A stretch of DNA of 64,000 nt, taken from Rufibacter roseolus (GTDB lineage: Bacteria > Bacteroidota > Bacteroidia > Cytophagales > Hymenobacteraceae). A program made the position numbers and the translations under genes. Positions 1-64,000 of the stretch are shown here, in pieces. Positions within the stretch are counted from its first letter, which is position 1. Each line of letters opens with the position of its first letter. The DNA is taken from assembly GCF_017916365.1 (NCBI RefSeq), contig NZ_JAFMSU010000001.1:310001-374000 (forward strand), read 5' to 3'. A model generated the notes under the pieces. The model did not search any database. It was not told where the DNA came from and was given only the letters and a program-made list of their open reading frames with translations.

Positions 1-243
1 CACACTGCTGTCCACCTCAGATTCCCGGATATAGTACCTATCTGAGCGCGCGAACATCTTCCAGTCCAGTTGCCGCAAATCATCGCCAGGTTGGTAGCTG
101 CGGTACTGGCTGAACTCTATGCCCGCTCCCCGCCTTATGCTCTGGTTGTGTCCCAGCATAAAGCCATCTACCACCGTCTTGGCAATCAGGCGCAGGTCTT
201 TGATAGCAGCGAAGGTCTGGGGATTGAGGAGGCGATGGGGCAT
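1..243 (-). CDS. DUF58 domain protein, 3' end beyond window (partial)
   Basis: The first 81 residues of a DUF58 protein run off the left edge of the window. From the ATG at 243 the translation has the DUF58 signature GIEFSQYRSYQPGDD at residues 41-55, followed by LRQLDWKMFARSD. DUF58 proteins carry a von Willebrand A-like fold and usually lie directly downstream of a MoxR ATPase. The pair is thought to work as an envelope-associated assembly or chaperone module. Here the MoxR gene is on the same strand, but a DUF559 gene and a 32-bp inverted repeat separate them, so the usual tight spacing is lost. The family call is firm; the role is known only by association. Confidence 0.9.
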   Translation of the reverse strand, partial: MPHRLLNPQTFAAIKDLRLIAKTVVDGFMLGHNQSIRRGAGIEFSQYRSYQPGDDLRQLDWKMFARSDRYYIRESEVDSSV

Positions 244-271
244 GATATATTTTAATTTATTAAGGAGCTTC

Positions 272-424
272 TTCGTCCCCCTTTGAAGGGGGTAGGGGGA
301 TGATTACTCGTGCAGGTCATGGCGTTGTCGATAATAACTTAGCATTTGCATTTGGCATTGATCAGGAGCAGTTCTTAGTTGACACGCCCTTGTCATCCCC
401 CTACCCCCTTCAAAGGGGGACGAA
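272..424. repeat. 32-bp inverted repeat pair (MITE-like palindromic unit)
   Basis: Two perfect 32-bp inverted arms (272-303 and 393-424) enclose about 89 bp without a gene. Each arm is itself C-rich then G-rich, with the core CCCCCTTTGAAGGGGG at its outer end. The unit sits between the DUF559 and DUF58 genes, inside what is normally a tight operon. It looks like a non-autonomous mobile or REP-type repeat. No transposase is next to it. Confidence 0.75.
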
Positions 425-460
425 ATGCGTGCACAGCAAAGAACTGGTTTTTAAAGGTGC

Positions 461-835
461 TTAGTTATTCTTTTCGCACTTTTCTGCAATACACGTTTCC
501 AAGGTTCGCTGCACGTTGGGTAAATCGTTCATCACCTCTTCATCGGTGAATCTTAGTACATTATAGCCTAACTCTGCCAATTCTTTATCTCTTACCGCAT
601 CTTCTTCGGTTTTGAAATTGTGCGAGTATCCGTCTACTTCAATAATCAATTTCAACTCCTTACACAGGAAATCAGCGATGTAGTTGCCTATAGACCGTTG
701 TCGCAAGAAGGAGTATCCCAGTTTCTTTTTACTCAACAATTCACACCACAGTCTAATCTCTGCTTTCGTGGAAGCTGCCCGATGTGCCTTCGCGAGAGGC
801 TTCAGTTTCTTGTTGTAGTGGTGATTGTCCTCCAT
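461..835 (-). CDS. DUF559 domain (PD-(D/E)xK nuclease-like) protein
   Basis: This 124-residue protein matches the DUF559 family, which is related to very-short-patch-repair and other PD-(D/E)xK endonuclease folds. Visible features are the N-terminal AEIRLWCELL helix, FLRQRSIGNYIADFLC with the predicted catalytic D55, LIIEVDGYSH with E66 and D68, and the closing LRFTDEEV. The length is typical. It starts 17 bp after the MoxR stop and is followed by a 32-bp inverted repeat, so it interrupts the conserved moxR-DUF58 pair. DUF559 genes in Bacteroidota often occur as isolated insertions. The biological role is unknown; a homing-like or repair-like nuclease is only an inference from the fold. Confidence 0.85.
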   Translation of the reverse strand: MEDNHHYNKKLKPLAKAHRAASTKAEIRLWCELLSKKKLGYSFLRQRSIGNYIADFLCKELKLIIEVDGYSHNFKTEEDAVRDKELAELGYNVLRFTDEEVMNDLPNVQRTLETCIAEKCEKNN

Positions 836-852
836 TTCAAGAACAGTTTCAC

Positions 853-1848
853 CTATATTAAAACCTCCCTCGGCATCTCCACACCTTTCAGCAGTTCTTC
901 CACTACTTTGTCTGTAGTGATATTGTCTGCCTCGGCGGTGAAGTTGACTAGTACACGGTGGCGCAGTACTGGATAGGCCATGGCCTGCAGATCAGGCAAT
1001 GTTACCGCGAAACGGCCTTGTAAAAGGGCTCGCGCTTTAGCGGTGAGAATGAGCGCTTGACCGGCCCGCGGACCGGCTCCCCAGCGTACGAACTCCTGTA
1101 TAAAAGGCACCGGACTTTCAGCAGGACGGGTGGCACGGACTACGCGGGCAACATAGGAGACCAAATCATCTGAAATAGTGACTTCGCGCACCAAACTTTG
1201 GAGTGCCAGGATCTCAGGTCCGGATAGAATGGATTGTACCGTCTCCCGTTTGCCGCCGGTAGTGTTTTTCAAAACCGAGATTTCCTCCAGTTCTGTGGGG
1301 TACTTTATTTTGATGTACAGCAGGAACCGGTCTAACTGAGCCTCAGGCAACGGGTACGTACCGCTTTGCTCAATGGGATTTTGCGTAGCAAGCAGGAAGA
1401 AAGGGCGCGGCAGCGGGTAGGTTTTACCGGCGTAGGTCACTTCAAACTCCTGCATGGCCTCCAGCAGCGCTGCTTGGGTTTTGGGCGGTGTCCGGTTGAT
1501 TTCATCGGCCAGCACGATGCTGGCGAAGATGGGACCTTCATTGAACTGGAAAAAACGCTTGCCCGTAGTGTGGTCTTCCTCCAGGACTTCGGTGCCCAGA
1601 ATATCGGTAGGCATAAGGTCTGGCGTGAACTGGATGCGGCGGAACGGCAAATCCATGGCACTGGCCAGGGTTCGCACCAGCAGGGTTTTTGCCAGGCCGG
1701 GTACGCCTTCCAGGAGTCCGTGGCCACCGGCTAACAGGGTGATCAGCACCTCATCCAGCACTTCCTGCTGGCCTACAATGATTTTACTTATTTCCTGCCG
1801 AAGCGCCGGCAGTTTGCTTAACAGTTGGGTTACGTCTTGTGGGGTCAC
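853..1848 (-). CDS. MoxR family AAA+ ATPase
   Basis: MoxR ATPases are AAA+ chaperone-like proteins that usually act with DUF58/VWA partners in maturing envelope or metal-containing complexes. This 331-residue protein is full length. It shows Walker A GVPGLAKT at residues 48-55, Walker B VLADEINR near 112-119, the sensor segment [19 protein letters not shown] near 151-169 and the arginine-finger region QLDRFLL, then the C-terminal AAA lid. The start is an ATG 297 bp from the divergent TPR gene. It shares its strand with DUF4159, TldE and TldD upstream and DUF559 and DUF58 downstream. The family is certain and the client unknown. Confidence 0.95.
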
Positions 1849-1969
1849 GTGGGGCGGATGCTAAACGATACTACTTGAACCAGTAAGTAAGCGATTGTTC
1901 TTGAATTTGCCTTTCCGTTTTTGGTTTGTTTTCAGGAAATCAGGGCAAAAAAGGTATAGAGCATTCGCA

Positions 1970-2062
1970 CGCTGGCGCGAGCTTCCGGCTCGTGCCTTCA
2001 CATTGCTAACAGGCTAATGGGTTGAAATGCGTGCGGACACGAGCCGGAGGCTCGCGCCAGCG
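1970..2062. repeat. 25-bp inverted repeat pair in a divergent promoter region
   Basis: Arms at 1970-1994 and 2038-2062 are complementary with one mismatch. The core is GGCGCGAGC, then TTCCGGCTCGTG on the left. They enclose 43 bp. The unit lies between the divergent MoxR and TPR genes and accounts for most of that 297-bp gap. It is a second repeat family, distinct in sequence from the one at 272-424, and has the form of a REP/MITE element. Confidence 0.7.
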
Positions 2063-2145
2063 GGGTACAAATAACCTGTCCATTCATACGATTCCATGAA
2101 GGATATTTTCTGTATCTTCAGGATAACTTTAAACCACACCACTTC

Positions 2146-2859
2146 ATGAGAAGCTTTCTCTGTTTTATGCTGTTCTTATTCGCTTTCGCTCAAGTTCAGG
2201 CACAGTCAAAAGCATGGGAAGAATGGCAGAAACGCGGTGAAAAGCAGATTAATCTACTTCCCATGTACGGCGGCAAACCAAAGCCAAAGAATCTGCTGGC
2301 CTTGGACAAAAAATTCCTTGCAACTGTAGATAAAGGCGGCGGAACCAGAGCCGAAAACAGTAAGTATTTCTCTGACCGTGGCTGGCAGTACTTTCAACAA
2401 GGCGATTTTGCAACGGCTATGTTCAGATTTAACCAGGCATGGCTTTTAGACTCCACCAATTCTAAATCTTATTGGGGATTTGGTCTTATCTGCGGAATGT
2501 TGGAAAATTATGACGATGCCTTGGTCCATTTGCAGAAGGCATATACCTTGGATTCTTCTGATGTCCAACTATCATGCGACATCATTTTCACTTATTTCTC
2601 TAAATACGAAGAGTCAGGTCAAGCACAATACTTGGAAAGCGCAGCGCTTGCAAGTCAGAAAGCACTGCTGCAAAGTCCTGACAATGCATTTGTGCTCTAT
2701 GCCCATGCGTTGGTTCAGTACATGCAGAAAGAATATTCAAGCGCCTGGGATTATCTTTACAAATCCAAAGCAAAGGGAGAAGTTGGGTTAGATCAGCGAT
2801 TTCTAAAAGACCTGCATGCCAAAATGCCTGACCCTAGAAAGGAGTTTGTGAAAAACTAG
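2146..2859 (+). CDS. Secreted tetratricopeptide repeat protein
   Basis: This 237-residue protein opens with a clear Sec signal peptide (MRSFLCFMLFLFAFAQVQA, cut before QS) and continues with TPR-like helix pairs from about residue 80 to 220, such as SDRGWQYFQQGDFATAMFRF, SYWGFGLICGMLENYDDAL and YAHALVQYMQKEYSSAWDYL. TPR arrays mediate protein-protein contacts, so it is probably a periplasmic scaffold. The partner is unknown. It is the only plus-strand gene in the otherwise minus-strand TldD-MoxR cluster and converges with the DUF4159 gene. An imperfect hairpin at 2885-2922 lies between the two ends. Confidence 0.8.
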   Translation: MRSFLCFMLFLFAFAQVQAQSKAWEEWQKRGEKQINLLPMYGGKPKPKNLLALDKKFLATVDKGGGTRAENSKYFSDRGWQYFQQGDFATAMFRFNQAWLLDSTNSKSYWGFGLICGMLENYDDALVHLQKAYTLDSSDVQLSCDIIFTYFSKYEESGQAQYLESAALASQKALLQSPDNAFVLYAHALVQYMQKEYSSAWDYLYKSKAKGEVGLDQRFLKDLHAKMPDPRKEFVKN

Positions 2860-2884
2860 TGAAAGAACATCTCCACTCATTAAG

Positions 2885-2922
2885 CGTTTTCGGCTACGTT
2901 TTCAGAATATAGCCCGGAAACG
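2885..2922. terminator. Imperfect hairpin between convergent TPR and DUF4159 genes
   Basis: Arms CGTTTTCGGCT and AGCCCGGAAACG pair imperfectly around a T-rich/A-rich tip. It is a degenerate member of the recurrent hairpin family described in the findings and probably a bidirectional terminator. Confidence 0.45.
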
Positions 2923-2925
2923 ACC

Positions 2926-3546
2926 TTAACTGGTAAGCGCATACATCAGAATATTCACCCCGAATTTGGTGTTGTCCTCGGCGAGCCAGCGCTTGTTCCT
3001 GAAGTCATAGTCCCACTCGCAGCCATAGTCTTTGTTGCTGTAGAGCACGGCAATGCGGCCGTTCACTTCGTAGGCTTTGAGGTAATCGTGGACCAGGTCA
3101 TCGCCCCAGCCGTTGAGCTCAAAGGAGGTGGTAGGCGGGCCTTCCTCGAACTTGAAAAAGGAACGGTAAATAGGATGGTTGTTGGAAATTTTCTTCAACG
3201 CCTTCGGCCCGAAACAGACGCGCATCTGTTCTTCAAAAGACCGTGCGAAGAGGCCGTCTATGTCATGGTTGCAGTCATCCACAAACACGAAGCCGCCGTT
3301 CTTCACGTAGCGCTCAAAATTGGCTCTTTCCTTCGCGTTAAACTGCACCAGCTTGTGGCCGCTCAGGTAGCAGAAAGGATAGCGGAACAGCTCGGCACTT
3401 TCCAGGCTGATGACCTTTTCCTGCTCCACTATGGGCACGGTGGTGTACTCTACCAGCGAGTGCAGCAGGTTGGAGGGCATCCGTTGGTCGGTGTCCCAGT
3501 TGCCGGAGCGGTATTGCAGGCGTACGAAGGTGAAAGGAGCGGGCAT
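2926..3546 (-). CDS. DUF4159 domain protein
   Basis: This 206-residue protein corresponds to the DUF4159 family, which often accompanies MoxR/DUF58 or TldD genes in Bacteroidota and related phyla. Recognisable stretches are FVRLQYRSGNWDTDQRMPSN at the N-terminus, the glutamine-amidotransferase-like segment FERYVKNGGFVFVDDCNHD near residues 78-96, and HPIYRSFFKFEEGPP. There is no obvious signal peptide in this form. The product may have a class I amidotransferase-like fold without a visible catalytic cysteine, which is an inference. It starts 14 bp after the DUF2442 stop and shares its strand with TldE/TldD upstream and MoxR downstream, suggesting one functional unit. Confidence 0.85.
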   Translation of the reverse strand: MPAPFTFVRLQYRSGNWDTDQRMPSNLLHSLVEYTTVPIVEQEKVISLESAELFRYPFCYLSGHKLVQFNAKERANFERYVKNGGFVFVDDCNHDIDGLFARSFEEQMRVCFGPKALKKISNNHPIYRSFFKFEEGPPTTSFELNGWGDDLVHDYLKAYEVNGRIAVLYSNKDYGCEWDYDFRNKRWLAEDNTKFGVNILMYALTS

Positions 3547-3560
3547 GGAAAACTACGAAA

Positions 3561-3794
3561 CTAGAGTAAACCCGCAATAGATAAGTCTTCGTCCAGTTCC
3601 TCCCAGTGAATACCAACTCCATTCCCAATTAGGCGCCAGTTCATTCGTTGCGCTTCTGTACTGTCTCTCAAAACCGGAAACCACTCCAAAGGCACTCCCA
3701 ATTCTCTTCCATCTGAAAGAAGAACATACATCTTGGCAACGGTGAACCAAACCTTTTGAGCTTGAGGAGTAGTGTGCTTAACTAAAGTATTCAT
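3561..3794 (-). CDS. DUF2442 domain protein
   Basis: This 77-residue protein is a clear DUF2442 member: KVWFTVAKMYVLLSDGRELG, VPLEWFPVL, then NWRLIGNGVGIHWEELDEDL and the end SIAGLL. I start at the ATG at 3794; the open frame extends only to a TTG at 3809. DUF2442 proteins are usually the second gene of a DUF4160-DUF2442 toxin-antitoxin-like pair. No DUF4160 partner is present, so it is an orphan here. It lies between TldE and DUF4159 beside a palindromic repeat (3855-3947), which suggests later insertion into the cluster. Confidence 0.85.
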   Translation of the reverse strand: MNTLVKHTTPQAQKVWFTVAKMYVLLSDGRELGVPLEWFPVLRDSTEAQRMNWRLIGNGVGIHWEELDEDLSIAGLL

Positions 3795-3854
3795 GCCATT
3801 TTTGCTCAAACAGAGACTTCTGGGTAAAGGCTACGTCACCAACTCTATTTCTAA

Positions 3855-3947
3855 TTTGTCATCTTGGAAAGATCTTGTGAGCAAACTAGAGGAACTTTCA
3901 ATAAGCGCTTCTACCGTTCGCTCACAAGATCCTTTCAGGATGACAAA
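3855..3947. repeat. MITE-like palindromic repeat, TGTCATCCTGAAAGG family, copy 1
   Basis: Inverted 32-bp arms at 3855-3886 and 3916-3947 pair with four mismatches around a 29-bp centre. The consensus begins TTTGTCATCCTGAAAGGATC. A second copy in the same layout is at 49516-49603, so this is a dispersed family. It lies just upstream of the DUF2442 gene. Confidence 0.75.
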
Positions 3948-3973
3948 AGAGGAGATTGATAATATAAGCTTAA

Positions 3974-4017
3974 TCCCGCTTTTGGCCTACATTCTTGAAA
4001 TCAGGCCAAAAGCGGGA
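3974..4017 (-). terminator. Strong hairpin downstream of tldE/pmbA
   Basis: Two perfect 15-bp arms (3974-3988 and 4003-4017; TCCCGCTTTTGGCCT on the plus strand) flank a 14-nt loop. The stem begins 18 bp past the TldE stop, so it probably ends the tldD-tldE transcript. If so, the DUF2442/DUF4159 genes need their own promoter or read-through. Confidence 0.6.
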
Positions 4018-4034
4018 AAGAGATTCAGGCGCGA

Positions 4035-5351
4035 CTACACCGCGTCTGACAAGCTGGTGAAGGTGAAGTCTCTGATCTTCATAGGGGGCACCAGGTTGCC
4101 GCCGATGCGCTGCGGTTTACCCAAGGCCTCCAGGTTATTGAGCATGATGACCGGGCTCTCGTTGAAACGGAAGTTCTTCACGGGGTGCTTGATCTTGCCG
4201 TTCTCAATGTAGAAAGTTCCGTCGCGGGTGAGGCCGGTGTAGAGTAGCGTCTGCGGGTCCACGGCTCTGATGTACCACAAACGTGTCACCAGAATGCCTT
4301 TCTGCGTTCCTTTGATTAAGTCTTCCAAACTTTGGTTACCACCGGCCATAATGAAACCGCCCGGAGAGGGTAAGCCTTTCACGCCTTTCTTCTGCGCCCA
4401 GAACTGGGAATAGGTCATGTTCTTCACCACGCCTTTGTCAATCCAGGTCACTTTCTCGTGCGGACGACCGTCGCCGGACCAGGTAGAGGAAGGGATCTCG
4501 GGGTTGGTAGGGTCTGAGGTGATGGTCACGCGCTCGTCAAACATCTTCTCGCCCAGTTTGGTCTTGCCACCCGGCTTGCTCAGGAAAGAACGGCCTTCCT
4601 CGGCGCTACGGGCATCCAGGCTGCGGAACATGTTTTCCAGCAGATCCACAGCCGCGGTAGGCTCCAAAATCACGGTGTATTTGCCGGGCTCCACCGCTTT
4701 GGCGCTCACCGAGCTTAGGGCTTTCTGGGCCGCAATCTCAGAGGCAGCAGCGGTATCCAGCTTGGAAACATCGCTCACATCACGCGTTACGTAGCCCGAT
4801 CCCGTACCATCTGAGGTACGCATGGTCACGGAGAAATCTACATCTGAGCTCTGGTTGTAGGCGAACAGACCTTTGGAGTTCATCTTGGCGCTGAAGCCAC
4901 TGCGGTCTTCCCAGAAACCGGCGGCGGTTAATTTCTTGCTGTCGGCGAGCTGCATGCTTTTTGCGGCTGCGTTGGCGCGATATTCAGGGTCAATGTCGTG
5001 GGTGGTTTTGAACCAGGCATTGCTGGGCAAATAATTCTGCGGGCCGAGCATGGGCACGTACTCCGGGCTTTCCGGGGCAATGCGGGCTACCTCTTCGGCA
5101 CGGCGCACAACTTTCTCCAGCGAGGCATCGTCAAACTCGTTGATGGTGGCCACTCCGGAACGTTTCCCGAAACGGGCTTCCACGGCCAGCGACATGTTTT
5201 CCTCTTCACCGCTGGTAGACACGGTACTGCGGGCGTAACGAATGTTACCGCCTTTATAGCCGCTGAGGTTTACCTCGCACTCATCGGCTTTGGAATAGCT
5301 CAGGGCCTTTTTCAGCAGCGCCTGCGCCTGATCTTTACTTAATATTGCCAT
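4035..5351 (-). CDS. TldE/PmbA-like subunit of TldD/TldE protease
   Basis: TldD and TldE (PmbA) form a heterodimeric zinc protease; in Escherichia coli it matures microcin B17 and degrades CcdA. This 438-residue protein has the PmbA-type N-terminal domain (NIRYARSTVSTSGEEENMSL near residues 35-54) and the C-terminal beta-barrel-like domain, but no HExxxH motif, as expected for the non-catalytic subunit. No signal peptide is visible, unlike its TldD partner. It lies 71 bp behind the TldD stop on the same strand, so the two are almost certainly co-transcribed. The natural substrate in Bacteroidota is unknown. Confidence 0.92.
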   Translation of the reverse strand: MAILSKDQAQALLKKALSYSKADECEVNLSGYKGGNIRYARSTVSTSGEEENMSLAVEARFGKRSGVATINEFDDASLEKVVRRAEEVARIAPESPEYVPMLGPQNYLPSNAWFKTTHDIDPEYRANAAAKSMQLADSKKLTAAGFWEDRSGFSAKMNSKGLFAYNQSSDVDFSVTMRTSDGTGSGYVTRDVSDVSKLDTAAASEIAAQKALSSVSAKAVEPGKYTVILEPTAAVDLLENMFRSLDARSAEEGRSFLSKPGGKTKLGEKMFDERVTITSDPTNPEIPSSTWSGDGRPHEKVTWIDKGVVKNMTYSQFWAQKKGVKGLPSPGGFIMAGGNQSLEDLIKGTQKGILVTRLWYIRAVDPQTLLYTGLTRDGTFYIENGKIKHPVKNFRFNESPVIMLNNLEALGKPQRIGGNLVPPMKIRDFTFTSLSDAV

Positions 5352-5422
5352 TGGTCTGTATCACGTATCAAGTAGCAAGACACGACTAATATAGTCGCAC
5401 TTATCTCGCTAGTTTCTCCTTG

Positions 5423-7066
5423 TTAGATTTTTCTTCCAGTGTTGATGACATTCACGCCGTTGAAACGAGTGTGCGAAGAGCCGTGCGAAACGGCGCTCAC
5501 CTGGCTGGGCTGGCCTTTGCCGTCGAAGAACGAACCGAACATGCGGTAATCGCTCTCGTCGCAGACAGCAGCGCAGGAGTTCCAGAATTCCTGGGTGTTG
5601 CTCTGGTAGGCCACATCTTCCAGCGGACCTACAATCTTGCCACCTTTGATCTCGTAGAACAGCTGGCCTCCAAACTGGAAGTTGTAGCGCTGCTGGTCAA
5701 TGGAGTAAGAACCACGGCCCGCGATGTAGATACCACGGTCCACGCCTTTGATCATGTCATCCACGCTCAGCTTCTGCTTGCCTGGTGCCAATGATACGTT
5801 AGGCATGCGCTGGAACTGCACCGAGCTCCAGTTATCAGCGTAAGAACAGCCATGCGATTCTTTCTCACCAATGATGTGGGCCTGGTCGCGGGTGGCCTGG
5901 TAGTTCACCAGCACACCGTCCTTGATTAAATCCCAACGCTTGGTTTTCACGCCTTCGTCGTCATAACCCACGGCTCCCAGAGAACCCGGTTGCACTTTAT
6001 CAGCGAAGATGTTTACGTGCTTGCTGCCGTACGGGAAACTCTTCGATCTCCATTTATCTAAATCAGCGAAGGAAGTACCGGCGTAGTTGGCCTCGTAGCC
6101 CAGCACACGGTCCAGCTCCAGCGGGTGACCCACACTTTCGTGGATAGTCAGGCCGAGGTGGTTGGGATCTAACACCAAGTCATATTTCCCTGCCATTACT
6201 GATTTAGCCGTCAGTTTCTCGCGGGCCTGCTTGGCCGCCAGACCGGCATCTGCTACTATGTCAAAGTATTTGTCATACCCTGTCAGGCCGGTTCCTTCCG
6301 GGCCTTTCATGGTAGGTGCTTTCACGGTGAGGTACTCAAAGCCCATGCCCATTGGCGCACTCAGCGCATCGCGGGTTTTGAACTTACCAGAGGTTTTGTC
6401 CACGGCGGTTACCGTGAAGTTAGGCCAGATGCGGTGGATGTCCTGGTCAATGTAAGAACCATCCGTAGAGGCGAAGTATTTCTGCTCGTTTATCTGAAAC
6501 AAGGCTGAATTCACGAAGTTGGCACCGTTGGTCAGCGCCGCCGCGTTGGCTGCCAGAAGCAAATCGGCTTTCTCTGAAACAGGTACTGCGAAGGCATTCT
6601 GTTTTATGGGTGTTTTCCAGGAAACCTCGCCATAACCTTGCTGCGGTGCTAGTTGCACCGGCTCTTTCTGCAGCTTGGAATTGGCTTTGGCAATGGCCAC
6701 GGCCTGCTCGGCGGCTTTGGCAACGCCTTTGTCACTCACGTCTGAGGTAGCCGCGAAGCCCCAGGTACCGTTGGCAATCACGCGCACGCCCACGCCGTAG
6801 CTCTCGGTGGTGCTGATGCCTTGTACTTGCTTCTCGCGGGTAAACACGTTCTGGGCCAGGTAACGGCCAATGCGTACATCGGTGTAAGTGGCACCTTTGC
6901 TTCTAGCGGCGTTTAAAGCCACATCGGCAAGGCGCTTTTTCAGGGCCACGTCCACCGTTTCAAGGGCGCGGGCCGGATCAATTTCGTGACCAAACGTTGG
7001 GATGTTGGAAAGCAAAAGCCCTCCTACACCCATGGCGGTCAGTCCTATAAAATCACGTCTTTTCAA
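5423..7066 (-). CDS. tldD: TldD metalloprotease subunit with Tat-type leader
   Basis: This is the catalytic half of the TldD/TldE zinc protease. The key motif is HESVGHPLELD, an HExxxH zinc site. The long open frame begins at a GTG at 7201, but its first 45 residues are unlike the family. I place the start at the TTG at 7066, which gives 547 residues beginning with KRRDFIGLTAMGVGGLLL, a twin-arginine-like signal followed by a hydrophobic core. That would send this subunit across the inner membrane in folded form, whereas the TldE partner lacks a leader. It could instead ride piggy-back with TldE. The family is certain and the start moderately so. Confidence 0.9.
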   Translation of the reverse strand: MKRRDFIGLTAMGVGGLLLSNIPTFGHEIDPARALETVDVALKKRLADVALNAARSKGATYTDVRIGRYLAQNVFTREKQVQGISTTESYGVGVRVIANGTWGFAATSDVSDKGVAKAAEQAVAIAKANSKLQKEPVQLAPQQGYGEVSWKTPIKQNAFAVPVSEKADLLLAANAAALTNGANFVNSALFQINEQKYFASTDGSYIDQDIHRIWPNFTVTAVDKTSGKFKTRDALSAPMGMGFEYLTVKAPTMKGPEGTGLTGYDKYFDIVADAGLAAKQAREKLTAKSVMAGKYDLVLDPNHLGLTIHESVGHPLELDRVLGYEANYAGTSFADLDKWRSKSFPYGSKHVNIFADKVQPGSLGAVGYDDEGVKTKRWDLIKDGVLVNYQATRDQAHIIGEKESHGCSYADNWSSVQFQRMPNVSLAPGKQKLSVDDMIKGVDRGIYIAGRGSYSIDQQRYNFQFGGQLFYEIKGGKIVGPLEDVAYQSNTQEFWNSCAAVCDESDYRMFGSFFDGKGQPSQVSAVSHGSSHTRFNGVNVINTGRKI

Positions 7067-7230
7067 GGGTTTGTTTGTTAGGTAAGCGAGAATTTCAGGA
7101 GCAAAAAGATTTGCACTTCTAAGTTTACTTGATGTTGCGGAGGAAAGCAAGAAAGTTGTGCGGTAACTGTGGAAAGGGCCGATGTGATAATTAACTGGCA
7201 CTGAGGTTTACCACCTGTGAGGCTGCTCGC

Positions 7231-7262
7231 TTTAAGCCTGTTTTAGAGAAATCAGGCTTAAA
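7231..7262. repeat. Hairpin of the recurrent family upstream of tldD
   Basis: Ten-bp arms TTTAAGCCTG and CAGGCTTAAA enclose TTTTAGAGAAAT. It follows the separate, stronger terminator of the subtilase gene, so it is not needed to end that transcript. Confidence 0.55.
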
Positions 7263-7264
7263 AC

Positions 7265-7299
7265 AAAAAGGCGCCACCCAAAGTGGGATGGCGCCTTTT
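7265..7299 (-). terminator. Rho-independent-like terminator of the subtilase gene
   Basis: Arms AAAAGGCGCCA and TGGCGCCTTTT, with additional inner pairing CCCA/TGGG, lie 25-59 bp past the subtilase stop. The run of T on either strand suits a bidirectional terminator. Confidence 0.75.
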
Positions 7300-7323
7300 C
7301 TTATTCTTAAAGCTGTTTACAGA

Positions 7324-10068
7324 CTACTTGGTAAGAACCAAACGGTTGGTGAAGACCTTGTTGCCAGCCTCTACTTTGTAAATGTAGGTTCCGGCAGGCA
7401 AGCTGGTTCCGTCAAAGTTCACGGTGTGGTTGCCGGCAGCTTTGCGTTCAGCCACCAGCGACTGCACTTTGTTACCCATCACGTCATACACGTTGATCTG
7501 AACCGGTCCCTCCTGCGCTACGGCGTAGGTGATGGTGGTTCTGCCAGAGAATGGGTTAGGGTACGAGTACACGCGATCATTAGCCGAGGCAGCTACCGCA
7601 GTAGAGGTGCTGGTGGCAGCAATTGGCTGGGTAGCAGCGTTCCACTGAGCGTGGGTACGGGTAATGATCACGGCAAAGTCACCGCGGGTTACATCTTGCA
7701 GCGGCTTGAAGGTAGCGTGCAAGGCTGGCTTCAAGTCATAAGGACCTTGGGTCACCGAGTAGTAGGCGTTGATCAGGTTCAGTTCCAGGGCCACGCTCAC
7801 GTACCCTTCCAGACCAGCCGGGATAGAAGCAGCATCTTCAATTGGATAGCTCACGCCGTCAACGGTAACGGTAGGTGTTTTACCGTTACGGGCCAAGGCA
7901 AATTCCTGCAAGCCTAGCGCCTGTACCAGAGAGTAAGACAACTCAGCGCGGTTTACTTTTCCGGCTGGCACAAATTTACCCGGAGACACTGGTAACATGA
8001 TGCCGTTGAACTTGTGGCTTAAATCACGCAAGGCACCGCCTTTGGCCACGATGGACTCAGCCAGCAGCTTTCTGTCTTTTACATCGGTTAAGGTGAAAGA
8101 ACCATCAATGGGCAGGAACTGGCGGATGCCTTCGCCCATCATGAGGTAATCGGCCAGGTCAATGCGCTTCAGAAGCTCGTCTGGCTTGAAACCACCACCT
8201 GCTAAACCATCAACCAAGCGGGCACCTACGGCCATTTTGATGGAAGCCTCGGCAGGGTGACCCGCGATATCAGCTAATCCGGTAGTGCCAGCAGCTGTCA
8301 TTTTGTTTACAACGCCGTTGATGGTCTCGGGGAAAGCAACGCCGTTCAGGCCGGAAACCTCGGCGGTCCAGGTGCCTGCCTCCGGAGAAGCCACGGCAAC
8401 GCCTCGGTCATAACTCAGGGAGAAAGTCACCGGAATGCCAGCACTGGTTCTCACGCCGCTTGGCGAGATCAGGGTTAATCTAACGGGGTTACCAGTTTCA
8501 CCGGCTACGCCAGTGGCTTTGATTTTGGCTTCAATGCTGGTAGTGCCTGAAGCCACATTGAATTTGTAAACGTTGGTTGCAGTAGTGGCCGGGTTGAAAT
8601 TGATGGAGAAGTTCTCAGATTCGCTGTTCGCGTTCACGTTGCTGTTGAAGGTTCTGGTCATGTTCACCGTGGAACCATAGATAGCAGAGGCTCTGAAGGC
8701 TCTGTCAACGGCAGCATACGCGTTCACATAACCGGCGCCCACTTCCCATGACTCAGTACCCGGGATGTTAGAGGCGGTCTGCTGCAGAATCTCTTTTACC
8801 TGCGCTACAGTTAGAGCAGGGTTTGCATCCAGCAACAGTGCCACGATACCTGCCACGTGCGGAGCCGCCATAGAAGTACCGCTCATGTGCGTGTAATAAG
8901 GCAAATGCGCAGGCTCTAGGGTAGTGGCATCTTTGTCAATTGACAGGGAAGATACCGGGGCAATCACGCGGGTTGAGATGATATCCACGCCCGGAGAAGT
9001 CACCGTTGGGCGGTCTTGCCAGGTGAAGGTTTGTCCGTCAAGGGTGAAAGAACCGCCTTTGTTTTTAACCCCTCTTGAGGAAAAGTCAGCCAAACGGCCC
9101 GATTTGTCGCCAGCGGCCACGGCAATCACCCAAGGGGCTTTTTTATAGTTACCGGTAATGGTGCTGGAGCTAGGGCCAGAGTTACCTGCCGAGAATACTA
9201 CCACGATGTTCCGGTCAACGCAGCGTTTGGTAGCCAGCGTGATAGGATCGGCAGGGTTCACGTCTGAACCGGTGTCACTGGTGTTCCCGAAGGAGTTGGT
9301 GATGACCCGGATGTTGTAGCGGGCCTGGTTGATGATGGCATAGTCAAAGCCAGACAGCACATCCAGCAATAACAAGGCAGCACCGGAACCATAGCCTACC
9401 AGGTCAGCGCCAGGGGCTACCCCGGTGTACTTGCCTCCGGAGGCTTGGCCAATACCGCCCACAATACCGGCTACGTGCGTTCCGTGGCCACCGGTGGCAT
9501 CGGTGTTAGGGATGTTCTCTACCGGTGTGTAAGGCAGAATACCGGAAACCGAGTTCAGGTTGGTCACCGAAGTAGCGTTCTGCTTCAGGTTCTTGCCAAA
9601 CTGCAGGTCTGGGTGCGTTCCGTCTACGCCGCTGTCGTTTACCAATACGCCTACTCCTTTCCCGGAAACCGGCAGACCGCCGTTCTGGGTAGTGAACGAC
9701 ATCTCCGTGCGAAGTTTGTCAACCCCGGTGATGGCGCGGGCACCATCGTTCTCATACTTGAGAGATTCATTCAGGTAAAGAGAGGCTACTCTGGGGTCTT
9801 TGGCCAGGGCTTCTACCTGCGATGGGGTAGCCACAATACCGGCAATAGGCAAGGCGCGCAAGGTCAATCCTTGCACGATACCTATTTTGGTGAGGGAAGC
9901 GACATCCAGTAACGTAGGGGCCGCATCGCCTTTGAAAGTTACTACCACCTGCACGGGCAGTAATCTGTTAACGAGGGTTGCCTTGAGTTTTGGGTCTACA
10001 AAGGCTTGTGCGAAGACCTGGCTTACTGCCAGAAAGCAGAAAGCCGCAATGGATAGAATTCTTCTCAT
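7324..10068 (-). CDS. Secreted S8 subtilisin-like protease with SLH-like region and T9SS tail
   Basis: This 914-residue protein has a signal peptide (cut near residue 20) and an inhibitor-I9-like propeptide. The subtilase domain carries catalytic D145 (VNDSGVDGTHPD), H195 (GGHGTHVAG), oxyanion N296 (SAGNSGPS) and S399 (MSGTSMAAPHVAG). A beta domain follows at about 480-590. Then come segments resembling S-layer homology repeats (FKPDELLKRIDLADYLM, FVPAGKVNRAELSYSLVQAL, FKPLQDVTRGDFAVIITR). The end is a type A T9SS sorting domain (YPNPFSGRTT to NRLVLTK). The product should be exported by T9SS and attached at or released from the surface. Subtilase plus SLH-like plus T9SS tail is an unusual combination. 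The protease call is certain; the SLH call is by pattern only. Confidence 0.95.
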   Translation of the reverse strand: MRRILSIAAFCFLAVSQVFAQAFVDPKLKATLVNRLLPVQVVVTFKGDAAPTLLDVASLTKIGIVQGLTLRALPIAGIVATPSQVEALAKDPRVASLYLNESLKYENDGARAITGVDKLRTEMSFTTQNGGLPVSGKGVGVLVNDSGVDGTHPDLQFGKNLKQNATSVTNLNSVSGILPYTPVENIPNTDATGGHGTHVAGIVGGIGQASGGKYTGVAPGADLVGYGSGAALLLLDVLSGFDYAIINQARYNIRVITNSFGNTSDTGSDVNPADPITLATKRCVDRNIVVVFSAGNSGPSSSTITGNYKKAPWVIAVAAGDKSGRLADFSSRGVKNKGGSFTLDGQTFTWQDRPTVTSPGVDIISTRVIAPVSSLSIDKDATTLEPAHLPYYTHMSGTSMAAPHVAGIVALLLDANPALTVAQVKEILQQTASNIPGTESWEVGAGYVNAYAAVDRAFRASAIYGSTVNMTRTFNSNVNANSESENFSINFNPATTATNVYKFNVASGTTSIEAKIKATGVAGETGNPVRLTLISPSGVRTSAGIPVTFSLSYDRGVAVASPEAGTWTAEVSGLNGVAFPETINGVVNKMTAAGTTGLADIAGHPAEASIKMAVGARLVDGLAGGGFKPDELLKRIDLADYLMMGEGIRQFLPIDGSFTLTDVKDRKLLAESIVAKGGALRDLSHKFNGIMLPVSPGKFVPAGKVNRAELSYSLVQALGLQEFALARNGKTPTVTVDGVSYPIEDAASIPAGLEGYVSVALELNLINAYYSVTQGPYDLKPALHATFKPLQDVTRGDFAVIITRTHAQWNAATQPIAATSTSTAVAASANDRVYSYPNPFSGRTTITYAVAQEGPVQINVYDVMGNKVQSLVAERKAAGNHTVNFDGTSLPAGTYIYKVEAGNKVFTNRLVLTK

Positions 10069-10657
10069 AAAGGAAGGTGGGTAAAAGTTTTACATTTGTT
10101 AGTTTGGTAGTGCGTAATGGGGCTTATGGAGTGTACCTACGGCATATTATGTCAAGTAGGTTTTTCTATATTTGAAAAATATAAAAGCAGTTTTCAACTC
10201 TCTTAAACCCTCACTTATTCTCTTTTATCACCCTTATTATTACAGATAAAACTTTTGCAAGACATACCTCTTCTTCCTTTTCAAAATTTCATATAATATA
10301 CTTTACTAGTGCTAGTTATATCAACTAAATTCAATGTAACTACATCTTTTTAACAGGTGATCTTTTTAGTAAAATGGTTAAAAAATACAACAACCTTTTT
10401 TACTCCTCCTCGTCAGGTCTCCTGCTTTATCAGTGCACTTGAGAACTCCAGGCAGATACACAGCAAAGCTTAAGGGTACTCATTCTTGAAACCTCGGCAG
10501 GGATTTAGTACTATATAAATATGGCATCCACCACGCTTAGATAAGGCCACCCGGAGAGGCTCACCTGAACGCGAAAGCCTTTTAGCCGGACAAAAGAAAT
10601 GCCCCGGCAGATGGCTCTACCGGGGCATTCAACTGATCAATATTTATCCCAGGGAAA
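10069..10657. other. 589-bp intergenic region upstream of the subtilase gene
   Basis: AT-rich non-coding sequence between the subtilase start and the end of the DUF2807 gene, both on the minus strand. It must hold the subtilase promoter, but I could not fix a TAnnTTTG element confidently. Its right end carries the DUF2807 terminator hairpin (10598-10629). Nothing else was recognised. Confidence 0.5.
10598..10629 (-). terminator. Terminator hairpin of the DUF2807 gene
   Basis: Arms AATGCCCCGG and CCGGGGCATT around a 12-nt loop begin 29 bp past the stop of the DUF2807 gene. A short T-rich run follows on the minus strand. Confidence 0.65.
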
Positions 10658-11365
10658 CTAGATAGGTCTTACCTTGCCCATGCCGCTGTGTTTCACATTA
10701 GGTGAGCCTTTGTAGCTCACATTCACAATGCCGGCGGCTTCTACACTCAGTTCTTTAGAAACGTTGACCTCCGCGTTGCTGGCGCCAGCGGCATCCAGGG
10801 TCAGGTAATCGGTTTTTAGGTCAAGGGCTTTCAGGGTGATGGCTCCGGCCAGATCCATCTTTACTTTATCGGCGCGGCCGCTTAAGGTTACTTTGGTGCC
10901 TCCGGCAAAATCACCGGTAAGTTCTTTCACCTGCACAGCCATTACCACGTTAATGCCGCCGGCAAACTCAAGGTTTAAAGCCGAACCGTTAATGGTGTTG
11001 GTAGAGGTGAGTTTGATGCCACCGGCCAGTTCCAGGGCTTTCAGGTCACGTACCGTTACATACGCTTTCAGACGCTTGGCATTCCGGATGCTGTTTGGTT
11101 TGGTCTTAATGGTGAGCATACCATCTTCTACCGTAGATTCAATCAAAGGCAGAATGTTATCCTCGGCCTCTAGTTTCAGTGCCTCAGAAGCACCTTGGGT
11201 AAGCACCACCTCAAAGCCGCCGCTCACTCTAAGTTTATTGAAAGAACCTACAGAACGGGTCTGGGTAGTGATTTTGCCGTTGCCTTCTACAGACTGAGCC
11301 TGTACTTGTGACACTAAGCAAATGAAGGTGAAGAGCAGTAAAAGGGAAGCGAATGTCTTTTTCAT
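10658..11365 (-). CDS. Head GIN (DUF2807) domain secreted protein
   Basis: This 235-residue exported protein has a signal peptide MKKTFASLLLLFTFICLVSQ ending before QSVEGNG. A DUF2807/head GIN beta-helix follows: SFNKLRVSGGFEVVLTQG, then repeating short strands with alternating G-I/A-G turns (LELAGGIKL, LEFAGGINV, GDFAGGTKV). The domain is common in Bacteroidota and of unknown function. It is thought to be a small periplasmic or surface beta-solenoid, sometimes found with ECF sigma factor systems, though none is adjacent here. It is a single-gene unit with a terminator downstream. Confidence 0.88.
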   Translation of the reverse strand: MKKTFASLLLLFTFICLVSQVQAQSVEGNGKITTQTRSVGSFNKLRVSGGFEVVLTQGASEALKLEAEDNILPLIESTVEDGMLTIKTKPNSIRNAKRLKAYVTVRDLKALELAGGIKLTSTNTINGSALNLEFAGGINVVMAVQVKELTGDFAGGTKVTLSGRADKVKMDLAGAITLKALDLKTDYLTLDAAGASNAEVNVSKELSVEAAGIVNVSYKGSPNVKHSGMGKVRPI

Positions 11366-11458
11366 GGGTTTATGGAAATTTAGGGTCAGGTTGTTACTGT
11401 CTTTCTATTATAGATGCCGAAATCTGGTAATGGTTGCCTGACCTGCTCAAAAAAGAGA

Positions 11459-12496
11459 TTAAACCGCCAGGCTCACCACCAGCCCTAGCAGCAGCGTAGT
11501 TACCCCGGCAATGAGGTAAAGGAACAGGAGCGTGGCCATGTTGAAGAAAGTACGCAGGTAGCCGCGTTTGAAAACCCGCCGCAACCCGAAGAAAAGGTAC
11601 AGAAAACCCAACAGGTTGACCCAGCCAAACAGGTCTATGGAGGTGAACAGGTACAGCGTAAGCATGTACAGGATATACAGCACAAAGTAAAAGCAGTGCA
11701 GGTGAATGCTGAAGATAAGATGCTCCATGTAAAAGCGCTTGGCACGATAAAAGACCAGCTTGAGCAGTAGCGCAAAGACCGGCATGAGCACAAACATCAT
11801 CAAAGACAGGTATTTGAGCCCCTTGGCAATGAGTTCGTTTCTGGTTAACCGCTGAAAATCGGCGGATTTCTGCAGAACCCCGCGCGTAAACCAGTTGTGT
11901 TGCTTAACCTTAAAGGCGGTAAGGGCAGAGTCTAACTGGGCATTGGAGGCATGCGGCGGAATACTGTCCAGCGTGGCGAAATTGTATTGTTCCGCTTTGC
12001 TATCGGCCACCAGAAGACTGTCCATCTTAAGGTTTTTCTCCTCCAACCTTTCCCGGACAATGTTCCGGATAGAATCAGGAGTTTGGGGGGTAGCCTGGGT
12101 GATGAGGCTGTCTACCTGCATCGGGGCTTTTCTTAATTGCTTTCCTATGATTTGTTCTCCACCTTCCACATGGCCTATCCGCAGGGAGAGCAGGAAAAAG
12201 AAGACAAAGGAAATGAACACGTACAGCCTGATGGGCGGCACGTAACCCATGCGCCGGCCCCGGTGGAACTCATTGGTGAGCTTGCCAGGATAGAAAAGCA
12301 GGTACTTGAGCGTTATCCAAAACTTGCTGTCATAGTGGATGGTGCCTTCCAGCAGTTCCAGTGCCACGTGTTTGAAGGGCACATTCAGGTCATGGTTCTC
12401 CTGACCGCAGCGCGGACAGAAGTTGTCTGGCTGCGCCTGGGCAAACTCAAAATCACAATTGGTACAGACCGAATATTTACGCAGATGCTTGCCCAT
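11459..12496 (-). CDS. DUF3667 integral membrane protein with N-terminal zinc ribbon
   Basis: This 345-residue protein starts with a CxxC...CxxC zinc ribbon (C12-TNC near the start and CPRCGQ near residues 28-33), followed by the DUF3667 core LELLEGTIHYDSKFWITLKY and FYPGKLTNEFHRGRR. It has about five hydrophobic segments: one near 97-116 and four between about 230 and 342. A polar stretch near 120-225 is presumably extracytoplasmic. The family is widespread in Bacteroidota and uncharacterised. It stands alone between the DUF2807 gene and a hypothetical gene. Confidence 0.88.
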   Translation of the reverse strand: MGKHLRKYSVCTNCDFEFAQAQPDNFCPRCGQENHDLNVPFKHVALELLEGTIHYDSKFWITLKYLLFYPGKLTNEFHRGRRMGYVPPIRLYVFISFVFFFLLSLRIGHVEGGEQIIGKQLRKAPMQVDSLITQATPQTPDSIRNIVRERLEEKNLKMDSLLVADSKAEQYNFATLDSIPPHASNAQLDSALTAFKVKQHNWFTRGVLQKSADFQRLTRNELIAKGLKYLSLMMFVLMPVFALLLKLVFYRAKRFYMEHLIFSIHLHCFYFVLYILYMLTLYLFTSIDLFGWVNLLGFLYLFFGLRRVFKRGYLRTFFNMATLLFLYLIAGVTTLLLGLVVSLAV

Positions 12497-12701
12497 AAAG
12501 CTTTGTACTACACGCTATATATTAGAGAAGCAATATACTGTAAATGGCGGCAAGTAGCAAAGAAAACCCGCTGCTATTGCCTGTAAAGGGCTTTTCTGCA
12601 GATCCTCAAAACAGGGTCACGTTCTGGTAGGCAGTAGAAAACCCAATCAAGCCGTTTTGGCCTTGGTTTTGGGAAAACTGCCCTTAAACAGCAGCGCCCG
12701 G

Positions 12702-13220
12702 CTAGGCCCGCTTTACACCCTCGGCCCCAAAAGCTATCCCTCCGTTGTCCTGCACATTGCTGAAGAGGCGCCAGAACTGACCGGTGTTTTCCAGCACGCC
12801 CTCGCTGGGCCTGATACGCAGCAGCCGACCGCCTTCCAGGGCAATGGTCAGTTCCCCTTCTTCTGAGGCCGTCACCTGCCACACGCGCATAGGCTCTTTC
12901 TGGCCGCGCACCAAATCCTGCAGTTTCCGGTCTCTGAGGTTGCTGCCGGGCACCATCGGGTCAAAGGCTGGATCTGCCAGCGTCTGGGTGTCTTTGGGGA
13001 TTTCCACCTCCTCAAACCTGATGGCCAATGCTCCGGCCTCCTCCAGTTGCCAATGGCAAGCCACCTCCAGGGTCCAGGCGCCCACGTCCAGGATAAGGCC
13101 GGTGGCGTTCATGACGTGCGCCTTCCCGAAGTGGAAGAACTGCACATGCCCCAGCCGGGTGGTTTTGGTCAAGGGCAGCCCCAGCAAATGCTGCATTTCC
13201 GGAAAGATGTTCTCACTCAT
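12702..13220 (-). CDS. Conserved hypothetical protein
   Basis: I do not recognise this 172-residue protein. The frame opens at a GTG at 13226, but the ATG at 13220 (MSENIFPEMQHLL) is the more natural start. It has no signal peptide or membrane segment and is rich in beta-prone stretches (GLILDVGAWTLEVACHWQL, GELTIALEGGRLLRIRPSEG), suggesting a small soluble cytoplasmic beta protein. Coding bias resembles its neighbours and the overlapping frames look like shadows. It is transcribed alone. Confidence 0.7.
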   Translation of the reverse strand: MSENIFPEMQHLLGLPLTKTTRLGHVQFFHFGKAHVMNATGLILDVGAWTLEVACHWQLEEAGALAIRFEEVEIPKDTQTLADPAFDPMVPGSNLRDRKLQDLVRGQKEPMRVWQVTASEEGELTIALEGGRLLRIRPSEGVLENTGQFWRLFSNVQDNGGIAFGAEGVKRA

Positions 13221-13436
13221 ACACACGCGTTTCTAATCAAAAGCGAAGGTACGGATTTACCTGTTTCAACGGGCAGCGTGTTTCAGGGCTGTTTTCTGAA
13301 AAGAAGGCTTGAAATGGGAAACGTTTCTGGCCCCGAGGAATAGCAGGCGATTGAAGGTTCTCTGATGATTCGGGAATAAGGTGTATGTTTATTGTAGAAT
13401 CATCAGATGTGTAATACATGATATCTAAAAACTCGC

Positions 13437-14054
13437 ATGAATAAGATTAGCGGGGTCCTTTTCCTCCTTGTGGCAATATTGGTGAGTTCTTGTGATATGA
13501 TAGACAGGTGGAAGTCTACTGATCTTCTGGTGGAAGCATTGAAAAAGGGAAAGCATGAGGTCACCATCCAAAGCAGCGTAGACACCATTGATTTAGGAAG
13601 ACTCACCACCTTTGACTGGGATACGGTGTACTGGTTCGGCGGGTACATCAACAGGGGAAGCGCCGACAAAGAACTGCCCCATATAGACTGGAGGAAAGGC
13701 TTTCATGGCAGCAGGCATGTGGACGAAGATGACTACAGATTTGTTTTTGTGAAGGGGAACAGAGCGGTTAATTACGTGGACGTTCCTGATTCTCTTCTCA
13801 GCGATATCCACTTGGCTAAATTTTATATTGATGAAGAAGGAAACCAGCAAGATTACTATTATGATGGTGAAGGCAAGTTGCATTCATTTACCTTAACGAA
13901 TTGGCCCAAGAAAGAAAGCAGGTTTATAATACTAAGAACGGAATCGGGATCTTATCTGCATCCGGTTGGTGGTTGCAGGTATCATGACTGTCCAGGCAAC
14001 TCAGAAAAAAGAAAGGAAGAACTACTACACCCATCAATACCTATAAAACAGTAA
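13437..14054 (+). CDS. Hypothetical lipoprotein
   Basis: This 205-residue protein has a lipoprotein signal peptide with lipobox LVSSC, placing the acylated Cys near residue 19. The mature part is polar and aromatic-rich (DTVYWFGGYINRGSADKE, DEDDYRFVFVKGN). I do not recognise a family. It is followed after about 107 bp by the DUF4256 gene on the same strand. The likely location is the periplasmic or outer membrane face. Confidence 0.7.
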   Translation: MNKISGVLFLLVAILVSSCDMIDRWKSTDLLVEALKKGKHEVTIQSSVDTIDLGRLTTFDWDTVYWFGGYINRGSADKELPHIDWRKGFHGSRHVDEDDYRFVFVKGNRAVNYVDVPDSLLSDIHLAKFYIDEEGNQQDYYYDGEGKLHSFTLTNWPKKESRFIILRTESGSYLHPVGGCRYHDCPGNSEKRKEELLHPSIPIKQ

Positions 14055-14161
14055 CCGCTTTTTAGCTTAGACTCAAGGCATTGGTATAAAAGCATAAACA
14101 ATCACAGGTAATGGTGCCACCTAATCAATTGCAAGACATTTACAGCCAACCAAAATAGCGC

Positions 14162-14734
14162 ATGATGACTTTAGAAACTGAAAAAGAGTTATCACCAGAA
14201 CAACGTGAAGAACTCCTCACCACGTTAAAAGGCCGTTTTGAGCAAAACAGGCACCGCCATCAAGATCTTGAATGGGCCAGCATACAAGCAAAGCTGGTAG
14301 CCAATCCTAAAAAGCTGTGGTCACTCCATGAAATGGAAAGAACTGGCGGCGAACCAGACATAGTGGGTCAGGATGCAAATATAGGTGAATACCTATTCTA
14401 TGATTGCGCCGCAGAAAGCCCCAAAGGCCGAAGAAGCGTTTGCTATGACCGTGAAGCGCTGGACTCCAGAAAAGAGCATAAACCAGAAAATAGCGCCGTA
14501 GAGATGGCCGACTCCATGGGCATTGACCTTCTCACCGAAGAACAGTACCGGCAACTTCAAACCCTCGGAAACTTCGACCTGAAAACCTCCAGCTGGCTCA
14601 AAACTCCCGCTGAGATCAGAAAGCTAGGTGGTGCCATCTTCGCGGATTTCCGCTACGGTCAGGTTTTCGTGTATCACAACGGCGCCTCCTCCTACTATGC
14701 GGCCAGAGGGTTCAGAGGCTCCTTAAGGGTTTGA
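14162..14734 (+). CDS. DUF4256 domain protein
   Basis: This 190-residue soluble protein matches DUF4256: ELLTTLKGRFEQNRHRH near the N-terminus, WSLHEMERTGGEPDIVG, then RRSVCYDREALDSRKEHKP and the closing GQVFVYHNGASSYYAARGFR. The length is normal and the function unknown. Two adjacent ATG codons at 14162 and 14165 are both possible starts. The next gene begins 21 bp after its stop on the same strand and may be co-transcribed. Confidence 0.85.
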   Translation: MMTLETEKELSPEQREELLTTLKGRFEQNRHRHQDLEWASIQAKLVANPKKLWSLHEMERTGGEPDIVGQDANIGEYLFYDCAAESPKGRRSVCYDREALDSRKEHKPENSAVEMADSMGIDLLTEEQYRQLQTLGNFDLKTSSWLKTPAEIRKLGGAIFADFRYGQVFVYHNGASSYYAARGFRGSLRV

Positions 14735-14755
14735 TCCACCTCTAGACTGAAAGAT

Positions 14756-15424
14756 ATGAAGAACCTCCTCATGCTCATCGTGTTGCTGCTTACTTCTGCT
14801 GTGGCAGAAGCGCAGGTAGCCATCATCAACGACAAAGACGGCTTCACAAATGTCAGGGAACAACCAAACGGCCAGTCTGAAATAATTTACAGGATCAGCA
14901 ACAATGAAGTCTTCTGGTATGGCGAGGAAGAAGACAAAGGAGAATGGGTGACGGTTTACATCCCTAAAAACAAATTCTCCTTTTCCTCTACCCAACTAGA
15001 TTACCTGCAAGGGTTCATCCATAAATCCAGGCTGCTGCACTTAGAGAAAGTCCAGTCCTACAAAGGAACCGATTTCTCGTTTGAGTATGTGATAGAACCC
15101 TTCGCCCTGAAGAACAGAATCGTGGACAAGCAGGAGGGCAAATGGGTTACAGCCATTGATGGCCGGCCGGTTTGGGGAACAGACGGAAACTTTCCTAGAA
15201 CCCAGGTGAAGGACATAAAGGTGAAGATTGCAGGGAGACCAATTGTTCTAAGTAAGGCCTTCTTTGAGGATATCTACGAGTGCACCAACACCTTCAAGAT
15301 TTACCAGAACGGAGACACGTATTTTGTTTACCAATGGAACAGTGACGGGGCAGGCAGCTACCAGATTGTGTGGGTATTCACCAAAACGGGCCTGAAACAG
15401 AGATTGGTAGGTTCAATGATCTAA
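14756..15424 (+). CDS. Exported bacterial SH3-domain protein
   Basis: This 222-residue protein has a signal peptide (MKNLLMLIVLLLTSAVAEA, cut before QVAI) and an SH3b-like segment, DGFTNVREQPNGQSEIIYRI, at about residues 29-48, the usual VRxxP pattern. The C-terminal 140 residues do not match a family I know. SH3b domains often bind peptidoglycan or other envelope ligands, so a periplasmic role is likely. It follows DUF4256 by 21 bp. Confidence 0.75.
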   Translation: MKNLLMLIVLLLTSAVAEAQVAIINDKDGFTNVREQPNGQSEIIYRISNNEVFWYGEEEDKGEWVTVYIPKNKFSFSSTQLDYLQGFIHKSRLLHLEKVQSYKGTDFSFEYVIEPFALKNRIVDKQEGKWVTAIDGRPVWGTDGNFPRTQVKDIKVKIAGRPIVLSKAFFEDIYECTNTFKIYQNGDTYFVYQWNSDGAGSYQIVWVFTKTGLKQRLVGSMI

Positions 15425-15543
15425 AAAGCACCCACCAGGGCCGGTAAGCTGATTATTAACCCCGAACTCTTCTGAATGCTTGCCTAAAATCCCCAACAAT
15501 TTCCCTCCCTGGTGAAAGCAGCTACTCAGGCTTGTCGCACAAA

Positions 15544-15610
15544 AATCCCCTTCCTCTCCGTTTCAGGCGCCTTTTTAGAAAATGGGCTCTATACAGAGAA
15601 GAAGGGGATT
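15544..15610. terminator. Nested hairpin between SH3 and M56 genes
   Basis: Outer arms AATCCCCTTCCTCTC (15544-15558) and GAGAAGAAGGGGATT (15596-15610) pair with one mismatch. The loop holds a degenerate copy of the recurrent hairpin motif (GTTTCAGGCGCCTTTTT). It lies 29 bp past the M56 stop and also downstream of the SH3 gene, so it probably terminates both. Confidence 0.6.
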
Positions 15611-15638
15611 CTGGTTTATAACCTACCAGAAAGAACGG

Positions 15639-17732
15639 TTACTTTTTAGTTGAGTTCTTGCTGGAGTTGCGATTAGATTGGATCACGAAATTAGAGCCGT
15701 CTTTCTGCAGCATCAGGTCCACGTCTTCGCCGGTGGTTGTCTGGATGAGTTTTTTGTATTTGGCAAACAGGGCATCAGACTGTTTTTTGTCATTGATGTA
15801 GAGTCCGGTTTTGTCCAGCTTGAATTGGTAGTCATCATCCGCAGATTTGATGAGGCCATCAGACACCAAGGCAGCCTTGAGCTCTTTCATCATGGCCTCA
15901 TGCTTCTTCATGCGCTCTTCGTGCTCCTTCATCCGGATGCCGTGCTCTTTCATGCGTTCCTCGTGTTCCTTCATGCGGACGGCGTGATCTGCCATGCGGC
16001 GGTCATGCTCGGCAGAGAAACGGGCTTGGTCCGCGGCGTGACCTTCCTGGCGATCCTGCATTCTGGCGCCAAATTCCCGTTGCCGTGCCTCAAATTCCTC
16101 CATTCTGGCGTGGAATTCCTTCATGCGCGTCTCATACTCCTTCATTTCCTTTTTATAGCGCTTGTTGCTTTCCGGGTCGCCAGACAAAGGCGCAATGGGT
16201 GGGATTGGGGCGATTGGCACAATCCCAGACCTTGGCATGCGTGGCATAGGCGGCATGGGCGCTAACTGGCCTCTCCTGCCTCTGAAGTTCACATCGTCGC
16301 CTATTCTGTCCAGCGAGGCCTCAACCTCCTCCATGGCGCTTTCCACTTCGTCATCATCTCGGATGGTTTTGCCTTTCTTGGCAGCGGCCAGTTGCTGGTC
16401 AATGCGGGACTGGTATCTGCCCAGTTCGCTCTTGGGAATGCGGCGGCCATTCACGTAGACTTCCACCACTTTGCCCTTCTTGTTCTGCACTATCACCAAC
16501 CCGTCTCCCAGTTGCTGCAAGGTCAGGTCTTCCTCTTGCTGAAACTGCAAAGGCTTCTTTTCTGGCTGCACTTCCGGTGAAGCAGGTATATCTTCTGCAT
16601 ACTGGACTACAAGCGGTTGTTCCTCCGGGGTTTGGGTCTGGACGGTGATGGGTTTAGCGGGCACGTTGTAGTTGGCCCAGGCACTGGCCGAGAAGACCAG
16701 CACCCCGGCAATGACGGCACAGCTGGCCAGGAATCCTTCAGAGAAAGAAGGCCGGAGGCTGGATTTCTGCACCAGCCGGGTGATGCGGCCCAATAAAGAC
16801 CTGCGGCGGCCTGAGAATGCCACGGCAAGTCGCGGAGCGGATACTTTCGTTTTCATGAGCAGTTCTTCTAAGTTAGTTAAGGCATAAGCATAGGTAAGGG
16901 AGTCGCCGCAGAGTGCCAGGGCCAGGTCATCGCAGGCGTGCTCCCGCTCGGTGCGGGCGCAGTCTGAGATCCACCACACGGCCGGGTGGAAGAAAAACAG
17001 GGTTTCCACCATGCTCTGCAGCAGGTTTAAAAGATAGTCGCGCCGGTGTACGTGGGCCAGTTCGTGGGCCAGAATGGCTTCTACCTGCGCAGTAGATAAA
17101 CCGGCTAAAGCGCCCAAGGGCAGCAATATCAAAGGCTTAAAGTGCCCGATGACCATAGGCACCTGCACCAGGGCAGACTCGGCTACGCTCACCAGTTGGT
17201 GCATGCCCAGTTTGCGGGACAGTTCCACCGCTTTCTGTTGCCAGACCTCGGGCACCACCCGGGTACGGTAAGACCGCAGCCGTTGCACATACACCCAGCC
17301 ACCCAGCACGCGCAGCCCCATTAGCAGCATACCCATGAGCCACAGCGTTACCACGGCCGGCAGGTTCTGGTTGAAATATCCCCGGCCCTGCGCCAGGGCG
17401 TTCTCCCAGAAAGAAGGCGGCGCGGTCTGGATAATGACGGTTTGCACCTGCAATGCGCTGGCCTCCACCGCGGCTACTTCCTGGATTGGCGCGGTGACCG
17501 CAGGATTATAGAGGTTACAGTACGTGATGACAGATACCAGCAGCAGGGCGATGAGCCCACCCCAGGCTACCCAGTACCGGGTAGCCGCCGAGTGCCGGTG
17601 CATTAACCTAAGCAAGACGCCCACCAGAAGGGCCATCAATGCTCCTTGCCAGAGAGAGTGCAGGAGGGTCCAGCCCAGCGCGTTGGTCACCGCCTGGGGC
17701 ATGAGTTCATGAATCAGCGTTTGAGGAGTCAT
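15639..17732 (-). CDS. M56 (BlaR1/MecR1-like) membrane metallopeptidase with long coiled-coil tail
   Basis: M56 sensors such as BlaR1 respond to cell-wall stress and cleave or inactivate a BlaI-type repressor. This 697-residue protein has membrane segments near 25-42, 53-70, 125-145 and 335-355, the zinc site HELAH at 223-227 and a downstream ligand in TEREHACDD near 261-269. The extracellular part lacks a penicillin-binding domain. Instead the last 170 residues form a charged coiled coil built from repeats like RMKEHEERMKEHGIRMKEHE. The gene overlaps the end of the blaI-like gene by 26 bp, so translation is coupled. No beta-lactamase or PBP is nearby, so the signal sensed is unknown. Confidence 0.92.
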   Translation of the reverse strand: MTPQTLIHELMPQAVTNALGWTLLHSLWQGALMALLVGVLLRLMHRHSAATRYWVAWGGLIALLLVSVITYCNLYNPAVTAPIQEVAAVEASALQVQTVIIQTAPPSFWENALAQGRGYFNQNLPAVVTLWLMGMLLMGLRVLGGWVYVQRLRSYRTRVVPEVWQQKAVELSRKLGMHQLVSVAESALVQVPMVIGHFKPLILLPLGALAGLSTAQVEAILAHELAHVHRRDYLLNLLQSMVETLFFFHPAVWWISDCARTEREHACDDLALALCGDSLTYAYALTNLEELLMKTKVSAPRLAVAFSGRRRSLLGRITRLVQKSSLRPSFSEGFLASCAVIAGVLVFSASAWANYNVPAKPITVQTQTPEEQPLVVQYAEDIPASPEVQPEKKPLQFQQEEDLTLQQLGDGLVIVQNKKGKVVEVYVNGRRIPKSELGRYQSRIDQQLAAAKKGKTIRDDDEVESAMEEVEASLDRIGDDVNFRGRRGQLAPMPPMPRMPRSGIVPIAPIPPIAPLSGDPESNKRYKKEMKEYETRMKEFHARMEEFEARQREFGARMQDRQEGHAADQARFSAEHDRRMADHAVRMKEHEERMKEHGIRMKEHEERMKKHEAMMKELKAALVSDGLIKSADDDYQFKLDKTGLYINDKKQSDALFAKYKKLIQTTTGEDVDLMLQKDGSNFVIQSNRNSSKNSTKK

Positions 17733-18108
17733 CTTCCAGTTTTTTCAAAAGGTGGCGGATTTGGTTTAATTCATCTGGGGTGGTGCGGTGATTGCCCAGG
17801 GCCTGCATTACCAGTTTCATGGCCGAGCCGCGGAAAGCGGTATCCAGGAAGCGGCCCAAGAGGTGCTGCTGGGTTTCCTCCTCGGTGACGGCGGCGCGGT
17901 ACACGTGCGAGCGGCTTTCCTCATCACGCGTCACCAGGTTTTTCTCGTGCATGATCTGCAGCAGTTTTAAGGTAGTGGTATACCCGGTTTCCTTGGTCTT
18001 GCTCTGCTCTTCGTTCACAAACCGGACAGTGCTGGGCCCGTGCTGCCACAGGATCTGAAGGATCTCCAGTTCGGTTTCGGTGGGTTTTAAAGGGGCTGTA
18101 TTCTCCAT
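17707..18108 (-). CDS. BlaI/MecI/CopY family transcriptional repressor
   Basis: This 133-residue winged-helix repressor matches BlaI/MecI/CopY. The N-terminal HTH is LEILQILWQHGPSTVRFVNE with the recognition region ETGYTTTLKLLQIM, followed by the C-terminal dimerisation and cleavage region. It is expected to bind palindromic operators and to be inactivated by the M56 protease encoded next, whose start overlaps this gene. Three 16-bp palindromic sites lie 22-92 bp upstream of its start, so the pair is very probably autoregulated. The family call is firm; the targets beyond this operon are unknown. Confidence 0.95.
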   Translation of the reverse strand: MENTAPLKPTETELEILQILWQHGPSTVRFVNEEQSKTKETGYTTTLKLLQIMHEKNLVTRDEESRSHVYRAAVTEEETQQHLLGRFLDTAFRGSAMKLVMQALGNHRTTPDELNQIRHLLKKLEDDSSNADS

Positions 18109-18129
18109 GGCTTCTCTTCAGGTCAACTC

Positions 18130-18145
18130 TACGACTTATTTCGTA
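18130..18145. promoter_or_regulatory. BlaI-type operator candidate O1
   Basis: TACGACTTATTTCGTA has the form TACGAA-N4-TTCGTA with one base off. It is the site closest to the repressor start (22 bp). Confidence 0.65.
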
Positions 18146-18153
18146 GTCAATTA

Positions 18154-18169
18154 TACGAAGCTTTTCGTA
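18154..18169. promoter_or_regulatory. BlaI-type operator candidate O2
   Basis: TACGAAGCTTTTCGTA is a perfect TACGAA-N4-TTCGTA palindrome, centred 24 bp from O1. Confidence 0.75.
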
Positions 18170-18184
18170 AAAAGAAAATTTAAT

Positions 18185-18200
18185 CACGAAATTTTTCGTA
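18185..18200. promoter_or_regulatory. BlaI-type operator candidate O3
   Basis: CACGAAATTTTTCGTA matches TACGAA-N4-TTCGTA at 11 of 12 conserved positions, centred 31 bp from O2. Three sites of the same form in 71 bp make chance unlikely. Confidence 0.65.
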
Positions 18201-18388
18201 GTTAAGGTAAAAATAAAAGCTCCTTTTTGCAAAGAAGCTGACTTTCAATATAGTGCAACCTCAACCCGCTGTGCTACCTATAAATGATACTAGCCTCGTG
18301 AAAGAAAACCTGCCTTAAGGCCGTTCTGCTGGAGAGTGTTGTCTGCCTTTGAGGCGGCTGTTTGGTTTTCTCTTCCGTACTTTACCGC

Positions 18389-18928
18389 ATGAAGAAAGTA
18401 TTTCTGTTAGGGCTTTGCCTTTCTCTGCTGGCCTGTTTGCCAGCCTTGGCCCAACGCTACAAGACGGCTGCCGGCCTTAGGATTGGCAGCGATGAGTTTG
18501 GGTTTACCATTCAACAAAAAATCCTGGAAAAAACCACCCTTGAAGGCCTGGTCACCGCCTCTCCTCGGGAAATAACCGCCACCATTCTGGGCGAGCAGCA
18601 CTTTCCTATGCTGGGCCAGCGCTTCAACTACTATCTGGGTGGCGGAGCGCACGGTGGTCGCCTCAAAGATTACGGGGCCATTTACGGCGTAGATGCCATT
18701 GTGGGCCTAGAGTATAAAGTGAACGGGCTCCCGTTCCTGCTGTCCGCCGATCTGAAACCGGCCATCCATTTCCGGCACGAGGAGTGGTTCAACATGGGTG
18801 GGGCCTTCTCTATCAGGTACGTTATTATCAAGGAGAAGCCACCCACCCCGGGGCAAATCATCAAGGGTATTTTCAGCCCGTCAGACAAAAAGAAGAAGAA
18901 AAAGAAAGAATCCTCCTCCTGGTTCTAG
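18389..18928 (+). CDS. Exported outer-membrane-like protein with poly-lysine tail
   Basis: The open frame begins at a TTG at 18362. The ATG at 18389 gives 179 residues with a proper signal peptide (MKKVFLLGLCLSLLACLPALA, cut before QRYK). The body alternates short beta strands and glycine turns (GLRIGSDEFGFTIQQKI, YYLGGGAHGGRL, VGLEYKVNGLPFLLSADLKP), like a small outer-membrane barrel. It ends with a run of seven lysines before ESSSWF. I do not recognise the family. It is monocistronic and converges with the next small gene. Confidence 0.75.
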   Translation: MKKVFLLGLCLSLLACLPALAQRYKTAAGLRIGSDEFGFTIQQKILEKTTLEGLVTASPREITATILGEQHFPMLGQRFNYYLGGGAHGGRLKDYGAIYGVDAIVGLEYKVNGLPFLLSADLKPAIHFRHEEWFNMGGAFSIRYVIIKEKPPTPGQIIKGIFSPSDKKKKKKKESSSWF

Positions 18929-18945
18929 CCTGATTGACCTATGCG

Positions 18946-18985
18946 CTGTTTCGGGCTTATATAAAGGAAAACGGGCCTGAAACAG
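18946..18985. terminator. Bidirectional hairpin between convergent genes
   Basis: Arms CTGTTTCGGGC and GCCTGAAACAG pair with one mismatch around an A/T-rich tip. It lies 18 bp after one stop and 12 bp before the other. It belongs to the recurrent hairpin family. Confidence 0.6.
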
Positions 18986-18996
18986 AAAGCAGTGTT

Positions 18997-19203
18997 TTAC
19001 GCTCCGAAGGACACTTTGCCGGTAGGGGCGTAGGCCACTGTGTTGGGTTGCGGAACAGTGGCATCTGCGGTAGGGCCAGGCATCCGTTTTCCGGCTTGGT
19101 TGATGTAAATCACTTCTTGTTTGTAGTTAAGGCCGCTCAAGGCATCTTGCAAGGCCAAACCAGAACCAATACACATTGCGAATAATAAGACGATGATTTT
19201 CAT
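18997..19203 (-). CDS. Small exported hypothetical protein
   Basis: This 68-residue frame from an ATG at 19203 begins with a plausible signal peptide (MKIIVLLFAMCIGSGLA) and continues with a short polar, proline-rich mature part (GPTADATVPQPNTVAYAP). A hairpin terminator lies immediately after its stop and a 485-bp upstream region is available for a promoter. No family was recognised. It could be a real small secreted protein; the only evidence is the signal peptide and the placement. Confidence 0.5.
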   Translation of the reverse strand: MKIIVLLFAMCIGSGLALQDALSGLNYKQEVIYINQAGKRMPGPTADATVPQPNTVAYAPTGKVSFGA

Positions 19204-19688
19204 GGCTTTAAATTTTTAAGGTTAACAGTTACATTTTAGGTTTGTGGGATTGGCCTCCCTGGCGAAGCGCGGGACTTTGTTTTTCTGTTCCCTTACAACT
19301 AAAAGATGCAGTGACTGTACTTTTGGTTGTCTGCTCTGATTACTTTCTTTTCCAAAGGTGTGCCAACTTATAAATAATTGATTATCAAGTAATTATAACA
19401 CACACCCATTTTACAACTGTCCGCCCGCGGACTAAATCTGTCCAAAAATGAACAGCCTTTGTTCACCCGTGCAGTTCCAGGGTATTATCTGCCAGAAAAC
19501 TTCATTTATTTTCTCCAGTTGAGCCGTTTTCCCAGGAGTTAATCTAGGAGATGGTTTCCCTAAATTTGAGATTTGGTTTGGAAGCCTTGAACCAAGATTG
19601 AAAGATCAGCGCCGAATGGCTTGGCCCGCACCAATGTCTCCTAGGGCAAGAAAGAACATCTGACCCGGCGCGTTTACGTATTGCTTCT
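19204..19688. other. 485-bp divergent promoter region
   Basis: Non-coding sequence between the small exported gene (minus) and arfB (plus). The left half is AT-rich. A short palindrome, GTCCGC-CC-GCGGAC, at 19419-19432 is the only structure seen. No exact TAnnTTTG element was assigned. Confidence 0.4.
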
Positions 19689-20093
19689 ATGCTCCCAGAT
19701 CTAACCCCCGAATTGACTTTCCAGACCTCGCGCAGCAGCGGCCCCGGCGGACAGAACGTGAACAAAGTTGCCAGCAGGGTAGAGGTATGGTTTTCCATCG
19801 ATAACTCCGCTTTGCTCACACAGGAACAGAAAGACCTGCTCTTAGAGAAACTGGCGCCCCGCCTCAACAAAGAAGGCTTTCTGCATCTAGCCAGCCAGGA
19901 AGACCGCAGCCAATTGGCCAATAAGGATTTGGTGGTGCAGAAACTCTATGAAGTGTTGGAACAGGCCCTGCACCGGCCCAAGCCCCGCAAGAAAACCCGT
20001 CCGTCTAAAGCTGCTGTGCAGAAAAGGCTCCTGGCCAAGCAGAAGCAGGGGCAGAAAAAAGCCAACCGCCGCGGAGGCAGCGCAGAAGACTAA
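19689..20093 (+). CDS. arfB: Alternative ribosome-rescue factor ArfB (YaeJ)
   Basis: ArfB hydrolyses peptidyl-tRNA on ribosomes stalled at the 3' end of truncated mRNA. This 134-residue protein has the catalytic GGQ motif in SSGPGGQNVNKVASRVE at residues 16-32, the short RF-1-like domain, and the basic C-terminal tail (RPKPRKKTRPSKAAVQKRLL) that enters the mRNA channel. The length is normal for the family. The start is an ATG with no strong ribosome-binding site. It is followed by a repeat-rich convergent intergenic region. Confidence 0.93.
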   Translation: MLPDLTPELTFQTSRSSGPGGQNVNKVASRVEVWFSIDNSALLTQEQKDLLLEKLAPRLNKEGFLHLASQEDRSQLANKDLVVQKLYEVLEQALHRPKPRKKTRPSKAAVQKRLLAKQKQGQKKANRRGGSAED

Positions 20094-20129
20094 TCTTGTT
20101 TTTAAGGTGTTTTGAGGAAATTGACTTAA

Positions 20130-20600
20130 AAAAGATATCTAATCCTTCTCTTCTCTGGTTCAAGTCTATGACTTGGACCCACCATGGCCTGCAGTTTGTA
20201 ACTGCAGTGAGGCGCCAGCCTCAAACACGGATTTCACTTGCGTTGTGCGGAGAGTTAGCGGCAGCGCTCTCCGCACTTCCCGGACAGCCAATCTCCTGAT
20301 TGGCGAATTGGCAGAGGTTCCAGTTGGTAGGATATCCCCGTGGTTAGTGTTCTCACCAACAACCTCTACTACCCTTCAATTCACTAAGTGCAGCTACCTC
20401 TCACTTCCTTCTTGCTTGTTTCCCGCGCTTGTTCCTCCGTTTAAAGGTTTGTCACTTTTCTCCTTGATGAGAAAAGTAACCAAAAGAATCAAGAAGCCTC
20501 CAACTCGCTGACGCTCGGACAGTGAGGCTTCACTTAAGATACCACCTGGCTAAAGCTATCTGTTGCATCGTACACGCAGGCCACTGCCACTTTAATTGCT
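20130..20600 (+). repeat. Dispersed multi-hairpin element, copy 1
   Basis: About 450 bp that recurs, inverted and well conserved, at 38835-39290. In order it contains hairpins built on GGTTCAAGT/ACTTGGACC, GCAGTTTGTAACTGC, GTGCGGAGAG/CTCTCCGCAC (20245-20276), GCCAATCTCCTGATTGGC, and a stem ACTTTTCTC/GAGAAAAGT. It lies between convergent arfB and the DUF481 gene and has no convincing ORF. It could be a structured RNA or the remains of a non-autonomous mobile element. Confidence 0.7.
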
Positions 20601-20725
20601 CATCCGTGCGGCAGACCGTGTCTCGGCCTCACTGTAGGCCTTCGCCCCGGCCCGCCGCAGGTGAGCAACTGTAAAACCTTATTCCCTGCGCAGGCACAAA
20701 GGCATCCTTCATTTTATTGGGAATC

Positions 20726-21532
20726 TTAGAAACTTACCTGAATTCCGTTGGTGAGGCTGTACAGGTAGTTAGGGATGGGCACAATGGGGCGGTTCTCGTA
20801 GGTGTGCGAGAAGTTGGTGGTGAGTTGGAACCGGCTGTTGATTTTCATGATGATGGACACATCGCCGCTGAAGCGGTGTCGCGCCATGCCCGCCGGTCGG
20901 TCATAGCCAACCTGGTAATAATGAATGGTACTCAGCTCCAGAAACGGGTTCAAAGGCAACCGGATACTGGCGTAATTGGAGAGTTTGGGGATGCTCTTGT
21001 TGATGTACCGGTCTTCTTCCAGGTTATGCCAGCGTTCATATTCGTACATGGGGCCGGTGCCCAGGTTGAACCTGATATTGTCTTTCCGGACAACCGCAAA
21101 CCTGATACCGGCGCCGGCTAGCATCCTTAACTCCAGTCCCCGGTTATAGTCATATTGAGCCTGGGCGTAGGTTTCATAAGATAAGCGGTCTTGCCGGTTA
21201 AAGGTCACGCGCCCGTGCACGTAACCGGTCTCTACCTGCGTCTCGCCCTTGAGGCGCACGTAATTGTAAGAACCCAGCAGCAGATACGTATTGCGGTCAG
21301 ACACGTACCCAATGTTGCCGTTGCCGGTAAGCCCCAGGAAATGGTCGGTTTTGCCTTCTTTGCCCACGGCGCGGTTGAACAGGTTGAGGTTAACGCCCAG
21401 CTTGCCGGTGAAATAGTTAGAGGTATCTTTCTCCACCCGGGCTTTTTCTACATTCAGGATTTGGCCCGAGGCCGAGGCAACAAAAAAGAAAAGGAGAAGG
21501 AGAAGACCCGAAAGCCGAGGAAAAGAAAGCAT
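20726..21532 (-). CDS. DUF481 outer-membrane beta-barrel protein
   Basis: This protein resembles DUF481, a family of salt-induced or poorly characterised outer membrane barrels. The frame extends to 21574, but the ATG at 21532 gives 268 residues with a signal peptide (MLSFPRLSGLLLLLFFFVASAS, cut near GQ). The mature part is an array of amphipathic strands (YLLLGSYNYVRLKG, GRVTFNRQDRLSYETYAQAQ, RFNLGTGPMYEYERW) and ends with aromatic F as barrels do (GIQVSF). It is monocistronic, with a repeat element downstream. The ligand is unknown. Confidence 0.82.
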   Translation of the reverse strand: MLSFPRLSGLLLLLFFFVASASGQILNVEKARVEKDTSNYFTGKLGVNLNLFNRAVGKEGKTDHFLGLTGNGNIGYVSDRNTYLLLGSYNYVRLKGETQVETGYVHGRVTFNRQDRLSYETYAQAQYDYNRGLELRMLAGAGIRFAVVRKDNIRFNLGTGPMYEYERWHNLEEDRYINKSIPKLSNYASIRLPLNPFLELSTIHYYQVGYDRPAGMARHRFSGDVSIIMKINSRFQLTTNFSHTYENRPIVPIPNYLYSLTNGIQVSF

Positions 21533-21883
21533 AAGCAAGTAATGGTGACCCGGACTGCATAAGCCCGGAGTCATTTCAACGTAAAAAGAAGCCCTGTTAA
21601 GGTGCTACTCCATGGGTAAATTGTCCTCATCAGGCACGGCTCCTTTCCCGAAGTTATAGATTTTAGCTTAAAACCCAGCTACTTTCCCCTAAAACCAGGG
21701 TTTTGTCGTTTCCTGGCAACTTCGGTCTACGGCTTATTCCAAAGATGATAAACTCAGGCTTCATGAGGTCCAACTTGGTCTTTTACCAGTGATTCTAGCC
21801 GGAAAAGCAACACCCTGTTTTGACGCTGCTTTTCATAAAACAGCTTCAAAATAGGGTGCTCAAATGGTACGCTGGGATGTAGG
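21533..21883. other. 351-bp intergenic region
   Basis: Non-coding sequence between the DUF481 start and the end of the MBL-rhodanese gene. It holds a hairpin (21811-21858) near the latter and otherwise nothing I could identify. Confidence 0.4.
21811..21858 (-). terminator. Hairpin downstream of the MBL-rhodanese gene
   Basis: Arms CACCCTGTTTTGACGC and GCTTCAAAATAGGGTG pair with two mismatches. The tip is TGCTTTTCATAAAACA, the conserved tip of the recurrent hairpin family. It lies 26 bp past the stop. Confidence 0.6.
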
Positions 21884-23233
21884 CTATTGGTTTTTGTCTC
21901 CGTTAAATTCAGTGATGGCTTCGCCCAGGTCATAGACGGGTACCTGGGTGATTTCCTGGGCCACAATGCTGGCAGCGGCGGCAGAACGGTACCCTGCGGC
22001 GCAGTGCACCACAATGGGTTTGTCTGTCGGGATTTCGTCTAAGCGGTCGCGGAGTTCAGGCAGCGGTATCTCCAAGGCATTGGCAAACACCTTTTTCTCC
22101 CGCACCTCGTTCGTGTTCCGGACGTCAAGCATGGTGAAGGCATCTGGATTGGCCCTGAACTGGGTCAAATCCAACACCAGCGACTGCACCGTTCCGGGCG
22201 GGGCCACCGGCAGCGCGCCCGAAATAAAAGCTTCGTAACCAATGCTGGCGGTACGGCCAATCAACTCGCGCAGCTTTTCCTCGTCCTCGGCGATAAGGTA
22301 AAAACCTTCCTGGGGCTTCACCACAGACCCAAGCCAGGTCTCAAATTTGGGGCCTTCCTGCAGGTTGATTGCCTTGGGCAAATGCCCCTGCTTGAACTGG
22401 TTCTGGGGCCGCGTGTCAATGATAAGGCAACCTTTGCTTAGTTTATGGTCTGGCTCTATGATGGGTACCTGCTTCACCGAGGTCAGGAACTTGGGTGCGC
22501 CTTTCTGGTTCAGGTGCACATCATACTCAAAATAATGGGGCACAAAGGGCTGGTCGGCGGTGATATAGACCACAAACTCGTCCTCGGTCATGTCCTGCAG
22601 AGCGGGATTCGTGCGCTTCTCGTCTCCTATGGTGCTGGACTTGGCCTCGCTGATGGCTTTGCCGCAGAGACTTCCGGCGCCGTGGGCCGGATACACCAGC
22701 ACATGATCTGGCAGCGGCATGAGTTTCTGGCGGGTAGATTGGTATAGCTGGCGGGCCAGTTCCTCGCGGTCGGCGGTCTCATGGCCGGCGCTTTCCCGCA
22801 AATCCGGGCGGCCCACATCGCCAATGAAGAGGGTATCGCCGGTGAAGACGGCATGCTCCCGGCCCTGCTCATCGCGCAGCAGAACAGAGATGCTGTCTGG
22901 CGAGTGCCCGGGCGTATTGAGGGCCTGCAGGGTCACGCCTCCAATGCGCAGTTCATCTCCTTCGTCAAAGGGCTTGTGCAGGTATCTGGCCCCGGCGCGT
23001 TTGCTCACGTAGACACTGGCCTGCCGGGCTTCTGACAGTTCCAGGTGGCCGCTCACAAAATCGGCGTGCGGGTGCGTCTCAATAACCGCGACAATCTTGG
23101 CGTCATGGATCATGGCAAACTCTTCGTAAGGCCTGGGGTCCCGTGCCGGATCAATGACCGCAATCTCTGAATCATCCATCACGATGTAAGAGAAATGGGC
23201 CAGACCTTTGTCTTCAAATTGCTGAATCTTCAT
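21884..23233 (-). CDS. MBL-fold persulfide dioxygenase-like / rhodanese fusion
   Basis: This protein joins an ETHE1-like metallo-beta-lactamase domain to two rhodanese domains, the form that oxidises glutathione persulfide and moves sulfane sulfur. I start at the ATG at 23233 (449 residues, MKIQQFEDKGLAHFSY); the longer frame adds 27 unrelated residues. The MBL zinc motif is THPHADFVSGH (H54, H56, D58), followed by GHSPDSISV and FTGDTLFIGDVGRPDLR. The first rhodanese lacks its catalytic Cys (FYLIAEDEEK in that place). The second has C411 in VVHCAAGYRSAAA. It should work in the cytoplasm in sulfide detoxification. It is divergent from the cyanophycinase gene. Confidence 0.92.
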   Translation of the reverse strand: MKIQQFEDKGLAHFSYIVMDDSEIAVIDPARDPRPYEEFAMIHDAKIVAVIETHPHADFVSGHLELSEARQASVYVSKRAGARYLHKPFDEGDELRIGGVTLQALNTPGHSPDSISVLLRDEQGREHAVFTGDTLFIGDVGRPDLRESAGHETADREELARQLYQSTRQKLMPLPDHVLVYPAHGAGSLCGKAISEAKSSTIGDEKRTNPALQDMTEDEFVVYITADQPFVPHYFEYDVHLNQKGAPKFLTSVKQVPIIEPDHKLSKGCLIIDTRPQNQFKQGHLPKAINLQEGPKFETWLGSVVKPQEGFYLIAEDEEKLRELIGRTASIGYEAFISGALPVAPPGTVQSLVLDLTQFRANPDAFTMLDVRNTNEVREKKVFANALEIPLPELRDRLDEIPTDKPIVVHCAAGYRSAAAASIVAQEITQVPVYDLGEAITEFNGDKNQ

Positions 23234-23383
23234 ATCACTAGCAGGTACGTATCCGGGGCAACATCGTTGGAGCAGCGGGTTTGCCGCCATACCCTTCCTT
23301 GGCGAGGCTGGCAAAGCTTGTTTCCTGCCATTTTCTGTCCTATTTTGACATCCTTGTGCAGGAGGCTACGTTCATACCTCTAG

Positions 23384-23391
23384 TAGTTTTG
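23384..23391 (+). promoter_or_regulatory. Bacteroidota -7 element upstream of cyanophycinase
   Basis: TAGTTTTG matches TAnnTTTG exactly and lies 62 bp before the ATG. No clear -33 TTTG was found. Confidence 0.4.
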
Positions 23392-23453
23392 CCCACGGCA
23401 CGCCCCACAATGGTTCGCCCTGACAGAGCCAGCCAAATTTAATTTCCCAACTT

Positions 23454-24281
23454 ATGCAAGTACCCAAAGGAACCCTAATAGCACTGGGCGGCGGCGATGA
23501 TGATGGTCTTATCAACCTGGTCCGCTCTGAGCTTTGCAGCATTGACTCTCATATTGAAGTGATTACCACGGCCACCCTGGAGCCTATGGAGTCTGGGCAG
23601 GCCTACAAAGAAGCGTTTGAGGAGCTGGGCTGCAGCAGCGTGCGCTTCATGCACATTGACGAAGACAACGAAGCAGATAAACCAGAGTACCTTTCGCGCA
23701 TCGGCAAAGCCGAAGTGATCTTTTTCACCGGCGGAAACCAATTGCGGCTGAAAGAGTTTCTGGCCGGCACCCAACTGCACCAACTCATGCAACGCCGGTT
23801 CAAAGAAGAGGAAATCACCATTGCCGGCACCAGCGCCGGAGCCGCCGCCATGTCTGACCGCATGATCTACGAGGGCTACGGTTATTACTCTCTTTTGAAA
23901 GGCGAGGTAAAAACCACTGAGGGGCTTTCCTTTATCAAGAACGTGTTCATTGACACCCACTTCACGGAGCGGGGCCGCTTTGGCCGCCTGGCCCATGCCG
24001 TCTCCAAGCGCCCGCAGTTTGTAGGCATTGGTTTAGGGGAGGAAACCGGCATCATCATCAAAGGCGGGCAGCACGTAGAGGTTTTCGGGAATGCGGTGGT
24101 CACCATCATGGACAGCTCCCACGTGCGTTACTCTAACCTGGAGGAGGTAGAGGAAGGCGAGCCTATTGCCGTGGAGAACCTAATCATGCACCTGCTGGTA
24201 GAAGGCCATGAATACTGCTTAACAGACAGGGTCTTCCGGAAGGTCTCCCAGCAAAAGCGCAAGTCGCCCAGCAAAACCTGA
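23454..24281 (+). CDS. cphB: Cyanophycinase (peptidase family S51)
   Basis: Cyanophycinase cleaves the storage polymer cyanophycin (multi-L-arginyl-poly-L-aspartate) to beta-Asp-Arg dipeptides. This 275-residue cytoplasmic protein has the S51 nucleophile S127 in AGTSAGAAAMSD, preceded by FFTGGNQLRLKEFL and followed by FIDTHFTERGRFGRL and GIGLGEETGIII, all family hallmarks. No cyanophycin synthetase (cphA) or isoaspartyl dipeptidase lies in the window, so whether the polymer is made here cannot be judged. A strong bidirectional terminator follows at 24311-24348. Confidence 0.92.
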   Translation: MQVPKGTLIALGGGDDDGLINLVRSELCSIDSHIEVITTATLEPMESGQAYKEAFEELGCSSVRFMHIDEDNEADKPEYLSRIGKAEVIFFTGGNQLRLKEFLAGTQLHQLMQRRFKEEEITIAGTSAGAAAMSDRMIYEGYGYYSLLKGEVKTTEGLSFIKNVFIDTHFTERGRFGRLAHAVSKRPQFVGIGLGEETGIIIKGGQHVEVFGNAVVTIMDSSHVRYSNLEEVEEGEPIAVENLIMHLLVEGHEYCLTDRVFRKVSQQKRKSPSKT

Positions 24282-24310
24282 ATCAAGCGTTCTTAAACCT
24301 CCATCACAAC

Positions 24311-24348
24311 AAAAAGCCCGGGGCCTTCAAAGAAGCTCCGGGCTTTTT
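24311..24348. terminator. Bidirectional terminator between convergent genes
   Basis: Arms AAAAAGCCCGG and CCGGGCTTTTT surround a 16-nt loop. T-runs on both strands serve the cyanophycinase gene (plus) and the T9SS-tail gene (minus). Confidence 0.8.
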
Positions 24349-24365
24349 GCTTATGACTGGTCTGC

Positions 24366-25562
24366 TTAGTTCTTCACCACCCTGCGGGAGATTTCTTTGT
24401 TGTTATCTGTTCTGATATGCAGAATGTACATGCCGGCAGAGAGGTGCTCGGCAGGGATCACGTACGCCCCGCTGGTGAGGGATCTTTGCGAGATAGCGGC
24501 ACCGTACACTTTCACGCCCTGCAGGTTGAACAATTCTACCTGGGCCTCCTGGAAAGAGACGTTGCTCAAGGCTACTTTAAGGCTGCTGTTGGTAGGGTTA
24601 GGGAACACGGCCAGAGAAGACGCCGGCAACTGCTCCGCAGATTTCATGATGTTGAAGGTCTGGAAATCGCTAAACACTTCTCTGAGGGAGTTTTCCAACG
24701 CTTCACCTTCGGTCTCTCTTATCCTGGTGATTCTCTCGGTCAAGACGTTGCTGCTGTTGTAGGTAAGCACGTACTGCACCTCACTATCAAACGCCCATGC
24801 GTTGTTCTCCCATTCCTGGATAAGCATTCCCGTTATGTTCTTTTTGTCATCATAGGTAATGGTTTCGCGGTCACTGTTTACCCAGGTGGAGCCCGATGCC
24901 TCTTCTGTGGTCATGACCAGGGTTCTGGTGGTGGCGTTATAGGACGTGTTCACGCGCTCTTCGTTCACCCAGGTATTGGTGGCGGCGTCGTATTGCTGGG
25001 TTTCATACATGATGAACCCAAAGGGGTTGCTGGCTTCAGAAGTCCACATAAAGTTGGTGTCCCGCTCATCATCTTTCCAGGTGTTGGTGGTAGCGTCCCA
25101 ATCCTGGTGCACAATAGTGTTTGGTTGGGTTTCATTACCAGTGTACAGGTAAATGGATTTACCAGAGTTGGAGAGCGGGCCGGTGCCGCCGGTGGTGGAT
25201 TGGTACGTAATAGTAGAGGTGCGTCCCCGGGCATCATACGCGTAGGTAGACTTGAAGTCGGTTTTCCAGGTGCTGGTGAGCATATCCCAACTCTGGTTCA
25301 CGGCCTCGGTCAATCTGAAATTGTCATAGGTATTGACTGTGCGGGACATATTTATTGCGTCTGTGGCCAACACCTGTTCCGTAATCTGCGCGCGGGAGTT
25401 ATAGGTTGTGGTATAGGAGCTTACCGCTTGCCAGGCTGCCGGATTGGCGTCAGCATCCCAGACGTAGAATTGGGTCTTGCGGGGTAGGGTTATGGTGGTA
25501 GTCTGCGCGAAGGCGCTCACGCACAAGGCGCATAGTAAAGCAAGAATGTAAAGTGTTTTCAT
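24366..25562 (-). CDS. T9SS-exported protein with RHS/YD-like repeats, paralogue 1
   Basis: This 398-residue protein has a signal peptide (MKTLYILALLCALCVSAFA, cut before QTTT) and a C-terminal type A T9SS sorting domain (FPNPTNSSLKVALS to ISRRVVKN). Between them are repeated beta units resembling YD/RHS-type or DUF3836-like modules (TYDNFRLTE, AYDARGRTSTITYQ, SYNATTRTLVM, TYDDKKNITGM, TYNSSNVLTERI). It is probably surface-exposed or released. Its neighbour at 25913-27106 is a paralogue with the same layout, so the pair arose by tandem duplication. The binding partner is unknown. Confidence 0.85.
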   Translation of the reverse strand: MKTLYILALLCALCVSAFAQTTTITLPRKTQFYVWDADANPAAWQAVSSYTTTYNSRAQITEQVLATDAINMSRTVNTYDNFRLTEAVNQSWDMLTSTWKTDFKSTYAYDARGRTSTITYQSTTGGTGPLSNSGKSIYLYTGNETQPNTIVHQDWDATTNTWKDDERDTNFMWTSEASNPFGFIMYETQQYDAATNTWVNEERVNTSYNATTRTLVMTTEEASGSTWVNSDRETITYDDKKNITGMLIQEWENNAWAFDSEVQYVLTYNSSNVLTERITRIRETEGEALENSLREVFSDFQTFNIMKSAEQLPASSLAVFPNPTNSSLKVALSNVSFQEAQVELFNLQGVKVYGAAISQRSLTSGAYVIPAEHLSAGMYILHIRTDNNKEISRRVVKN

Positions 25563-25912
25563 GGGGCTTTTGGTTTAGGATTCCTGGATAAAAGGTTTCA
25601 TTGCTAAGACTCCTGACATTGGGTGACCTCCGTTCTAAAAGCACGTACTTTCTCCTCCCTACTACCTCCGCTTCCCTGGCGCTATGCTAAGACCTTTGAA
25701 CCCAACCTGTTAAGCTTTGACAGTTACCCTTAAGACTACCCCTACCCGCACTACCAATTTTTTTGTATTTTTTAGGACACTCATCTGAAAGCAGGTTCCG
25801 GAACCCCTTCTCCCCAGCCCGGCTCTTGCATAAAAAAGGTGCGTTTACGGGCTGATTTTTAGAAATCAGCCCGTAAACGCACCTTTTCTCTCTCCCAAAC
25901 CTTTAGGCTGGT
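25563..25912. other. 350-bp region between the paralogous T9SS genes
   Basis: Non-coding. It carries the perfect 25-bp stem hairpin at 25834-25887 that follows the upstream paralogue, then an AT-rich stretch that should hold the promoter of the downstream paralogue. No ORF was seen. Confidence 0.45.
25834..25887 (-). terminator. Perfect 25-bp stem terminator hairpin
   Basis: Arms 25834-25858 and 25863-25887 are fully complementary with a 4-nt loop (TTAG). The outer arm is AAAAGGTGCGTTTACGGGC. The tip shares the recurrent family pattern (GATTTTTAGAAATC). It lies 26 bp past the stop of the second T9SS paralogue. Confidence 0.75.
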
Positions 25913-27106
25913 TTACTTCGTTTTCACCACCGTGCGCGAAATCTCTTTATTGTTGTCTGTGAGGATGCGCAGGACGTACACGCCCGCCCCCAGGTGCTGA
26001 CAGGGAACCACGTGGTTCCCCTTACTGATAGAAGGGTACGAGGTCATGGCCTCATACAATTTCTTTCCCTGCAGGTTGAAAAGCTGGACCTGGGCCTGCT
26101 TAAAGCCTGCGGCGGCTAAGGTGATATTCAGGTCACCGGAAGTGGGGTTGGGGAACACCGCCAGAGAAGACGCAGGCAACTGCTCCGCAGCTTTAGTGAC
26201 AATAAAGGTCTGGAAGTCTGAGTACACATCTCTATAGCCATTCTCTAATTCTCCGCCCTCGGCTCTCCTTATTCTAGCGATCTTCTCTGTAAGCACACTT
26301 TCAGCATTGTACGTCAGCGTGTATTCTGTCCCCAGCGTGAACCGCCAAGCATTGTTGGCCTGTTCGTACGTCCGTATTTGGGTGGGGTTCATTTGAGCAT
26401 CAAAGTTGGTAAGGGTACGTGAATGGGACACCCAGCCATCTCCGGATGGCACGTCAAGGACATAAGTTAATGTTCTGGTGGCAGGGTCATAGGAGTTGCC
26501 GTGTCTTTCATTATTCACCCAATCAACATCCAAGGGTGCAGGGGCTGTTTGAATGGCATGGCTAAGCAACTTGAAGGGGTTATTCTGATCTGTGGACCAG
26601 GCCTGGTGGGTGTGCCTTTCTGCATCCAGCCAACTATTGCTAACCTCATCCCAATCCTGGCGCAGAACGGCAGAAGGGTTCAGGTCATTTTCTGTATACT
26701 GGTACATGACCCTGGAGGTATTAACAAAAGATGAGCGGTCAAGGCCCTTTGCCTGTTGCGTTATGCTGATAAGCCTTCCCTGCGCATCATACACATACGT
26801 AGACTTAGAGCCATCTACCCAGCCTCCAGAACCAGGAATTAGCTCCAACGTTTCCAGTAACCCAAAATCGCCATATGTGTGGCGGGTCTTGTGTAATTCA
26901 ACATCACCTTGAATAAGTATGCGTTCTGTTTCCTGGCCGCGCGTGTTGTACACATGGGAATTACTGAAAGCAAGTACCCAAGAGCCCGTTTCCTGGCTTC
27001 CGTACCATTCATAATAGTCTGTCCAGCGAGGGAGCGTGAGGGTTGTTTGCGCCCATGATCTGAAGGCAAGGGCACATAAGATCAGAGAGAGGTATATTGT
27101 TCGCAT
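25913..27106 (-). CDS. T9SS-exported protein with RHS/YD-like repeats, paralogue 2
   Basis: This is a paralogue of the adjacent gene with the same architecture: signal peptide (MRTIYLSLILCALAFRSWA), repeated Tyr/Asp-rich beta units (TYGDFGLLETLEL, VYDAQGRLISITQQ, SYDPATRTLTYVL, TYNAESVLTEKIARI) and a T9SS sorting domain (FPNPTSGDLNITLA to ISRTVVKTK). The frame opens at a TTG at 27115; the ATG at 27106 gives 397 residues and a clean leader. The C-terminal 100 residues are nearly the same as in paralogue 1 and the middle is more divergent, as expected if the exposed part evolves faster. Confidence 0.85.
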   Translation of the reverse strand: MRTIYLSLILCALAFRSWAQTTLTLPRWTDYYEWYGSQETGSWVLAFSNSHVYNTRGQETERILIQGDVELHKTRHTYGDFGLLETLELIPGSGGWVDGSKSTYVYDAQGRLISITQQAKGLDRSSFVNTSRVMYQYTENDLNPSAVLRQDWDEVSNSWLDAERHTHQAWSTDQNNPFKLLSHAIQTAPAPLDVDWVNNERHGNSYDPATRTLTYVLDVPSGDGWVSHSRTLTNFDAQMNPTQIRTYEQANNAWRFTLGTEYTLTYNAESVLTEKIARIRRAEGGELENGYRDVYSDFQTFIVTKAAEQLPASSLAVFPNPTSGDLNITLAAAGFKQAQVQLFNLQGKKLYEAMTSYPSISKGNHVVPCQHLGAGVYVLRILTDNNKEISRTVVKTK

Positions 27107-27319
27107 GGCAAGCAATGATTACTTACACAAAGCCACACAGAGTGCCGGGAAGCACCGCTCGTCCATTTCCCAAAGGCAATTTTACCTACTACTCAGCCAT
27201 CCTGCAAACCACCTTTGCCGATTTTGTCTTGCACATAGTTAAGTTACAAAAAGCGTCTGGTAATTCACGCCATTTCCTACACATAACGGGAATATAATCA
27301 ATAAGTTGATCACAAATAA

Positions 27320-27368
27320 AATGCGCGTTTAGCGGCCGTTTTGTGAAAGCAGCCGCTAAACGCGCATT
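27320..27368 (-). terminator. 17-bp stem hairpin downstream of the flavoprotein gene
   Basis: Perfect arms 27320-27336 and 27352-27368 (AATGCGCGTTTAGCGGC on the plus strand) flank the tip CGTTTTGTGAAAGCA of the recurrent family. It lies 21 bp past the stop of the flavoprotein gene. Confidence 0.7.
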
Positions 27369-27388
27369 AGAAGCTTCTGTACCTGGAG

Positions 27389-28282
27389 CTACAGCCTGAA
27401 CTCTTTCTGCAGCTCCATATTGATGGCCACGGCGGCCTTGGTGCCTTCAGCGGCGGCTACAATAACCAACTGCATGTCACGGGCGGCATCTCCGGCCACG
27501 TAAAGCCCAGGCACATTGGTTTGCTGGTGTTTGTAGGTTCTTACCACGCCTTTGCTGGTGAAGTCACACTGCAGTTGCCGCGCCAGGTCAGAGTGCTGGT
27601 CTGAGCCAGTGGAGAAGAACATAGCCTCGCGGTTCTCCACCTGTCCGTTCTTGAGCACGATGCGCTGCAGATGCCCGTCTTCGCCCTCCAGCCTTTCAAT
27701 GGCTGCGGTGTTGATCTGCACTTTGTTACGGGCCAGGAGCTCGCGGTCTTCGCGGGTAAGACGGTTGGTGCCATCTGTGAACAGCATAACGTCACTGCTC
27801 CAGGTTTTCAGGGAAAGGGAGAGCCCAATGGCATCGCGGTTTTTGCCGTAGGCGGCCAGCGGCTTGTTCTTTGACTCGTACCCGTCGCAGTAAGGGCAAT
27901 GGTGGATGCTGGAGCCGTAGAAGGGCTCGGCCCCGGGTATCTTGGGCCAGCGGTCGCAGAGACCGGTGGCCAGCAGCACTTTCCGGGACAGGTACACCTG
28001 GTCTTCTTCATCCTCCACTTTGAACAGGTCACCCTCTTTGGTCACCCGTACAATCCGTTTCTGTTTGATATCCACTTCATACTTGGCCAGGTCTTCGCGG
28101 CCCAGGCGCAGGAACTCGGCCGGAGGGGTACCGTCGCGGGATATGAAACCGTTCATGGCATGGGAATAGGAGTTCCGGTACACGCCGGAATCAAACAGGG
28201 CCACTTTTCGCATACACCGCCCCAGGAGCATCGCCGCGCTAAGACCAGCCGGGCCTCCGCCAACAATCAATACATCATACAT
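27389..28282 (-). CDS. Thioredoxin-reductase-like FAD/NAD(P) oxidoreductase
   Basis: This 297-residue flavoprotein has the N-terminal FAD motif VGGGPAGLSAAMLLGR, a redox-active C129-P-Y-C132 (HHCPYCDGYE), and the second FAD motif LYVAGDAARDMQLV. The CxxC followed by DGYE resembles the GliT/dithiol-oxidase branch of the thioredoxin reductase family more than classical TrxB, whose motif is CATC. The NAD(P)-binding glycine motif between 140 and 160 is weak (LAAYGKNRDAIGL). It may therefore act as a disulfide-forming oxidase or as a reductase with an unusual partner. It is transcribed alone. Confidence 0.88.
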   Translation of the reverse strand: MYDVLIVGGGPAGLSAAMLLGRCMRKVALFDSGVYRNSYSHAMNGFISRDGTPPAEFLRLGREDLAKYEVDIKQKRIVRVTKEGDLFKVEDEEDQVYLSRKVLLATGLCDRWPKIPGAEPFYGSSIHHCPYCDGYESKNKPLAAYGKNRDAIGLSLSLKTWSSDVMLFTDGTNRLTREDRELLARNKVQINTAAIERLEGEDGHLQRIVLKNGQVENREAMFFSTGSDQHSDLARQLQCDFTSKGVVRTYKHQQTNVPGLYVAGDAARDMQLVIVAAAEGTKAAVAINMELQKEFRL

Positions 28283-28697
28283 ACTTGAAATCTCTTAACC
28301 AGTCATGGCTAAACGCATCTGGCAAAAAAGAGATGGTTTCTGCGTGATTTTTTTCTTAGAGGGCTTTTGCCTTCCTATGGATTATTTGAAGGAAACCGTA
28401 CTTACCACAACGTCATAAACCGCTTTTATTTTACAGCCCCCTTATGGTTAAGGAAGGAGCCTTAATGGCTAAGCCGGAAGACTCGCACACGTGTGGGTAC
28501 ACAGGAAAATTCTCCCCGATGGCCTGTAAAAATACCATAGCATATTTCTGATCAAAACCGCACACACTAAATCATAATTAATAATTATAAAAAATATGGC
28601 GATATGCATAACACTATCAGAATATCAGTTCTATTTATCTATATTTGATTAACAAATCCTTAAGAACCAAATACACTTATTTTTAACTAGCGAACGC
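28283..28697. other. 415-bp divergent promoter region upstream of the FadL gene
   Basis: Non-coding and increasingly AT-rich toward the FadL gene. It contains the -7 element at 28640-28647. No ORF or large repeat was seen. Confidence 0.45.
28640..28647 (+). promoter_or_regulatory. Bacteroidota -7 element of the FadL-GDSL operon
   Basis: TATATTTG matches TAnnTTTG exactly. Transcription would begin about 45 bp upstream of the ATG at 28698. The -33 element is not clear. Confidence 0.5.
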
Positions 28698-29939
28698 ATG
28701 AAAAGTAAATTTTTAGCCTTACTAGGCAGTGCTGTGCTCTCGGCGGGCGTTGCCCAGGCCGGAGGGTTCCAAGCTAACCTACAGGGGCAAAAGCAGATAG
28801 GCATGGGCCACGCAGGCACTGGTTTGGCGCTGGACCAAAGTAGCATTTTCTTTAACCCAGGAGCGCTGGCCCACCTTCGGCAGAATGGTATCCAGTTGGG
28901 GGTTAGTGCGTTGAATGCGAAAATAGCTTACAGAGAACCTTCTCCAGGTTTCTCAGAGTCCACCACAGACAATCCCATCAGCACCCCGTTCCAGGTGTAT
29001 GCTTCCTTTGGGAAAGAAGAAAGCCCGCTCCGCTTCGGTATTGGGGTGTACACGCCTTTTGGTTCTTCTGTTAACTGGGGTAACCAGTGGCAGGGACGTT
29101 ACGGCTTGAATGAGTTAACCCTGAAAACCATTTTCATTCAGCCTACCATCAGCTACCGCATCTCAGAGAAACTGGGCGTGGGAGCCGGATTTGTTTACTC
29201 AACCGGTAGTGTGAACCTGCAAAGAAGCATTCCTTTGACAGACGCCAGTTACAATGAGGCCGGGGTAGAACTGGACGGTTCGGCGAGCGGTTTCGGGTTT
29301 AACCTGGGCGTTTTCTTCCAGCCTACAGAAAAACTCTCCCTGGGCCTTACCTACCGCTCTAAAGTGGAGATGGAAGTGAAAGACGGCGATGTGACCTTCA
29401 TGCTACCTACTTCACCGTTAGTGGCGGGTCAGTTCCAGGCTACTCAGTTTGACGCCAGCCTTCCTATGCCTGCCAACATCACCCTGGGTATTGGCTTTAA
29501 ACCTACAGAGGCCCTAACCTTTGCCGTTGATGTGCAGCGCGTAGAGTGGAGCGCCTACAAATCGCTGCGCTTTGACTACAATGCCGGGGTACGCGGAGAA
29601 ACCTTCTCTGAAAGCCCGCGCAACTACGAAGACGTTTTCATTTACCGCGTAGGTGCCCAGTACAAGGTGTCTGACATTTTCACCGTCAGAGCCGGCGCTT
29701 ACTATGACAACTCACCGGTACAGGAAGGCTACCTGACCCCAGAGACACCAGACTCTGATTCAAGAGGGGTATCTGGCGGATTAACCCTGGCCCTGAGCGA
29801 TAAAGTTGACCTTGACGCCTCCTTCCTGTACATCAACAAGAAAGAACGCACCGATGACGCGAGCAAGTCTGGCGGTGTAGCCGGCACTTTCAAGTCAGTA
29901 GCCTACATTCCGGGTGTTGGCATCAATTACAAGTTTTAA
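28698..29939 (+). CDS. OmpP1/FadL family outer membrane transporter
   Basis: FadL-type barrels import long-chain fatty acids and other hydrophobic molecules. This 413-residue protein has a signal peptide ending VAQA, then the family N-terminus GGFQANLQGQKQIGMGHAGT with the FNPGALAHL motif near residues 52-60. Amphipathic strands follow to a terminal aromatic (GINYKF). It is followed after 12 bp by a GDSL-type lipoprotein gene on the same strand, a pairing that suggests import plus hydrolysis of a lipid or ester substrate. Confidence 0.92.
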   Translation: MKSKFLALLGSAVLSAGVAQAGGFQANLQGQKQIGMGHAGTGLALDQSSIFFNPGALAHLRQNGIQLGVSALNAKIAYREPSPGFSESTTDNPISTPFQVYASFGKEESPLRFGIGVYTPFGSSVNWGNQWQGRYGLNELTLKTIFIQPTISYRISEKLGVGAGFVYSTGSVNLQRSIPLTDASYNEAGVELDGSASGFGFNLGVFFQPTEKLSLGLTYRSKVEMEVKDGDVTFMLPTSPLVAGQFQATQFDASLPMPANITLGIGFKPTEALTFAVDVQRVEWSAYKSLRFDYNAGVRGETFSESPRNYEDVFIYRVGAQYKVSDIFTVRAGAYYDNSPVQEGYLTPETPDSDSRGVSGGLTLALSDKVDLDASFLYINKKERTDDASKSGGVAGTFKSVAYIPGVGINYKF

Positions 29940-29951
29940 TTTCAAGACAAG

Positions 29952-31391
29952 ATGAAGAACATATTCTATAGATTAGGCGCGGCCGCTCTTCTTTCCACCG
30001 CTTTCTTATTCAGCGGTTGCGAGCCCGAGTTTGAGGAGGACATTACCCTTAGCAAAGGTCCTCTGGATTTCAGCAAGTACGTATCCGTAGGAAACTCCCT
30101 TACCGCCGGTTACCAGGACAACGGCCTTTACCTGGAAGGCCAGGTGTTCTCTTACCCCAATATTCTGGCTAACCAGTTCAGCTTTGTAGGCGGCGGCCAA
30201 TTTGTGCAGCCTCTGTTCACACAGGCCCAAGCCAATGGTTCTGGTTACCTTCGCTTAGGTGGATTCTCCTCCACCGGAGCTCCTATCCTGGCCCCGGTGA
30301 CCACTAACCTGGCCGTACGCACCGATGTTGCTCCCCTACCAGGCGGCCGCCGTCTTACCAAATTCACCGGCGCTATCCAGAACTGGGGCGTACCGGGTAT
30401 TTCTGTCCTGGCCAGCGCTGTGCCGCAATACGGTGGTGTGAACCCTTACTTTGAACGTTTGTTATCAGATGCCGAAGTGGGCCAGGTAAGCTACGTTCAA
30501 AAGGTGGTAGCCACTCAGCCTACGTTCTTCTCGCTTTGGCTGGGAAATAACGATGTGCTGGGTTACGCCACCGCCGGCGGTGTGGTAGATCCTGCCAACC
30601 CGTTTGGCGGCATTACCCCAACTGCTACGTTCAATGCGATTTACTCTCAGCTGGCAGCTGGCTTGTCCAGAAATAAAGCAGCCAAGGGTATTGTAGCTAC
30701 CATCCCGGATGTGCGCTCGGTACCGTTCTTTACCACGGTAGGCCCTACGTTCAAGGCTGGTTTGCCTGCTGCGGTACCTGCAGTAGTGGCTTTAACCAAA
30801 AGCGCAGCCAACCGGACAGTGATCGCCAAGAATGACATCAGGGTAGGTTCTACCGGGTCAGCTTTGTTTACCCTTACCTCCACTGCTTACCTGGGCTTGT
30901 TAGGTCAGCCAACCGGTAGATACTGGCGTGACCAGGCCAAGGCGAAATATCCTTCAGATGCCGCAGCCATGGACCAGGAGCTGAAAAGACTGCTGCAGAA
31001 CTACCAGCTGGATACCACCAAGATGTTTGGTTTAAGTGCAGAGAACCCCTTGCCAAGCGCCCTGGTACTGGATGCCGAAGAACAAGCCGAGATCCAGGCT
31101 GCTACAACTGAATACAATAACATTATCAAGAACGTAGCAGCCGCCAATGACCTGGCCGTGTTTGATGCCTTTACTTTCTTCAACAGCATTCAGACACCTT
31201 ACAGCATGAACGGTGTTACGTATTCTCCGGCGTTCATCACAGGTAACCTGTTCTCGCTTGACGGCGTGCACCCAACGCCGCGCGGATACGCCATTATTGC
31301 CAACGAGATGATCAAGGCCATCAATGCCAAATACGGTTCATCCGTGCCTACCATTGATGTGACCCAGTTCCGGGCGGTGCTTATCCCGTAA
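29952..31391 (+). CDS. SGNH/GDSL hydrolase family lipoprotein
   Basis: This 479-residue protein is a lipoprotein (lipobox LFSGC, Cys23) with an SGNH-type esterase domain. Block I is YVSVGNSLTAGYQDN with nucleophile S49. The block III Asn is in SLWLGNNDVLGYA, and the catalytic Asp-His is in LFSLDGVHPTPRGYAI near the C-terminus. It should act on the periplasmic or outer leaflet side. The 12-bp spacing from the FadL gene and the shared terminator at 31414-31443 indicate one operon. The substrate is probably a lipid or other ester; this is an inference. Confidence 0.9.
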   Translation: MKNIFYRLGAAALLSTAFLFSGCEPEFEEDITLSKGPLDFSKYVSVGNSLTAGYQDNGLYLEGQVFSYPNILANQFSFVGGGQFVQPLFTQAQANGSGYLRLGGFSSTGAPILAPVTTNLAVRTDVAPLPGGRRLTKFTGAIQNWGVPGISVLASAVPQYGGVNPYFERLLSDAEVGQVSYVQKVVATQPTFFSLWLGNNDVLGYATAGGVVDPANPFGGITPTATFNAIYSQLAAGLSRNKAAKGIVATIPDVRSVPFFTTVGPTFKAGLPAAVPAVVALTKSAANRTVIAKNDIRVGSTGSALFTLTSTAYLGLLGQPTGRYWRDQAKAKYPSDAAAMDQELKRLLQNYQLDTTKMFGLSAENPLPSALVLDAEEQAEIQAATTEYNNIIKNVAAANDLAVFDAFTFFNSIQTPYSMNGVTYSPAFITGNLFSLDGVHPTPRGYAIIANEMIKAINAKYGSSVPTIDVTQFRAVLIP

Positions 31392-31413
31392 CCAGAACTA
31401 CTTTCATTTTAGG

Positions 31414-31443
31414 AAAAGGCCAGCCCACCAGCTGGCCTTTTTT
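31414..31443 (+). terminator. Terminator of the FadL-GDSL operon
   Basis: Arms AAAAGGCCAGC and GCTGGCCTTTT with a 6-nt loop and a following T-run, 22 bp past the stop. Confidence 0.85.
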
Positions 31444-31544
31444 ATTCGCCTCCTGGGTGGGCCATTATACTAGTCTAGAAAATCCCTCGTTTTCAGTCCG
31501 AAAGAGTTTATATTCGTATACCACCCTATCTAAAACCTGAGCTT

Positions 31545-32009
31545 ATGAAAAACTATCCTTTACTTCTACTCCTGTTTTGCTGTACCCTTTTCTTTACCGC
31601 CTGTAGCGATGATGATGACGAAGCACCCTCTAAAGAGCAGATGCTGCAAGACAAGCGCTGGCAGATAACGGCTCTGGAGGCTTCCACTCTGTTTGGTGAT
31701 ATAGACTTCTACGCCGATCTGGAAGATTGCCAGAAGGATAACTATGTTGAGTTCAGGGACAATGGCGTGCTGGTAGTTAACGAAGGAGCCACCAAGTGTG
31801 ATGATTCTGATCCGCAGGAGGCCCAGGGCACCTGGTCTTTGAACGGAGATGTGCTGCAGATTTCGGGCATAGGCGCTTCTTTTGGCCTGCCGGTGAATGA
31901 TCTGGAACTGACCATCACAGAGCTTACTGCTACCAGCCTCTCCGCAGATTTCAAACAGAACGTCTCCGGCTTTGATATTGACGGCACGGTAACCATGAAG
32001 ACCATGTAA
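31545..32009 (+). CDS. Lipocalin-like lipoprotein
   Basis: This 154-residue lipoprotein has signal peptide MKNYPLLLLLFCCTLFFTA with lipobox FTAC, then an acidic linker CSDDDDEAP. The mature domain has lipocalin-like features common in Bacteroidota: DKRWQITALE near the start, VEFRDNGVLVVNEG, GTWSLNGDVLQISG and LELTITELTATSLSADF. It probably sits at the outer membrane and binds a small ligand. A strong hairpin terminator follows. It stands before two further lipoprotein genes of similar size. Confidence 0.8.
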   Translation: MKNYPLLLLLFCCTLFFTACSDDDDEAPSKEQMLQDKRWQITALEASTLFGDIDFYADLEDCQKDNYVEFRDNGVLVVNEGATKCDDSDPQEAQGTWSLNGDVLQISGIGASFGLPVNDLELTITELTATSLSADFKQNVSGFDIDGTVTMKTM

Positions 32010-32441
32010 ACCCCAGAGGTACATAATATATATATTCCTTGAAAACAGAAGAGGGAGCCCGGCAACAGGCTCCCTCTTCTGTTTTTAAGCCGTTTTCCAG
32101 AAAACAATGCGATTTCCCCAGGGTATTGCCATACAACTCCCACTCTCACAGTTATTTCTCTAAAATAAACTATCTAATTCAGGTCGGCTTTCAACGGTTT
32201 CACTCGCCAAAAATCCAGGTTGGGTGAGGATGTCTACTTTTCCTGAAATCCTGTATAGGGGTTATCTGCAGAAGCCCGGTCTTATTTCTACAAACGGCAA
32301 TTATACTTTAACTACATGAAATTGCACCAGGCACATAGAAGCAAGCATGTAATTAGAGTTGACCAGGCCAGTAGTTAAAAAGAATTCTAACCCTATTTCT
32401 AACCTATAATCATGTTTGTTTCACTTTATCAACTCCCTATC
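32010..32441. other. 432-bp region between lipoprotein genes
   Basis: It starts with a strong terminator (32042-32086), followed by AT-rich sequence that should hold the promoter for the next lipoprotein gene. No ORF or repeat was recognised. Confidence 0.45.
32042..32086 (+). terminator. Terminator of the lipocalin-like gene
   Basis: Perfect 18-bp arms (AAAACAGAAGAGGGAGCC and its complement) with an 8-nt loop and a T-run. Confidence 0.85.
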
Positions 32442-32909
32442 ATGTTAAAAAAATCTTATCTTCTGACCATCTTAGCAGCTTTCACACTGGTGTTCTCTTC
32501 TTGCAGCAAAGACGATGACGGTGACGAGCCAAAATCAAGAGTAGATGTAAGCCAACTGGAAAAACACGAATGGAAAGTAACTGAGCACATTGTAAAGGCC
32601 GCCGGCCAGGATGACTATGACGTAATGGAAGAAGACTACGGCGGAGACATCTTCGTGAAGTTTGATGGCGACGGCGAATTCTCTGTTACCACAGAGAGTG
32701 ATGGCGATTCTGAGTTTGACGGCAGCTATGATGTCAACGATGATGAGATCGACTGGAACTTCCCGCTCTCTGTAATGGCTCAGTTAAACGGAGAGGATAA
32801 TGCCACTTACACCATCGAGCAGCTCAACGCCAATACTTTTGAGCTTACCACCTCTGAGACTATGCAAGGCGTGAAAGTGACAGAGAACATCACCTTCAAG
32901 GCTCAATAA
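32442..32909 (+). CDS. Acidic lipoprotein, tandem paralogue A
   Basis: I start at the ATG at 32442, which gives 155 residues and the leader MLKKSYLLTILAAFTLVF with lipobox FSSC. The longer frame adds ten residues not seen in its paralogue. The mature part is very acidic (SKDDDGDEP, FDGDGEFSVTTESDGDSEFD), lipocalin-like in strand pattern, and ends KVTENITFKAQ. The next gene has an almost identical leader and the same ending pattern, so the two are tandem duplicates. Function is unknown. Confidence 0.8.
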   Translation: MLKKSYLLTILAAFTLVFSSCSKDDDGDEPKSRVDVSQLEKHEWKVTEHIVKAAGQDDYDVMEEDYGGDIFVKFDGDGEFSVTTESDGDSEFDGSYDVNDDEIDWNFPLSVMAQLNGEDNATYTIEQLNANTFELTTSETMQGVKVTENITFKAQ

Positions 32910-32922
32910 TCTTCCATACTTT

Positions 32923-32970
32923 AAGCGTCACCAGGTACCTCTTACACAGTTCACCTGGTGACGCTTTTTT
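32923..32970 (+). terminator. Terminator of lipoprotein paralogue A
   Basis: Arms AAGCGTCACCAGGT and ACCTGGTGACGCTT with a 16-nt loop and a run of T directly after. Confidence 0.85.
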
Positions 32971-33029
32971 ATGGGCAAACCACATCCTTTATCTAATCTC
33001 TTATCTAAACCATCTATCCGATATCCATC

Positions 33030-33500
33030 ATGTTACATAAGTCATACCTCCTCACCATCCTGGCCGCGTTCACCCTGGTGTTCTCTTCCTGCAGCAAAGA
33101 CGACAAAGACGATCCGGAGCCTACCCTTGAAGCGCAGATATCCCAGAAAACCTGGCTTCTGGATGACCATGAAGTCCTGTTTGACGGGGAAGATGAGCCA
33201 ACGAACGTATATGATCTATTCATTGATGCCGTGGGCACAGATGATATCGCCTTTAAACTTGACGGTAAAGGAGAATACATGATTTACCTGGACGGTGAAA
33301 AGGAAGAAAACGGGGATTACCAGCTGCAGGATGACAAACTTGACTGGGAATACCCCTTGACTTTCAGCTATGGAGCCTCAGATGGAGAAGACAATGACTT
33401 TAAGGTGAAACTCAACGGCAGCACCCTTACCCTTACCGGCGAAGGAACAGACCCCAGAGGTATAGACTTTAAAGAAACCATTACCTTCAAAGTAAAATAG
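33030..33500 (+). CDS. Acidic lipoprotein, tandem paralogue B
   Basis: This 156-residue lipoprotein has leader MLHKSYLLTILAAFTLVF and lipobox FSSC, the same as its upstream neighbour in all but one residue up to the Cys. The mature part keeps the same layout (acidic linker, FKLDGKGEYMIYLDGEKEEN, DDKLDWEYPLTFSYG, ending KETITFKVK) but differs strongly in sequence. Conserved leader and diverged body suggest rapid change of the exposed domain after duplication. A strong terminator follows. Confidence 0.8.
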   Translation: MLHKSYLLTILAAFTLVFSSCSKDDKDDPEPTLEAQISQKTWLLDDHEVLFDGEDEPTNVYDLFIDAVGTDDIAFKLDGKGEYMIYLDGEKEENGDYQLQDDKLDWEYPLTFSYGASDGEDNDFKVKLNGSTLTLTGEGTDPRGIDFKETITFKVK

Positions 33501-33517
33501 AGTTAATTGAATATTGC

Positions 33518-33557
33518 AAAACAGGAAAGGGAGCCCGTAAGCTCCCTTTCCTGTTTT
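33518..33557. terminator. Terminator between lipoprotein B and polA
   Basis: Perfect 17-bp arms (AAAACAGGAAAGGGAGC and its complement) with a 6-nt loop, followed by T. The genes converge, so it may serve both. Confidence 0.8.
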
Positions 33558-33605
33558 ATGTGCATCTATTTCTCCCCTGTTTCAGGAAAAACGCCCTATA
33601 AACGC

Positions 33606-36476
33606 TTAGTGCGCCTGCAACCAGTTCTCGCCGGTACCCAGGCCAACTTCCATAGGTACGCTCAGCGGGAAAGCGTGCTTCATCAAGTCCTCTATCTTAG
33701 GCTGCACAATTGGCAATTCCTCCTTAAGCACATCAAACACCAATTCATCGTGTACCTGCAGGATCATGCGGCTGGCCAGTTTCTCTTCACGGAGCCACTG
33801 GTCAATGTTGATCATGGCAATTTTGATGATATCAGCAGCCGTGCCCTGGATAGGTGCGTTGATGGCGTTTCGCTCGGCGTAGCCCCTGATGTTCTGGTTA
33901 CGCGAGTTGATGTCTCTGAGGTAACGGCGGCGGCCCAGCAGGGTCTCTACAAACTCCTGGTCGCGGGCCTGGTTGATGGCGCTGTCCATGTACTGCTTCA
34001 CGGCCGGGAACTCCTGGAAGTACGCCTCAATGATCTCGGCGGCCTCTCGGCGTGGAATAGCCAGACGTTCTGCCAGCCCGAAGGCCGAGATACCGTAGAT
34101 GATCCCGAAGTTGATAGTCTTGGCCTTGCGGCGCATGTCTGAGTCTACCTGGTCTACGGGCACGTGGAACACCTTGGCCGCGGTAGAAGCGTGAATGTCC
34201 AACCCTTTCTGGAACGCCTCTTTCATGGTGGCATCATTGCTAAAATGCGCCATGATGCGGAGCTCAATCTGCGAGTAGTCAGCGGAGAGCAGCACGTGGT
34301 CTTCATCCCTCGGAACAAACGCTTTGCGGATTTCGCGGCCTTTTTCCGTCCGGATTGGGATGTTCTGCAGGTTGGGGTTGGTAGAGCTTAAACGCCCAGT
34401 AGCAGCCACGGCCTGGTTGTAGGACGTGTGCAGGCGGTTATCCTCGGTGCAGATCAATTGCGGCAGGGCATCTACGTAGGTGCTCTTGAGCTTGGTCAGC
34501 TGCCGATGGTCCAGGATGAGCTGCACAATCTCGTGCTCAAAGGCCAGCTTGGAGAGAATCTCCTCGCCGGTGGCGTACTGGCCGGTTTTGGTCTTTTTGA
34601 TCTTGCTGCCACCCAGGCCCATGCGGTCAAACAGCACCTCGCCCAACTGTTTGGGTGACCCGATGTTGAACTCCATGCCGGCCAGGTTGAAGATCTTCTG
34701 CTCTATCTCCTTGATATCGGTCTGGAGCACGATGGAAGACTCGGCCAGGGCCTCGGCGTCAATGCTTACCCCTTCGCGCTCCATGTGGCCCAGCACGCGC
34801 AAGAGCGGGTTCTCCACATCGTTGAAGAGGCGTTTCAGGCCTTGTTTCTCTAAAAGCGGGTCAAAGTAGTTTTTGAGCTGCAGGGTGATATCGGCGTCTT
34901 CGCAGGCATACTCGTAGATCTGCAGGGCCGGCAACTTGTCCATGGTGAGCTGGTTCTTGCCTTTGCCCAGCAGCGTCTCAATCGCGATGGGCGTATAGTG
35001 CAGATACGTCTCGGCGAGGAGGTCCATGTTGTGGCGCATGTCAGGCTCCAGCAGGTAATGGGCCAGCATGGTATCGTAGAGCGGTCCCTGCACGTCAATG
35101 TCGTAGCGCTGTAATACTACCAGGTCATACTTTATGTTTTGGCCTATCTTGGTAATAGTGGGGCTTTCCAAGACTTCCTTGAACTCCTGCACAATCTCGC
35201 GGGCGGCTTCTTCATCGTGCGGCGGCACGGGAATATAGTAAGCCTCGCCAGGCATGTAGCAGAACGACATACCCACCAAGCGGGCCGTGATGGCGTCAAT
35301 GCTGGTGGTCTCGGTGTCAAAGGAAACCTCTTTCTGCAGTTTTAGATATTTGAGCAATTGCTGCCGTTGCTCGGGGGTGGTGAGCAGGTGATATTCGTGC
35401 AGCGTGGTATCAATGGTCTTTCTTACGCGGGGGGCATAATCCTCTCCGGCGGCAGTTGCATCAGTTCCTTCTGCCGTCTCCATGGTCTCGGCGGCGGGCA
35501 TGTCAAACAGGGAGGTCTGCCCCATAGGTTTATCTGACTTGAGTCCTTTGCCCACGGTGGGTTTATTGCTCACAGGTTTGGGAACGGCCGGAGAGGCGGT
35601 GCCCAGCACGCGGGTAGCCAGTTGCCGGAACTCCAGCTCGTCAAACAACGCGGCCAGTTTCTCCATGTCCGGACCATCATAGCGGAGACCTTCCTCGTCA
35701 AAGTCAATGGGCACATCAAGGTGAATGGTCGCTAGTTCTTTGGACATGAGGCCCTGCTCGGCGAACTTCTCCACGTTCTCTTTCTGCTTGCCTTTGAGCT
35801 CATGCGCGTTGGCGATCAGGTTCTCCACGCTCCCGAAGCGCTGGATGAGCGTTTTAGCGGTCTTTTCGCCAATTCCGGGTATTCCCGGAATGTTGTCCAC
35901 GGCATCGCCCTGCAGACCCAGGATGTCAATGACCTGCTTCACATCGCTGATTTCCCAGCGCTCTAGCACTTTGGGCTTGTCAATCACCTCAATGGCGTTG
36001 CCCAAAAAGGCCGGTTTGTAGACAAACACATGGTCGGTGACCAGTTGGTAATAGTCCTTGTCGGGGGTCATCATGAAGACATCGTAGCCGGCTTTCTCGG
36101 CCTTGCAAGACAGCGTGCCAATGATGTCATCGGCCTCAAAACCGTCCATCATCATGCCCGGGATCCCGAATGCCTCCACAATCTTCTTCACGTACGGAAT
36201 CGCGATGGAGATATCCTCGGGCATGGCCTGCCGGTTGGCCTTGTATTCCACAAAGCTGTCGTGCCGGAAGGTTTTGGAGGGGGCGTCATAGCAAACCCCT
36301 ATGTGGGTTGGCTTTTCGCGGTTAAGCAGGTCTACCAGGGTGTTGGTGAAGCCCAGTGCTGCCCCGGTGTTCATGCCTTTGGAGTTGATTCTAGGGTTCT
36401 TGCTGAAGGCGAAGTGGGCGCGGTAAATGAGCGCCATGGCGTCTAGCAGAAAAAGGCGTTTGTCTGGTGTACTCAT
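33606..36476 (-). CDS. polA: DNA polymerase I
   Basis: PolA fills gaps and removes RNA primers. This 956-residue protein is complete. It has the 5'-3' exonuclease domain at about 1-300 (LFLLDAMALIYRAHFAF, GFEADDIIGTL, GDAVDNIPGIPGIGEKTA), a 3'-5' exonuclease domain at about 360-550 with an intact acidic motif (VSFDTETTSIDA), and the polymerase domain with motif A LLSADYSQIELRIMAH, motif B RRKAKTINFGIIYG and motif C LQVHDELVFDV. Its ATG overlaps the TGA of a small upstream frame (ATGA), so translation may be coupled. The function is certain. Confidence 0.97.
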   Translation of the reverse strand: MSTPDKRLFLLDAMALIYRAHFAFSKNPRINSKGMNTGAALGFTNTLVDLLNREKPTHIGVCYDAPSKTFRHDSFVEYKANRQAMPEDISIAIPYVKKIVEAFGIPGMMMDGFEADDIIGTLSCKAEKAGYDVFMMTPDKDYYQLVTDHVFVYKPAFLGNAIEVIDKPKVLERWEISDVKQVIDILGLQGDAVDNIPGIPGIGEKTAKTLIQRFGSVENLIANAHELKGKQKENVEKFAEQGLMSKELATIHLDVPIDFDEEGLRYDGPDMEKLAALFDELEFRQLATRVLGTASPAVPKPVSNKPTVGKGLKSDKPMGQTSLFDMPAAETMETAEGTDATAAGEDYAPRVRKTIDTTLHEYHLLTTPEQRQQLLKYLKLQKEVSFDTETTSIDAITARLVGMSFCYMPGEAYYIPVPPHDEEAAREIVQEFKEVLESPTITKIGQNIKYDLVVLQRYDIDVQGPLYDTMLAHYLLEPDMRHNMDLLAETYLHYTPIAIETLLGKGKNQLTMDKLPALQIYEYACEDADITLQLKNYFDPLLEKQGLKRLFNDVENPLLRVLGHMEREGVSIDAEALAESSIVLQTDIKEIEQKIFNLAGMEFNIGSPKQLGEVLFDRMGLGGSKIKKTKTGQYATGEEILSKLAFEHEIVQLILDHRQLTKLKSTYVDALPQLICTEDNRLHTSYNQAVAATGRLSSTNPNLQNIPIRTEKGREIRKAFVPRDEDHVLLSADYSQIELRIMAHFSNDATMKEAFQKGLDIHASTAAKVFHVPVDQVDSDMRRKAKTINFGIIYGISAFGLAERLAIPRREAAEIIEAYFQEFPAVKQYMDSAINQARDQEFVETLLGRRRYLRDINSRNQNIRGYAERNAINAPIQGTAADIIKIAMINIDQWLREEKLASRMILQVHDELVFDVLKEELPIVQPKIEDLMKHAFPLSVPMEVGLGTGENWLQAH

Positions 36477-36757
36477 AGGTTAGCGAAGGTACGGGCAAAG
36501 CCGCGCGTATGCAATGGTGACTCTTGTATAAACTCTGGATCAGGCAAAAAGTTAAAGCCCGCCGTTTTTATGTGATTCTGAAAAAACAAGCCCCAAACGG
36601 GATGCCACCATGCTTCTGCCTCTGGATGAACTAACACTGCTTCTGGTAATTCATACAACCAGAAACTGCTGTCCACGTGTACATGGGTTTGGCTAGTGGC
36701 CCCGCAAAGAACTAATATACAAGCTAAAAAGGCCCTTGGCTTTCCTCCTCTTTTCAT
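36473..36757 (-). CDS. Small possibly exported protein overlapping polA start
   Basis: A 94-residue frame from an ATG at 36757 whose TGA overlaps the polA ATG by four bases (ATGA), a typical translational-coupling arrangement. The N-terminus MKRGGKPRAFLACILVLCGA could be a short signal peptide. The rest is Trp/His-rich (AEAWWHPVWGLFFQNH). No family was recognised. It could be a real small secreted protein or a chance frame in the polA leader. Confidence 0.45.
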   Translation of the reverse strand: MKRGGKPRAFLACILVLCGATSQTHVHVDSSFWLYELPEAVLVHPEAEAWWHPVWGLFFQNHIKTAGFNFLPDPEFIQESPLHTRGFARTFANL

Positions 36758-36942
36758 TTTACCAACATAAAATCCGTTTTGCGGTTAACTCTCGTAGACA
36801 TAGAGGTAAAGGACGTCTGCATTTGCGCGTTACCAGGCCCCATGTGTAGGATTTGTACAAACTTCAACCTGAAAAGAGGCAAATCTCAATCTTAAAGCAT
36901 TATATTTATGTTTTGCTATATAATAAGCTTATAGGAAAGCAG

Positions 36943-37224
36943 ATGGAAGAAGAAAAAGATAAGTTCTTATGGAAACTGGCCAAAAAGCGCGTGGCTTTCA
37001 GGCGGCACCTCTTTACATACCTGCTGATTAACCTGGTGGTGTGGCTGGTGTGGTTCTTTACCAAAGACCAGAATTACACTTATATGGGGTTACCCTGGCC
37101 AGCCTGGATGTCTTTTGGCTGGGGTATTGGGCTTGCCTTCAATTACTATGATGCCTACTACAGTACCCAGGACTATGCCGTGGAACGCGAGTACCAGAAA
37201 CTAACCAGAAACAAGAATCTTTAG
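36943..37224 (+). CDS. 2TM domain membrane protein
   Basis: This 93-residue protein belongs to the 2TM domain family: a charged N-terminus (MEEEKDKFLWKLAKKRVAFR), two transmembrane helices (about 30-48 and 57-75, WMSFGWGIGLAFNYYDAYY) and a short charged tail. The open frame extends to a TTG at 36853, but the ATG at 36943 matches the family. In other proteins the module is fused to histidine kinases or LytTR regulators; here it stands alone. It is 52 bp upstream of the aldolase gene. Confidence 0.82.
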   Translation: MEEEKDKFLWKLAKKRVAFRRHLFTYLLINLVVWLVWFFTKDQNYTYMGLPWPAWMSFGWGIGLAFNYYDAYYSTQDYAVEREYQKLTRNKNL

Positions 37225-37243
37225 AACTAACGGATTTATTACT

Positions 37244-37251
37244 TAGTTTTG
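37244..37251 (+). promoter_or_regulatory. Bacteroidota -7 element of the aldolase gene
   Basis: TAGTTTTG matches TAnnTTTG exactly and lies 25 bp before the ATG at 37277, implying a short leader. It suggests that the aldolase gene has its own promoter despite the close 2TM gene. Confidence 0.5.
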
Positions 37252-37276
37252 CTAGTAGACCAAAACTAGCAAATCC

Positions 37277-38344
37277 ATGCCTAAATTTAGATCTGGGGTT
37301 CTGTACGGAGACGAGGTGCAGGACTTATTCAAGTACGCCAACGACAATAACTTCGCGCTTCCCGCTGTAAACGTAATTGGTACCAACTCCATCAACGCGG
37401 TGTTGGAAACGGCCAAAGCGGTGAATTCTCCCGTTATCATTCAGTTCTCCCAAGGCGGCGCCCAATTCTATGCCGGCAAAAGCCTGAGCAACGAAGGACA
37501 GGCAGCCTCCATTGCCGGTGCTATCTCCGGTGCCCACCACGTACACCAACTGGCCGAGGCTTACGGAGTAACCGTAGTTCTCCACACTGACCACGCTGCT
37601 AAAAAACTGTTGCCTTGGATTGATGGTCTGCTAGATGCCGGCGAGAAATTCTACGCCCAGCACGGCAAGCCTTTGTTCAGCTCCCACATGCTGGACCTTT
37701 CTGAGGAGCCTCTGGAAGAAAACATTGAAATCTCTGCCAAATACTTTGAGCGCATGTCTAAAATGGGCATGACCATTGAGATTGAATTAGGCGTAACCGG
37801 TGGCGAAGAAGACGGCGTTGACAACTCAGACGTAGACAGCGCGCACTTATATACCCAGCCAGAGCACGTAGCTTATGCTTACGAAGAACTGGGCAAAATC
37901 AGTAACCGTTTCACCGTGGCGGCTGCTTTCGGGAACGTGCACGGCGTGTACAAACCAGGAAACGTAGAGCTTCGCCCCGAGATCCTGAAGAACTCTCAGG
38001 ATTTCATCCAGCAGAAATACGGCACCCAGGCCAACCCAGTGAACTTCGTATTCCACGGCGGTTCCGGCTCTGAGAAAGAGAAAATCACCGAGGCCATTGA
38101 GTACGGCGCCATCAAAATGAACATTGACACTGACATGCAGTGGGCATTCTGGGACGGCATCAAAAACTACTACGAAGGCAAAAGAGACTATCTGCAAGCC
38201 CAGATTGGTAACCCAACCGGCGAAGACAGCCCTAACAAAAAGTACTACGATCCCCGCGTATGGTTACGCGCCGGCGAAGAGACCTTTGTGGCCCGCCTCA
38301 AAGAAGCCTTCCAAGACCTGAACTGCATCAACCGCAACGCATAG
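37277..38344 (+). CDS. fbaA: Class II fructose-bisphosphate aldolase
   Basis: This enzyme interconverts fructose-1,6-bisphosphate with DHAP and glyceraldehyde-3-phosphate in glycolysis and gluconeogenesis, using zinc. The 355-residue protein shows the class IIA pattern: FALPAVNVIGTNSINAVLE at the N-terminus, the zinc-ligand region VVLHTDHAAKKLLPW, IEIELGVTGGEEDGVDNS, AFGNVHGVYKPGNVEL and the phosphate-binding FVFHGGSGSEKEKI and NIDTDMQWAFWDGI. The length is standard. A strong terminator follows at 38400-38435. It is cytoplasmic and nearly certain. Confidence 0.97.
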   Translation: MPKFRSGVLYGDEVQDLFKYANDNNFALPAVNVIGTNSINAVLETAKAVNSPVIIQFSQGGAQFYAGKSLSNEGQAASIAGAISGAHHVHQLAEAYGVTVVLHTDHAAKKLLPWIDGLLDAGEKFYAQHGKPLFSSHMLDLSEEPLEENIEISAKYFERMSKMGMTIEIELGVTGGEEDGVDNSDVDSAHLYTQPEHVAYAYEELGKISNRFTVAAAFGNVHGVYKPGNVELRPEILKNSQDFIQQKYGTQANPVNFVFHGGSGSEKEKITEAIEYGAIKMNIDTDMQWAFWDGIKNYYEGKRDYLQAQIGNPTGEDSPNKKYYDPRVWLRAGEETFVARLKEAFQDLNCINRNA

Positions 38345-38399
38345 TTTAATGTGCTAATTTTTTAATGTGCTGATGTGCTATTTTGGCAGCAGCATAAGT

Positions 38400-38435
38400 A
38401 GAAAGCCGATCCTTAGGGATCGGCTTTCTTGTTTT
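38400..38435 (+). terminator. Terminator of fbaA
   Basis: Perfect 13-bp arms AGAAAGCCGATCC and GGATCGGCTTTCT with loop TTAG, followed by TGTTTT. Confidence 0.85.
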
Positions 38436-38834
38436 ACAGGGCTTTGAACGTAGGGAAGCAGTTGAACGGCAATTCTGGAATGCGTCAGGAAGCGGTTTGG
38501 CTACAGTTTTGGTTGTTGGTGATAACACCAACAACGGCTGGCGAGAGTGGTATACGGTAAGGATTGTAGGGGCACCTCTTGTGGGTGCCCTTTCGGTTGC
38601 TAATGGTTGTTTCCAGTAGCTGCCGTTTATTGCGGAGGACCTGCTGGAGACAAGGCATGCCTTGTCTCTACATAATTAGACTAATGTAACAAGGATAGCA
38701 GGTCTAATCTCACCTTCGTCCGCAGGAGGATGCAGGCATTGCAGCGGCTCTAAAACCTAGGCAGGACCATGCAGGTCGGCGGAGGTTGGGCGCGTGCGTA
38801 ACCCAACCTCCGCCGAGCGCAGGCAATGGCTTCT
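38436..38834. repeat. Gene-free hotspot of short perfect palindromes
   Basis: Part of the 1,120-bp gap between fbaA and the TPM gene. It holds four unrelated inverted repeats: GTTGTTGGTG-ATAA-CACCAACAAC (38512-38535), GGGCACC/GGTGCCC (38570-38590), the 22-bp palindrome GAGACAAGGCATGCCTTGTC plus TC (38647-38668), and CGGCGGAGGTTGGG/CCCAACCTCCGCCG (38777-38815). No convincing ORF. It looks like a landing site for small repeat elements. Confidence 0.65.
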
Positions 38835-39290
38835 CAAATGGCAATGGCGTAAGTTCACTATGGAACAAAAGGCTTTTGCCAGGTGGTACCATAATGAAGA
38901 AAAGACTGTTTGAGCGTCAGCGAGTTTCTTTTCTTCTTGATTCTTTTGGTTACTTTTCTCATCAAGGAGAAAAGTGACAAACGCCCGCAGACCGCGGCTG
39001 CAGCCAAGAGGCTTGGAAGGAAGGAAGTGGGTGGTAGCTGTGGTAAGTGGATTGAAGGGGAGTAGAGGTCGTTGGGAACACCAAACACGGTGATATACTT
39101 CCAACTGGAACCTCTGCCAATTCGCCAATCAGGAGATTGGCTGTCCGGGAAGTGCGGAGAGCGCTGCCGCTAAATCTCCGCACAACGCGAGGAATCCGAG
39201 TTAGAGACTAGCGCCTCACTGCAGTTGCAAACTGCAGGCCATGGTAGGTCCAAGTTAAAAACTTGAACCAGAGAAAACGAGATTAGAAAA
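38835..39290 (-). repeat. Dispersed multi-hairpin element, copy 2 (inverted relative to copy 1)
   Basis: The reverse complement of this segment aligns with 20130-20600. Long identical runs include the region from the CTCTCCGCAC stem through GCCAATCTCCTGATTGGC and GGCAGAGGTTCCAGTTGG, and the block containing ACTTTTCTCCTTGATGAGAA. All five hairpins of copy 1 are kept. It lies between convergent fbaA and the TPM gene, the same context as copy 1. The short open frames in it look spurious. Confidence 0.72.
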
Positions 39291-39377
39291 GTTAGCATTC
39301 TCATTCGCTTTCTTTTTCAAAGGAGGAATCCGCGTTAATTCAAGTCTCCTGGCAGGAAAGAATTCCTAGGCAAACAA

Positions 39378-39423
39378 AAAGCGATTTGGAGCCATTTTCT
39401 TAAAAACAGCCTCAAATCGCTTT
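39378..39423 (-). terminator. Hairpin downstream of the TPM gene
   Basis: Arms AAAGCGATTTGGA and CTCAAATCGCTTT around the tip CATTTTCTTAAAAACAG of the recurrent family, 41 bp past the stop. Confidence 0.6.
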
Positions 39424-39464
39424 ACTATTATATCTTTTTCGCCACAGCGGAAACCAAACCATTT

Positions 39465-40253
39465 CTACCAGCTTGAGCCGGCGCCACCGCCGCCGAAGCT
39501 ACCTCCTCCGAAGCCGCCGAAACCACCGCCTCCTCCACCTCCAAAGCCGCCACCGCCGCCTCCGAAGATGCCGCGTCCGCCGGAGAAGTCACCGAAGATC
39601 ACGGGAGGGAAGAATGGTCCGCCTAGGGTGCGCATGCCGCCGCCCCGACCACCTCGCCCGCCACCGCGGCGACTGATGATGAAGATGAGGATCAGGATAC
39701 CAATGATAATCCAGAGGAAGGGAATACCGCCGCCATCGTCGCCTTGCTGTTGCCGGGGATCTGCTTTATACTCGCCGCTGGCCACGTCAATGATGAAGCT
39801 GGTGCCTTTATCCAGGCCGGCGTAATAGTTGCCTTGCTTGTACTCGGGTTTGATGGTGTACTCGGTGATGCGTTTGGCAATGGCGTCTGGCACCACGCCC
39901 TCCATGCCGTAGCCGGTGGCAATGAATATCTTGCGCTCCTGCACGGCGGTTAAGATGAGAATCCCGTTGTTTTTGCCCTGCTGGCCAATGCCCCATTTCT
40001 CTGCCAATTGGAAGGCATAATCAGAGACATCATAAGGGCCAATGGAGGTGATGTTGACAATGGCAATCTGGGTGGAGGTACTGTCATTGTAGTTGACCAG
40101 CTTCTGTTCCAGGGCCTGCTCTTCCTGTGGGCTCAGTATATCTGCCAGGTCATTGACCAGGCGCGGCGGAGAAGGGCGCGGAGGAAAATCCTGCGCCAGT
40201 ACCGGCCATGCCAACAGCCACAAAATCCCCAGAAGCCAGATTGATTTTCTCAT
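39465..40253 (-). CDS. TPM domain membrane protein with glycine-rich tail
   Basis: TPM (YgcG/Psb32-type) proteins are membrane-anchored with an extracytoplasmic TPM domain; in plants the family is linked to photosystem II repair, and its bacterial role is unclear. This 262-residue protein has a signal peptide (cut near VLAQD), a TPM domain at about 28-165 (VNDLADILSPQEEQALEQKL, TSTQIAIVNI, GKNNGILILTA, IATGYGMEGVVPDA), a transmembrane helix at about 176-193 (PFLWIIIGILILIFIIS) and a Gly-rich tail ending SSW. Its ATG abuts the stop of the preceding TPM gene, forming a LemA-TPM-TPM operon. Confidence 0.92.
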   Translation of the reverse strand: MRKSIWLLGILWLLAWPVLAQDFPPRPSPPRLVNDLADILSPQEEQALEQKLVNYNDSTSTQIAIVNITSIGPYDVSDYAFQLAEKWGIGQQGKNNGILILTAVQERKIFIATGYGMEGVVPDAIAKRITEYTIKPEYKQGNYYAGLDKGTSFIIDVASGEYKADPRQQQGDDGGGIPFLWIIIGILILIFIISRRGGGRGGRGGGMRTLGGPFFPPVIFGDFSGGRGIFGGGGGGFGGGGGGGFGGFGGGSFGGGGAGSSW

Positions 40254-40715
40254 TTATTTTTGGTTCTCGTCCAGGTTTTTACCAAAGGAGATATCGTCAG
40301 ACAGCTCATTGATATCTTTATGGTCTCCGGCGTAAGGGAAATAACTTTTGAGTTGCTCGCCCGCCATGGTAATGCCTTTCCGGAGGCCCTCGGCGTACTT
40401 GCCCTCCTTGAAATCGGCGATGACAATTTTGTTGATCTCTACCCAGAAATCTTTAGGAACAACGGCATTGATCCCGGCGTCGCCCAGCACGGCAAACTTG
40501 TGGCTTTTCATGGCCACGTAGAACAGTACGCCGTTGCGCAGCTTGGTCTGGTGCATATGCAGATAGGCAAATACCTGGGTGGCCCGGTCCAGCACCTCGC
40601 CTTCGCAGGTGTCTTCAATGTGCACCCGCACCTCGCCGGAGGTGTTGCGTTCAGCTTCCTGAATGGCCTGCACTATGATGGCCTCATCTGCTTCGGTAAT
40701 GATGTCGCGGGGCAT
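40254..40715 (-). CDS. TPM domain protein (soluble form)
   Basis: This 153-residue second TPM protein lacks a signal peptide. It has ITEADEAIIVQAIQEAERNT, GEVRVHIEDTC, NGVLFYVAMKSHKFAVLGDA and GINAVVPKDFW, the TPM core. It is encoded between LemA and the larger TPM protein, and its stop codon directly abuts the next start, so translation is coupled. The LemA-TPM-TPM arrangement is a recurrent operon in Bacteroidota and suggests a shared envelope function, not known in detail. Confidence 0.9.
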   Translation of the reverse strand: MPRDIITEADEAIIVQAIQEAERNTSGEVRVHIEDTCEGEVLDRATQVFAYLHMHQTKLRNGVLFYVAMKSHKFAVLGDAGINAVVPKDFWVEINKIVIADFKEGKYAEGLRKGITMAGEQLKSYFPYAGDHKDINELSDDISFGKNLDENQK

Positions 40716-40764
40716 GGTGTGGAGAGTTCTGAGTCTTGAGTGATAAGTCCTGAGTCAATGGCAG

Positions 40765-40810
40765 TTTCTGTTTGGAGGCCGCTTTTGTGAAAACAGCCGC
40801 CAAACAGAAA
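40765..40810. repeat. Hairpin of the recurrent family inside the lemA-TPM operon
   Basis: Fifteen-bp arms TTTCTGTTTGGAGGC and GCCGCCAAACAGAAA, with one mismatch, flank the tip CGCTTTTGTGAAAACA. It lies 41 bp past the LemA stop and 50 bp before the TPM start, so it could attenuate or process the operon transcript. Confidence 0.65.
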
Positions 40811-40850
40811 GCTAAAGTCTTGCTACTTGATACGTCCTACTTGATACAAT

Positions 40851-41429
40851 CTAGAACTGTACCGTTGGGGCTTTCTGGGCACCGGCCTCGGCCTCAAAGT
40901 AGCCTTTCTTCTCAAACCCGAACCAGCCGGCGAAGAAATTGCGTGGGAAAGCCCTGATGTACGTGTTGTAGTCCTGCACCGACCCGTTGAATTTCTGCCG
41001 CTCCACGGAGATGCGGTTCTCAGTGCCTTCCAGCTGGGCCTGTAGCTCCAGGAAGTTCTGGTTCGCTTTCAGGTCAGGGTAGGCCTCGGCGGTAGCCATC
41101 AACCGGGAGAGCGAGCCGCTCAGCTGGCTTTGCGCCGCCTGGAATTTCTGCAGGTTCTCGGGGGTCAGGTCATCGGCGTTGAGCTGGATACTGGTTGCCT
41201 TGGCGCGGGCCTCTATTACTTGGGTCAGCGTTTCTTTTTCAAAGTTGGCAGCACCCTTCACGGTGTTCACCAGGTTAGGCACCAGGTCGGCGCGGCGCTG
41301 GTAGGAGTTCTGCACCTGGGCCCACTGGCTGGAGACAGCCTCGTCTTTCTGCACCATTTCATTGTATCCGCAGGAGCTCTGCGAGGCCAGAATCACGAAA
41401 CCCATAAGGTAAAGCAATAGTTTTTTCAT
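40851..41429 (-). CDS. lemA: LemA family lipoprotein
   Basis: LemA proteins are membrane-anchored helical bundles of unclear role, commonly encoded with TPM proteins. The frame extends to 41489, but the ATG at 41429 gives 192 residues with leader MKKLLLYLMGFVILASQ and lipobox QSSC. The LemA core follows: YNEMVQKDEAVSSQWAQVQN, YQRRADLVPNLVNTVKGAAN, FEKETLTQVIEARAKA and AYPDLKANQNFLELQAQLEG, then NRISVERQKFNGSVQDYNT. All hallmark motifs are intact. It is first in the LemA-TPM-TPM operon, with a hairpin between it and the TPM genes. Confidence 0.93.
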   Translation of the reverse strand: MKKLLLYLMGFVILASQSSCGYNEMVQKDEAVSSQWAQVQNSYQRRADLVPNLVNTVKGAANFEKETLTQVIEARAKATSIQLNADDLTPENLQKFQAAQSQLSGSLSRLMATAEAYPDLKANQNFLELQAQLEGTENRISVERQKFNGSVQDYNTYIRAFPRNFFAGWFGFEKKGYFEAEAGAQKAPTVQF

Positions 41430-41748
41430 AGTTGAAGGTAGTTTATTCAGAATGGTGGTAATTACTTGCGTATTAATAGCCGTTGGCACCCTCTATACGC
41501 AACCGCGACAGAAATGTGCGTTTTTGCCCCGTTTTCCTGTAAACAGCCGGTAAACGGGAGCCTAAGCAACGGGCTAGAAGCGCCTGAAGAACAGACGACT
41601 AAAGATAAGGAGGTTCGGCTTAAATATTCAAAAAGCGCTATTTAAATTTCCTATCCGCCAGATTTTCTCCTTTTCCCCTGCTGGGCGGGTGTGCAGGAAA
41701 ACCACAAGAATTCCGTAGCTTGTGGTGAAAAGCCTTCTAGAAAGTAGT
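41430..41748. other. 319-bp divergent promoter region
   Basis: Between lemA (minus) and the nucleotidyltransferase gene (plus). It contains a small hairpin of the recurrent family at 41528-41558 (CCCGTTTTCC/GGTAAACGGG) although no gene ends here. No promoter element was assigned. Confidence 0.4.
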
Positions 41749-42747
41749 ATGAAAGCAGTAATTCCGGTGGCTGGCATGGGCGCCCGCTTGCGGCCCCACA
41801 CCCACACCCAACCCAAGGCCTTGGTTCCCATTGCCGGTAAAGCCATTCTGGGTCATATCATTGAGCGGCTGCAGGCGGCGGGAATCACGCAGTTTGTGCT
41901 GGTGGTGGGTTACCTGGGCGAGAAGATTATGCACTACGTGCAACGCAAGTACCCGCATATTGAAGCCGAGTTTGTGGTGCAGCAGCCGCGCGAAGGCCTG
42001 GGTCACGCCCTATGGTCGGCGCGGGAAACTTTCCGGAACGAGGAATCGGTCCTGATCCAGCTGGGTGATACCATTGTGGACGCAGACATGCAGCAGTTTC
42101 TGGCGGCAGAGCACACCATTCTGGCGGTGAAATCGGTAAAAAACCCCACCATGTTCGGGATTGCGGAGATGGGCGGCGAAGGCTTTATCACCAAAGTGAT
42201 TGAGAAACCCAAGATCCCCAAGTCAAACTCGGCGCTGGTGGGCCTGTACAAAATCGCACACCCGGCCAAACTGGTGGAGGCCCTGGAGCATATTGTGGTC
42301 AATGACATCCGCACGCAGAGCGAGCACCACCTCACCGATGCCCTCATGCACATGATCCAGCACGGCGAAAAGATGGTCTCCTACACCGTAGACCAATGGT
42401 TTGACTGCGGCCGCAAAGATACGCTGCTCCAGGCCAACGCCACGCTCCTGAACCGTCCCGAATTCAAACGCGCCGAGTACCCCGAGTTCCCCAATACCAT
42501 CATCATTCCGCCGGTGAGCATTGGCAAAGGCGTGCAGATCTCCAATTCCATTGTAGGCCCTAACGTGGCCATTGGCGAGAGCGCCATCCTCAACTACACC
42601 ATCGTGCGCAACTCCATCATTGGCGGCTACGCCGAACTGGGGTACGCCGTGCTGGAAGATTCGCTGGTGGGTTCAGACTCCGCGCTGAAAGGCCTGAGCC
42701 AGCGCCTGAACATCGGCGACAGCACTGAAATTGATTTCAGCCATTAA
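41749..42747 (+). CDS. Sugar-phosphate nucleotidyltransferase
   Basis: This 332-residue enzyme should transfer a nucleotide to a sugar-1-phosphate (RmlA/GlmU-N-like). The start is the ATG at 41749, which opens directly on the nucleotide-binding signature GMGARLRPHTHTQPKALVP; the longer frame opens at TTG. The catalytic domain covers about 1-230 (LGDTIVDADM as the metal-binding Asp loop, EKPKIPKSNSALVGLY). A left-handed beta-helix follows at about 245-325 (IIPPVSIGKGVQISNSIVG, GPNVAIGESAILNY). The sugar cannot be told from sequence alone. It is 15 bp upstream of a small exported protein gene. Confidence 0.92.
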   Translation: MKAVIPVAGMGARLRPHTHTQPKALVPIAGKAILGHIIERLQAAGITQFVLVVGYLGEKIMHYVQRKYPHIEAEFVVQQPREGLGHALWSARETFRNEESVLIQLGDTIVDADMQQFLAAEHTILAVKSVKNPTMFGIAEMGGEGFITKVIEKPKIPKSNSALVGLYKIAHPAKLVEALEHIVVNDIRTQSEHHLTDALMHMIQHGEKMVSYTVDQWFDCGRKDTLLQANATLLNRPEFKRAEYPEFPNTIIIPPVSIGKGVQISNSIVGPNVAIGESAILNYTIVRNSIIGGYAELGYAVLEDSLVGSDSALKGLSQRLNIGDSTEIDFSH

Positions 42748-42762
42748 GAGTCTACTATTGAA

Positions 42763-43209
42763 ATGAAAAAACTATTACCTCTAATTTTACTTTTGGGCTT
42801 GTTTGCCTCTTCTTCCAAAGCCCAAAAAATTGAACCTCTGAAGCTAGATCAAGAAGAAATACCAGCTGTTTATCAACTAACAGATAAGCTTCTTTGTAAG
42901 TCCACCCAGGCGACGCTTCTCTATCAGGAACCTGACATGTATTCAATGATCCTGGGGAAAATTGTTGAAAAAGGCCATCAATCTTTTGAAGAGAACAAGG
43001 ATAAGGGTACAATCCTGTACTTCATATTTGATCAAGATATCACTGACAATGCCTTTATACCGGGATTACTTTGGGGAAGCACGAATAAACCTACCAAAGC
43101 TCACCCTGAAGAGTATATAGCTAAAGGGAATACATTGGTAGTCTGGAGTTTTGACAAGGACAGTACAATCAAAAAATTGTCTAAAGCAAAAGTAACAAAA
43201 GCATTATAG
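42763..43209 (+). CDS. Hypothetical exported protein
   Basis: This 148-residue protein has a signal peptide (MKKLLPLILLLGLFASSSKA, cut before QKIE) and an AT-richer, Lys-rich mature part (HQSFEENKDKGTILYFIFDQ, GNTLVVWSFDKDSTIKKLSK). No family was recognised. It follows the nucleotidyltransferase by 15 bp, but its base composition is lower in GC than its neighbours, which may indicate a recent arrival. Confidence 0.7.
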   Translation: MKKLLPLILLLGLFASSSKAQKIEPLKLDQEEIPAVYQLTDKLLCKSTQATLLYQEPDMYSMILGKIVEKGHQSFEENKDKGTILYFIFDQDITDNAFIPGLLWGSTNKPTKAHPEEYIAKGNTLVVWSFDKDSTIKKLSKAKVTKAL

Positions 43210-43372
43210 CCATAAATAACGCTATGATGCAGCTTGTGCTTTATGCGTCGTAAGTAGTGCAAGGCACACCAAAAACTTGCGTTTAGATCAAAGAATAAAG
43301 TCGCAGCAGCAAGAGATGACTCTCTGAAACGTTCACAGGAATGGCTTAATCTGCTGTGAGACTCCAATACAT

Positions 43373-44320
43373 ATGAGCAACAGAATCACCCAACTCTTCA
43401 ATATCCAATACCCCATTATCCAGGCCGGCATGATCTGGTGCAGCGGCTGGAAACTGGCCTCGGCGGTGAGCAACGCCGGCGGGCTGGGCCTCATTGGCGC
43501 TGGCTCTATGTACCCCGATGTCCTGCGCGAGCACATCCAGAAATGCAAACAGGCCACGGATAAACCTTTCGGGGTGAACGTGCCGCTGCTGTACCCAGAC
43601 CTGGACGAGCATTTCAGGATCATCATGGAAGAGAAAGTGCCCGTGGTGGTGACCTCGGCGGGAAACCCGAAGACCTGGACGAAGACGCTGCAGGACAACG
43701 GCGCCAAGGTGATACATGTGGTGAGTAACGTGAAGTTTGCCCGCAAGTGCGAGGAAGCCGGGGTAGACGCCATCGTGGCCGAGGGGTTTGAAGCCGGAGG
43801 GCACAACGGCCGCGAGGAAACCACCACCTTCTGCCTGATTCCGCTGGTGCGCCAAGCGGTGAGTCTGCCCTTGATTGCCGCCGGCGGCGTGGCGAACGGC
43901 GCCGGTATCTTCGGGGCGCTGGCCCTGGGCGCCGATGGTGTGCAGGTGGGCAGCCGGTTTGTGGCCAGCGAAGAATCCAGTGCGCACCAAAGCTTCAAAG
44001 ACCGCGTGGTTGCCGCCCAGGAGGGCGACACGGAGCTTTCCCTAAAACAACTCACACCGGTGCGCCTGCTCAAAAACAAATTCTACCACGATGTGAAAGC
44101 CGCTGAACTCCGGGGTGCCAGCAACCTGGAACTGGCTCAGCTGCTGGGCTCGCGCAGGGCCAAACGCGGCATGTACGAGGGTGACCTGGAAGAAGGCGAA
44201 CTGGAGATTGGCCAAGCGGCCGCCATTGTCCAGAAGATTCAACCGGCCGGAGAGATCCTACATGAGATGTGGCAGGAGTTTCTGGAGGCCCGGGCAAAGT
44301 TCTGCGGGGCCTGGTCTTAG
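43373..44320 (+). CDS. Nitronate monooxygenase / FMN-dependent oxidoreductase
   Basis: This 315-residue TIM-barrel flavoprotein belongs to the nitronate monooxygenase (2-nitropropane dioxygenase)/FabK group. Visible motifs are YPIIQAGMIWCSGWKLASAV at the N-terminus, GGLGLIGAG, PFGVNVPL, VVTSAGNPKTW, the FMN-phosphate region EGFEAGGHNGREETTTF, LIAAGGVANGAGI and GADGVQVGSRF. It could oxidise alkyl nitronates or act as an enoyl-ACP reductase; the sequence does not decide. It is cytoplasmic and transcribed alone. Confidence 0.9.
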   Translation: MSNRITQLFNIQYPIIQAGMIWCSGWKLASAVSNAGGLGLIGAGSMYPDVLREHIQKCKQATDKPFGVNVPLLYPDLDEHFRIIMEEKVPVVVTSAGNPKTWTKTLQDNGAKVIHVVSNVKFARKCEEAGVDAIVAEGFEAGGHNGREETTTFCLIPLVRQAVSLPLIAAGGVANGAGIFGALALGADGVQVGSRFVASEESSAHQSFKDRVVAAQEGDTELSLKQLTPVRLLKNKFYHDVKAAELRGASNLELAQLLGSRRAKRGMYEGDLEEGELEIGQAAAIVQKIQPAGEILHEMWQEFLEARAKFCGAWS

Positions 44321-44395
44321 GATAGGGGGAAAGCCGTGGCTCGCTGTCATTATGTAAAGAACGTATACCGTTCTGCTTAATCACCGACGTTGCCC

Positions 44396-44857
44396 ATGTT
44401 TCTCTTCCGTGCCTTCCAAAGATCAACCTGGTATCTTTTGCCCTTGGTTTTGCTTCTCTTTTCCTGCGCAGAAAAAGAGTTGGAAGAAGAGGACCTGGAC
44501 TTCCCGCAAAAGTTTATAGGCACCTACAAAGGTACGGCGCAGGAAAATTACCTGGATACGAAAAGCGGCACCCAGAAAGACACGGCGTACACCAATGTGC
44601 TGGTGACCATTGGCAGAAACCCCGAGGTAGACAGCCAGGTGTATGTGACGGTAGAGTTGCCCACCGGCCGCATCCAGAACTACATAAAGGTAGATGTCAT
44701 AGGAAGCCAACTGTCCTTCCTTATGACGGGGAGGGGTTGCGGGTGCATGTCCAGCCTGGAAGCCACCTTGCAGGGATCAGTGCTGACCATGTCGCTCTAT
44801 GAGCATAATTCCATCCTAGCCGACTCACGCATGGAGTTGCGGGTGACAAAACAGTAA
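44396..44857 (+). CDS. Hypothetical lipoprotein
   Basis: The ATG at 44396 gives 153 residues (the frame opens at TTG at 44390). The leader MFLFRAFQRSTWYLLPLVL ends in lipobox LFSC, followed by an acidic stretch AEKELEEEDLDF. The mature domain is beta-rich (FIGTYKGTAQENYLDT, QVYVTVELPTGRIQNYIKVD, GCGCMSSLEATLQGSVLTM) with a C-G-C pair near residue 111. No family was recognised. Confidence 0.72.
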   Translation: MFLFRAFQRSTWYLLPLVLLLFSCAEKELEEEDLDFPQKFIGTYKGTAQENYLDTKSGTQKDTAYTNVLVTIGRNPEVDSQVYVTVELPTGRIQNYIKVDVIGSQLSFLMTGRGCGCMSSLEATLQGSVLTMSLYEHNSILADSRMELRVTKQ

Positions 44858-44986
44858 ACTCGGCTAGGACCTTCTCTCTGCCACCATTGCTTATATGAAT
44901 CCTGTGGAAGCTGCAGCAGGAGTTTAAAAGACAAGGGATTGATTTTGTAGGTAGTGGTAGTCAATGCCTCTTTTTCGCATTATGCG

Positions 44987-44994
44987 TATATTTG
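44987..44994 (+). promoter_or_regulatory. Bacteroidota -7 element at the DUF433 start
   Basis: TATATTTG matches TAnnTTTG exactly and ends three bases before the ATG at 44998. Transcription would start at or near the initiation codon, giving a leaderless mRNA. Confidence 0.5.
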
Positions 44995-44997
44995 GAT

Positions 44998-45240
44998 ATG
45001 GCAGCCATCAAAGACTTTATCACCATTGACCAAGATATTCTATCAGGACAACCTGTTTTCAAAGGAACCAGGGTTCCTATTGAGACCCTGTTCTCTCACC
45101 TGGAAAAGGGAATATCGCTGAATGAGTTTCTAGAGGATTTCCCTACGGTACACAGAGAACATGCTGTGGGGGTTTTAGGAATTGCGGAAAAACTGGTAAC
45201 GTCAAAAAATATTGAGCAGCTATATGAAACTGCTGCTTGA
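44998..45240 (+). CDS. DUF433 antitoxin
   Basis: This 80-residue DUF433 protein is the antitoxin of a VapBC-like pair. The family core is ITIDQDILSGQPVFKGTRVP at residues 8-27, then SLNEFLEDFPTVHREHAVGV, a winged-helix DNA-binding fold. I use the ATG at 44998 rather than the TTG at 44992. It overlaps the DUF5615 gene by 17 bp, the usual antitoxin-toxin coupling. It is probably self-regulating at the promoter just upstream. Confidence 0.9.
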   Translation: MAAIKDFITIDQDILSGQPVFKGTRVPIETLFSHLEKGISLNEFLEDFPTVHREHAVGVLGIAEKLVTSKNIEQLYETAA

Positions 45241-45547
45241 TGAAAACTTACCTAAGCGCCTCAAAACCCACTTTGCAGAACATGAAATCTACACCGTTCG
45301 TGACAAAGGTTGGAATGGGAAGATGAATGGCGAACTGATGCATTTACTCATTTCAGAAAACTTCGATGCCCTGCTTACTTTTGATAGAAACCTTCAGTTT
45401 CAGCAGAACTTCAAAAAGTACGCCCTTCCAGTCCTTGTATTGGCCGCCCCAGACAATACTTATATGACGTTGAGCACGATGGTTGCCGCTATTGAAGAGG
45501 TTTTAGCTCATCCTTTGAATCCTGGCCCAACTGTTATTTCTATTTGA
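45224..45547 (+). CDS. DUF5615 PIN-like toxin
   Basis: This 107-residue PIN-like RNase candidate starts at the ATG at 45224 (MKLLLDENLPKRLKTHF). It shows the DUF5615 acidic pattern: D6 and E7 at the N-terminus, TVRDKGWNGKMNGELMHLLI, and ALLTFDRNLQFQQN with the central Asp. It is encoded after the DUF433 antitoxin with a 17-bp overlap. Its own TGA overlaps a TTG that may start the Crp/Fnr-like gene, so three reading frames are chained. An RNase activity is expected from the family. Confidence 0.9.
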   Translation: MKLLLDENLPKRLKTHFAEHEIYTVRDKGWNGKMNGELMHLLISENFDALLTFDRNLQFQQNFKKYALPVLVLAAPDNTYMTLSTMVAAIEEVLAHPLNPGPTVISI

Positions 45548-46140
45548 TTTTGCCCCAGGACCTCCTTGCCGCCGCCCTTGCCCAACATGTTTCCCTTTTC
45601 CCGGAACAGGAAGCGGCGTTCATGGCCATCTGTGAGCTGGGCGAGGCGAAGAAAAAGGAATTCCTGCTGCGCACCGGTGAGCAGAACCATTACATCTATT
45701 TCGTGCTGAGCGGCTGCCTTCGCTCTTTCATTATTGACCAGGCAGGCAAGGAAGTGAACCTGGAGTTTGCCGTGGAGCGGTACTGGATTAGCGACATCGC
45801 GTTCAACAAGCCGGCCCTTCTGTCCATCCAGGCGCTGGAGCCTACCCGGTACGTGCAGATCAACAACAATGCTTTTGAGCAGCTCACGGAACAGCACCCC
45901 GTTTTCAACCTGTTTTATAGAAAACTGCTCCAAAACGGCTACTTCGCGTTCAAGAAACGGATGCTAAATGGCATGACCCAAACCGCCGCCGAGAACTACC
46001 GCGATTTCCTGCTCAAGTTCCCCACCCTCAGCCAGCGCATTCCGCAGTACCACATCGCCTCGTACCTGGGCATCACGCCTGAGTTCTTCAGCTCCATCAA
46101 ATCCGAAGGGTTGGACCTCTACCACCAGGCGATTTCTTAA
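45544..46140 (+). CDS. Crp/Fnr family transcriptional regulator
   Basis: This 198-residue regulator has a cNMP-binding-like domain (LLRTGEQNHYIYFVLSGCLR, LEFAVERYWISDI) and a short C-terminal HTH (SQRIPQYHIASYLGITPEFF). The Gly-Glu/Arg-Ser signature of true cAMP binders is absent, so it probably senses something else or is ligand-independent. No ATG lies near the domain start; TTG at 45544 overlaps the toxin TGA and TTG at 45550 is an alternative. It lies just upstream of a ygiD-like gene and may control it. Confidence 0.88.
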   Translation: MILPQDLLAAALAQHVSLFPEQEAAFMAICELGEAKKKEFLLRTGEQNHYIYFVLSGCLRSFIIDQAGKEVNLEFAVERYWISDIAFNKPALLSIQALEPTRYVQINNNAFEQLTEQHPVFNLFYRKLLQNGYFAFKKRMLNGMTQTAAENYRDFLLKFPTLSQRIPQYHIASYLGITPEFFSSIKSEGLDLYHQAIS

Positions 46141-46218
46141 GCTACCTTATTCTTTTCATGCCCTGGCCTCCTGATCTTTGTATAGTGAACCTGAGGCAGG
46201 AGAGACACTGTTTTACAG

Positions 46219-47148
46219 ATGGCTCCATCCTCTGGCTCAAACCCTTTTTCACGCTTAAAAGCAACATCCGTGGAAAGAAGAAGCTTTATAAAATCAGTTG
46301 CAGGAGGAGCAATAGCCATGACAACTTTAAGTGCTTTCAGAAAATTTACCGAGGATTTAACGCCTCAGGACTATACCATGCCGGTGCTCTTTATTGGGCA
46401 CGGTTCACCCATGAATGGCATCGAGGACAACGAGTTCAGCCAGCGTTGGAAGAAGATGGCGCAGGAAATTCCGGTGCCCAAAGCGGTGCTGGTGGTATCG
46501 GCACACTGGTTTACTAAGGGCACCAAGATCACGGCTATGGACTTTCCGCAGACCATCCATGATTTCGGGGGCTTTCCCAGAGAACTGTTCGCAGTGCAGT
46601 ACCCATCGCCCGGCGATGCAGCCCTGGCCAAGGAAACCGCTGCGCTCATCACCACCACGCAGGTGGAACTGGACCACGACTGGGGCCTGGACCACGGTAC
46701 CTGGACCATCATCCGGCACATGTACCCCGAGGCCAACGTGCCCGTTCTGCAGCTCAGCATTGACTACACCAAAGGCCCCCAGTACCACTATGACCTGGCC
46801 AAGGAACTGACCAAATTGCGCAAGAAAGGCGTGCTCATTGTGGGCAGCGGCAACATGGTGCACAACCTGCGCATGATGGACTGGAGCATGATCAACGGCG
46901 GCGGTTATGACTGGACCCAGACCATCAACGAGAAGTTCAAGGATCTTATCTCTACCCGTGACCACCAGCCGCTCATCAACTACCAGACCCTGGGCAAAGA
47001 GGCGCTGCTGGCCATCCCGACGGTAGAACATTACCTGCCGCTGATGTACACGCTGGGCTTGCAGGGCAAAGAGGAGGAGGCCACTTTCTTCAACGACAAA
47101 ATGGTGGGCGGTTCCCTGACCATGACCTCGGTGAAAATAGGCGCCTAA
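46219..47148 (+). CDS. ygiD: YgiD/4,5-DOPA-dioxygenase-like enzyme with Tat-type leader
   Basis: This 309-residue class III extradiol dioxygenase-like protein resembles E. coli YgiD, which opens the ring of L-DOPA. Motifs include LFIGHGSPMNGIEDN, VVSAHWFTKGTKI with a metal-ligand His, YPSPGDAALAKE, DHDWGLDHGTWTI, VGSGNMVHNLRMMDW and TVEHYLPLMY. The N-terminal extension holds VERRSFIKSVAGGAIAMTTL, a twin-arginine-like signal absent from E. coli YgiD, so the enzyme may act in the periplasm. It stands between a Crp/Fnr regulator and a DoxX-like protein, a set often linked to catechol or quinone stress. Confidence 0.88.
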   Translation: MAPSSGSNPFSRLKATSVERRSFIKSVAGGAIAMTTLSAFRKFTEDLTPQDYTMPVLFIGHGSPMNGIEDNEFSQRWKKMAQEIPVPKAVLVVSAHWFTKGTKITAMDFPQTIHDFGGFPRELFAVQYPSPGDAALAKETAALITTTQVELDHDWGLDHGTWTIIRHMYPEANVPVLQLSIDYTKGPQYHYDLAKELTKLRKKGVLIVGSGNMVHNLRMMDWSMINGGGYDWTQTINEKFKDLISTRDHQPLINYQTLGKEALLAIPTVEHYLPLMYTLGLQGKEEEATFFNDKMVGGSLTMTSVKIGA

Positions 47149-47231
47149 GCGCCCTATCCTTGACTTAACCTTTGCCTGAGGCCAAGAACCTGCGTTTTTA
47201 ACCTCTTTTGTTAAAAACGGCCCATAAACGC

Positions 47232-47262
47232 CCAACCCGGGGGAAGTGAAAACCCGGGTTGG
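47232..47262 (+). terminator. Hairpin downstream of ygiD
   Basis: Perfect 10-bp arms CCAACCCGGG and CCCGGGTTGG around an 11-nt loop, 83 bp past the stop. The T-run is weak. Confidence 0.5.
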
Positions 47263-47327
47263 TCTAGGTGTTGAGGCGGTTAGTCTAAAAGATTTCCTTA
47301 GTTCTTACCGGCTTCTTTACTTGTAGT

Positions 47328-47365
47328 CGTTTAGGGGCCGTTTTCCGGAAAACAGCCCCTAAACG
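47328..47365. repeat. Hairpin of the recurrent family directly before the DoxX gene
   Basis: Arms CGTTTAGGGGC and GCCCCTAAACG with inner TTTT/AAAA pairing around the tip CGTTTTCCGGAAAACA. It ends 19 bp before the DoxX-like ATG, so it would occupy the leader of that mRNA and could mask or expose its start. Confidence 0.65.
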
Positions 47366-47384
47366 TAAATCAAACTATAAAGCT

Positions 47385-48152
47385 ATGCTCAAGAACAAAG
47401 ACTTTTTGGTGCTGCTCATCCGCCTGTTTCTGGGCTACGTTTTTTTCTCAGCGGGCATCTGCAAACTCACGCACGGGCATTTCGGGCAGTTGATTGGGCC
47501 GCCGTGGCTGGAGGAATCCCTGGCGAAGTATGGCCTGGGTTTGTTTGCGCAGGTGGTAGCGTGCTGCCAGGTGGTATGCGGGGCTTTGCTGCTGAGCCAG
47601 CGGTTCAGCACGCTGGGTGCTGTGATGCTGGTGCCCATGAACATTTCCATTTTGGCTGTCACTATTTCTCAGAACTGGACTGGTACGCCTTACGTGAACG
47701 CTGTTTTCCTGCTCCTCAACCTCTTGCTGTTGTTTTATGAGTACCAGCGGTTCCTGTTTCTGTTTTCAGTAGAGGCGACAGCCGCGGCAACTCCGTCAAA
47801 AATTGAAACGCTCCGACACGGGCGCCTGCCCTGGATTATTTTGGGCGCCGCTTTGTTGACCATGGCACTGGCGCCTTTTCAATACAACCTCACCAACTTT
47901 GCCGGATTACTGACCTTCGGGCTGGCGGGGGCCATCTTACTCACCTCGGCCATCCTAAGAAAGCTGGAGAAGGTGCTGGTGGCGCAGGCTATGGCAAATA
48001 TGTGGCTGATGACGCTGGGCTTTGTGTCACCCTTTGTTCCAACGTTGGTGGCTGTTAATTCCGGGTTGATTCTCTTGGTATTGCTGGTGTATCTATGGCG
48101 GAACAGGAGGAAAACAGAGCGGGCGCCCCAACTTGCCTCTGTGGTGGCGTAG
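47385..48152 (+). CDS. DoxX-like integral membrane protein
   Basis: This 255-residue protein has a DoxX-like N-terminal half (LLIRLFLGYVFFSAGICKLT, FAQVVACCQVVCGALLL, LGAVMLVPMNISILAVTISQ) with four membrane helices and a second, less typical hydrophobic half with about three or four more helices. DoxX relatives are associated with quinol oxidation or membrane redox stress. It lies between ygiD and an AraC-type regulator on the same strand. The exact activity is unknown. Confidence 0.8.
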   Translation: MLKNKDFLVLLIRLFLGYVFFSAGICKLTHGHFGQLIGPPWLEESLAKYGLGLFAQVVACCQVVCGALLLSQRFSTLGAVMLVPMNISILAVTISQNWTGTPYVNAVFLLLNLLLLFYEYQRFLFLFSVEATAAATPSKIETLRHGRLPWIILGAALLTMALAPFQYNLTNFAGLLTFGLAGAILLTSAILRKLEKVLVAQAMANMWLMTLGFVSPFVPTLVAVNSGLILLVLLVYLWRNRRKTERAPQLASVVA

Positions 48153-48239
48153 CAGGTAAAATGGTCTGGATTCTTTACTTTAGCGGAGCAGAATTCCTCT
48201 GTGCGAGGTTCTGTTGACAAGCGAAAGTCTTTCTCTTCT

Positions 48240-49049
48240 ATGGCGCATACCACCTCCTATCGGCAGATTCCACCGCCACCGCACCTGGCGGAGTACGTGC
48301 GCTATTTCTGGATTGCCGAGGGGCAGGACATCTCCGCGCCATATCACTTCAGTTCGGTGGCCAATGGCTGCGCGCAGCTCACGTTCCATTACCGAGGGTC
48401 ATTCGTAGCGCCGGACACCGACCAAGCTGTGCCTGAGTTCTATTTGCAGGGACCCTCCAGCAAGCCTACTAAATTGGTGACAGAGGGGAGTTTCGGGATA
48501 TTGGGGGCGGCTTTGTACCCATACACGGCTAGTCTGCTGTTCAAAACTCCGGGGCAGGAAGTCAGAGACCAGGTGAGGCCAGTACAGGAGGTATTCGGCA
48601 GCAGTTTGAGGCAACTGGAAGACAAGATCACCAACTCAGCTTCCACCGATGAACGCCTGGCGCTGCTGGTACACTTCCTTACAGAGCAACTACTGCAAGA
48701 CAAAACCCCAGATGCCCCGCTCCGGCAGTTGATCAAAGCAGAGATTGACGCCGGTCAGCAACCCGATGTGGAAAAACTCTACGAACAGATGCACACTTCG
48801 CGGCGGCAGTTTGAGCGGCGTTTCAAAAACCTGCTGGGCTTCAGTCCGCGCGAGTATGCCAAGATTCAGCGGTTCCGGTACGCCCTGCAACAGTACCAGC
48901 AAGCGCCGGAGCAAAGCTTCACCCAACTGGCCCTCTCCAGCGGCTACTATGACCAGGCCCACTTCAATCGCGACTTTAAGGAACTATCGGGCGAGACGCC
49001 CCGCACCTTTTTCGCTGATGACCCACAAGCCCCGGGCCTCCGCATCTAA
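48240..49049 (+). CDS. AraC family transcriptional regulator (DUF6597-type sensor domain)
   Basis: The ATG at 48240 gives 269 residues; the longer frame opens at GTG. The N-terminal half has the DUF6597-like pattern (YRQIPPPPHLAEYVRYFWIA, CAQLTFHYRG, GILGAALYPYTASLLF). The C-terminal half is an AraC double HTH (LYEQMHTSRRQFERRFKNLL, GFSPREYAKIQRFRYALQQ, LSSGYYDQAHFNRDFKELSG). It is probably the local regulator of the DoxX/YgiD or thioredoxin genes around it. The family is certain; the inducer is unknown. Confidence 0.92.
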   Translation: MAHTTSYRQIPPPPHLAEYVRYFWIAEGQDISAPYHFSSVANGCAQLTFHYRGSFVAPDTDQAVPEFYLQGPSSKPTKLVTEGSFGILGAALYPYTASLLFKTPGQEVRDQVRPVQEVFGSSLRQLEDKITNSASTDERLALLVHFLTEQLLQDKTPDAPLRQLIKAEIDAGQQPDVEKLYEQMHTSRRQFERRFKNLLGFSPREYAKIQRFRYALQQYQQAPEQSFTQLALSSGYYDQAHFNRDFKELSGETPRTFFADDPQAPGLRI

Positions 49050-49094
49050 CCACAGAATGTCGTTCTGATACAATCCCGCCTGCGCCGCTGCTGC

Positions 49095-49102
49095 TACTTT
49101 TG
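49095..49102 (+). promoter_or_regulatory. Bacteroidota -7 element of the thioredoxin gene
   Basis: TACTTTTG matches TAnnTTTG exactly and lies 23 bp before the ATG at 49126. Confidence 0.45.
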
Positions 49103-49125
49103 CCCTGTACTTAAACGAAAGCAAA

Positions 49126-49446
49126 ATGACAAAAGCAGTTCATTTCTCAGACACCACCTTTGAGGAGTTTCTTCAATCAGACAAACCCGTGTTGGTAGAT
49201 TTCTGGGCCGAGTGGTGCGGCCCTTGCCGGATGATTGGTCCGTTGGTAGAGGAGTTGGCGCAGGAATACGAAGGCAAAGCCATCATCGGTAAGCTGGATG
49301 TAGATAATAACCCGATCATCTCTGCTAAATACGGCATCAGAAGCATGCCCACCGTGCTGGTCATCAAAAACGGGCAAGTGGTAGAAAAGCAAGTGGGCGC
49401 GGTTCCCAAGAAGGTGCTGGAGCAAAAACTGACGGCACATTTGTAA
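49126..49446 (+). CDS. trxA: Thioredoxin
   Basis: This 106-residue cytosolic thioredoxin has the active site W30-CGPC-34 in DFWAEWCGPCRMIGPLVEEL, the cis-proline motif GIRSMPTVLVIKNG and the usual C-terminal helix KKVLEQKLTAHL. It reduces protein disulfides with electrons from thioredoxin reductase. A thioredoxin-reductase-like flavoprotein is encoded at 27389-28282, but whether they pair is unknown. It is monocistronic with its own promoter element. Confidence 0.96.
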   Translation: MTKAVHFSDTTFEEFLQSDKPVLVDFWAEWCGPCRMIGPLVEELAQEYEGKAIIGKLDVDNNPIISAKYGIRSMPTVLVIKNGQVVEKQVGAVPKKVLEQKLTAHL

Positions 49447-49515
49447 AAGACATACCACGGAGGTGTATTGAATTGCGCCACCTGGAATGTCAGATTCAGC
49501 CATTTCCCTTCTTCC

Positions 49516-49603
49516 TGTCATCCTGAAAGGATCTTGTGGGCGAACTAGAAAACATTTAATAGCTGCTACTCCAGTTCGCCTACAAAATCCTTTTAGAATG
49601 ACA
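49516..49603. repeat. MITE-like palindromic repeat, TGTCATCCTGAAAGG family, copy 2
   Basis: Inverted 31-bp arms at 49516-49546 and 49573-49603 pair with four mismatches around a 26-bp centre. The left arm begins TGTCATCCTGAAAGGATCTT, nearly the same as the right arm of the copy at 3855-3947 in complement. It lies between convergent trxA and htpG. Confidence 0.75.
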
Positions 49604-49629
49604 GCAGAGGTAGGAAGGAGCCTAAAAGC

Positions 49630-49664
49630 AAAGAGCCCGGAAACTTACGTTTCCGGGCTCTTTT
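49630..49664. terminator. Terminator between trxA and htpG
   Basis: Perfect 14-bp arms AAAGAGCCCGGAAA and its complement with a 6-nt loop, T-run on both strands, 27 bp past the htpG stop. Confidence 0.8.
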
Positions 49665-49690
49665 GGTAAAAACCGCTTTAAAACAGCAGA

Positions 49691-51517
49691 CTATTCTTTG
49701 TCAATCAATTCCACGCTCCGCTTTACAAAGGCGGTCAAGGCTGCACCGGAAAGCATGTTCTGTGACAAGAGCGCCAGGTCGTAGGCCTGCTTGGCTATCT
49801 TCTCGCCGCGCTCGTCGTTGTGCTTGAGGATGCGGTGGTTGATCGGGTGATTGGCGTTGATGGTCACGTTGTACATGTCTGGCAGGTTGCCCATCATCAT
49901 CATGCCACCGCCGCCCATGCGGTTCATGTCTTTCATGCGGCGCATGAACTCAGGTAGCGTGATAATTACAGGGGAGTCATCGGTGCTCAGGGCTTCTACC
50001 GTTACCGTCATGTTCTGGTTAGAGATCGCTTTCTCGAAAAGCTCCTTTAAACGCTTGGTTTCGTCTTCAGACAGAATGCTCTCCGGCTTGGCATCGGTCT
50101 GGATAAGCTTATCAATGGTGTCGGCGTCCACGCGTTTCAGGGTCGTTTTCTCCAGTTTCTGCTCTAACTGGCCAATGAAGTGCGGGTCAATCATAGAGTC
50201 CAGCTTCACCACATCGTAGTTGCGGCTCTGGGCCGTTTCAATGAAGGCGTGCTGCTTCTCGGCATCGGTGGTGTACAAGATCACCAGGTTACCGTCTTTG
50301 TCGGTTTGGTTGGCTTGCACCAGGTTGCGGTACTCTTCCAGGGTGTAGAATTTCTCGTCGGTGCTTTGCAGCAGGGTGAAGTCTTTGGCTTTCTCGTAGA
50401 ACTTGTCGTCTGACAGCATGCCGTACTTCACGAACACGGCAATGTCGTTCCACTTCTCTTCGTAGGCGGTGCGGTCTTTCTTGTAAATCTCGTTCAGTTT
50501 ATCGGCCACCTTACGGGTGATGTAGGTGTTGATTTTCTTCACGTTCGCATCGGCCTGCAGGAACGAGCGGCTCACGTTCAACGGAATGTCCGGGGAGTCA
50601 ATCACGCCGTGCAGCAGCATCAGGAATTCAGGCACTACGTCTTTCACCTCGTCGGTGATGAACACCTGGCGGCTGTAGAGCTGGATTTTGTTTTTCTGGA
50701 AATCGAACTCATTCTTCACTTTAGGGAAGTAAAGAATACCGGTCAGGTTAAACGGATAATCCACGTTGAGGTGAATCCAGAACAGCGGGTCCTCAGAGAA
50801 CGGATACAGTTCTTTGTAGAAGTTCTTGTAGTCCTCGTCGGTCAGTTCAGAAGGCGATTTGGTCCAGATCGGGTTCGGGTTGTTGATGGTCTCGCCGTTG
50901 AACTCTACCGGAATAGGCAGGAACTTGCAGTATTTGTTCAGGATGGTCTGAATGCGGGCTTCTTCCAGGAACTCCTCAGAATCTTCGGCGATGTTCAAGA
51001 TCACATCCGTTCCGCGCTCAGTGCGGTTGCCGTTGGTGATAGAGAACTCCGTGGAACCGTCGCATATCCAGTGAGCAGCCTCAGCGCCTTCCTGGTGTGA
51101 CAAGGTGTCAATTTCCACGGTGCCGGCCACCATAAACGCCGAGTAGAACCCTAACCCGAACTGCCCAATGATCTGGCTTTTGTCAGCATTGGAGTCTTTG
51201 TAGCGCTCCACAAACTCGGTGGCGCCAGAGAAAGCGATCTGGTTGATGTACTTCTTGATCTCCTCAGCGGTCATCCCTATCCCGTTATCGGAGATGATGA
51301 TCTGCTTTTTCTCTTTGTCTACCTTCACGGTCACCTTCAGCTCGCCCAAGTCACCTTTCAGCTCGCCAATGCTGGAGAGGCTTTTGGCTTTCTGGCTCGC
51401 ATCCACGGCGTTGGACACCAACTCACGCAGGAAAATCTCGTGGTCTGAGTACAAGAACTTCTTGATGATGGGGAAAATGTTCTCGGTGTGAATCGAAATC
51501 GTGCCTTTTTCTTCCAT
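49691..51517 (-). CDS. htpG: Hsp90-family chaperone HtpG
   Basis: HtpG is the bacterial Hsp90, an ATP-dependent dimeric chaperone. I start at the ATG at 51517 (608 residues, MEEKGTISIHTENIFPIIKK); the longer frame adds 25 unrelated residues. The GHKL ATPase domain shows FLRELVSNAVDASQKAK, IIISDNGIGMTAEEIKKYIN, IGQFGLGFYSAFMVAG and GTDVILNI. Middle-domain motifs include LYSRQVFITDE and DIPLNVSRSFLQ with the conserved Arg. The C-terminal dimerisation domain is present, with a Met/Gly-rich patch (MNRMGGGGMMMMGN). It is monocistronic. Confidence 0.96.
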   Translation of the reverse strand: MEEKGTISIHTENIFPIIKKFLYSDHEIFLRELVSNAVDASQKAKSLSSIGELKGDLGELKVTVKVDKEKKQIIISDNGIGMTAEEIKKYINQIAFSGATEFVERYKDSNADKSQIIGQFGLGFYSAFMVAGTVEIDTLSHQEGAEAAHWICDGSTEFSITNGNRTERGTDVILNIAEDSEEFLEEARIQTILNKYCKFLPIPVEFNGETINNPNPIWTKSPSELTDEDYKNFYKELYPFSEDPLFWIHLNVDYPFNLTGILYFPKVKNEFDFQKNKIQLYSRQVFITDEVKDVVPEFLMLLHGVIDSPDIPLNVSRSFLQADANVKKINTYITRKVADKLNEIYKKDRTAYEEKWNDIAVFVKYGMLSDDKFYEKAKDFTLLQSTDEKFYTLEEYRNLVQANQTDKDGNLVILYTTDAEKQHAFIETAQSRNYDVVKLDSMIDPHFIGQLEQKLEKTTLKRVDADTIDKLIQTDAKPESILSEDETKRLKELFEKAISNQNMTVTVEALSTDDSPVIITLPEFMRRMKDMNRMGGGGMMMMGNLPDMYNVTINANHPINHRILKHNDERGEKIAKQAYDLALLSQNMLSGAALTAFVKRSVELIDKE

Positions 51518-51709
51518 TTCCTTATCTATGTAAATAATGATGTGTGTTGCAGTTTTGTGAAAGTGTCTTGGCAAAAGCTGTTCCAGTACCATTCAAAATG
51601 ACAGGATGGCAGGATTTCAGGTGAAGTGGCTCGCCCAAATTCATCTTGCACGTTGCCGGTAGGTTGCAGATCGTAGGGCAATCCCTCTTCCTGTAAACGG
51701 CTCTTCCTG

Positions 51710-51743
51710 TTTTAGGGCCGATTTTTGAAAAACGGCCCTAAAA
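51710..51743. repeat. Hairpin of the recurrent family between divergent genes
   Basis: Perfect arms TTTTAGGGCC and GGCCCTAAAA around the tip GATTTTTGAAAAAC. It is placed between divergent htpG and the His-rich gene. Confidence 0.65.
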
Positions 51744-51844
51744 TAAAAACGCCTTCCTGCAGGGAGGTACCTGTTCTTTTTGGGCTTGACCTTCGTATTA
51801 CACCAATACCCGGCAGTTTCACTCTGAAATATGAATGCTGGTGC

Positions 51845-51852
51845 TATATTTG
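51845..51852 (+). promoter_or_regulatory. Bacteroidota -7 element of the His-rich/TonB operon
   Basis: TATATTTG matches TAnnTTTG exactly. It lies inside the first codons of the longest frame (ATG at 51831), which argues that the true start is downstream. Confidence 0.5.
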
Positions 51853-51869
51853 CGGATAACCTTCTAGTT

Positions 51870-52202
51870 GTGCGAAGTCTAAGGAATATAAGTGCTTACC
51901 TCTTGCTCCTGCTGTTCATGCGGGTGATGGTACCTGAAAAGGTACTGGTGGCCTTGCACGCCCACGCGCACTCAGAAGACAAACCGCACGATGAAAACCG
52001 GCCCCACATTGACAAGAAGCACACGCACTGTCCTACGGCCGAGTTGTTCAACACCCCTTTTCAACCCTCAGAGACCATAGTGGAGCTTACGGCTCCCATT
52101 CCTTTGGTAGATAGTTACCAGGATGGCTACGCTTTCATCTGGAAGTTCAGCTATCCGCATACCGCCTCTCCGCGCGGCCCCCCTGTAGCCCAACTCAGTT
52201 AA
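51870..52202 (+). CDS. Small exported histidine-rich protein
   Basis: The longest frame opens at an ATG at 51831, but an exact -7 promoter element lies within it. I prefer the GTG at 51870, giving 110 residues with a plausible leader (RSLRNISAYLLLLLFMRVMV). The mature part is His/Asp-rich (LHAHAHSEDKPHDENRPH, DKKHTHCPTAELFN), a pattern suited to binding zinc or another metal. It is followed by a TonB receptor and a lipoprotein on the same strand. No named family was recognised. Metal binding is inferred from composition and context. Confidence 0.65.
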   Translation: MRSLRNISAYLLLLLFMRVMVPEKVLVALHAHAHSEDKPHDENRPHIDKKHTHCPTAELFNTPFQPSETIVELTAPIPLVDSYQDGYAFIWKFSYPHTASPRGPPVAQLS

Positions 52203-52244
52203 TTCTTTTCCTTCAAGACTGGGCAGGTACTCCCTTGCTTCGCC

Positions 52245-52280
52245 GTTTAGGGCCTGTTTTTGTAAAAACAGGCCCTAAAC
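52245..52280. repeat. Perfect hairpin of the recurrent family inside the TonB operon
   Basis: Perfect 17-bp arms (GTTTAGGGCCTGTTTTT and its complement) separated by only two bases. It lies 42 bp past the His-rich gene and 62 bp before the receptor start, so it could attenuate or process the operon mRNA. Confidence 0.7.
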
Positions 52281-52342
52281 CCAACCCTTGAAGGCGGTTT
52301 GGAGGACGCTCCTCCTTTTCCCATTTCTTTTTTCTTACTGAG

Positions 52343-54745
52343 TTGCGCAAATACGTAAACTATTTGGTGCTGCTACTACTGTGTATTGGCCTGGCTTCTG
52401 CCCGTGTCCTGGCACAGAATGGTCCGATCCTTACCGGAACAGATGCTCCTGCCGATGCAGACTGCGGCATCACGCTTTCCGGCAAAGTCACCGACCATGA
52501 AGACCGCAGCCCCTTGATTGGTGCCACCGTGGTTTTGGAAGGCACCCCCCACACCAGCATCACCGATGCCAACGGCCATTACCATTTCCATGACCTTTGC
52601 CCCGGTACCTACCGGTTGGTGGTGTCTTACATTGGCTACAACCCAGAACGGCTGGAGAAGTCGGTTCGCTCCCCGGAGGTCATCAACTTCCGCCTGCACC
52701 CAGACGCTCTTCAGCTACACTCTGTGGAGGTCCGAATTGCCAAACAGCGCGAGCAGATTCCGCAGGCCACGGGCCACTTAAACGGACAGGAACTGCGGCA
52801 GACCCATGGCCAATCGCTGGCCCAGTCGCTGGAAAGGATGACCGGCGTAACCAGCATCCAGACCGGGCCCAGCATTGCCAAACCCGTCATCCACGGCATG
52901 CACAGCAGCCGCGTGCTGGTCATGAACAACGGCGTGCGCCACGAGGCCCAGCAATGGGGTTCTGAGCACGCGCCTGAGATTGACCCGTTTGTGGCTTCTG
53001 AACTGACGGTGGTGAAAGGCGCCGCCGGCGTACGCTACGGCGCCGATGCCATTGGCGGCGTGATTCTGGTAGAGCCTAAACCTCTGCGGGATTCGGCGGG
53101 CACCAGTGCCGAGTTGAATCTGGTAGGCGTGAGCCATAACCGCCAGGGCGTGGTGTCGGGCATGGTGGAAAGCAACCCGGCGGGTATCCCGTCGCTAAGC
53201 TGGCGCTTGCAAGGGACGCTCAAAAAAGCCGGAAACAGCAAAACCCCAGATTATTACCTGGCCAACACCGGCTACCAGGAGCAGAACTTCTCGGCCGCCG
53301 CCGGTTGGACCCGCCAGAAGTTCGGGGTAGATGCCTTTTTCAGCCGATTTGACACCAAGCTGGGCGTGTTCTCGGCCTCGCACGTGGGCAATCTTACCGA
53401 CATCCGGAACGCCCTGCAACGGGAACGCCCGGAGCCGGAAGCTGCTTTCACCTATGACATCGGGGTGCCGTATCAGAACGTGACCCATGATCTGATGCGC
53501 CTGCACGGTTTCTACCGCACAGGTCCGGCCAGCCGATTGCTCTTCACCTACGCGCGGCAATACAACCAGCGCGAGGAGTATGACGCCCACGGCGACCAAA
53601 GCACCCCTGGTTTACGGTTTGAGATCACCACCCACAGCAGCGAAGCCGTTTGGGAACACCCGCTCATCTGGAACCTGAAAGGCAGCATCGGGGCCACGTA
53701 CCAATACCAGTTCAACCGCTACGAGGGACGTTTCTTTGTGCCGTTTTACCAGAGCCACACCGGTGGACTATTCTGGATTGAGAACTGGGAGAAAGGCAAA
53801 TGGCACGTGGAAGCAGGGCTCAGGTACGATTACCGCTACCTGCAGGCCAAGTTGTTCCGCAAAGACACTCCGGAGAGAACCGGCCAGTCTGAGTTGGACA
53901 ATGAGCTGCTCACGCCTACGCACCGGTTCCAGAACCTGTCTGGTACGTTGGGCGCCATCTACCACTTCGGGCCGCACCTTGATCTGAACCTGAATGCCTC
54001 CACGGCCTGGCGGTCGCCAACTACTAGTGAGTTGTACAGCAACGGCATTCACCATGGTACGGGTACCTACGAGTATGGCAATGCGAATCTAGGCGTAGAA
54101 CGGGCCTACAACTTCATGGCTACGCTGGCTTACGTGCAGAACAAGCGCCTGAACGGCGAGATCAGTGTGTACCACAACTACATAGACAACTACATCTACC
54201 AGGAACCCGACACGGTGCCTACGCTCACCATCCGAGGCGCTTTCCTGACGGCCCGGCAGAAGCAAACCAATGCCACCTTCACCGGCATGGATGTGAGTGC
54301 GTCTTACCAGTTGACGGACCATCTTCTGTTCGCCACCAAGGCCTCCCTGGTGCGGGCCTACAACCGTTCCGCCGATGAGTACCTGATCTGGATTCCAACA
54401 GACCGCTATGAGAACAGCCTGCGCTATTCCGTAGAACGATTGGGAGCCCAGGGAGTATTTGCGCAAAACTTTCTTCAAATCAGCGGACTAGCCGTGCCCC
54501 GGCAGCGCCACATCCCAGACAATTACCTGGCCCGGGATTACGCCATGCCACCTGCCGGCTATTTCCTGCTGAACGCCGAGGCGGGAACCACCCTGCAGTT
54601 AGGCAAACATCAGATAGAGGTAGGCCTTATTGGCCGCAACCTCCTGAACACCGCCTACCGCGATTACCTGAACCGTTTCCGGTACTACGCCGATGAAATA
54701 GGCCGGTCCATTACCCTGCGGGTGAGCATCCCGCTGAACTTTTAA
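52343..54745 (+). CDS. TonB-dependent outer membrane receptor
   Basis: This 800-residue receptor imports a ligand across the outer membrane with TonB energy. It starts at a TTG (52343); no ATG lies before the signal peptide (RKYVNYLVLLLLCIGLASA). Domains in order: a carboxypeptidase-regulatory-like fold at about 45-125 (LSGKVTDHEDRSPLIGATVV), the plug at about 135-250 (LAQSLERMTGVTSIQTGPSI, RYGADAIGGVILVEP) and a beta-barrel to a C-terminal Phe (RVSIPLNF). Neighbours are a His-rich exported protein and a periplasmic-fold lipoprotein, so zinc or another metal is a likely substrate. This is inferred. Confidence 0.93.
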   Translation: MRKYVNYLVLLLLCIGLASARVLAQNGPILTGTDAPADADCGITLSGKVTDHEDRSPLIGATVVLEGTPHTSITDANGHYHFHDLCPGTYRLVVSYIGYNPERLEKSVRSPEVINFRLHPDALQLHSVEVRIAKQREQIPQATGHLNGQELRQTHGQSLAQSLERMTGVTSIQTGPSIAKPVIHGMHSSRVLVMNNGVRHEAQQWGSEHAPEIDPFVASELTVVKGAAGVRYGADAIGGVILVEPKPLRDSAGTSAELNLVGVSHNRQGVVSGMVESNPAGIPSLSWRLQGTLKKAGNSKTPDYYLANTGYQEQNFSAAAGWTRQKFGVDAFFSRFDTKLGVFSASHVGNLTDIRNALQRERPEPEAAFTYDIGVPYQNVTHDLMRLHGFYRTGPASRLLFTYARQYNQREEYDAHGDQSTPGLRFEITTHSSEAVWEHPLIWNLKGSIGATYQYQFNRYEGRFFVPFYQSHTGGLFWIENWEKGKWHVEAGLRYDYRYLQAKLFRKDTPERTGQSELDNELLTPTHRFQNLSGTLGAIYHFGPHLDLNLNASTAWRSPTTSELYSNGIHHGTGTYEYGNANLGVERAYNFMATLAYVQNKRLNGEISVYHNYIDNYIYQEPDTVPTLTIRGAFLTARQKQTNATFTGMDVSASYQLTDHLLFATKASLVRAYNRSADEYLIWIPTDRYENSLRYSVERLGAQGVFAQNFLQISGLAVPRQRHIPDNYLARDYAMPPAGYFLLNAEAGTTLQLGKHQIEVGLIGRNLLNTAYRDYLNRFRYYADEIGRSITLRVSIPLNF

Positions 54746-54780
54746 ACCTGAATTTTCACCTGAAAAGACTTTAAATCCCC

Positions 54781-55335
54781 ATGAAATTATTTTTGAAACC
54801 TTCCTTAGCCTTTTTGTTCACTGCTTCTGTGTTCATGACTTCCTGCAGCAATGACGAAGATCCAATTCCTACGAACGAGGAAGAACTGATCACCACCTTG
54901 CAGTTGACCATGGTTCCACAGGGCGGCGGTGCTACTGTCACCGCTACCTACCGTGATTTGGATGGCGACGGAGGCCAGGCACCCACCGTTACCGGCGCTA
55001 CTTTGGCCGCGAACAAAACTTATGATGTCACCGTGAAAGTGATGGATGAGTCTAAAAACCCCGCCGAGGACATCACCGAAGAAGTGGAGGAAGAAGGCGA
55101 TGAGCACCAGTTCTTCTACGTGGTTTCCAATGGCCTGAACCTATCTGTGGCGTATAATGACACCGACAGCAACAACCGTCCGGTAGGCATCCACACCAGA
55201 GCCATTACCACCTCTGCCTCAACCGGCAACCTACAAGTGATCCTGAAGCACCAGCCTAACTCTAAAAGCGCTACCAGCACCATCAACACCGGTGAGACAG
55301 ACGCCGAGGTAAGCTTCTTGATCACCATCCAGTAA
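54781..55335 (+). CDS. Lipoprotein, type 1 periplasmic-binding-fold-like family
   Basis: This 184-residue lipoprotein has leader MKLFLKPSLAFLFTASVF and lipobox MTSC, followed by NDEDPIPTNEEELITTLQLT, the form of small lipoproteins that Bacteroidota annotations call type 1 periplasmic binding fold superfamily. The mature domain is beta-rich (GGATVTATYRDLDGDG, NKTYDVTVKVMDESKN, LQVILKHQPNSKS). It lies 35 bp after the TonB receptor and the two are commonly paired. It may hand the ligand to the receptor or act at the cell surface. A terminator follows. Confidence 0.82.
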   Translation: MKLFLKPSLAFLFTASVFMTSCSNDEDPIPTNEEELITTLQLTMVPQGGGATVTATYRDLDGDGGQAPTVTGATLAANKTYDVTVKVMDESKNPAEDITEEVEEEGDEHQFFYVVSNGLNLSVAYNDTDSNNRPVGIHTRAITTSASTGNLQVILKHQPNSKSATSTINTGETDAEVSFLITIQ

Positions 55336-55356
55336 GGGTAATAACCCCAATAGTGT

Positions 55357-55386
55357 AAAAGGCCCCGGCACATGCCAGGGCCTTTT
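55357..55386 (+). terminator. Terminator of the metal-uptake operon
   Basis: Arms AAAAGGCCCCGGCA and TGCCAGGGCCTTTT with one mismatch and a 2-nt loop, 21 bp past the stop. Confidence 0.8.
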
Positions 55387-55426
55387 CTGTTTTAAGCCTG
55401 TTTTCTTCCAAAGGGGTCAGAAATGC

Positions 55427-55454
55427 AAAACCCGCCTCAGGAGATGAAGCGGGT
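55427..55454 (-). terminator. Terminator of the TraB/GumN gene
   Basis: On the minus strand ACCCGCTTCA pairs with TGAGGCGGGT and is followed by TTT. It lies 37 bp past the stop. Confidence 0.7.
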
Positions 55455-55491
55455 CTTGCTGCGGGTTTAGATAGATCTGCTTTAAAATATA

Positions 55492-56382
55492 TTAGTCAAG
55501 TACTGGCTCTACTTTGTAGCCCTGGGCACGCAGCAGCTGAATGAGTCCTTCTTCACCGGCCAAGTGGGCGGCGCCTACGGCTACAAAAGAGGGGCTTTTT
55601 TGCATCATGTCTACCATGGGGGCCAACCATTTGTGGTTACGCTCATCCAGCAGCATGTCGTTTGACTTGGCTGCATCTTCCTGCGAGGTAATGAGGCTGT
55701 AAAGCCCGTTAAGGTCTTCCTGCTGGTAAAGTGACAGCATGTTCCTCATGAGCTTGCGCTGTTTGTCAAACTGCTTCACGTTGTTGAGTAGCTGCGAGGT
55801 CTGGTCCTCAAGGGTAGATTGGTCAAAAAGGGCCACCTGCTCTTCGGGGGTTTCCAGCACATACACATTCTTGTGCCACTTTTTGGCCAAATCCAGCAGG
55901 GCCAGATCATAAGACTCAGGGCTGTAGCCCAACAATTTAGGGTAAAGAAGCAACTGACCCAGGAACCCGGGCTTTATGTAGCGGAACTGTTGCATGCTGC
56001 GTTCCAGGGTGTCTTTCACAAAGCTAGTAAGAAGGCTGTATTCCTGCACCGTCATCAGAGACTCCAGCGGCTGGCTCATGCGCATGGACTTTGAGATGAG
56101 GCGGGTTAACTTGGGGCTGTCCAGGTCTACTTCAAAGACCACGGTCTCGGACTTTATCATTTTTTGTTTTACCTTACTAGGCAGAACAAACTGATCTTTG
56201 GGCACTAAGTGGAAGGTTCCGTAGAGATAGGAGGTTTTTATTCCTTTGCCGCTCACTTTCCAGAGCAGGGAGTTGCCTTGGGCATTGGGGGTAGCGCACG
56301 TTCCCTTCTCAGGAGAAAGCATTACGCCCAGGAAGAGACTCAGGAAGAAAAACCAAAAAATGCCGCGTTGGTACGTGCCCAT
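55492..56382 (-). CDS. TraB/GumN family protein
   Basis: This 296-residue protein belongs to the TraB/GumN family, putative metal-dependent proteases related to Tiki. The ATG at 56382 gives an N-terminal signal (GIFWFFFLSLFLGVMLS); the frame extends to a TTG at 56409. Family motifs are SYLYGTFHLVPKDQF near residue 55, the central RN-W in LLDERNHKWLAPM, and FVAVGAAHLAGEEGLIQLL at the C-terminus. It is probably exported and membrane-associated. The substrate is unknown. Confidence 0.9.
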   Translation of the reverse strand: MGTYQRGIFWFFFLSLFLGVMLSPEKGTCATPNAQGNSLLWKVSGKGIKTSYLYGTFHLVPKDQFVLPSKVKQKMIKSETVVFEVDLDSPKLTRLISKSMRMSQPLESLMTVQEYSLLTSFVKDTLERSMQQFRYIKPGFLGQLLLYPKLLGYSPESYDLALLDLAKKWHKNVYVLETPEEQVALFDQSTLEDQTSQLLNNVKQFDKQRKLMRNMLSLYQQEDLNGLYSLITSQEDAAKSNDMLLDERNHKWLAPMVDMMQKSPSFVAVGAAHLAGEEGLIQLLRAQGYKVEPVLD

Positions 56383-56587
56383 AGAAAGAAGGTTACAGAA
56401 CTTTAACAAAATTATAATTTTTTTTTAGAGCACCATACGGCCTATGTTATTATTCCGATGAAACCGGAAGATTACCCGTTCAAACCTAACCTCCTGCCGA
56501 TAAAGAAATTACCCCCTTATGGGCATGAATACAGAATTATAACTAAAGTCCTACTCCGCTTTCACCCTTAAAACCTGTTTCTCCTTT

Positions 56588-57823
56588 ATGCAACCTACCA
56601 CCTCTCCGGCCACAAAGAGTAAACTGCTAAATACCGCCGTTATTGTGGCAGCCCTGGGCTACTTTGTAGACATTTATGACCTTGTCCTCTTTAGTATAGT
56701 AAGGATAGCGAGCCTGAAGGAGATAGGCATCACCAGCCCGGCAGCCTTGCTGGAGGAGGGAGTGCATCTAATAAATATGCAAATGACGGGCATGCTGCTG
56801 GGTGGAATCTTCTGGGGTGTACTGGGCGACAAGCGAGGCCGCATTTCGGTGCTTTTTGGCTCTATCTTCTTGTATTCTGCCGCGAACATCGCCAATGGTT
56901 TCGTGACGGATCTGGGGCTTTACGCCTGGCTTAGGTTCATTGCCGGGGTAGGTTTGGCGGGCGAACTAGGCGCGGGAATCACGCTGGTTTCTGAGGTTCT
57001 GCCCAAGGAGAAACGGGGCTACGGAACCACCATTGTGGCTTCTGTGGGCATTTCTGGGGCTATTTTGGCGGGTATCATAGGCGAATACTTCCATTGGCGT
57101 ACGGCTTACTTTGTAGGAGGCGGACTGGGCTTATTGCTGCTGCTCCTGAGGATTGGGGTCTACGAATCCGGAATGTTTGAAAAAGCCCAAAAACAGGAGG
57201 TGGCCCGGGGCAATTTTCTGAGCCTATTCACCAGCGGTACCCGCTTCTTCAAATACCTCAAATGCATCCTTATTGGCGTGCCCATCTGGTTTGTGATTGG
57301 CGTGCTTATCACCTTCTCCCCCGAGATCAGCCAGGCTCTGGGCATCACGGCTCCCATCTCGGCAGCCAAAGGCATCGGGTTCTCTTATTTCGGGCTTACG
57401 GTGGGTGATCTGGCCAGTGGCCTGCTGAGTCAGAAACTGCGGAGCCGCAAAAGGGTGGTGGTGCTGTTCCTGCTGCTGCTTTCCGGCATTGTGGCGTTGT
57501 TCCTGCTGGCCCAGGGCGCCAGCGAAGCCTACTTCTATGCCCTGTGCGTGGCTTTGGGTTTCGGGAGCGGGTACTGGGCGGTGTTCGTGACCATCGCGGC
57601 AGAGCAGTTCGGCACCAACATCAGGGCTACCGTTACTACCACCGTTCCCAATTTCGTGCGCGGGGCGGTTGTGGCGCTCACGCTTTCCTTTAAAAGCCTC
57701 CAGGACGATTTCGGGCTGCTGCCTACCGCGGCGCTCCTGGGCGCCATCACTATCATCATCGCGTTGATCTCCATCAGCACCCTGCCCGAGAGTTTCAACA
57801 AAGACCTAGACTACACCGAATAA
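56588..57823 (+). CDS. MFS transporter (metabolite:H+ symporter type)
   Basis: This 411-residue inner-membrane transporter has about twelve helices. Motif A is GVLGDKRGRISVLFGS near residues 79-94. The first helix carries YFVDIYDLVLFS, typical of the metabolite:proton symporter (sialate/aromatic acid/sugar) branch, and helix 5 has GVGLAGELGAGITLVSE. The substrate cannot be told. Its stop codon lies within a perfect bidirectional hairpin shared with the convergent next gene. Confidence 0.9.
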   Translation: MQPTTSPATKSKLLNTAVIVAALGYFVDIYDLVLFSIVRIASLKEIGITSPAALLEEGVHLINMQMTGMLLGGIFWGVLGDKRGRISVLFGSIFLYSAANIANGFVTDLGLYAWLRFIAGVGLAGELGAGITLVSEVLPKEKRGYGTTIVASVGISGAILAGIIGEYFHWRTAYFVGGGLGLLLLLLRIGVYESGMFEKAQKQEVARGNFLSLFTSGTRFFKYLKCILIGVPIWFVIGVLITFSPEISQALGITAPISAAKGIGFSYFGLTVGDLASGLLSQKLRSRKRVVVLFLLLLSGIVALFLLAQGASEAYFYALCVALGFGSGYWAVFVTIAAEQFGTNIRATVTTTVPNFVRGAVVALTLSFKSLQDDFGLLPTAALLGAITIIIALISISTLPESFNKDLDYTE

Positions 57824-57862
57824 AGTTTCGGGCCTGTTTTTCTCAAAACAGGCCCGAAACTT
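57823..57862. terminator. Perfect bidirectional hairpin overlapping two stop codons
   Basis: Perfect 18-bp arms (AAGTTTCGGGCCTGTTTT and its complement) with loop TCTC. It starts on the last base of the MFS stop and covers the first two plus-strand bases of the stop of the convergent MORN/TonB gene. It belongs to the recurrent family. Confidence 0.8.
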
Positions 57863-58679
57863 AAAATGCCTCTGATCTTATTGGAGCTGTATATTTCACG
57901 GGCACTTTCTCTCCGTCTTGGATTCCGGGCGACCACTTGGGCATGGCTTGCACCACTTTCCGCCCGATTTCCCCCAGGAACTCATGCGTAGTTTTCACTA
58001 CCCTGAATTGGACCACGTCACCATTCTGGTTTACCACAAATGAAAAGACAACCAATCCATTCACTTTCTTGGGGTGTGCCTTTATGCCCTTCCTGAAACT
58101 TTGGGCTAAATACTTGAACATCTCCTTGTCGCCGCCAGGGAATTGCGGCATCACTTCAAACGGATAGAACGGAACCTCTTGCCCGTTTTCATCATAGCAG
58201 GTGCCTTTCACTAATTTGCCTTGCGCATACACCTCGTGCCGCTTCCGTTGTCCGTTAGGATGGAATACGTTCATATCTCCTTCCAACGTCCCATTTACAT
58301 GGGGTTGCTCCCATCTTAACTTTCCATTTTCGAACCAAGCCTCTGATTTTCCTACCACCTGATTCTTAACATACATGGTTCGCTTTTCCAGTTGTCCATT
58401 CCGGTGCCAGTTCAGAGAGAGCCCATCTCGCACAGAATCGACCTTGCTGAAGTTGATTTCCTCATACTTCTCGCCGTTGATGAAAAAATCTTTCTGATAC
58501 CCACGGCCAGTTTTGGGGTCTGTAATGCGCACTACTCTATAATAAGCAGCCTCGGGCTGCGGAACCTCATCAAAGTCAGCGCTTAGGTAAGTAAGGGTAG
58601 AATCTGTTTGACTGAAGCCGGTGCCGGCAGCAAAAAGCAACAGGCATAGGGTAAGCAATACGTTTACTTGTTTGTTCAT
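57861..58679 (-). CDS. Exported MORN-repeat / TonB C-terminal domain protein
   Basis: The ATG at 58679 gives 272 residues with signal peptide MNKQVNVLLTLCLLLFAAG, cut near FSQ. The middle has MORN/YwqK-like repeats (LSLNWHRNGQLEKRTMY, SEAWFENGKLRWEQPH, MNVFHPNGQRKRHEVY). The C-terminal 90 residues resemble the TonB energy-transducer C-terminal domain (MPQFPGGDKEMFKYLAQSF, VNGLVVFSFVVNQNGDVV). It lacks a TonB-type transmembrane anchor, so it is not a classical TonB. Such exported TonB_C proteins are common in Bacteroidota and uncharacterised. Confidence 0.85.
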   Translation of the reverse strand: MNKQVNVLLTLCLLLFAAGTGFSQTDSTLTYLSADFDEVPQPEAAYYRVVRITDPKTGRGYQKDFFINGEKYEEINFSKVDSVRDGLSLNWHRNGQLEKRTMYVKNQVVGKSEAWFENGKLRWEQPHVNGTLEGDMNVFHPNGQRKRHEVYAQGKLVKGTCYDENGQEVPFYPFEVMPQFPGGDKEMFKYLAQSFRKGIKAHPKKVNGLVVFSFVVNQNGDVVQFRVVKTTHEFLGEIGRKVVQAMPKWSPGIQDGEKVPVKYTAPIRSEAF

Positions 58680-58762
58680 AACTAGTGAAGCCATTCGCCT
58701 CTGGCTCATGGCACATTTTGCACACTTTTTCTGTTATTGCAAGATAAGCACTATTTTTAGGA

Positions 58763-59068
58763 ATGATTCTTTTCAACGAGACCGTTAGCATAGACAACTC
58801 CGTGGCCGCCGAGTGGCTCCAGTGGATGCAGGAAACGCATATCCCTGAGGTGATGGCCACTACTTATTTTGTAAAGTTCCAGATTGCCAAAGTGATGGAA
58901 GAGGAAGACACCGGAGGCACCACCTACGCCGTGCAGTACTTCGCCCGCCACATGGATGACCTGATGGAGTACCACCGCGACCATGACCAGAACATGCAGG
59001 CCAAAATGCAGGCTAAGTATGCCGGTCAGTATGCCGCCTTCAGAACCGTATTGGAAGTGGTAGGATAG
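58763..59068 (+). CDS. DUF4286 family protein
   Basis: This 101-residue soluble protein matches DUF4286: ILFNETVSIDNSVAAEWLQW at the N-terminus, HIPEVMATTYFVKFQIAKVM, then TYAVQYFARHMDDLMEYHRD and AFRTVLEVV. The length is normal. The fold is ferredoxin-like by family description and the function unknown. It is divergent from the MORN/TonB gene and followed by a terminator. Confidence 0.9.
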   Translation: MILFNETVSIDNSVAAEWLQWMQETHIPEVMATTYFVKFQIAKVMEEEDTGGTTYAVQYFARHMDDLMEYHRDHDQNMQAKMQAKYAGQYAAFRTVLEVVG

Positions 59069-59155
59069 TTAGTGATTAGTTGTTCGTTGTTGGTTATTAG
59101 TTATCAGCTATTGATCTACAGCCAGATCAGTAATTGTTTTTAGCCCATATTTATG

Positions 59156-59194
59156 AAAAAGCCCTGAAACCAGATGCTAGTTTCAGGGCTTTTT
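59156..59194 (+). terminator. Terminator of the DUF4286 gene
   Basis: Perfect arms AAAAAGCCCTGAAA and TTTCAGGGCTTTTT with an 11-nt loop. Confidence 0.8.
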
Positions 59195-59273
59195 CATTTG
59201 AGGAACCTTGGGAATAAACCTGAGCCTTAGGTGTTAGTTAATATAAGCTAACCTTATTTTAGCCCGTTTATGC

Positions 59274-59315
59274 AAAAAGGCCTTCAAAACACAAATGCGG
59301 TTTAAAGGCCTTTTT
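59274..59315 (-). terminator. Terminator of the GNAT gene
   Basis: Arms AAAAAGGCCTT and AAAGGCCTTTTT around a 15-nt loop, 17 bp past the GNAT stop, T-run on both strands. Confidence 0.7.
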
Positions 59316-59332
59316 CTTTGGCAGGAGAAAGC

Positions 59333-59809
59333 CTAAAACTGCTGCAGTTCCTCGTGGCTCAAGTTGCAGTTGATCCATTCGCCGTCTAGGTTGGCGCCTA
59401 TGCTGCGGTAGAAGTTGATGGCGGGCTCGTTCCAGTCCAGCACCTGCCACTTCATGCGCTTGTAGTTTTCCTCTTTAGCAGTCTGCACCACGGCGTTGAA
59501 CAGCATCCGGCCCAGGCCCTGGCGGCGCAGCCGTTCCGTCACCACAATGTCCTCCAGGAACAGCATCTTGCCTTTCCAGGTAGAGTAGGCGGTGTAATAC
59601 AGCGCGATGCCCACAATGCCTTCCTGGGCTGACTCGGCCACGAAGAACTCAAAGATAGGCCGCTCCCCAAAACCATCTCGGCGCATGTCTTCCACGGTAT
59701 TAGTGACTTCATCGGGGGCTTTCTCGTAGACGGCCAGTTCTACAATCAGGGCGTGCACGCCGGGCAGATCGGCTTCGGTGCCTCTCCGTACTTTTATGGT
59801 TTCGCTCAT
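59333..59809 (-). CDS. GNAT N-acetyltransferase, diamine/SSAT-like
   Basis: This 158-residue enzyme transfers acetyl from acetyl-CoA. The sequence resembles spermidine/spermine N1-acetyltransferase: IVELAVYEKAPDEV near residues 23-36, FEFFVAESAQEGIVGIALYY, STWKGKMLFLEDIVVTERLR, the acetyl-CoA loop RRQGLGRMLF (Q/RxxGxG/A) and WQVLDWNEPAINFYRSIGA. A polyamine or thialysine-like amine is a likely substrate. It is transcribed alone. Confidence 0.9.
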   Translation of the reverse strand: MSETIKVRRGTEADLPGVHALIVELAVYEKAPDEVTNTVEDMRRDGFGERPIFEFFVAESAQEGIVGIALYYTAYSTWKGKMLFLEDIVVTERLRRQGLGRMLFNAVVQTAKEENYKRMKWQVLDWNEPAINFYRSIGANLDGEWINCNLSHEELQQF

Positions 59810-60162
59810 AATGCTTTTCTAAAAGGCCTCTCGGCCGATGGTGCTGCAAATTACGCCTCCGCGGACCTAAACAAAAAAGCAATCGGCACTGCTTTCCCAA
59901 ATTCATCAGGCCCGCTCCGGCTGCCACTCACCTTAAGATCACCTACCACTCACCCCAGAATACGTCTCATCCGCTTATTCAGGACGGTTTTTGGTTATTA
60001 AACCGCTTACTATTGTCCCAGACAAACGGCCAAACTGCCTTCGTCTTCCAACCCAAAATCCATCCCCTGAAAACAAAAAATGATAAACCCGATATGGAAA
60101 ATGTAAGCTTAAAACACCTAGCCTCCAAGGCACGGCAAGTACCACGTCAATCCACCGGCTTC

Positions 60163-62241
60163 ATGAAGCATTCAACGTCACCTCTCAAAGCCTTCGCGCT
60201 GCTGGCGTTCTTGCTGACCGCAGCCATAGGCAACGGGCAGGCTCAGAAAGCACCCTCAGAAATCATCTGGGACAAATACGGCGTGCCGCACGTGTACAGC
60301 CAGAACACCGCTGAGATGTACTACGCCTTCGGGTGGGCGCAGATGCACAACCACGCCAACCTCCTGCTGGAACTCTACGGACAAGCCCGGGGCCGCGCCT
60401 CTGAGTATTGGGGCGACAAATACCTCAACGCAGACAAGCAGGTGCACCTGTTCAACCTGCCCGAAACCGCCAAAAAGCAGTATGCCCAACAGCCACCCGA
60501 GGGCAAGCAGCATTTAGACGCCTTCGTGCGTGGGGTGAACGCCTATGCCCAGATGCACCCGGAAGCCATTGACCCAGCCAAAAAGCAAGTACTGCCCATT
60601 ACGGCCTCTGATGTGCTGGCCCACAGTTCCCGCGTCATTTGCCTGGAGTTCCTGGGCAGCGATGACATTCGGGCGGCCGTGCGCGAGATAACGCCGGGCT
60701 CCAACGCCTACGCCATTTCGCCCTCCCGGTCGGCGTCCAAGAAAGCCATGCTGGTGACCAATCCGCACCTGCCCTGGGAAGACTTCTTCGTGTTCTTTGA
60801 GGCGCACTTGTCGGCGCCGGGGTTCAACGCCTATGGGGTGTCACTGGTGGGGCAGCCTATCCTGAATATCGCCTTCAACGATCACCTGGGCTGGACGCAC
60901 ACTGTGAACACCATCGATGCCTCTGACCGATACGAGCTCACGCTGCAGAACGGCGGTTACCTGCTGGACGGCAAAGTTCAAGCATTCGAGAAAAGGACCG
61001 TGCCGCTGAAGATCCGGCAAGCCGATGGCTCTGTGAAAACGGAAAATATGGTTATCGCGTCATCTAAGCATGGTCCAGTGGTAGGCGAGAAGAACGGCAA
61101 AGCCTATGCCGTGCGCATTGCCGGGCTGGAGAACGGACTGCTGGGCACGCAGTACCACAAAATGGCGCAGGCCAAAAACTGGCAGGAGTTTGAAGCGGCG
61201 ATCAGGATGCTGCAGAATCCGCTGTTCAACATCATCTACGCAGATAAAGCCGGCAACATCCTGTATCTGTTCAACGGCAACGTGCCTAAACGCCCCGAGG
61301 GCGACTGGGCGTTCTGGAACGGCACCGTAGACGGACGCTCCTCCAGGTACATCTGGAACTCCTACCATCCCTACGAAGACCTGCCCAAAGTCCTCAACCC
61401 CGGCACCGGTTTCGTGCAGAACGCCAATGACGCGCCCTGGACCAGCACCTACCCTGTAGCCCTCAAACCCGCTGATTTCCCCGCCTATATGGCGCCGCTG
61501 GAAACCCAACTAAGACCGCAGCGCGCCGTGAACATGCTCAAAGACGATGCATTCATTTCCTTTGACGAACTGGTGGCCTACAAGATGAACACCGGCATGG
61601 AATCGGCGGACCGCTTTCTGGATGATTTGCTCATAGCAGTGCAAAAACACCCTGATCCCGTCGCCCAAAGAGCCGCCGCCGTGTTGCAGAAATGGGACAG
61701 ACAAACCGAGGCCCACAGCAAAGGCGCCATCCTGTTCGCCCGTTGGTTTGACAAAATGCGCGAAGACATGTTCACCACGCCCTGGAACCCCGACCAACCC
61801 TTCACCACGCCGGATGGCCTCAAGGATCCGCAAAAAGCCGTGGCCCTGCTGGTGACCACCGCCAACGAAGTAGAGAAACGCTACGGCGCTCTTGATGTAG
61901 CCTGGGGCGAAGTGTACCGCTTCAGGGTGGGCGATTACAACGTGCCCGGCAACGGCGCGCCCGGCCACTACGGCGTCTTCCGGACCATGTACTACTACAG
62001 CGCCGATGACAACAAAGAATACGCCTTCCACGGGGATTCCTACGTAGCCATCACCGAGTTCGGGGACAAGGTGAGAGCCCAGGTGCTGCTCAGCTACGGC
62101 AACGCCACCCAACCCGGCAGCAAACACCGCGGCGACCAACTGCAACTGCTGTCAGAAAAGAAGCTTCGGCCCGCCTTGCTGGAGAAACAGGAGATCCTAA
62201 AAAATATGGAGAAGCGGGAACAGTTGCAGATGAACCAGTGA
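60163..62241 (+). CDS. Penicillin acylase family amidohydrolase
   Basis: This Ntn-hydrolase is made as a precursor that cuts itself into two subunits and hydrolyses amides such as acyl-homoserine lactones or beta-lactam side chains. I start at the ATG at 60163 (692 residues), which gives a signal peptide (PLKAFALLAFLLTAAIGNG, cut near QAQ); the frame runs back to a TTG at 60013. The alpha part has EIIWDKYGVPHVYSQ. The nucleophile is S180 at the cut site PGSNAYAISPSRS. Downstream motifs include NPHLPWEDF, FNAYGVSLVGQPILNIAFND and HLGWTHTVN. It is periplasmic; the substrate is unknown. Confidence 0.92.
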   Translation: MKHSTSPLKAFALLAFLLTAAIGNGQAQKAPSEIIWDKYGVPHVYSQNTAEMYYAFGWAQMHNHANLLLELYGQARGRASEYWGDKYLNADKQVHLFNLPETAKKQYAQQPPEGKQHLDAFVRGVNAYAQMHPEAIDPAKKQVLPITASDVLAHSSRVICLEFLGSDDIRAAVREITPGSNAYAISPSRSASKKAMLVTNPHLPWEDFFVFFEAHLSAPGFNAYGVSLVGQPILNIAFNDHLGWTHTVNTIDASDRYELTLQNGGYLLDGKVQAFEKRTVPLKIRQADGSVKTENMVIASSKHGPVVGEKNGKAYAVRIAGLENGLLGTQYHKMAQAKNWQEFEAAIRMLQNPLFNIIYADKAGNILYLFNGNVPKRPEGDWAFWNGTVDGRSSRYIWNSYHPYEDLPKVLNPGTGFVQNANDAPWTSTYPVALKPADFPAYMAPLETQLRPQRAVNMLKDDAFISFDELVAYKMNTGMESADRFLDDLLIAVQKHPDPVAQRAAAVLQKWDRQTEAHSKGAILFARWFDKMREDMFTTPWNPDQPFTTPDGLKDPQKAVALLVTTANEVEKRYGALDVAWGEVYRFRVGDYNVPGNGAPGHYGVFRTMYYYSADDNKEYAFHGDSYVAITEFGDKVRAQVLLSYGNATQPGSKHRGDQLQLLSEKKLRPALLEKQEILKNMEKREQLQMNQ

Positions 62242-62256
62242 CCAAGTCAGTACTTT

Positions 62257-62322
62257 AAACTGCCTGTCTCTGTTTTGGGGCTGTTTTCATGGAAATGGCT
62301 TCAAAACAGAGACAGGCAGTTT
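62257..62322. terminator. Perfect 21-bp stem hairpin between convergent genes
   Basis: Arms 62257-62277 and 62302-62322 are fully complementary (outer part AAACTGCCTGTCTCTG). The 24-nt loop carries the recurrent-family tip GGGCTGTTTTCATGGAAATG. It overlaps the LytTR stop and serves both genes. Confidence 0.75.
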
Positions 62323-63172
62323 ACAGGGCGTACTCCCGCATCCAAGCGTTGAACTCCGGGGTCCTTCTTCGGCTCACGAAGACTTCCTCTTTGAAGGCGG
62401 GTTCCAGGGAAATGAGCAGGCGGCCGGTGCCGTCTGAGGAGAACCGCCGCACGGCGCTCATCTGGGCCAGCACCTGTCGGTTCAGCCGGAAGAAAACATC
62501 CGGGGGGAGGGTGTTCTCAAAATGCTCCAGCGTCTCGTCTACCAGGTAATCTTTCCCATGAAAGGTGCGCAGGAAGGTGAGTTCTTTGGCTTTGTAGAAA
62601 TAAGCGACCTCGGTGAGGGGCACGGGCACCTGGGATTTACCCTGCTGGGCCATGATGTTGCGGGTGGGCACCTCGGGTTTTGGTTCCGGGATGAGCGGCG
62701 CCCGTTCCTGTTTCAGGTTCTGGAGTTTGGTTTCGTACTCTTGCTGCACCCGCAGCAGGGCATACAGCAAGTGAAGCCCCGTAAACATCAGGAAAGCCAC
62801 CGGCACATCGGTCACGAACACCACCGTGACACTGAACACATCGGCGCGCTGCGCGGCCATGATGAACTCGTTGTAAACGAAGGAGATGAGCGTAACCAGC
62901 AGCAGCGTAACCCCGATGCCCAGAAAGGCTTGCTGCAACAGGCGCTCAAAAGGTGCCGTGAGCCAGGAGTAGCGTTGGTCCAGCCGTTCAATGATCCAAC
63001 GGTTGTACTCCCAGAGCGCCCAGATGGATACCATGCAGACAGCCAGGTCCGCGTAGTAATCGGGGTTGCGCAATAGCTCAATCAGGGGCGCCGGCTCCCC
63101 CACGTGCCTGAACAGCAGCCCCAGGAAGGGCGCTACGGCCAATCTGGTTTTCAGGTCGGGGTAACGTGCCAT
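62321..63172 (-). CDS. Membrane-anchored LytTR DNA-binding regulator
   Basis: This 283-residue protein joins an N-terminal membrane part, with helices at about 42-58, 85-106 and 115-142, to a C-terminal LytTR DNA-binding domain at about 178-283 (VAYFYKAKELTFLRTFHGKD, LPPDVFFRLNRQVLAQMSAV, RRTPEFNAWM). A proline-rich linker lies near residue 165. There is no receiver domain, so the membrane part itself may sense a signal. Such membrane LytTR proteins are frequent in Bacteroidota. The target genes are unknown; it converges with the penicillin acylase gene. Confidence 0.9.
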   Translation of the reverse strand: MARYPDLKTRLAVAPFLGLLFRHVGEPAPLIELLRNPDYYADLAVCMVSIWALWEYNRWIIERLDQRYSWLTAPFERLLQQAFLGIGVTLLLVTLISFVYNEFIMAAQRADVFSVTVVFVTDVPVAFLMFTGLHLLYALLRVQQEYETKLQNLKQERAPLIPEPKPEVPTRNIMAQQGKSQVPVPLTEVAYFYKAKELTFLRTFHGKDYLVDETLEHFENTLPPDVFFRLNRQVLAQMSAVRRFSSDGTGRLLISLEPAFKEEVFVSRRRTPEFNAWMREYAL

Positions 63173-63300
63173 GCTTGCGGAGATAGGGTGGATTGCCCTT
63201 TAAAGATAATCATCTGCCGGAGAGGACACCAACCCAAGCGGCTCTCTTTTTCACCCAAAAGTTTAAACACGTTTTGGGCCCGAATTCCCCAAAGAAGTAC

Positions 63301-63333
63301 AAAAGCCGATACTCCAAGGGAATATCGGCTTTT
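63301..63333 (-). terminator. Terminator of the prolyl oligopeptidase gene
   Basis: Arms AAAAGCCGATA and TATCGGCTTTT with an 11-nt loop, 23 bp past the stop. Confidence 0.75.
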
Positions 63334-63355
63334 AGCTATATTACAGACTGGGCTT

Positions 63356-64000
63356 CTATTGCGCCGCGTAAGGATTCACACCCATGTTGTAGTACACAAA
63401 CGACCACACATCAGCGGCCTCGGCGATCTGGGCGGTGGTGGATTTCCCGGCACCGTGCCCGGCTTTCACGTCTACCCTGATGAGGTACGGATTGGTCCCG
63501 GCACCTTTCTCCTGCAGCGTAGCAATGTACTTGAACGAGTGCGCCGGCACCACACGGTCATCGTGGTCGGCGGTGGTGACCAGGGTGGCCGGATAGTTTA
63601 CGCCTTCCTTGATGTTATGGATGGGCGAGAACTTCATCAGATTCTGGAACTGCGCGGGATCATCTGAGGAACCGTACTCCGGCACCCAGGCCCACCCGAT
63701 GGTGAATTTATGGAAGCGCAGCATGTCCATCACGCCCACGGCCGGCAAGGCCACCTTGAACAGATCGGGGCGCTGGTTTACCACGGCGCCAATGAGCAGA
63801 CCGCCGTTGGAACCGCCGGCAATGGCCAGCTTTTGTGAGGACGTGTATTTCTGCTTGATCAGGTACTCGGCGGCCCCTATGAAATCATCGAAGACGTTCT
63901 GCTTGTTGGGCGTCATGCCCGCTTTGTGCCAGGCCTCGCCGTACTCGCCGCCACCCCTGATGTTGGCCACCGCAAACACGCCGCCGTTCTCCAGCCACAC
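63356..64000 (-). CDS. Prolyl oligopeptidase family serine peptidase, 5' end beyond window (partial)
   Basis: Only the C-terminal 214 residues lie inside the window; the gene continues past base 64000. This is the S9 alpha/beta-hydrolase domain: [20 protein letters not shown], the nucleophile elbow [19 protein letters not shown], catalytic Asp in [17 protein letters not shown] and catalytic His in [20 protein letters not shown]. These features match prolyl endopeptidases, which cut after proline in peptides. The N-terminal propeller and any signal peptide are outside the window, so the location of the product is open. Confidence 0.92.

Follow-up and report, generated by a model that had tools for sequence, protein, structure and literature searches.

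The two inverted segments studied in the window (the whole 64,000-nucleotide stretch of Rufibacter roseolus DNA that was analyzed) are probably both copies of a composite dispersed intergenic DNA repeat, in which REP-type palindromes of the RAYT kind (modules A and mid) stand together with a module, B, whose sequence points to a pseudoknot-triplex fold; we give this reading a probability of about 0.7. The segments are a mosaic of at least three separate repeats, not one unit. One strand of module B can, as far as its sequence indicates, form an H-type pseudoknot in which a third strand lies along its own stem, that is, a pseudoknot-clamped intrastrand triplex, and it may do so either as ssDNA or as RNA.

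Two copies in the window

Comparison by blastn aligned positions 20138-20592 of the window with 38836-39287 on the minus strand at 82% identity (E 4.4e-117; query 39-493), giving a matching span of approximately 455 nt in opposite orientation. Both copies occupied intergenic sites flanked by convergent genes. Copy 1 lay between arfB, encoding ArfB (19689-20093, plus strand), and a DUF481 gene (20726-21574, minus strand), and copy 2 between the genes for a class II fructose-bisphosphate aldolase (37277-38344, plus strand) and a TPM-domain protein (39465-40253, minus strand). The open reading frames across the copies (20173-20511, plus strand; 38757-39128, minus strand) ran through the repeat itself, and neither was a convincing gene. 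A sequence-only reading of the same DNA had described two inverted copies that align over most of their length, encode no protein, and lie between convergent genes, and on all of these points it proved to be right. The same reading counted five conserved hairpins within one element of about 450 bp. The order of the hairpins (A hp1, hp2, and hp3, mid hp1 and hp2, B1, and B2) was indeed the same in both copies, but at least seven hairpins were found, and the single unit did not hold, since mid was present in only six of the A-B copies of the own genome.

Within the own genome (5.5 Mb, 7 contigs), blastn with the segment gave 64 matches. A search of related genomes for copies, which had been proposed as a check, gave matches to the segment in all 16 genomes of the genus set, here the Rufibacter group (Rufibacter is placed in Hymenobacteraceae by NCBI); most were matches to B or A, not to the whole segment.

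Two further observations concern the window sequence. One of the repeat-made reading frames at 38757-39128 (minus strand) and 20173-20511 (plus strand) gives a FVTFLLDEKSNQKNQ-like peptide from B, and such frames are a possible origin of spurious hypothetical proteins. The palindrome TAGAGACAAGGCATGCCTTGTCTC, at about 38660-38690 just past copy 2, recurred after several copies in the own genome.

Separate distributions of modules A, mid, and B

A single autonomous 450-bp element was rejected because A, mid, and B had separate distributions. Module A (20155-20225, plus strand, in copy 1; 39201-39271, minus strand, in copy 2) is 68 nt long with three hairpins, which in copy 1 are formed by 20157-20166/20170-20179, 20189-20196/20200-20207, and 20208-20213/20218-20223. 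Its 5' end was constant over the 41 own-genome copies that were extracted first; 43 were found by profile. The mid module (20243-20306, plus strand; 39123-39185, minus strand) has two hairpins, hp1 at 20245-20254/20267-20276 and hp2 at 20287-20293/20298-20304 in copy 1. Module B, about 110 nt in length, occupies 20447-20555 on the plus strand in copy 1 and 38873-38982 on the minus strand in copy 2. The spacing between A and B ranged from 71 to 234 nt, and the content of the spacer varied. In six own-genome copies, both window copies included, it consisted of mid and a small hairpin; the other spacers among those listed held G/C-rich mirror repeats or different hairpins. In copy 1 a small hairpin of the GTTGGTGTTCTCACCAAC kind lies at 20340-20364 (plus strand), and this kind was seen by eye at other places too.

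In the fetched loci, A was located upstream of B on the same strand in 26 of 26 B copies of the own genome, 9 of 9 in R. hautae (G002), 2 of 2 in Sabulibacter ruber (G009), 1 of 1 in R. psychrotolerans (G005), and 5 of 6 in R. latericius (G004), and A preceded B in none of the 5 copies of R. immobilis (G003) and none of the 11 of R. roseus (G007). The last two species showed that B occurs without A, and the counts per species indicated that A precedes B in only part of the genus. From this pattern we infer that some members of the genus gained A in front of B, rather than that the others lost it.

Other repeats were seen in and around the unit. Mirror repeats such as CTCCCCT-loop-AGGGGAG..AGGGG and CCCCC-loop-GGGGG..GGGGG resemble known intrastrand triplex motifs, and G/C-rich mirror repeats recurred in the same intergenic regions, as in the A-B spacer of locus L045 and in the arfB gaps of genomes G011 and G001. 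At two loci (L059:1523-1965 and L064:1525-1956), opposed A pairs enclosed mirror-ordered palindromes, producing nested palindromes of more than 400 bp.

Modules A and mid as REP-type palindromes beside RAYT genes

Comparison with the flanks of Y1 transposase genes identified A and mid as REP-type palindromes, the class of repeat on which RAYT (TnpA_REP) enzymes act. The own genome contained three Y1_Tnp matches, and Y1_Tnp was present in 15 of the 16 genus genomes. The gene at locus L075 (G000:C3:262460-263023) encodes a REP-associated tyrosine transposase of 187 aa that scored 98.4 bits with NF047646/REP_Tyr_transpos, and the gene at L074 scored 92.4 bits with NF047646 (cut-off 80 for both). 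An inverted pair of mid type flanked the L075 RAYT gene, with 34 nt at 97% and 25 nt at 100% complementarity. With its further copies in the window, mid thus showed the combination by which a REPtron is recognized, namely inverted flanking copies together with copies elsewhere. A compensatory change separated the hp1 stem of mid in the L075 flanks from that in the window (GCGTAGAG/CTCTACGC versus GCGGAGAG/CTCTCCGC; based on the first four rows of alignment A4).

In the case of module A, it was relatives of A, not A itself, that flanked RAYT genes. There were 45 Y1 places in the 16 genus genomes, and 42 of them, in 41 loci, were taken, leaving out L087-L089, which were strong IS200-type matches. 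The RAYT query matched 39 of these 41 loci among the matches listed. When the 41 loci were searched with a covariance model of A (R2), 24 matches were found with E values up to 5; the ten with E <0.001 fell in six loci (L073, L074, L116, L136, L139, and L143), and all ten were within 335 nt of a RAYT frame. These relatives had a similar linker and hp2 and an hp1 loop about ten bases longer, which suggested that A is a loop-shortened relative of the RAYT-side REPs. Inverted words of at least 17 nt between the 400-nt flanks were present, as a raw count, at 21 of 39 RAYT genes.

The catalytic motifs were NHVH, WQ, and YLHNNP in the L074 gene, and SHAH, WQ, and YIHQNP in the L075 gene. Judged from these motifs by eye, the RAYT here appeared most like subclass 2.6/group 5, for which the motif table gives NH[LIV]H, WQ, and YIH[QN]NP (PMC6006769). 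In the part of that paper drawn on here, subclass 2.6 genes are described as mostly from Bacteroidetes and as flanked by atypical structures with copies elsewhere in the genome, and our REP-RAYT findings agree with this description (PMC6006769). The canonical REP tetranucleotide GTAG/GTGG was absent, by eye, at the 5' foot of A and mid.

Hairpins like GGCGCGGAAGTTACTTCCGTGCC flanked the RAYT genes at L117, L120, L126, and L131. A hairpin related to this kind was located in the A-B spacer of L043, so that a further REP family may insert into the unit as well. In two genomes (L075:2290-2350 and L137), mid-type RAYT genes had, on one side, a long (TTG)n run directly next to the REP.

Architecture of module B

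In copy 1, stem S1 of module B (20454-20462/20469-20477) encloses the loop CTTGAT (20463-20468) and is followed by a purine linker (20478-20487) and by S2', ATCAAG (20488-20493). The hairpin loop is complementary to the downstream ATCAAG, with the purine linker in between, and the linker matches the S1 stem in length and in mirror sequence. The second stem (20493-20501/20523-20531, plus strand, in copy 1) carries an apical loop at 20502-20522; it is of the GAAGCCTC/GAGGCTTC type in copy 1 and of the GAAGAAAAGA/TCTTTTCTTC type in copy 2.

The relation between linker and stem was examined in a core set of 124 distinct hairpins that had a CTTGAN loop and 6 bp or more of stem, taken from 135 loci outside the own genome, of which 106 were parsed and 18 were not. 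The linker was one base shorter than the purine side of S1 (S1') in 96 of the 106, two shorter in 9, and equal in 1. For 47 distinct forms, the variance of the length difference was 0.154, compared with a permuted mean of 1.426 and a permuted minimum of 0.665 (0/5000). This length relation was not forced by the scan pattern, in which CTTGAT and ATCAAG were fixed and the free stretches could be 4-14 and 0-3 bases long. Read backwards, S1' was identical with the linker at 225 of 253 positions in the 47 forms, compared with a permuted mean of 215.6 and a maximum of 222 (0/2000, permuted among equal lengths); a third strand in mirror order, the mark of an intrastrand triplex motif, was therefore present. 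Of the loops found without a fixed S2', CTTGAC occurred with GTCAAG in 6 of 7 cases and CTTGAA with TTCAAG in 2 of 2, and a looser test of complementarity between loop and S2' gave a weak result (11/98; permuted mean 5.0, maximum 12). Deviant copies were also found: S1 had changed and the linker had not in three genus copies (L081, L113, and L157), and S1 was broken in L084.

Covariation and folding of the stems

Covariation in the stems had been named by the sequence-only reading as a check on its proposal, and compensatory change was found in both A and B. In alignment A1, which comprised 54 A copies from the own genome and the genus, 97.4% of cells were paired and 47 cells had changed on both sides (shuffled mean 13.7; 0/500); the number of pairs with two-sided change (5) and the number of pair types (14) were not above those of shuffles (74/500 and 410/500). 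In alignment A2, of 42 B copies, 97.7% were paired, two-sided change affected 10 pairs and 87 cells (shuffled 6.0 and 24.9; 0/500), and there were 16 pair types (shuffled 12.3; 6/500), all counts in A1 and A2 being inflated by kinship of the copies. The pair closing the hp1 loop of A was C-G in 39 and T-A in 15 of the 54 aligned copies, in line with the earlier remark that the first stem varies in its loop and closing bases and still pairs. The B1 stem was ACTTTTCTC/GAGAAAAGT or, in three copies, AGGTTGA/TCAACCT, and the B2 stem was CCTC/GAGG, AAAAGA/TCTTTT, or CCCC/GGGG, with loops nearly unchanged in both.

The apical-loop motif of B2 was found within 300 nt downstream in 8 of 100 distinct elements outside the genus, and in none upstream or on the other strand; this motif thus marks a subset only. 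A related apical motif had 28 distinct hits in 918 kb of loci chosen for B, all of them within 260 nt downstream of a B core. In the 11 hits classed as outside the genus (one of which, L284, is in fact R. latericius), the flanking arms paired at 70 of 88 positions (permuted mean 33.6, maximum 55), and two of the 11 (L197 and L326) were unpaired next to the loop in the tested register.

Folding as single-stranded DNA was compared with 200 shuffles for A and mid of copy 1, A of copy 2, B of both copies, and the hairpin B3. The folds of A (z -5.9) and mid (z -4.2) of copy 1 and of A of copy 2 (z -3.9) were each matched by 0/200 shuffles. Those of module B were weaker (z -2.4 and -2.7; 4/200 and 2/200 shuffles as good), so that the B fold computed without the pseudoknot exceeded shuffles only modestly. 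The distal GC-rich hairpin B3, on the 3' side of the composite (20607-20660, plus strand), was not significant when folded alone (z -1.0; 28/200 shuffles as good).

Module B beyond the genus

The B model (R1) detected B in at least 28 of 296 Bacteroidota genomes, the own genome included, and in 18 of 140 genera, under stricter filters and with 12 candidates scored per genome; copy counts per genome from the model scans, in which 12 or 41 candidates were scored, are lower bounds. A pattern scan of genome contigs for B gave at least 108 stretches, mostly from Bacteroidota. Among the matches listed were Pedobacter, Mucilaginibacter, Chitinophaga, Parabacteroides, Dysgonomonas, Chryseobacterium, and other Bacteroidota genera, as well as members of other phyla: Balneolaceae (Balneolota), Orenia (Bacillota), Propionigenium (Fusobacteriota), and a Termititenax MAG. 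Of 113 pattern hits among the matches listed, 103 contained a perfect S1 stem of 6 bp or more. Three of the other ten (L247 from Orenia, L262, and L340) had no stem by eye, and the rest had a mismatch or a shifted loop.

RAYT-like frames were present in 3 of 135 B loci, one of R. hautae and two outside the genus, and none was nearer than 2.5 kb, which indicated that RAYT is not the general carrier of B. A viral contig collection contained neither a match to the B pattern nor a RAYT relative. When the open reading frames between clustered B copies were inspected by eye (L326, L286, L282, L352, and L345), no recurrent mobilizing gene was seen. In some organisms B was arranged in clusters or near-tandem arrays (L286:5246-5678, L352, and L326). 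Searches of an open-access literature collection found neither the composite nor the B core described. We tentatively propose, at somewhat less than even odds, that B is an undescribed phylum-wide structured repeat, a pseudoknot-clamped triplex in which third strand and stem co-evolve almost base by base, accompanied in a subset by the apical-loop hairpin, and that it serves as a recognition site for an ssDNA-processing enzyme or as a discrete RNA.

Gene context and strand of module B

Gene contexts were taken from crude longest-ORF calls. In the own genome, the 24 clusters with B (26 B copies) comprised 15 in tandem, 8 in convergent, and 1 in divergent context. The suggestion that the element targets transcript ends was therefore upheld at most in part, by the 8 convergent clusters and against the other 16. 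Outside the genus, 27 of 81 elements were convergent (background gaps of at least 150 nt, 58/297) and 13 of 81 divergent (background, 68/297); the corresponding numbers for the genus type were 8 and 6 of 31, three elements inside long ORFs being left out of this count. The strand of B relative to tandem genes was the same in 7 and opposite in 8 cases in the own genome, 19 and 22 outside the genus, and 7 and 10 for the genus type. This absence of a strand preference favors a dispersed DNA element over a cis-acting RNA. A terminator or 3'-UTR RNA was not supported, as there was no strand bias.

A structured RNA had been one of the two suggestions of the sequence-only reading. In this explanation, B or the whole unit would be a noncoding RNA or a 3'-UTR element that binds a protein or a ligand through its pseudoknot and loops, and the stems that covary around nearly invariant loops, the apical loop that recurs on unrelated stems in some distant organisms, and a linker length that suits loop 3 of an H-type pseudoknot are all consistent with it. 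However, the gene context gave it no support, the strands in tandem contexts being evenly divided in all three groups, and the many copies stood in varied gene contexts. Searches of Rfam gave no match in the window at gathering scores, and in 16 loci searched at E up to 1 no element reached a gathering score; the sole match there that overlapped an element was a sub-threshold Thr_leader in L312 (26.7 bits, gathering 55, E 0.67). We therefore consider a structured RNA unlikely as the explanation of the unit. The conserved loops and the predicted pseudoknot of B are compatible with a role as RNA or as ssDNA. A Flavo-1 RNA match above its gathering score at L277:7869-7952 was unrelated to the element.

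A preference for one replication strand was also considered and, judged by local GC skew, amounted to a slight tendency at most. Hits on the G-richer strand numbered 47 of 77 outside the genus and 22 of 36 for the genus type (18/32 and 6/10 at absolute skew >0.05), and own-genome copies on that strand numbered 21 of 43 for A and 14 of 25 for B.

Presence, absence, and mode of spread

The DUF481 gene was present in all 16 genus genomes and was adjoined by arfB in 15. The arfB-DUF481 gap measured about 76-163 bp in three of these genomes (G014, G009, and G007); in the remaining twelve it ranged from 253 to 1119 bp. B was present in this gap in 4 of the 15 comparable genomes (own, G002, G004, and G011), with a full A in the own genome, G002, and G004 and a partial A in G011, and a mid-like hp2 was found only in the own genome. 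At the aldolase/TPM site, where the TPM gene was in view in 10 of the 16 genomes, B was present in 4 of the 10 (own, G002, G008, and G009), accompanied by A in the own genome, G002, and G009; in G004 and G006, B was located behind the aldolase gene with TPM outside the view. Both sites thus differ at the species level. Copy number and this presence and absence suggest that the unit is probably mobile, and the other suggestion of the sequence-only reading, a non-autonomous mobile element, fits, A and mid being related to RAYT-flanking hairpins.

If the unit is a composite repeat of RAYT-type REPs and B, A would have been joined to B, the A-B unit would have multiplied, and mid would have been inserted later. 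RAYT enzymes, acting in trans on single-stranded hairpins, would spread A and mid and carry B along. In ssDNA or RNA, B would fold as a pseudoknot-clamped triplex and then form the second stem.

Recombination could also generate such repeats, with hairpins and triplexes as hotspots for slippage, template switching, and gene conversion and with no dedicated enzyme involved. The part of PMC4666352 drawn on here associates triplex motifs with local instability in E. coli, and the nested palindromes at L059 and L064 and the mosaics of unrelated repeats would fit, but the 5' end of A, constant over 41 own-genome copies, and the specific homology to REP-RAYT flanks argue against this explanation and make it rather improbable. 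A classical MITE, with short terminal inverted repeats moved by a DDE transposase, would likewise occur in many intergenic copies without coding capacity, but it is hardly credible here, since the ends are unrelated (A at the 5' side and two types of GC-rich hairpin at the 3' side), no terminal inverted repeat was seen by eye, and the Y1 genes are flanked by relatives of A and mid.

Comparison with known systems

If module B adopts the fold that its co-variation implies, it would represent a naturally occurring repeat in which a pseudoknot locks a triple-stranded stem, with a range from Bacteroidales to Cytophagales that also takes in Propionigenium. Triplex structure in bacterial genomes would then have a testable case based on sequence, in a field that has weighted A/T-rich motifs below G/C-rich ones. 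Module B would also account for a recurrent class of conserved intergenic sequence and for spurious small ORFs in Bacteroidota, and the system would supply REP-RAYT pairs of the little-studied subclass 2.6 for biochemistry.

BIMEs are mosaic clusters of REPs. The composite resembles them in being an intergenic mosaic of palindromic units, and differs from them in that it includes the non-REP module B and recurs as an ordered A-B unit. In H-type pseudoknots, loop 3 lies in the minor groove of stem 1. Module B has the same topology and an A-rich loop 3, whereas the length of its loop 3 tracks stem 1 nearly one for one, and B is known here as a DNA sequence.

Compared with REPtrons of subclass 2.6/group 5, as far as they are described in the part of PMC6006769 drawn on here, the system shares a Y1 gene above the REP_Tyr_transpos cut-off with catalytic motifs near those of the subclass, and inverted hairpin flanks with further genomic copies. 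In contrast to those REPtrons, the REPs here belong to a larger composite that also includes B, and the hp1 loop of A is shortened (PMC6006769).

Intrastrand triplex motifs in bacteria, with more weight given to G/C-rich ones, are described in PMC4666352, which in the part drawn on here also names BIMEs, and lists Flexibacter litoralis as one of the genomes in which A/T triplexes are abundant. Neither "pseudoknot" nor "Bacteroidetes" occurs in its main text, and the ITxF database of that paper may contain the B core unnamed. Module B resembles these motifs (PIT/TMECO and ITxF; PMC4666352, same part) in having a pyrimidine strand, a purine strand, and a second purine strand in mirror order within one strand, and in being dispersed and, here, mostly intergenic. 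It differs from them in being A/T-rich and in having a conserved first loop that is complementary to sequence past the third strand. On these comparisons of sequence, the RAYT-type REPs of the composite are of a known kind, and module B extends the intrastrand-triplex kind by a predicted pseudoknot clamp.
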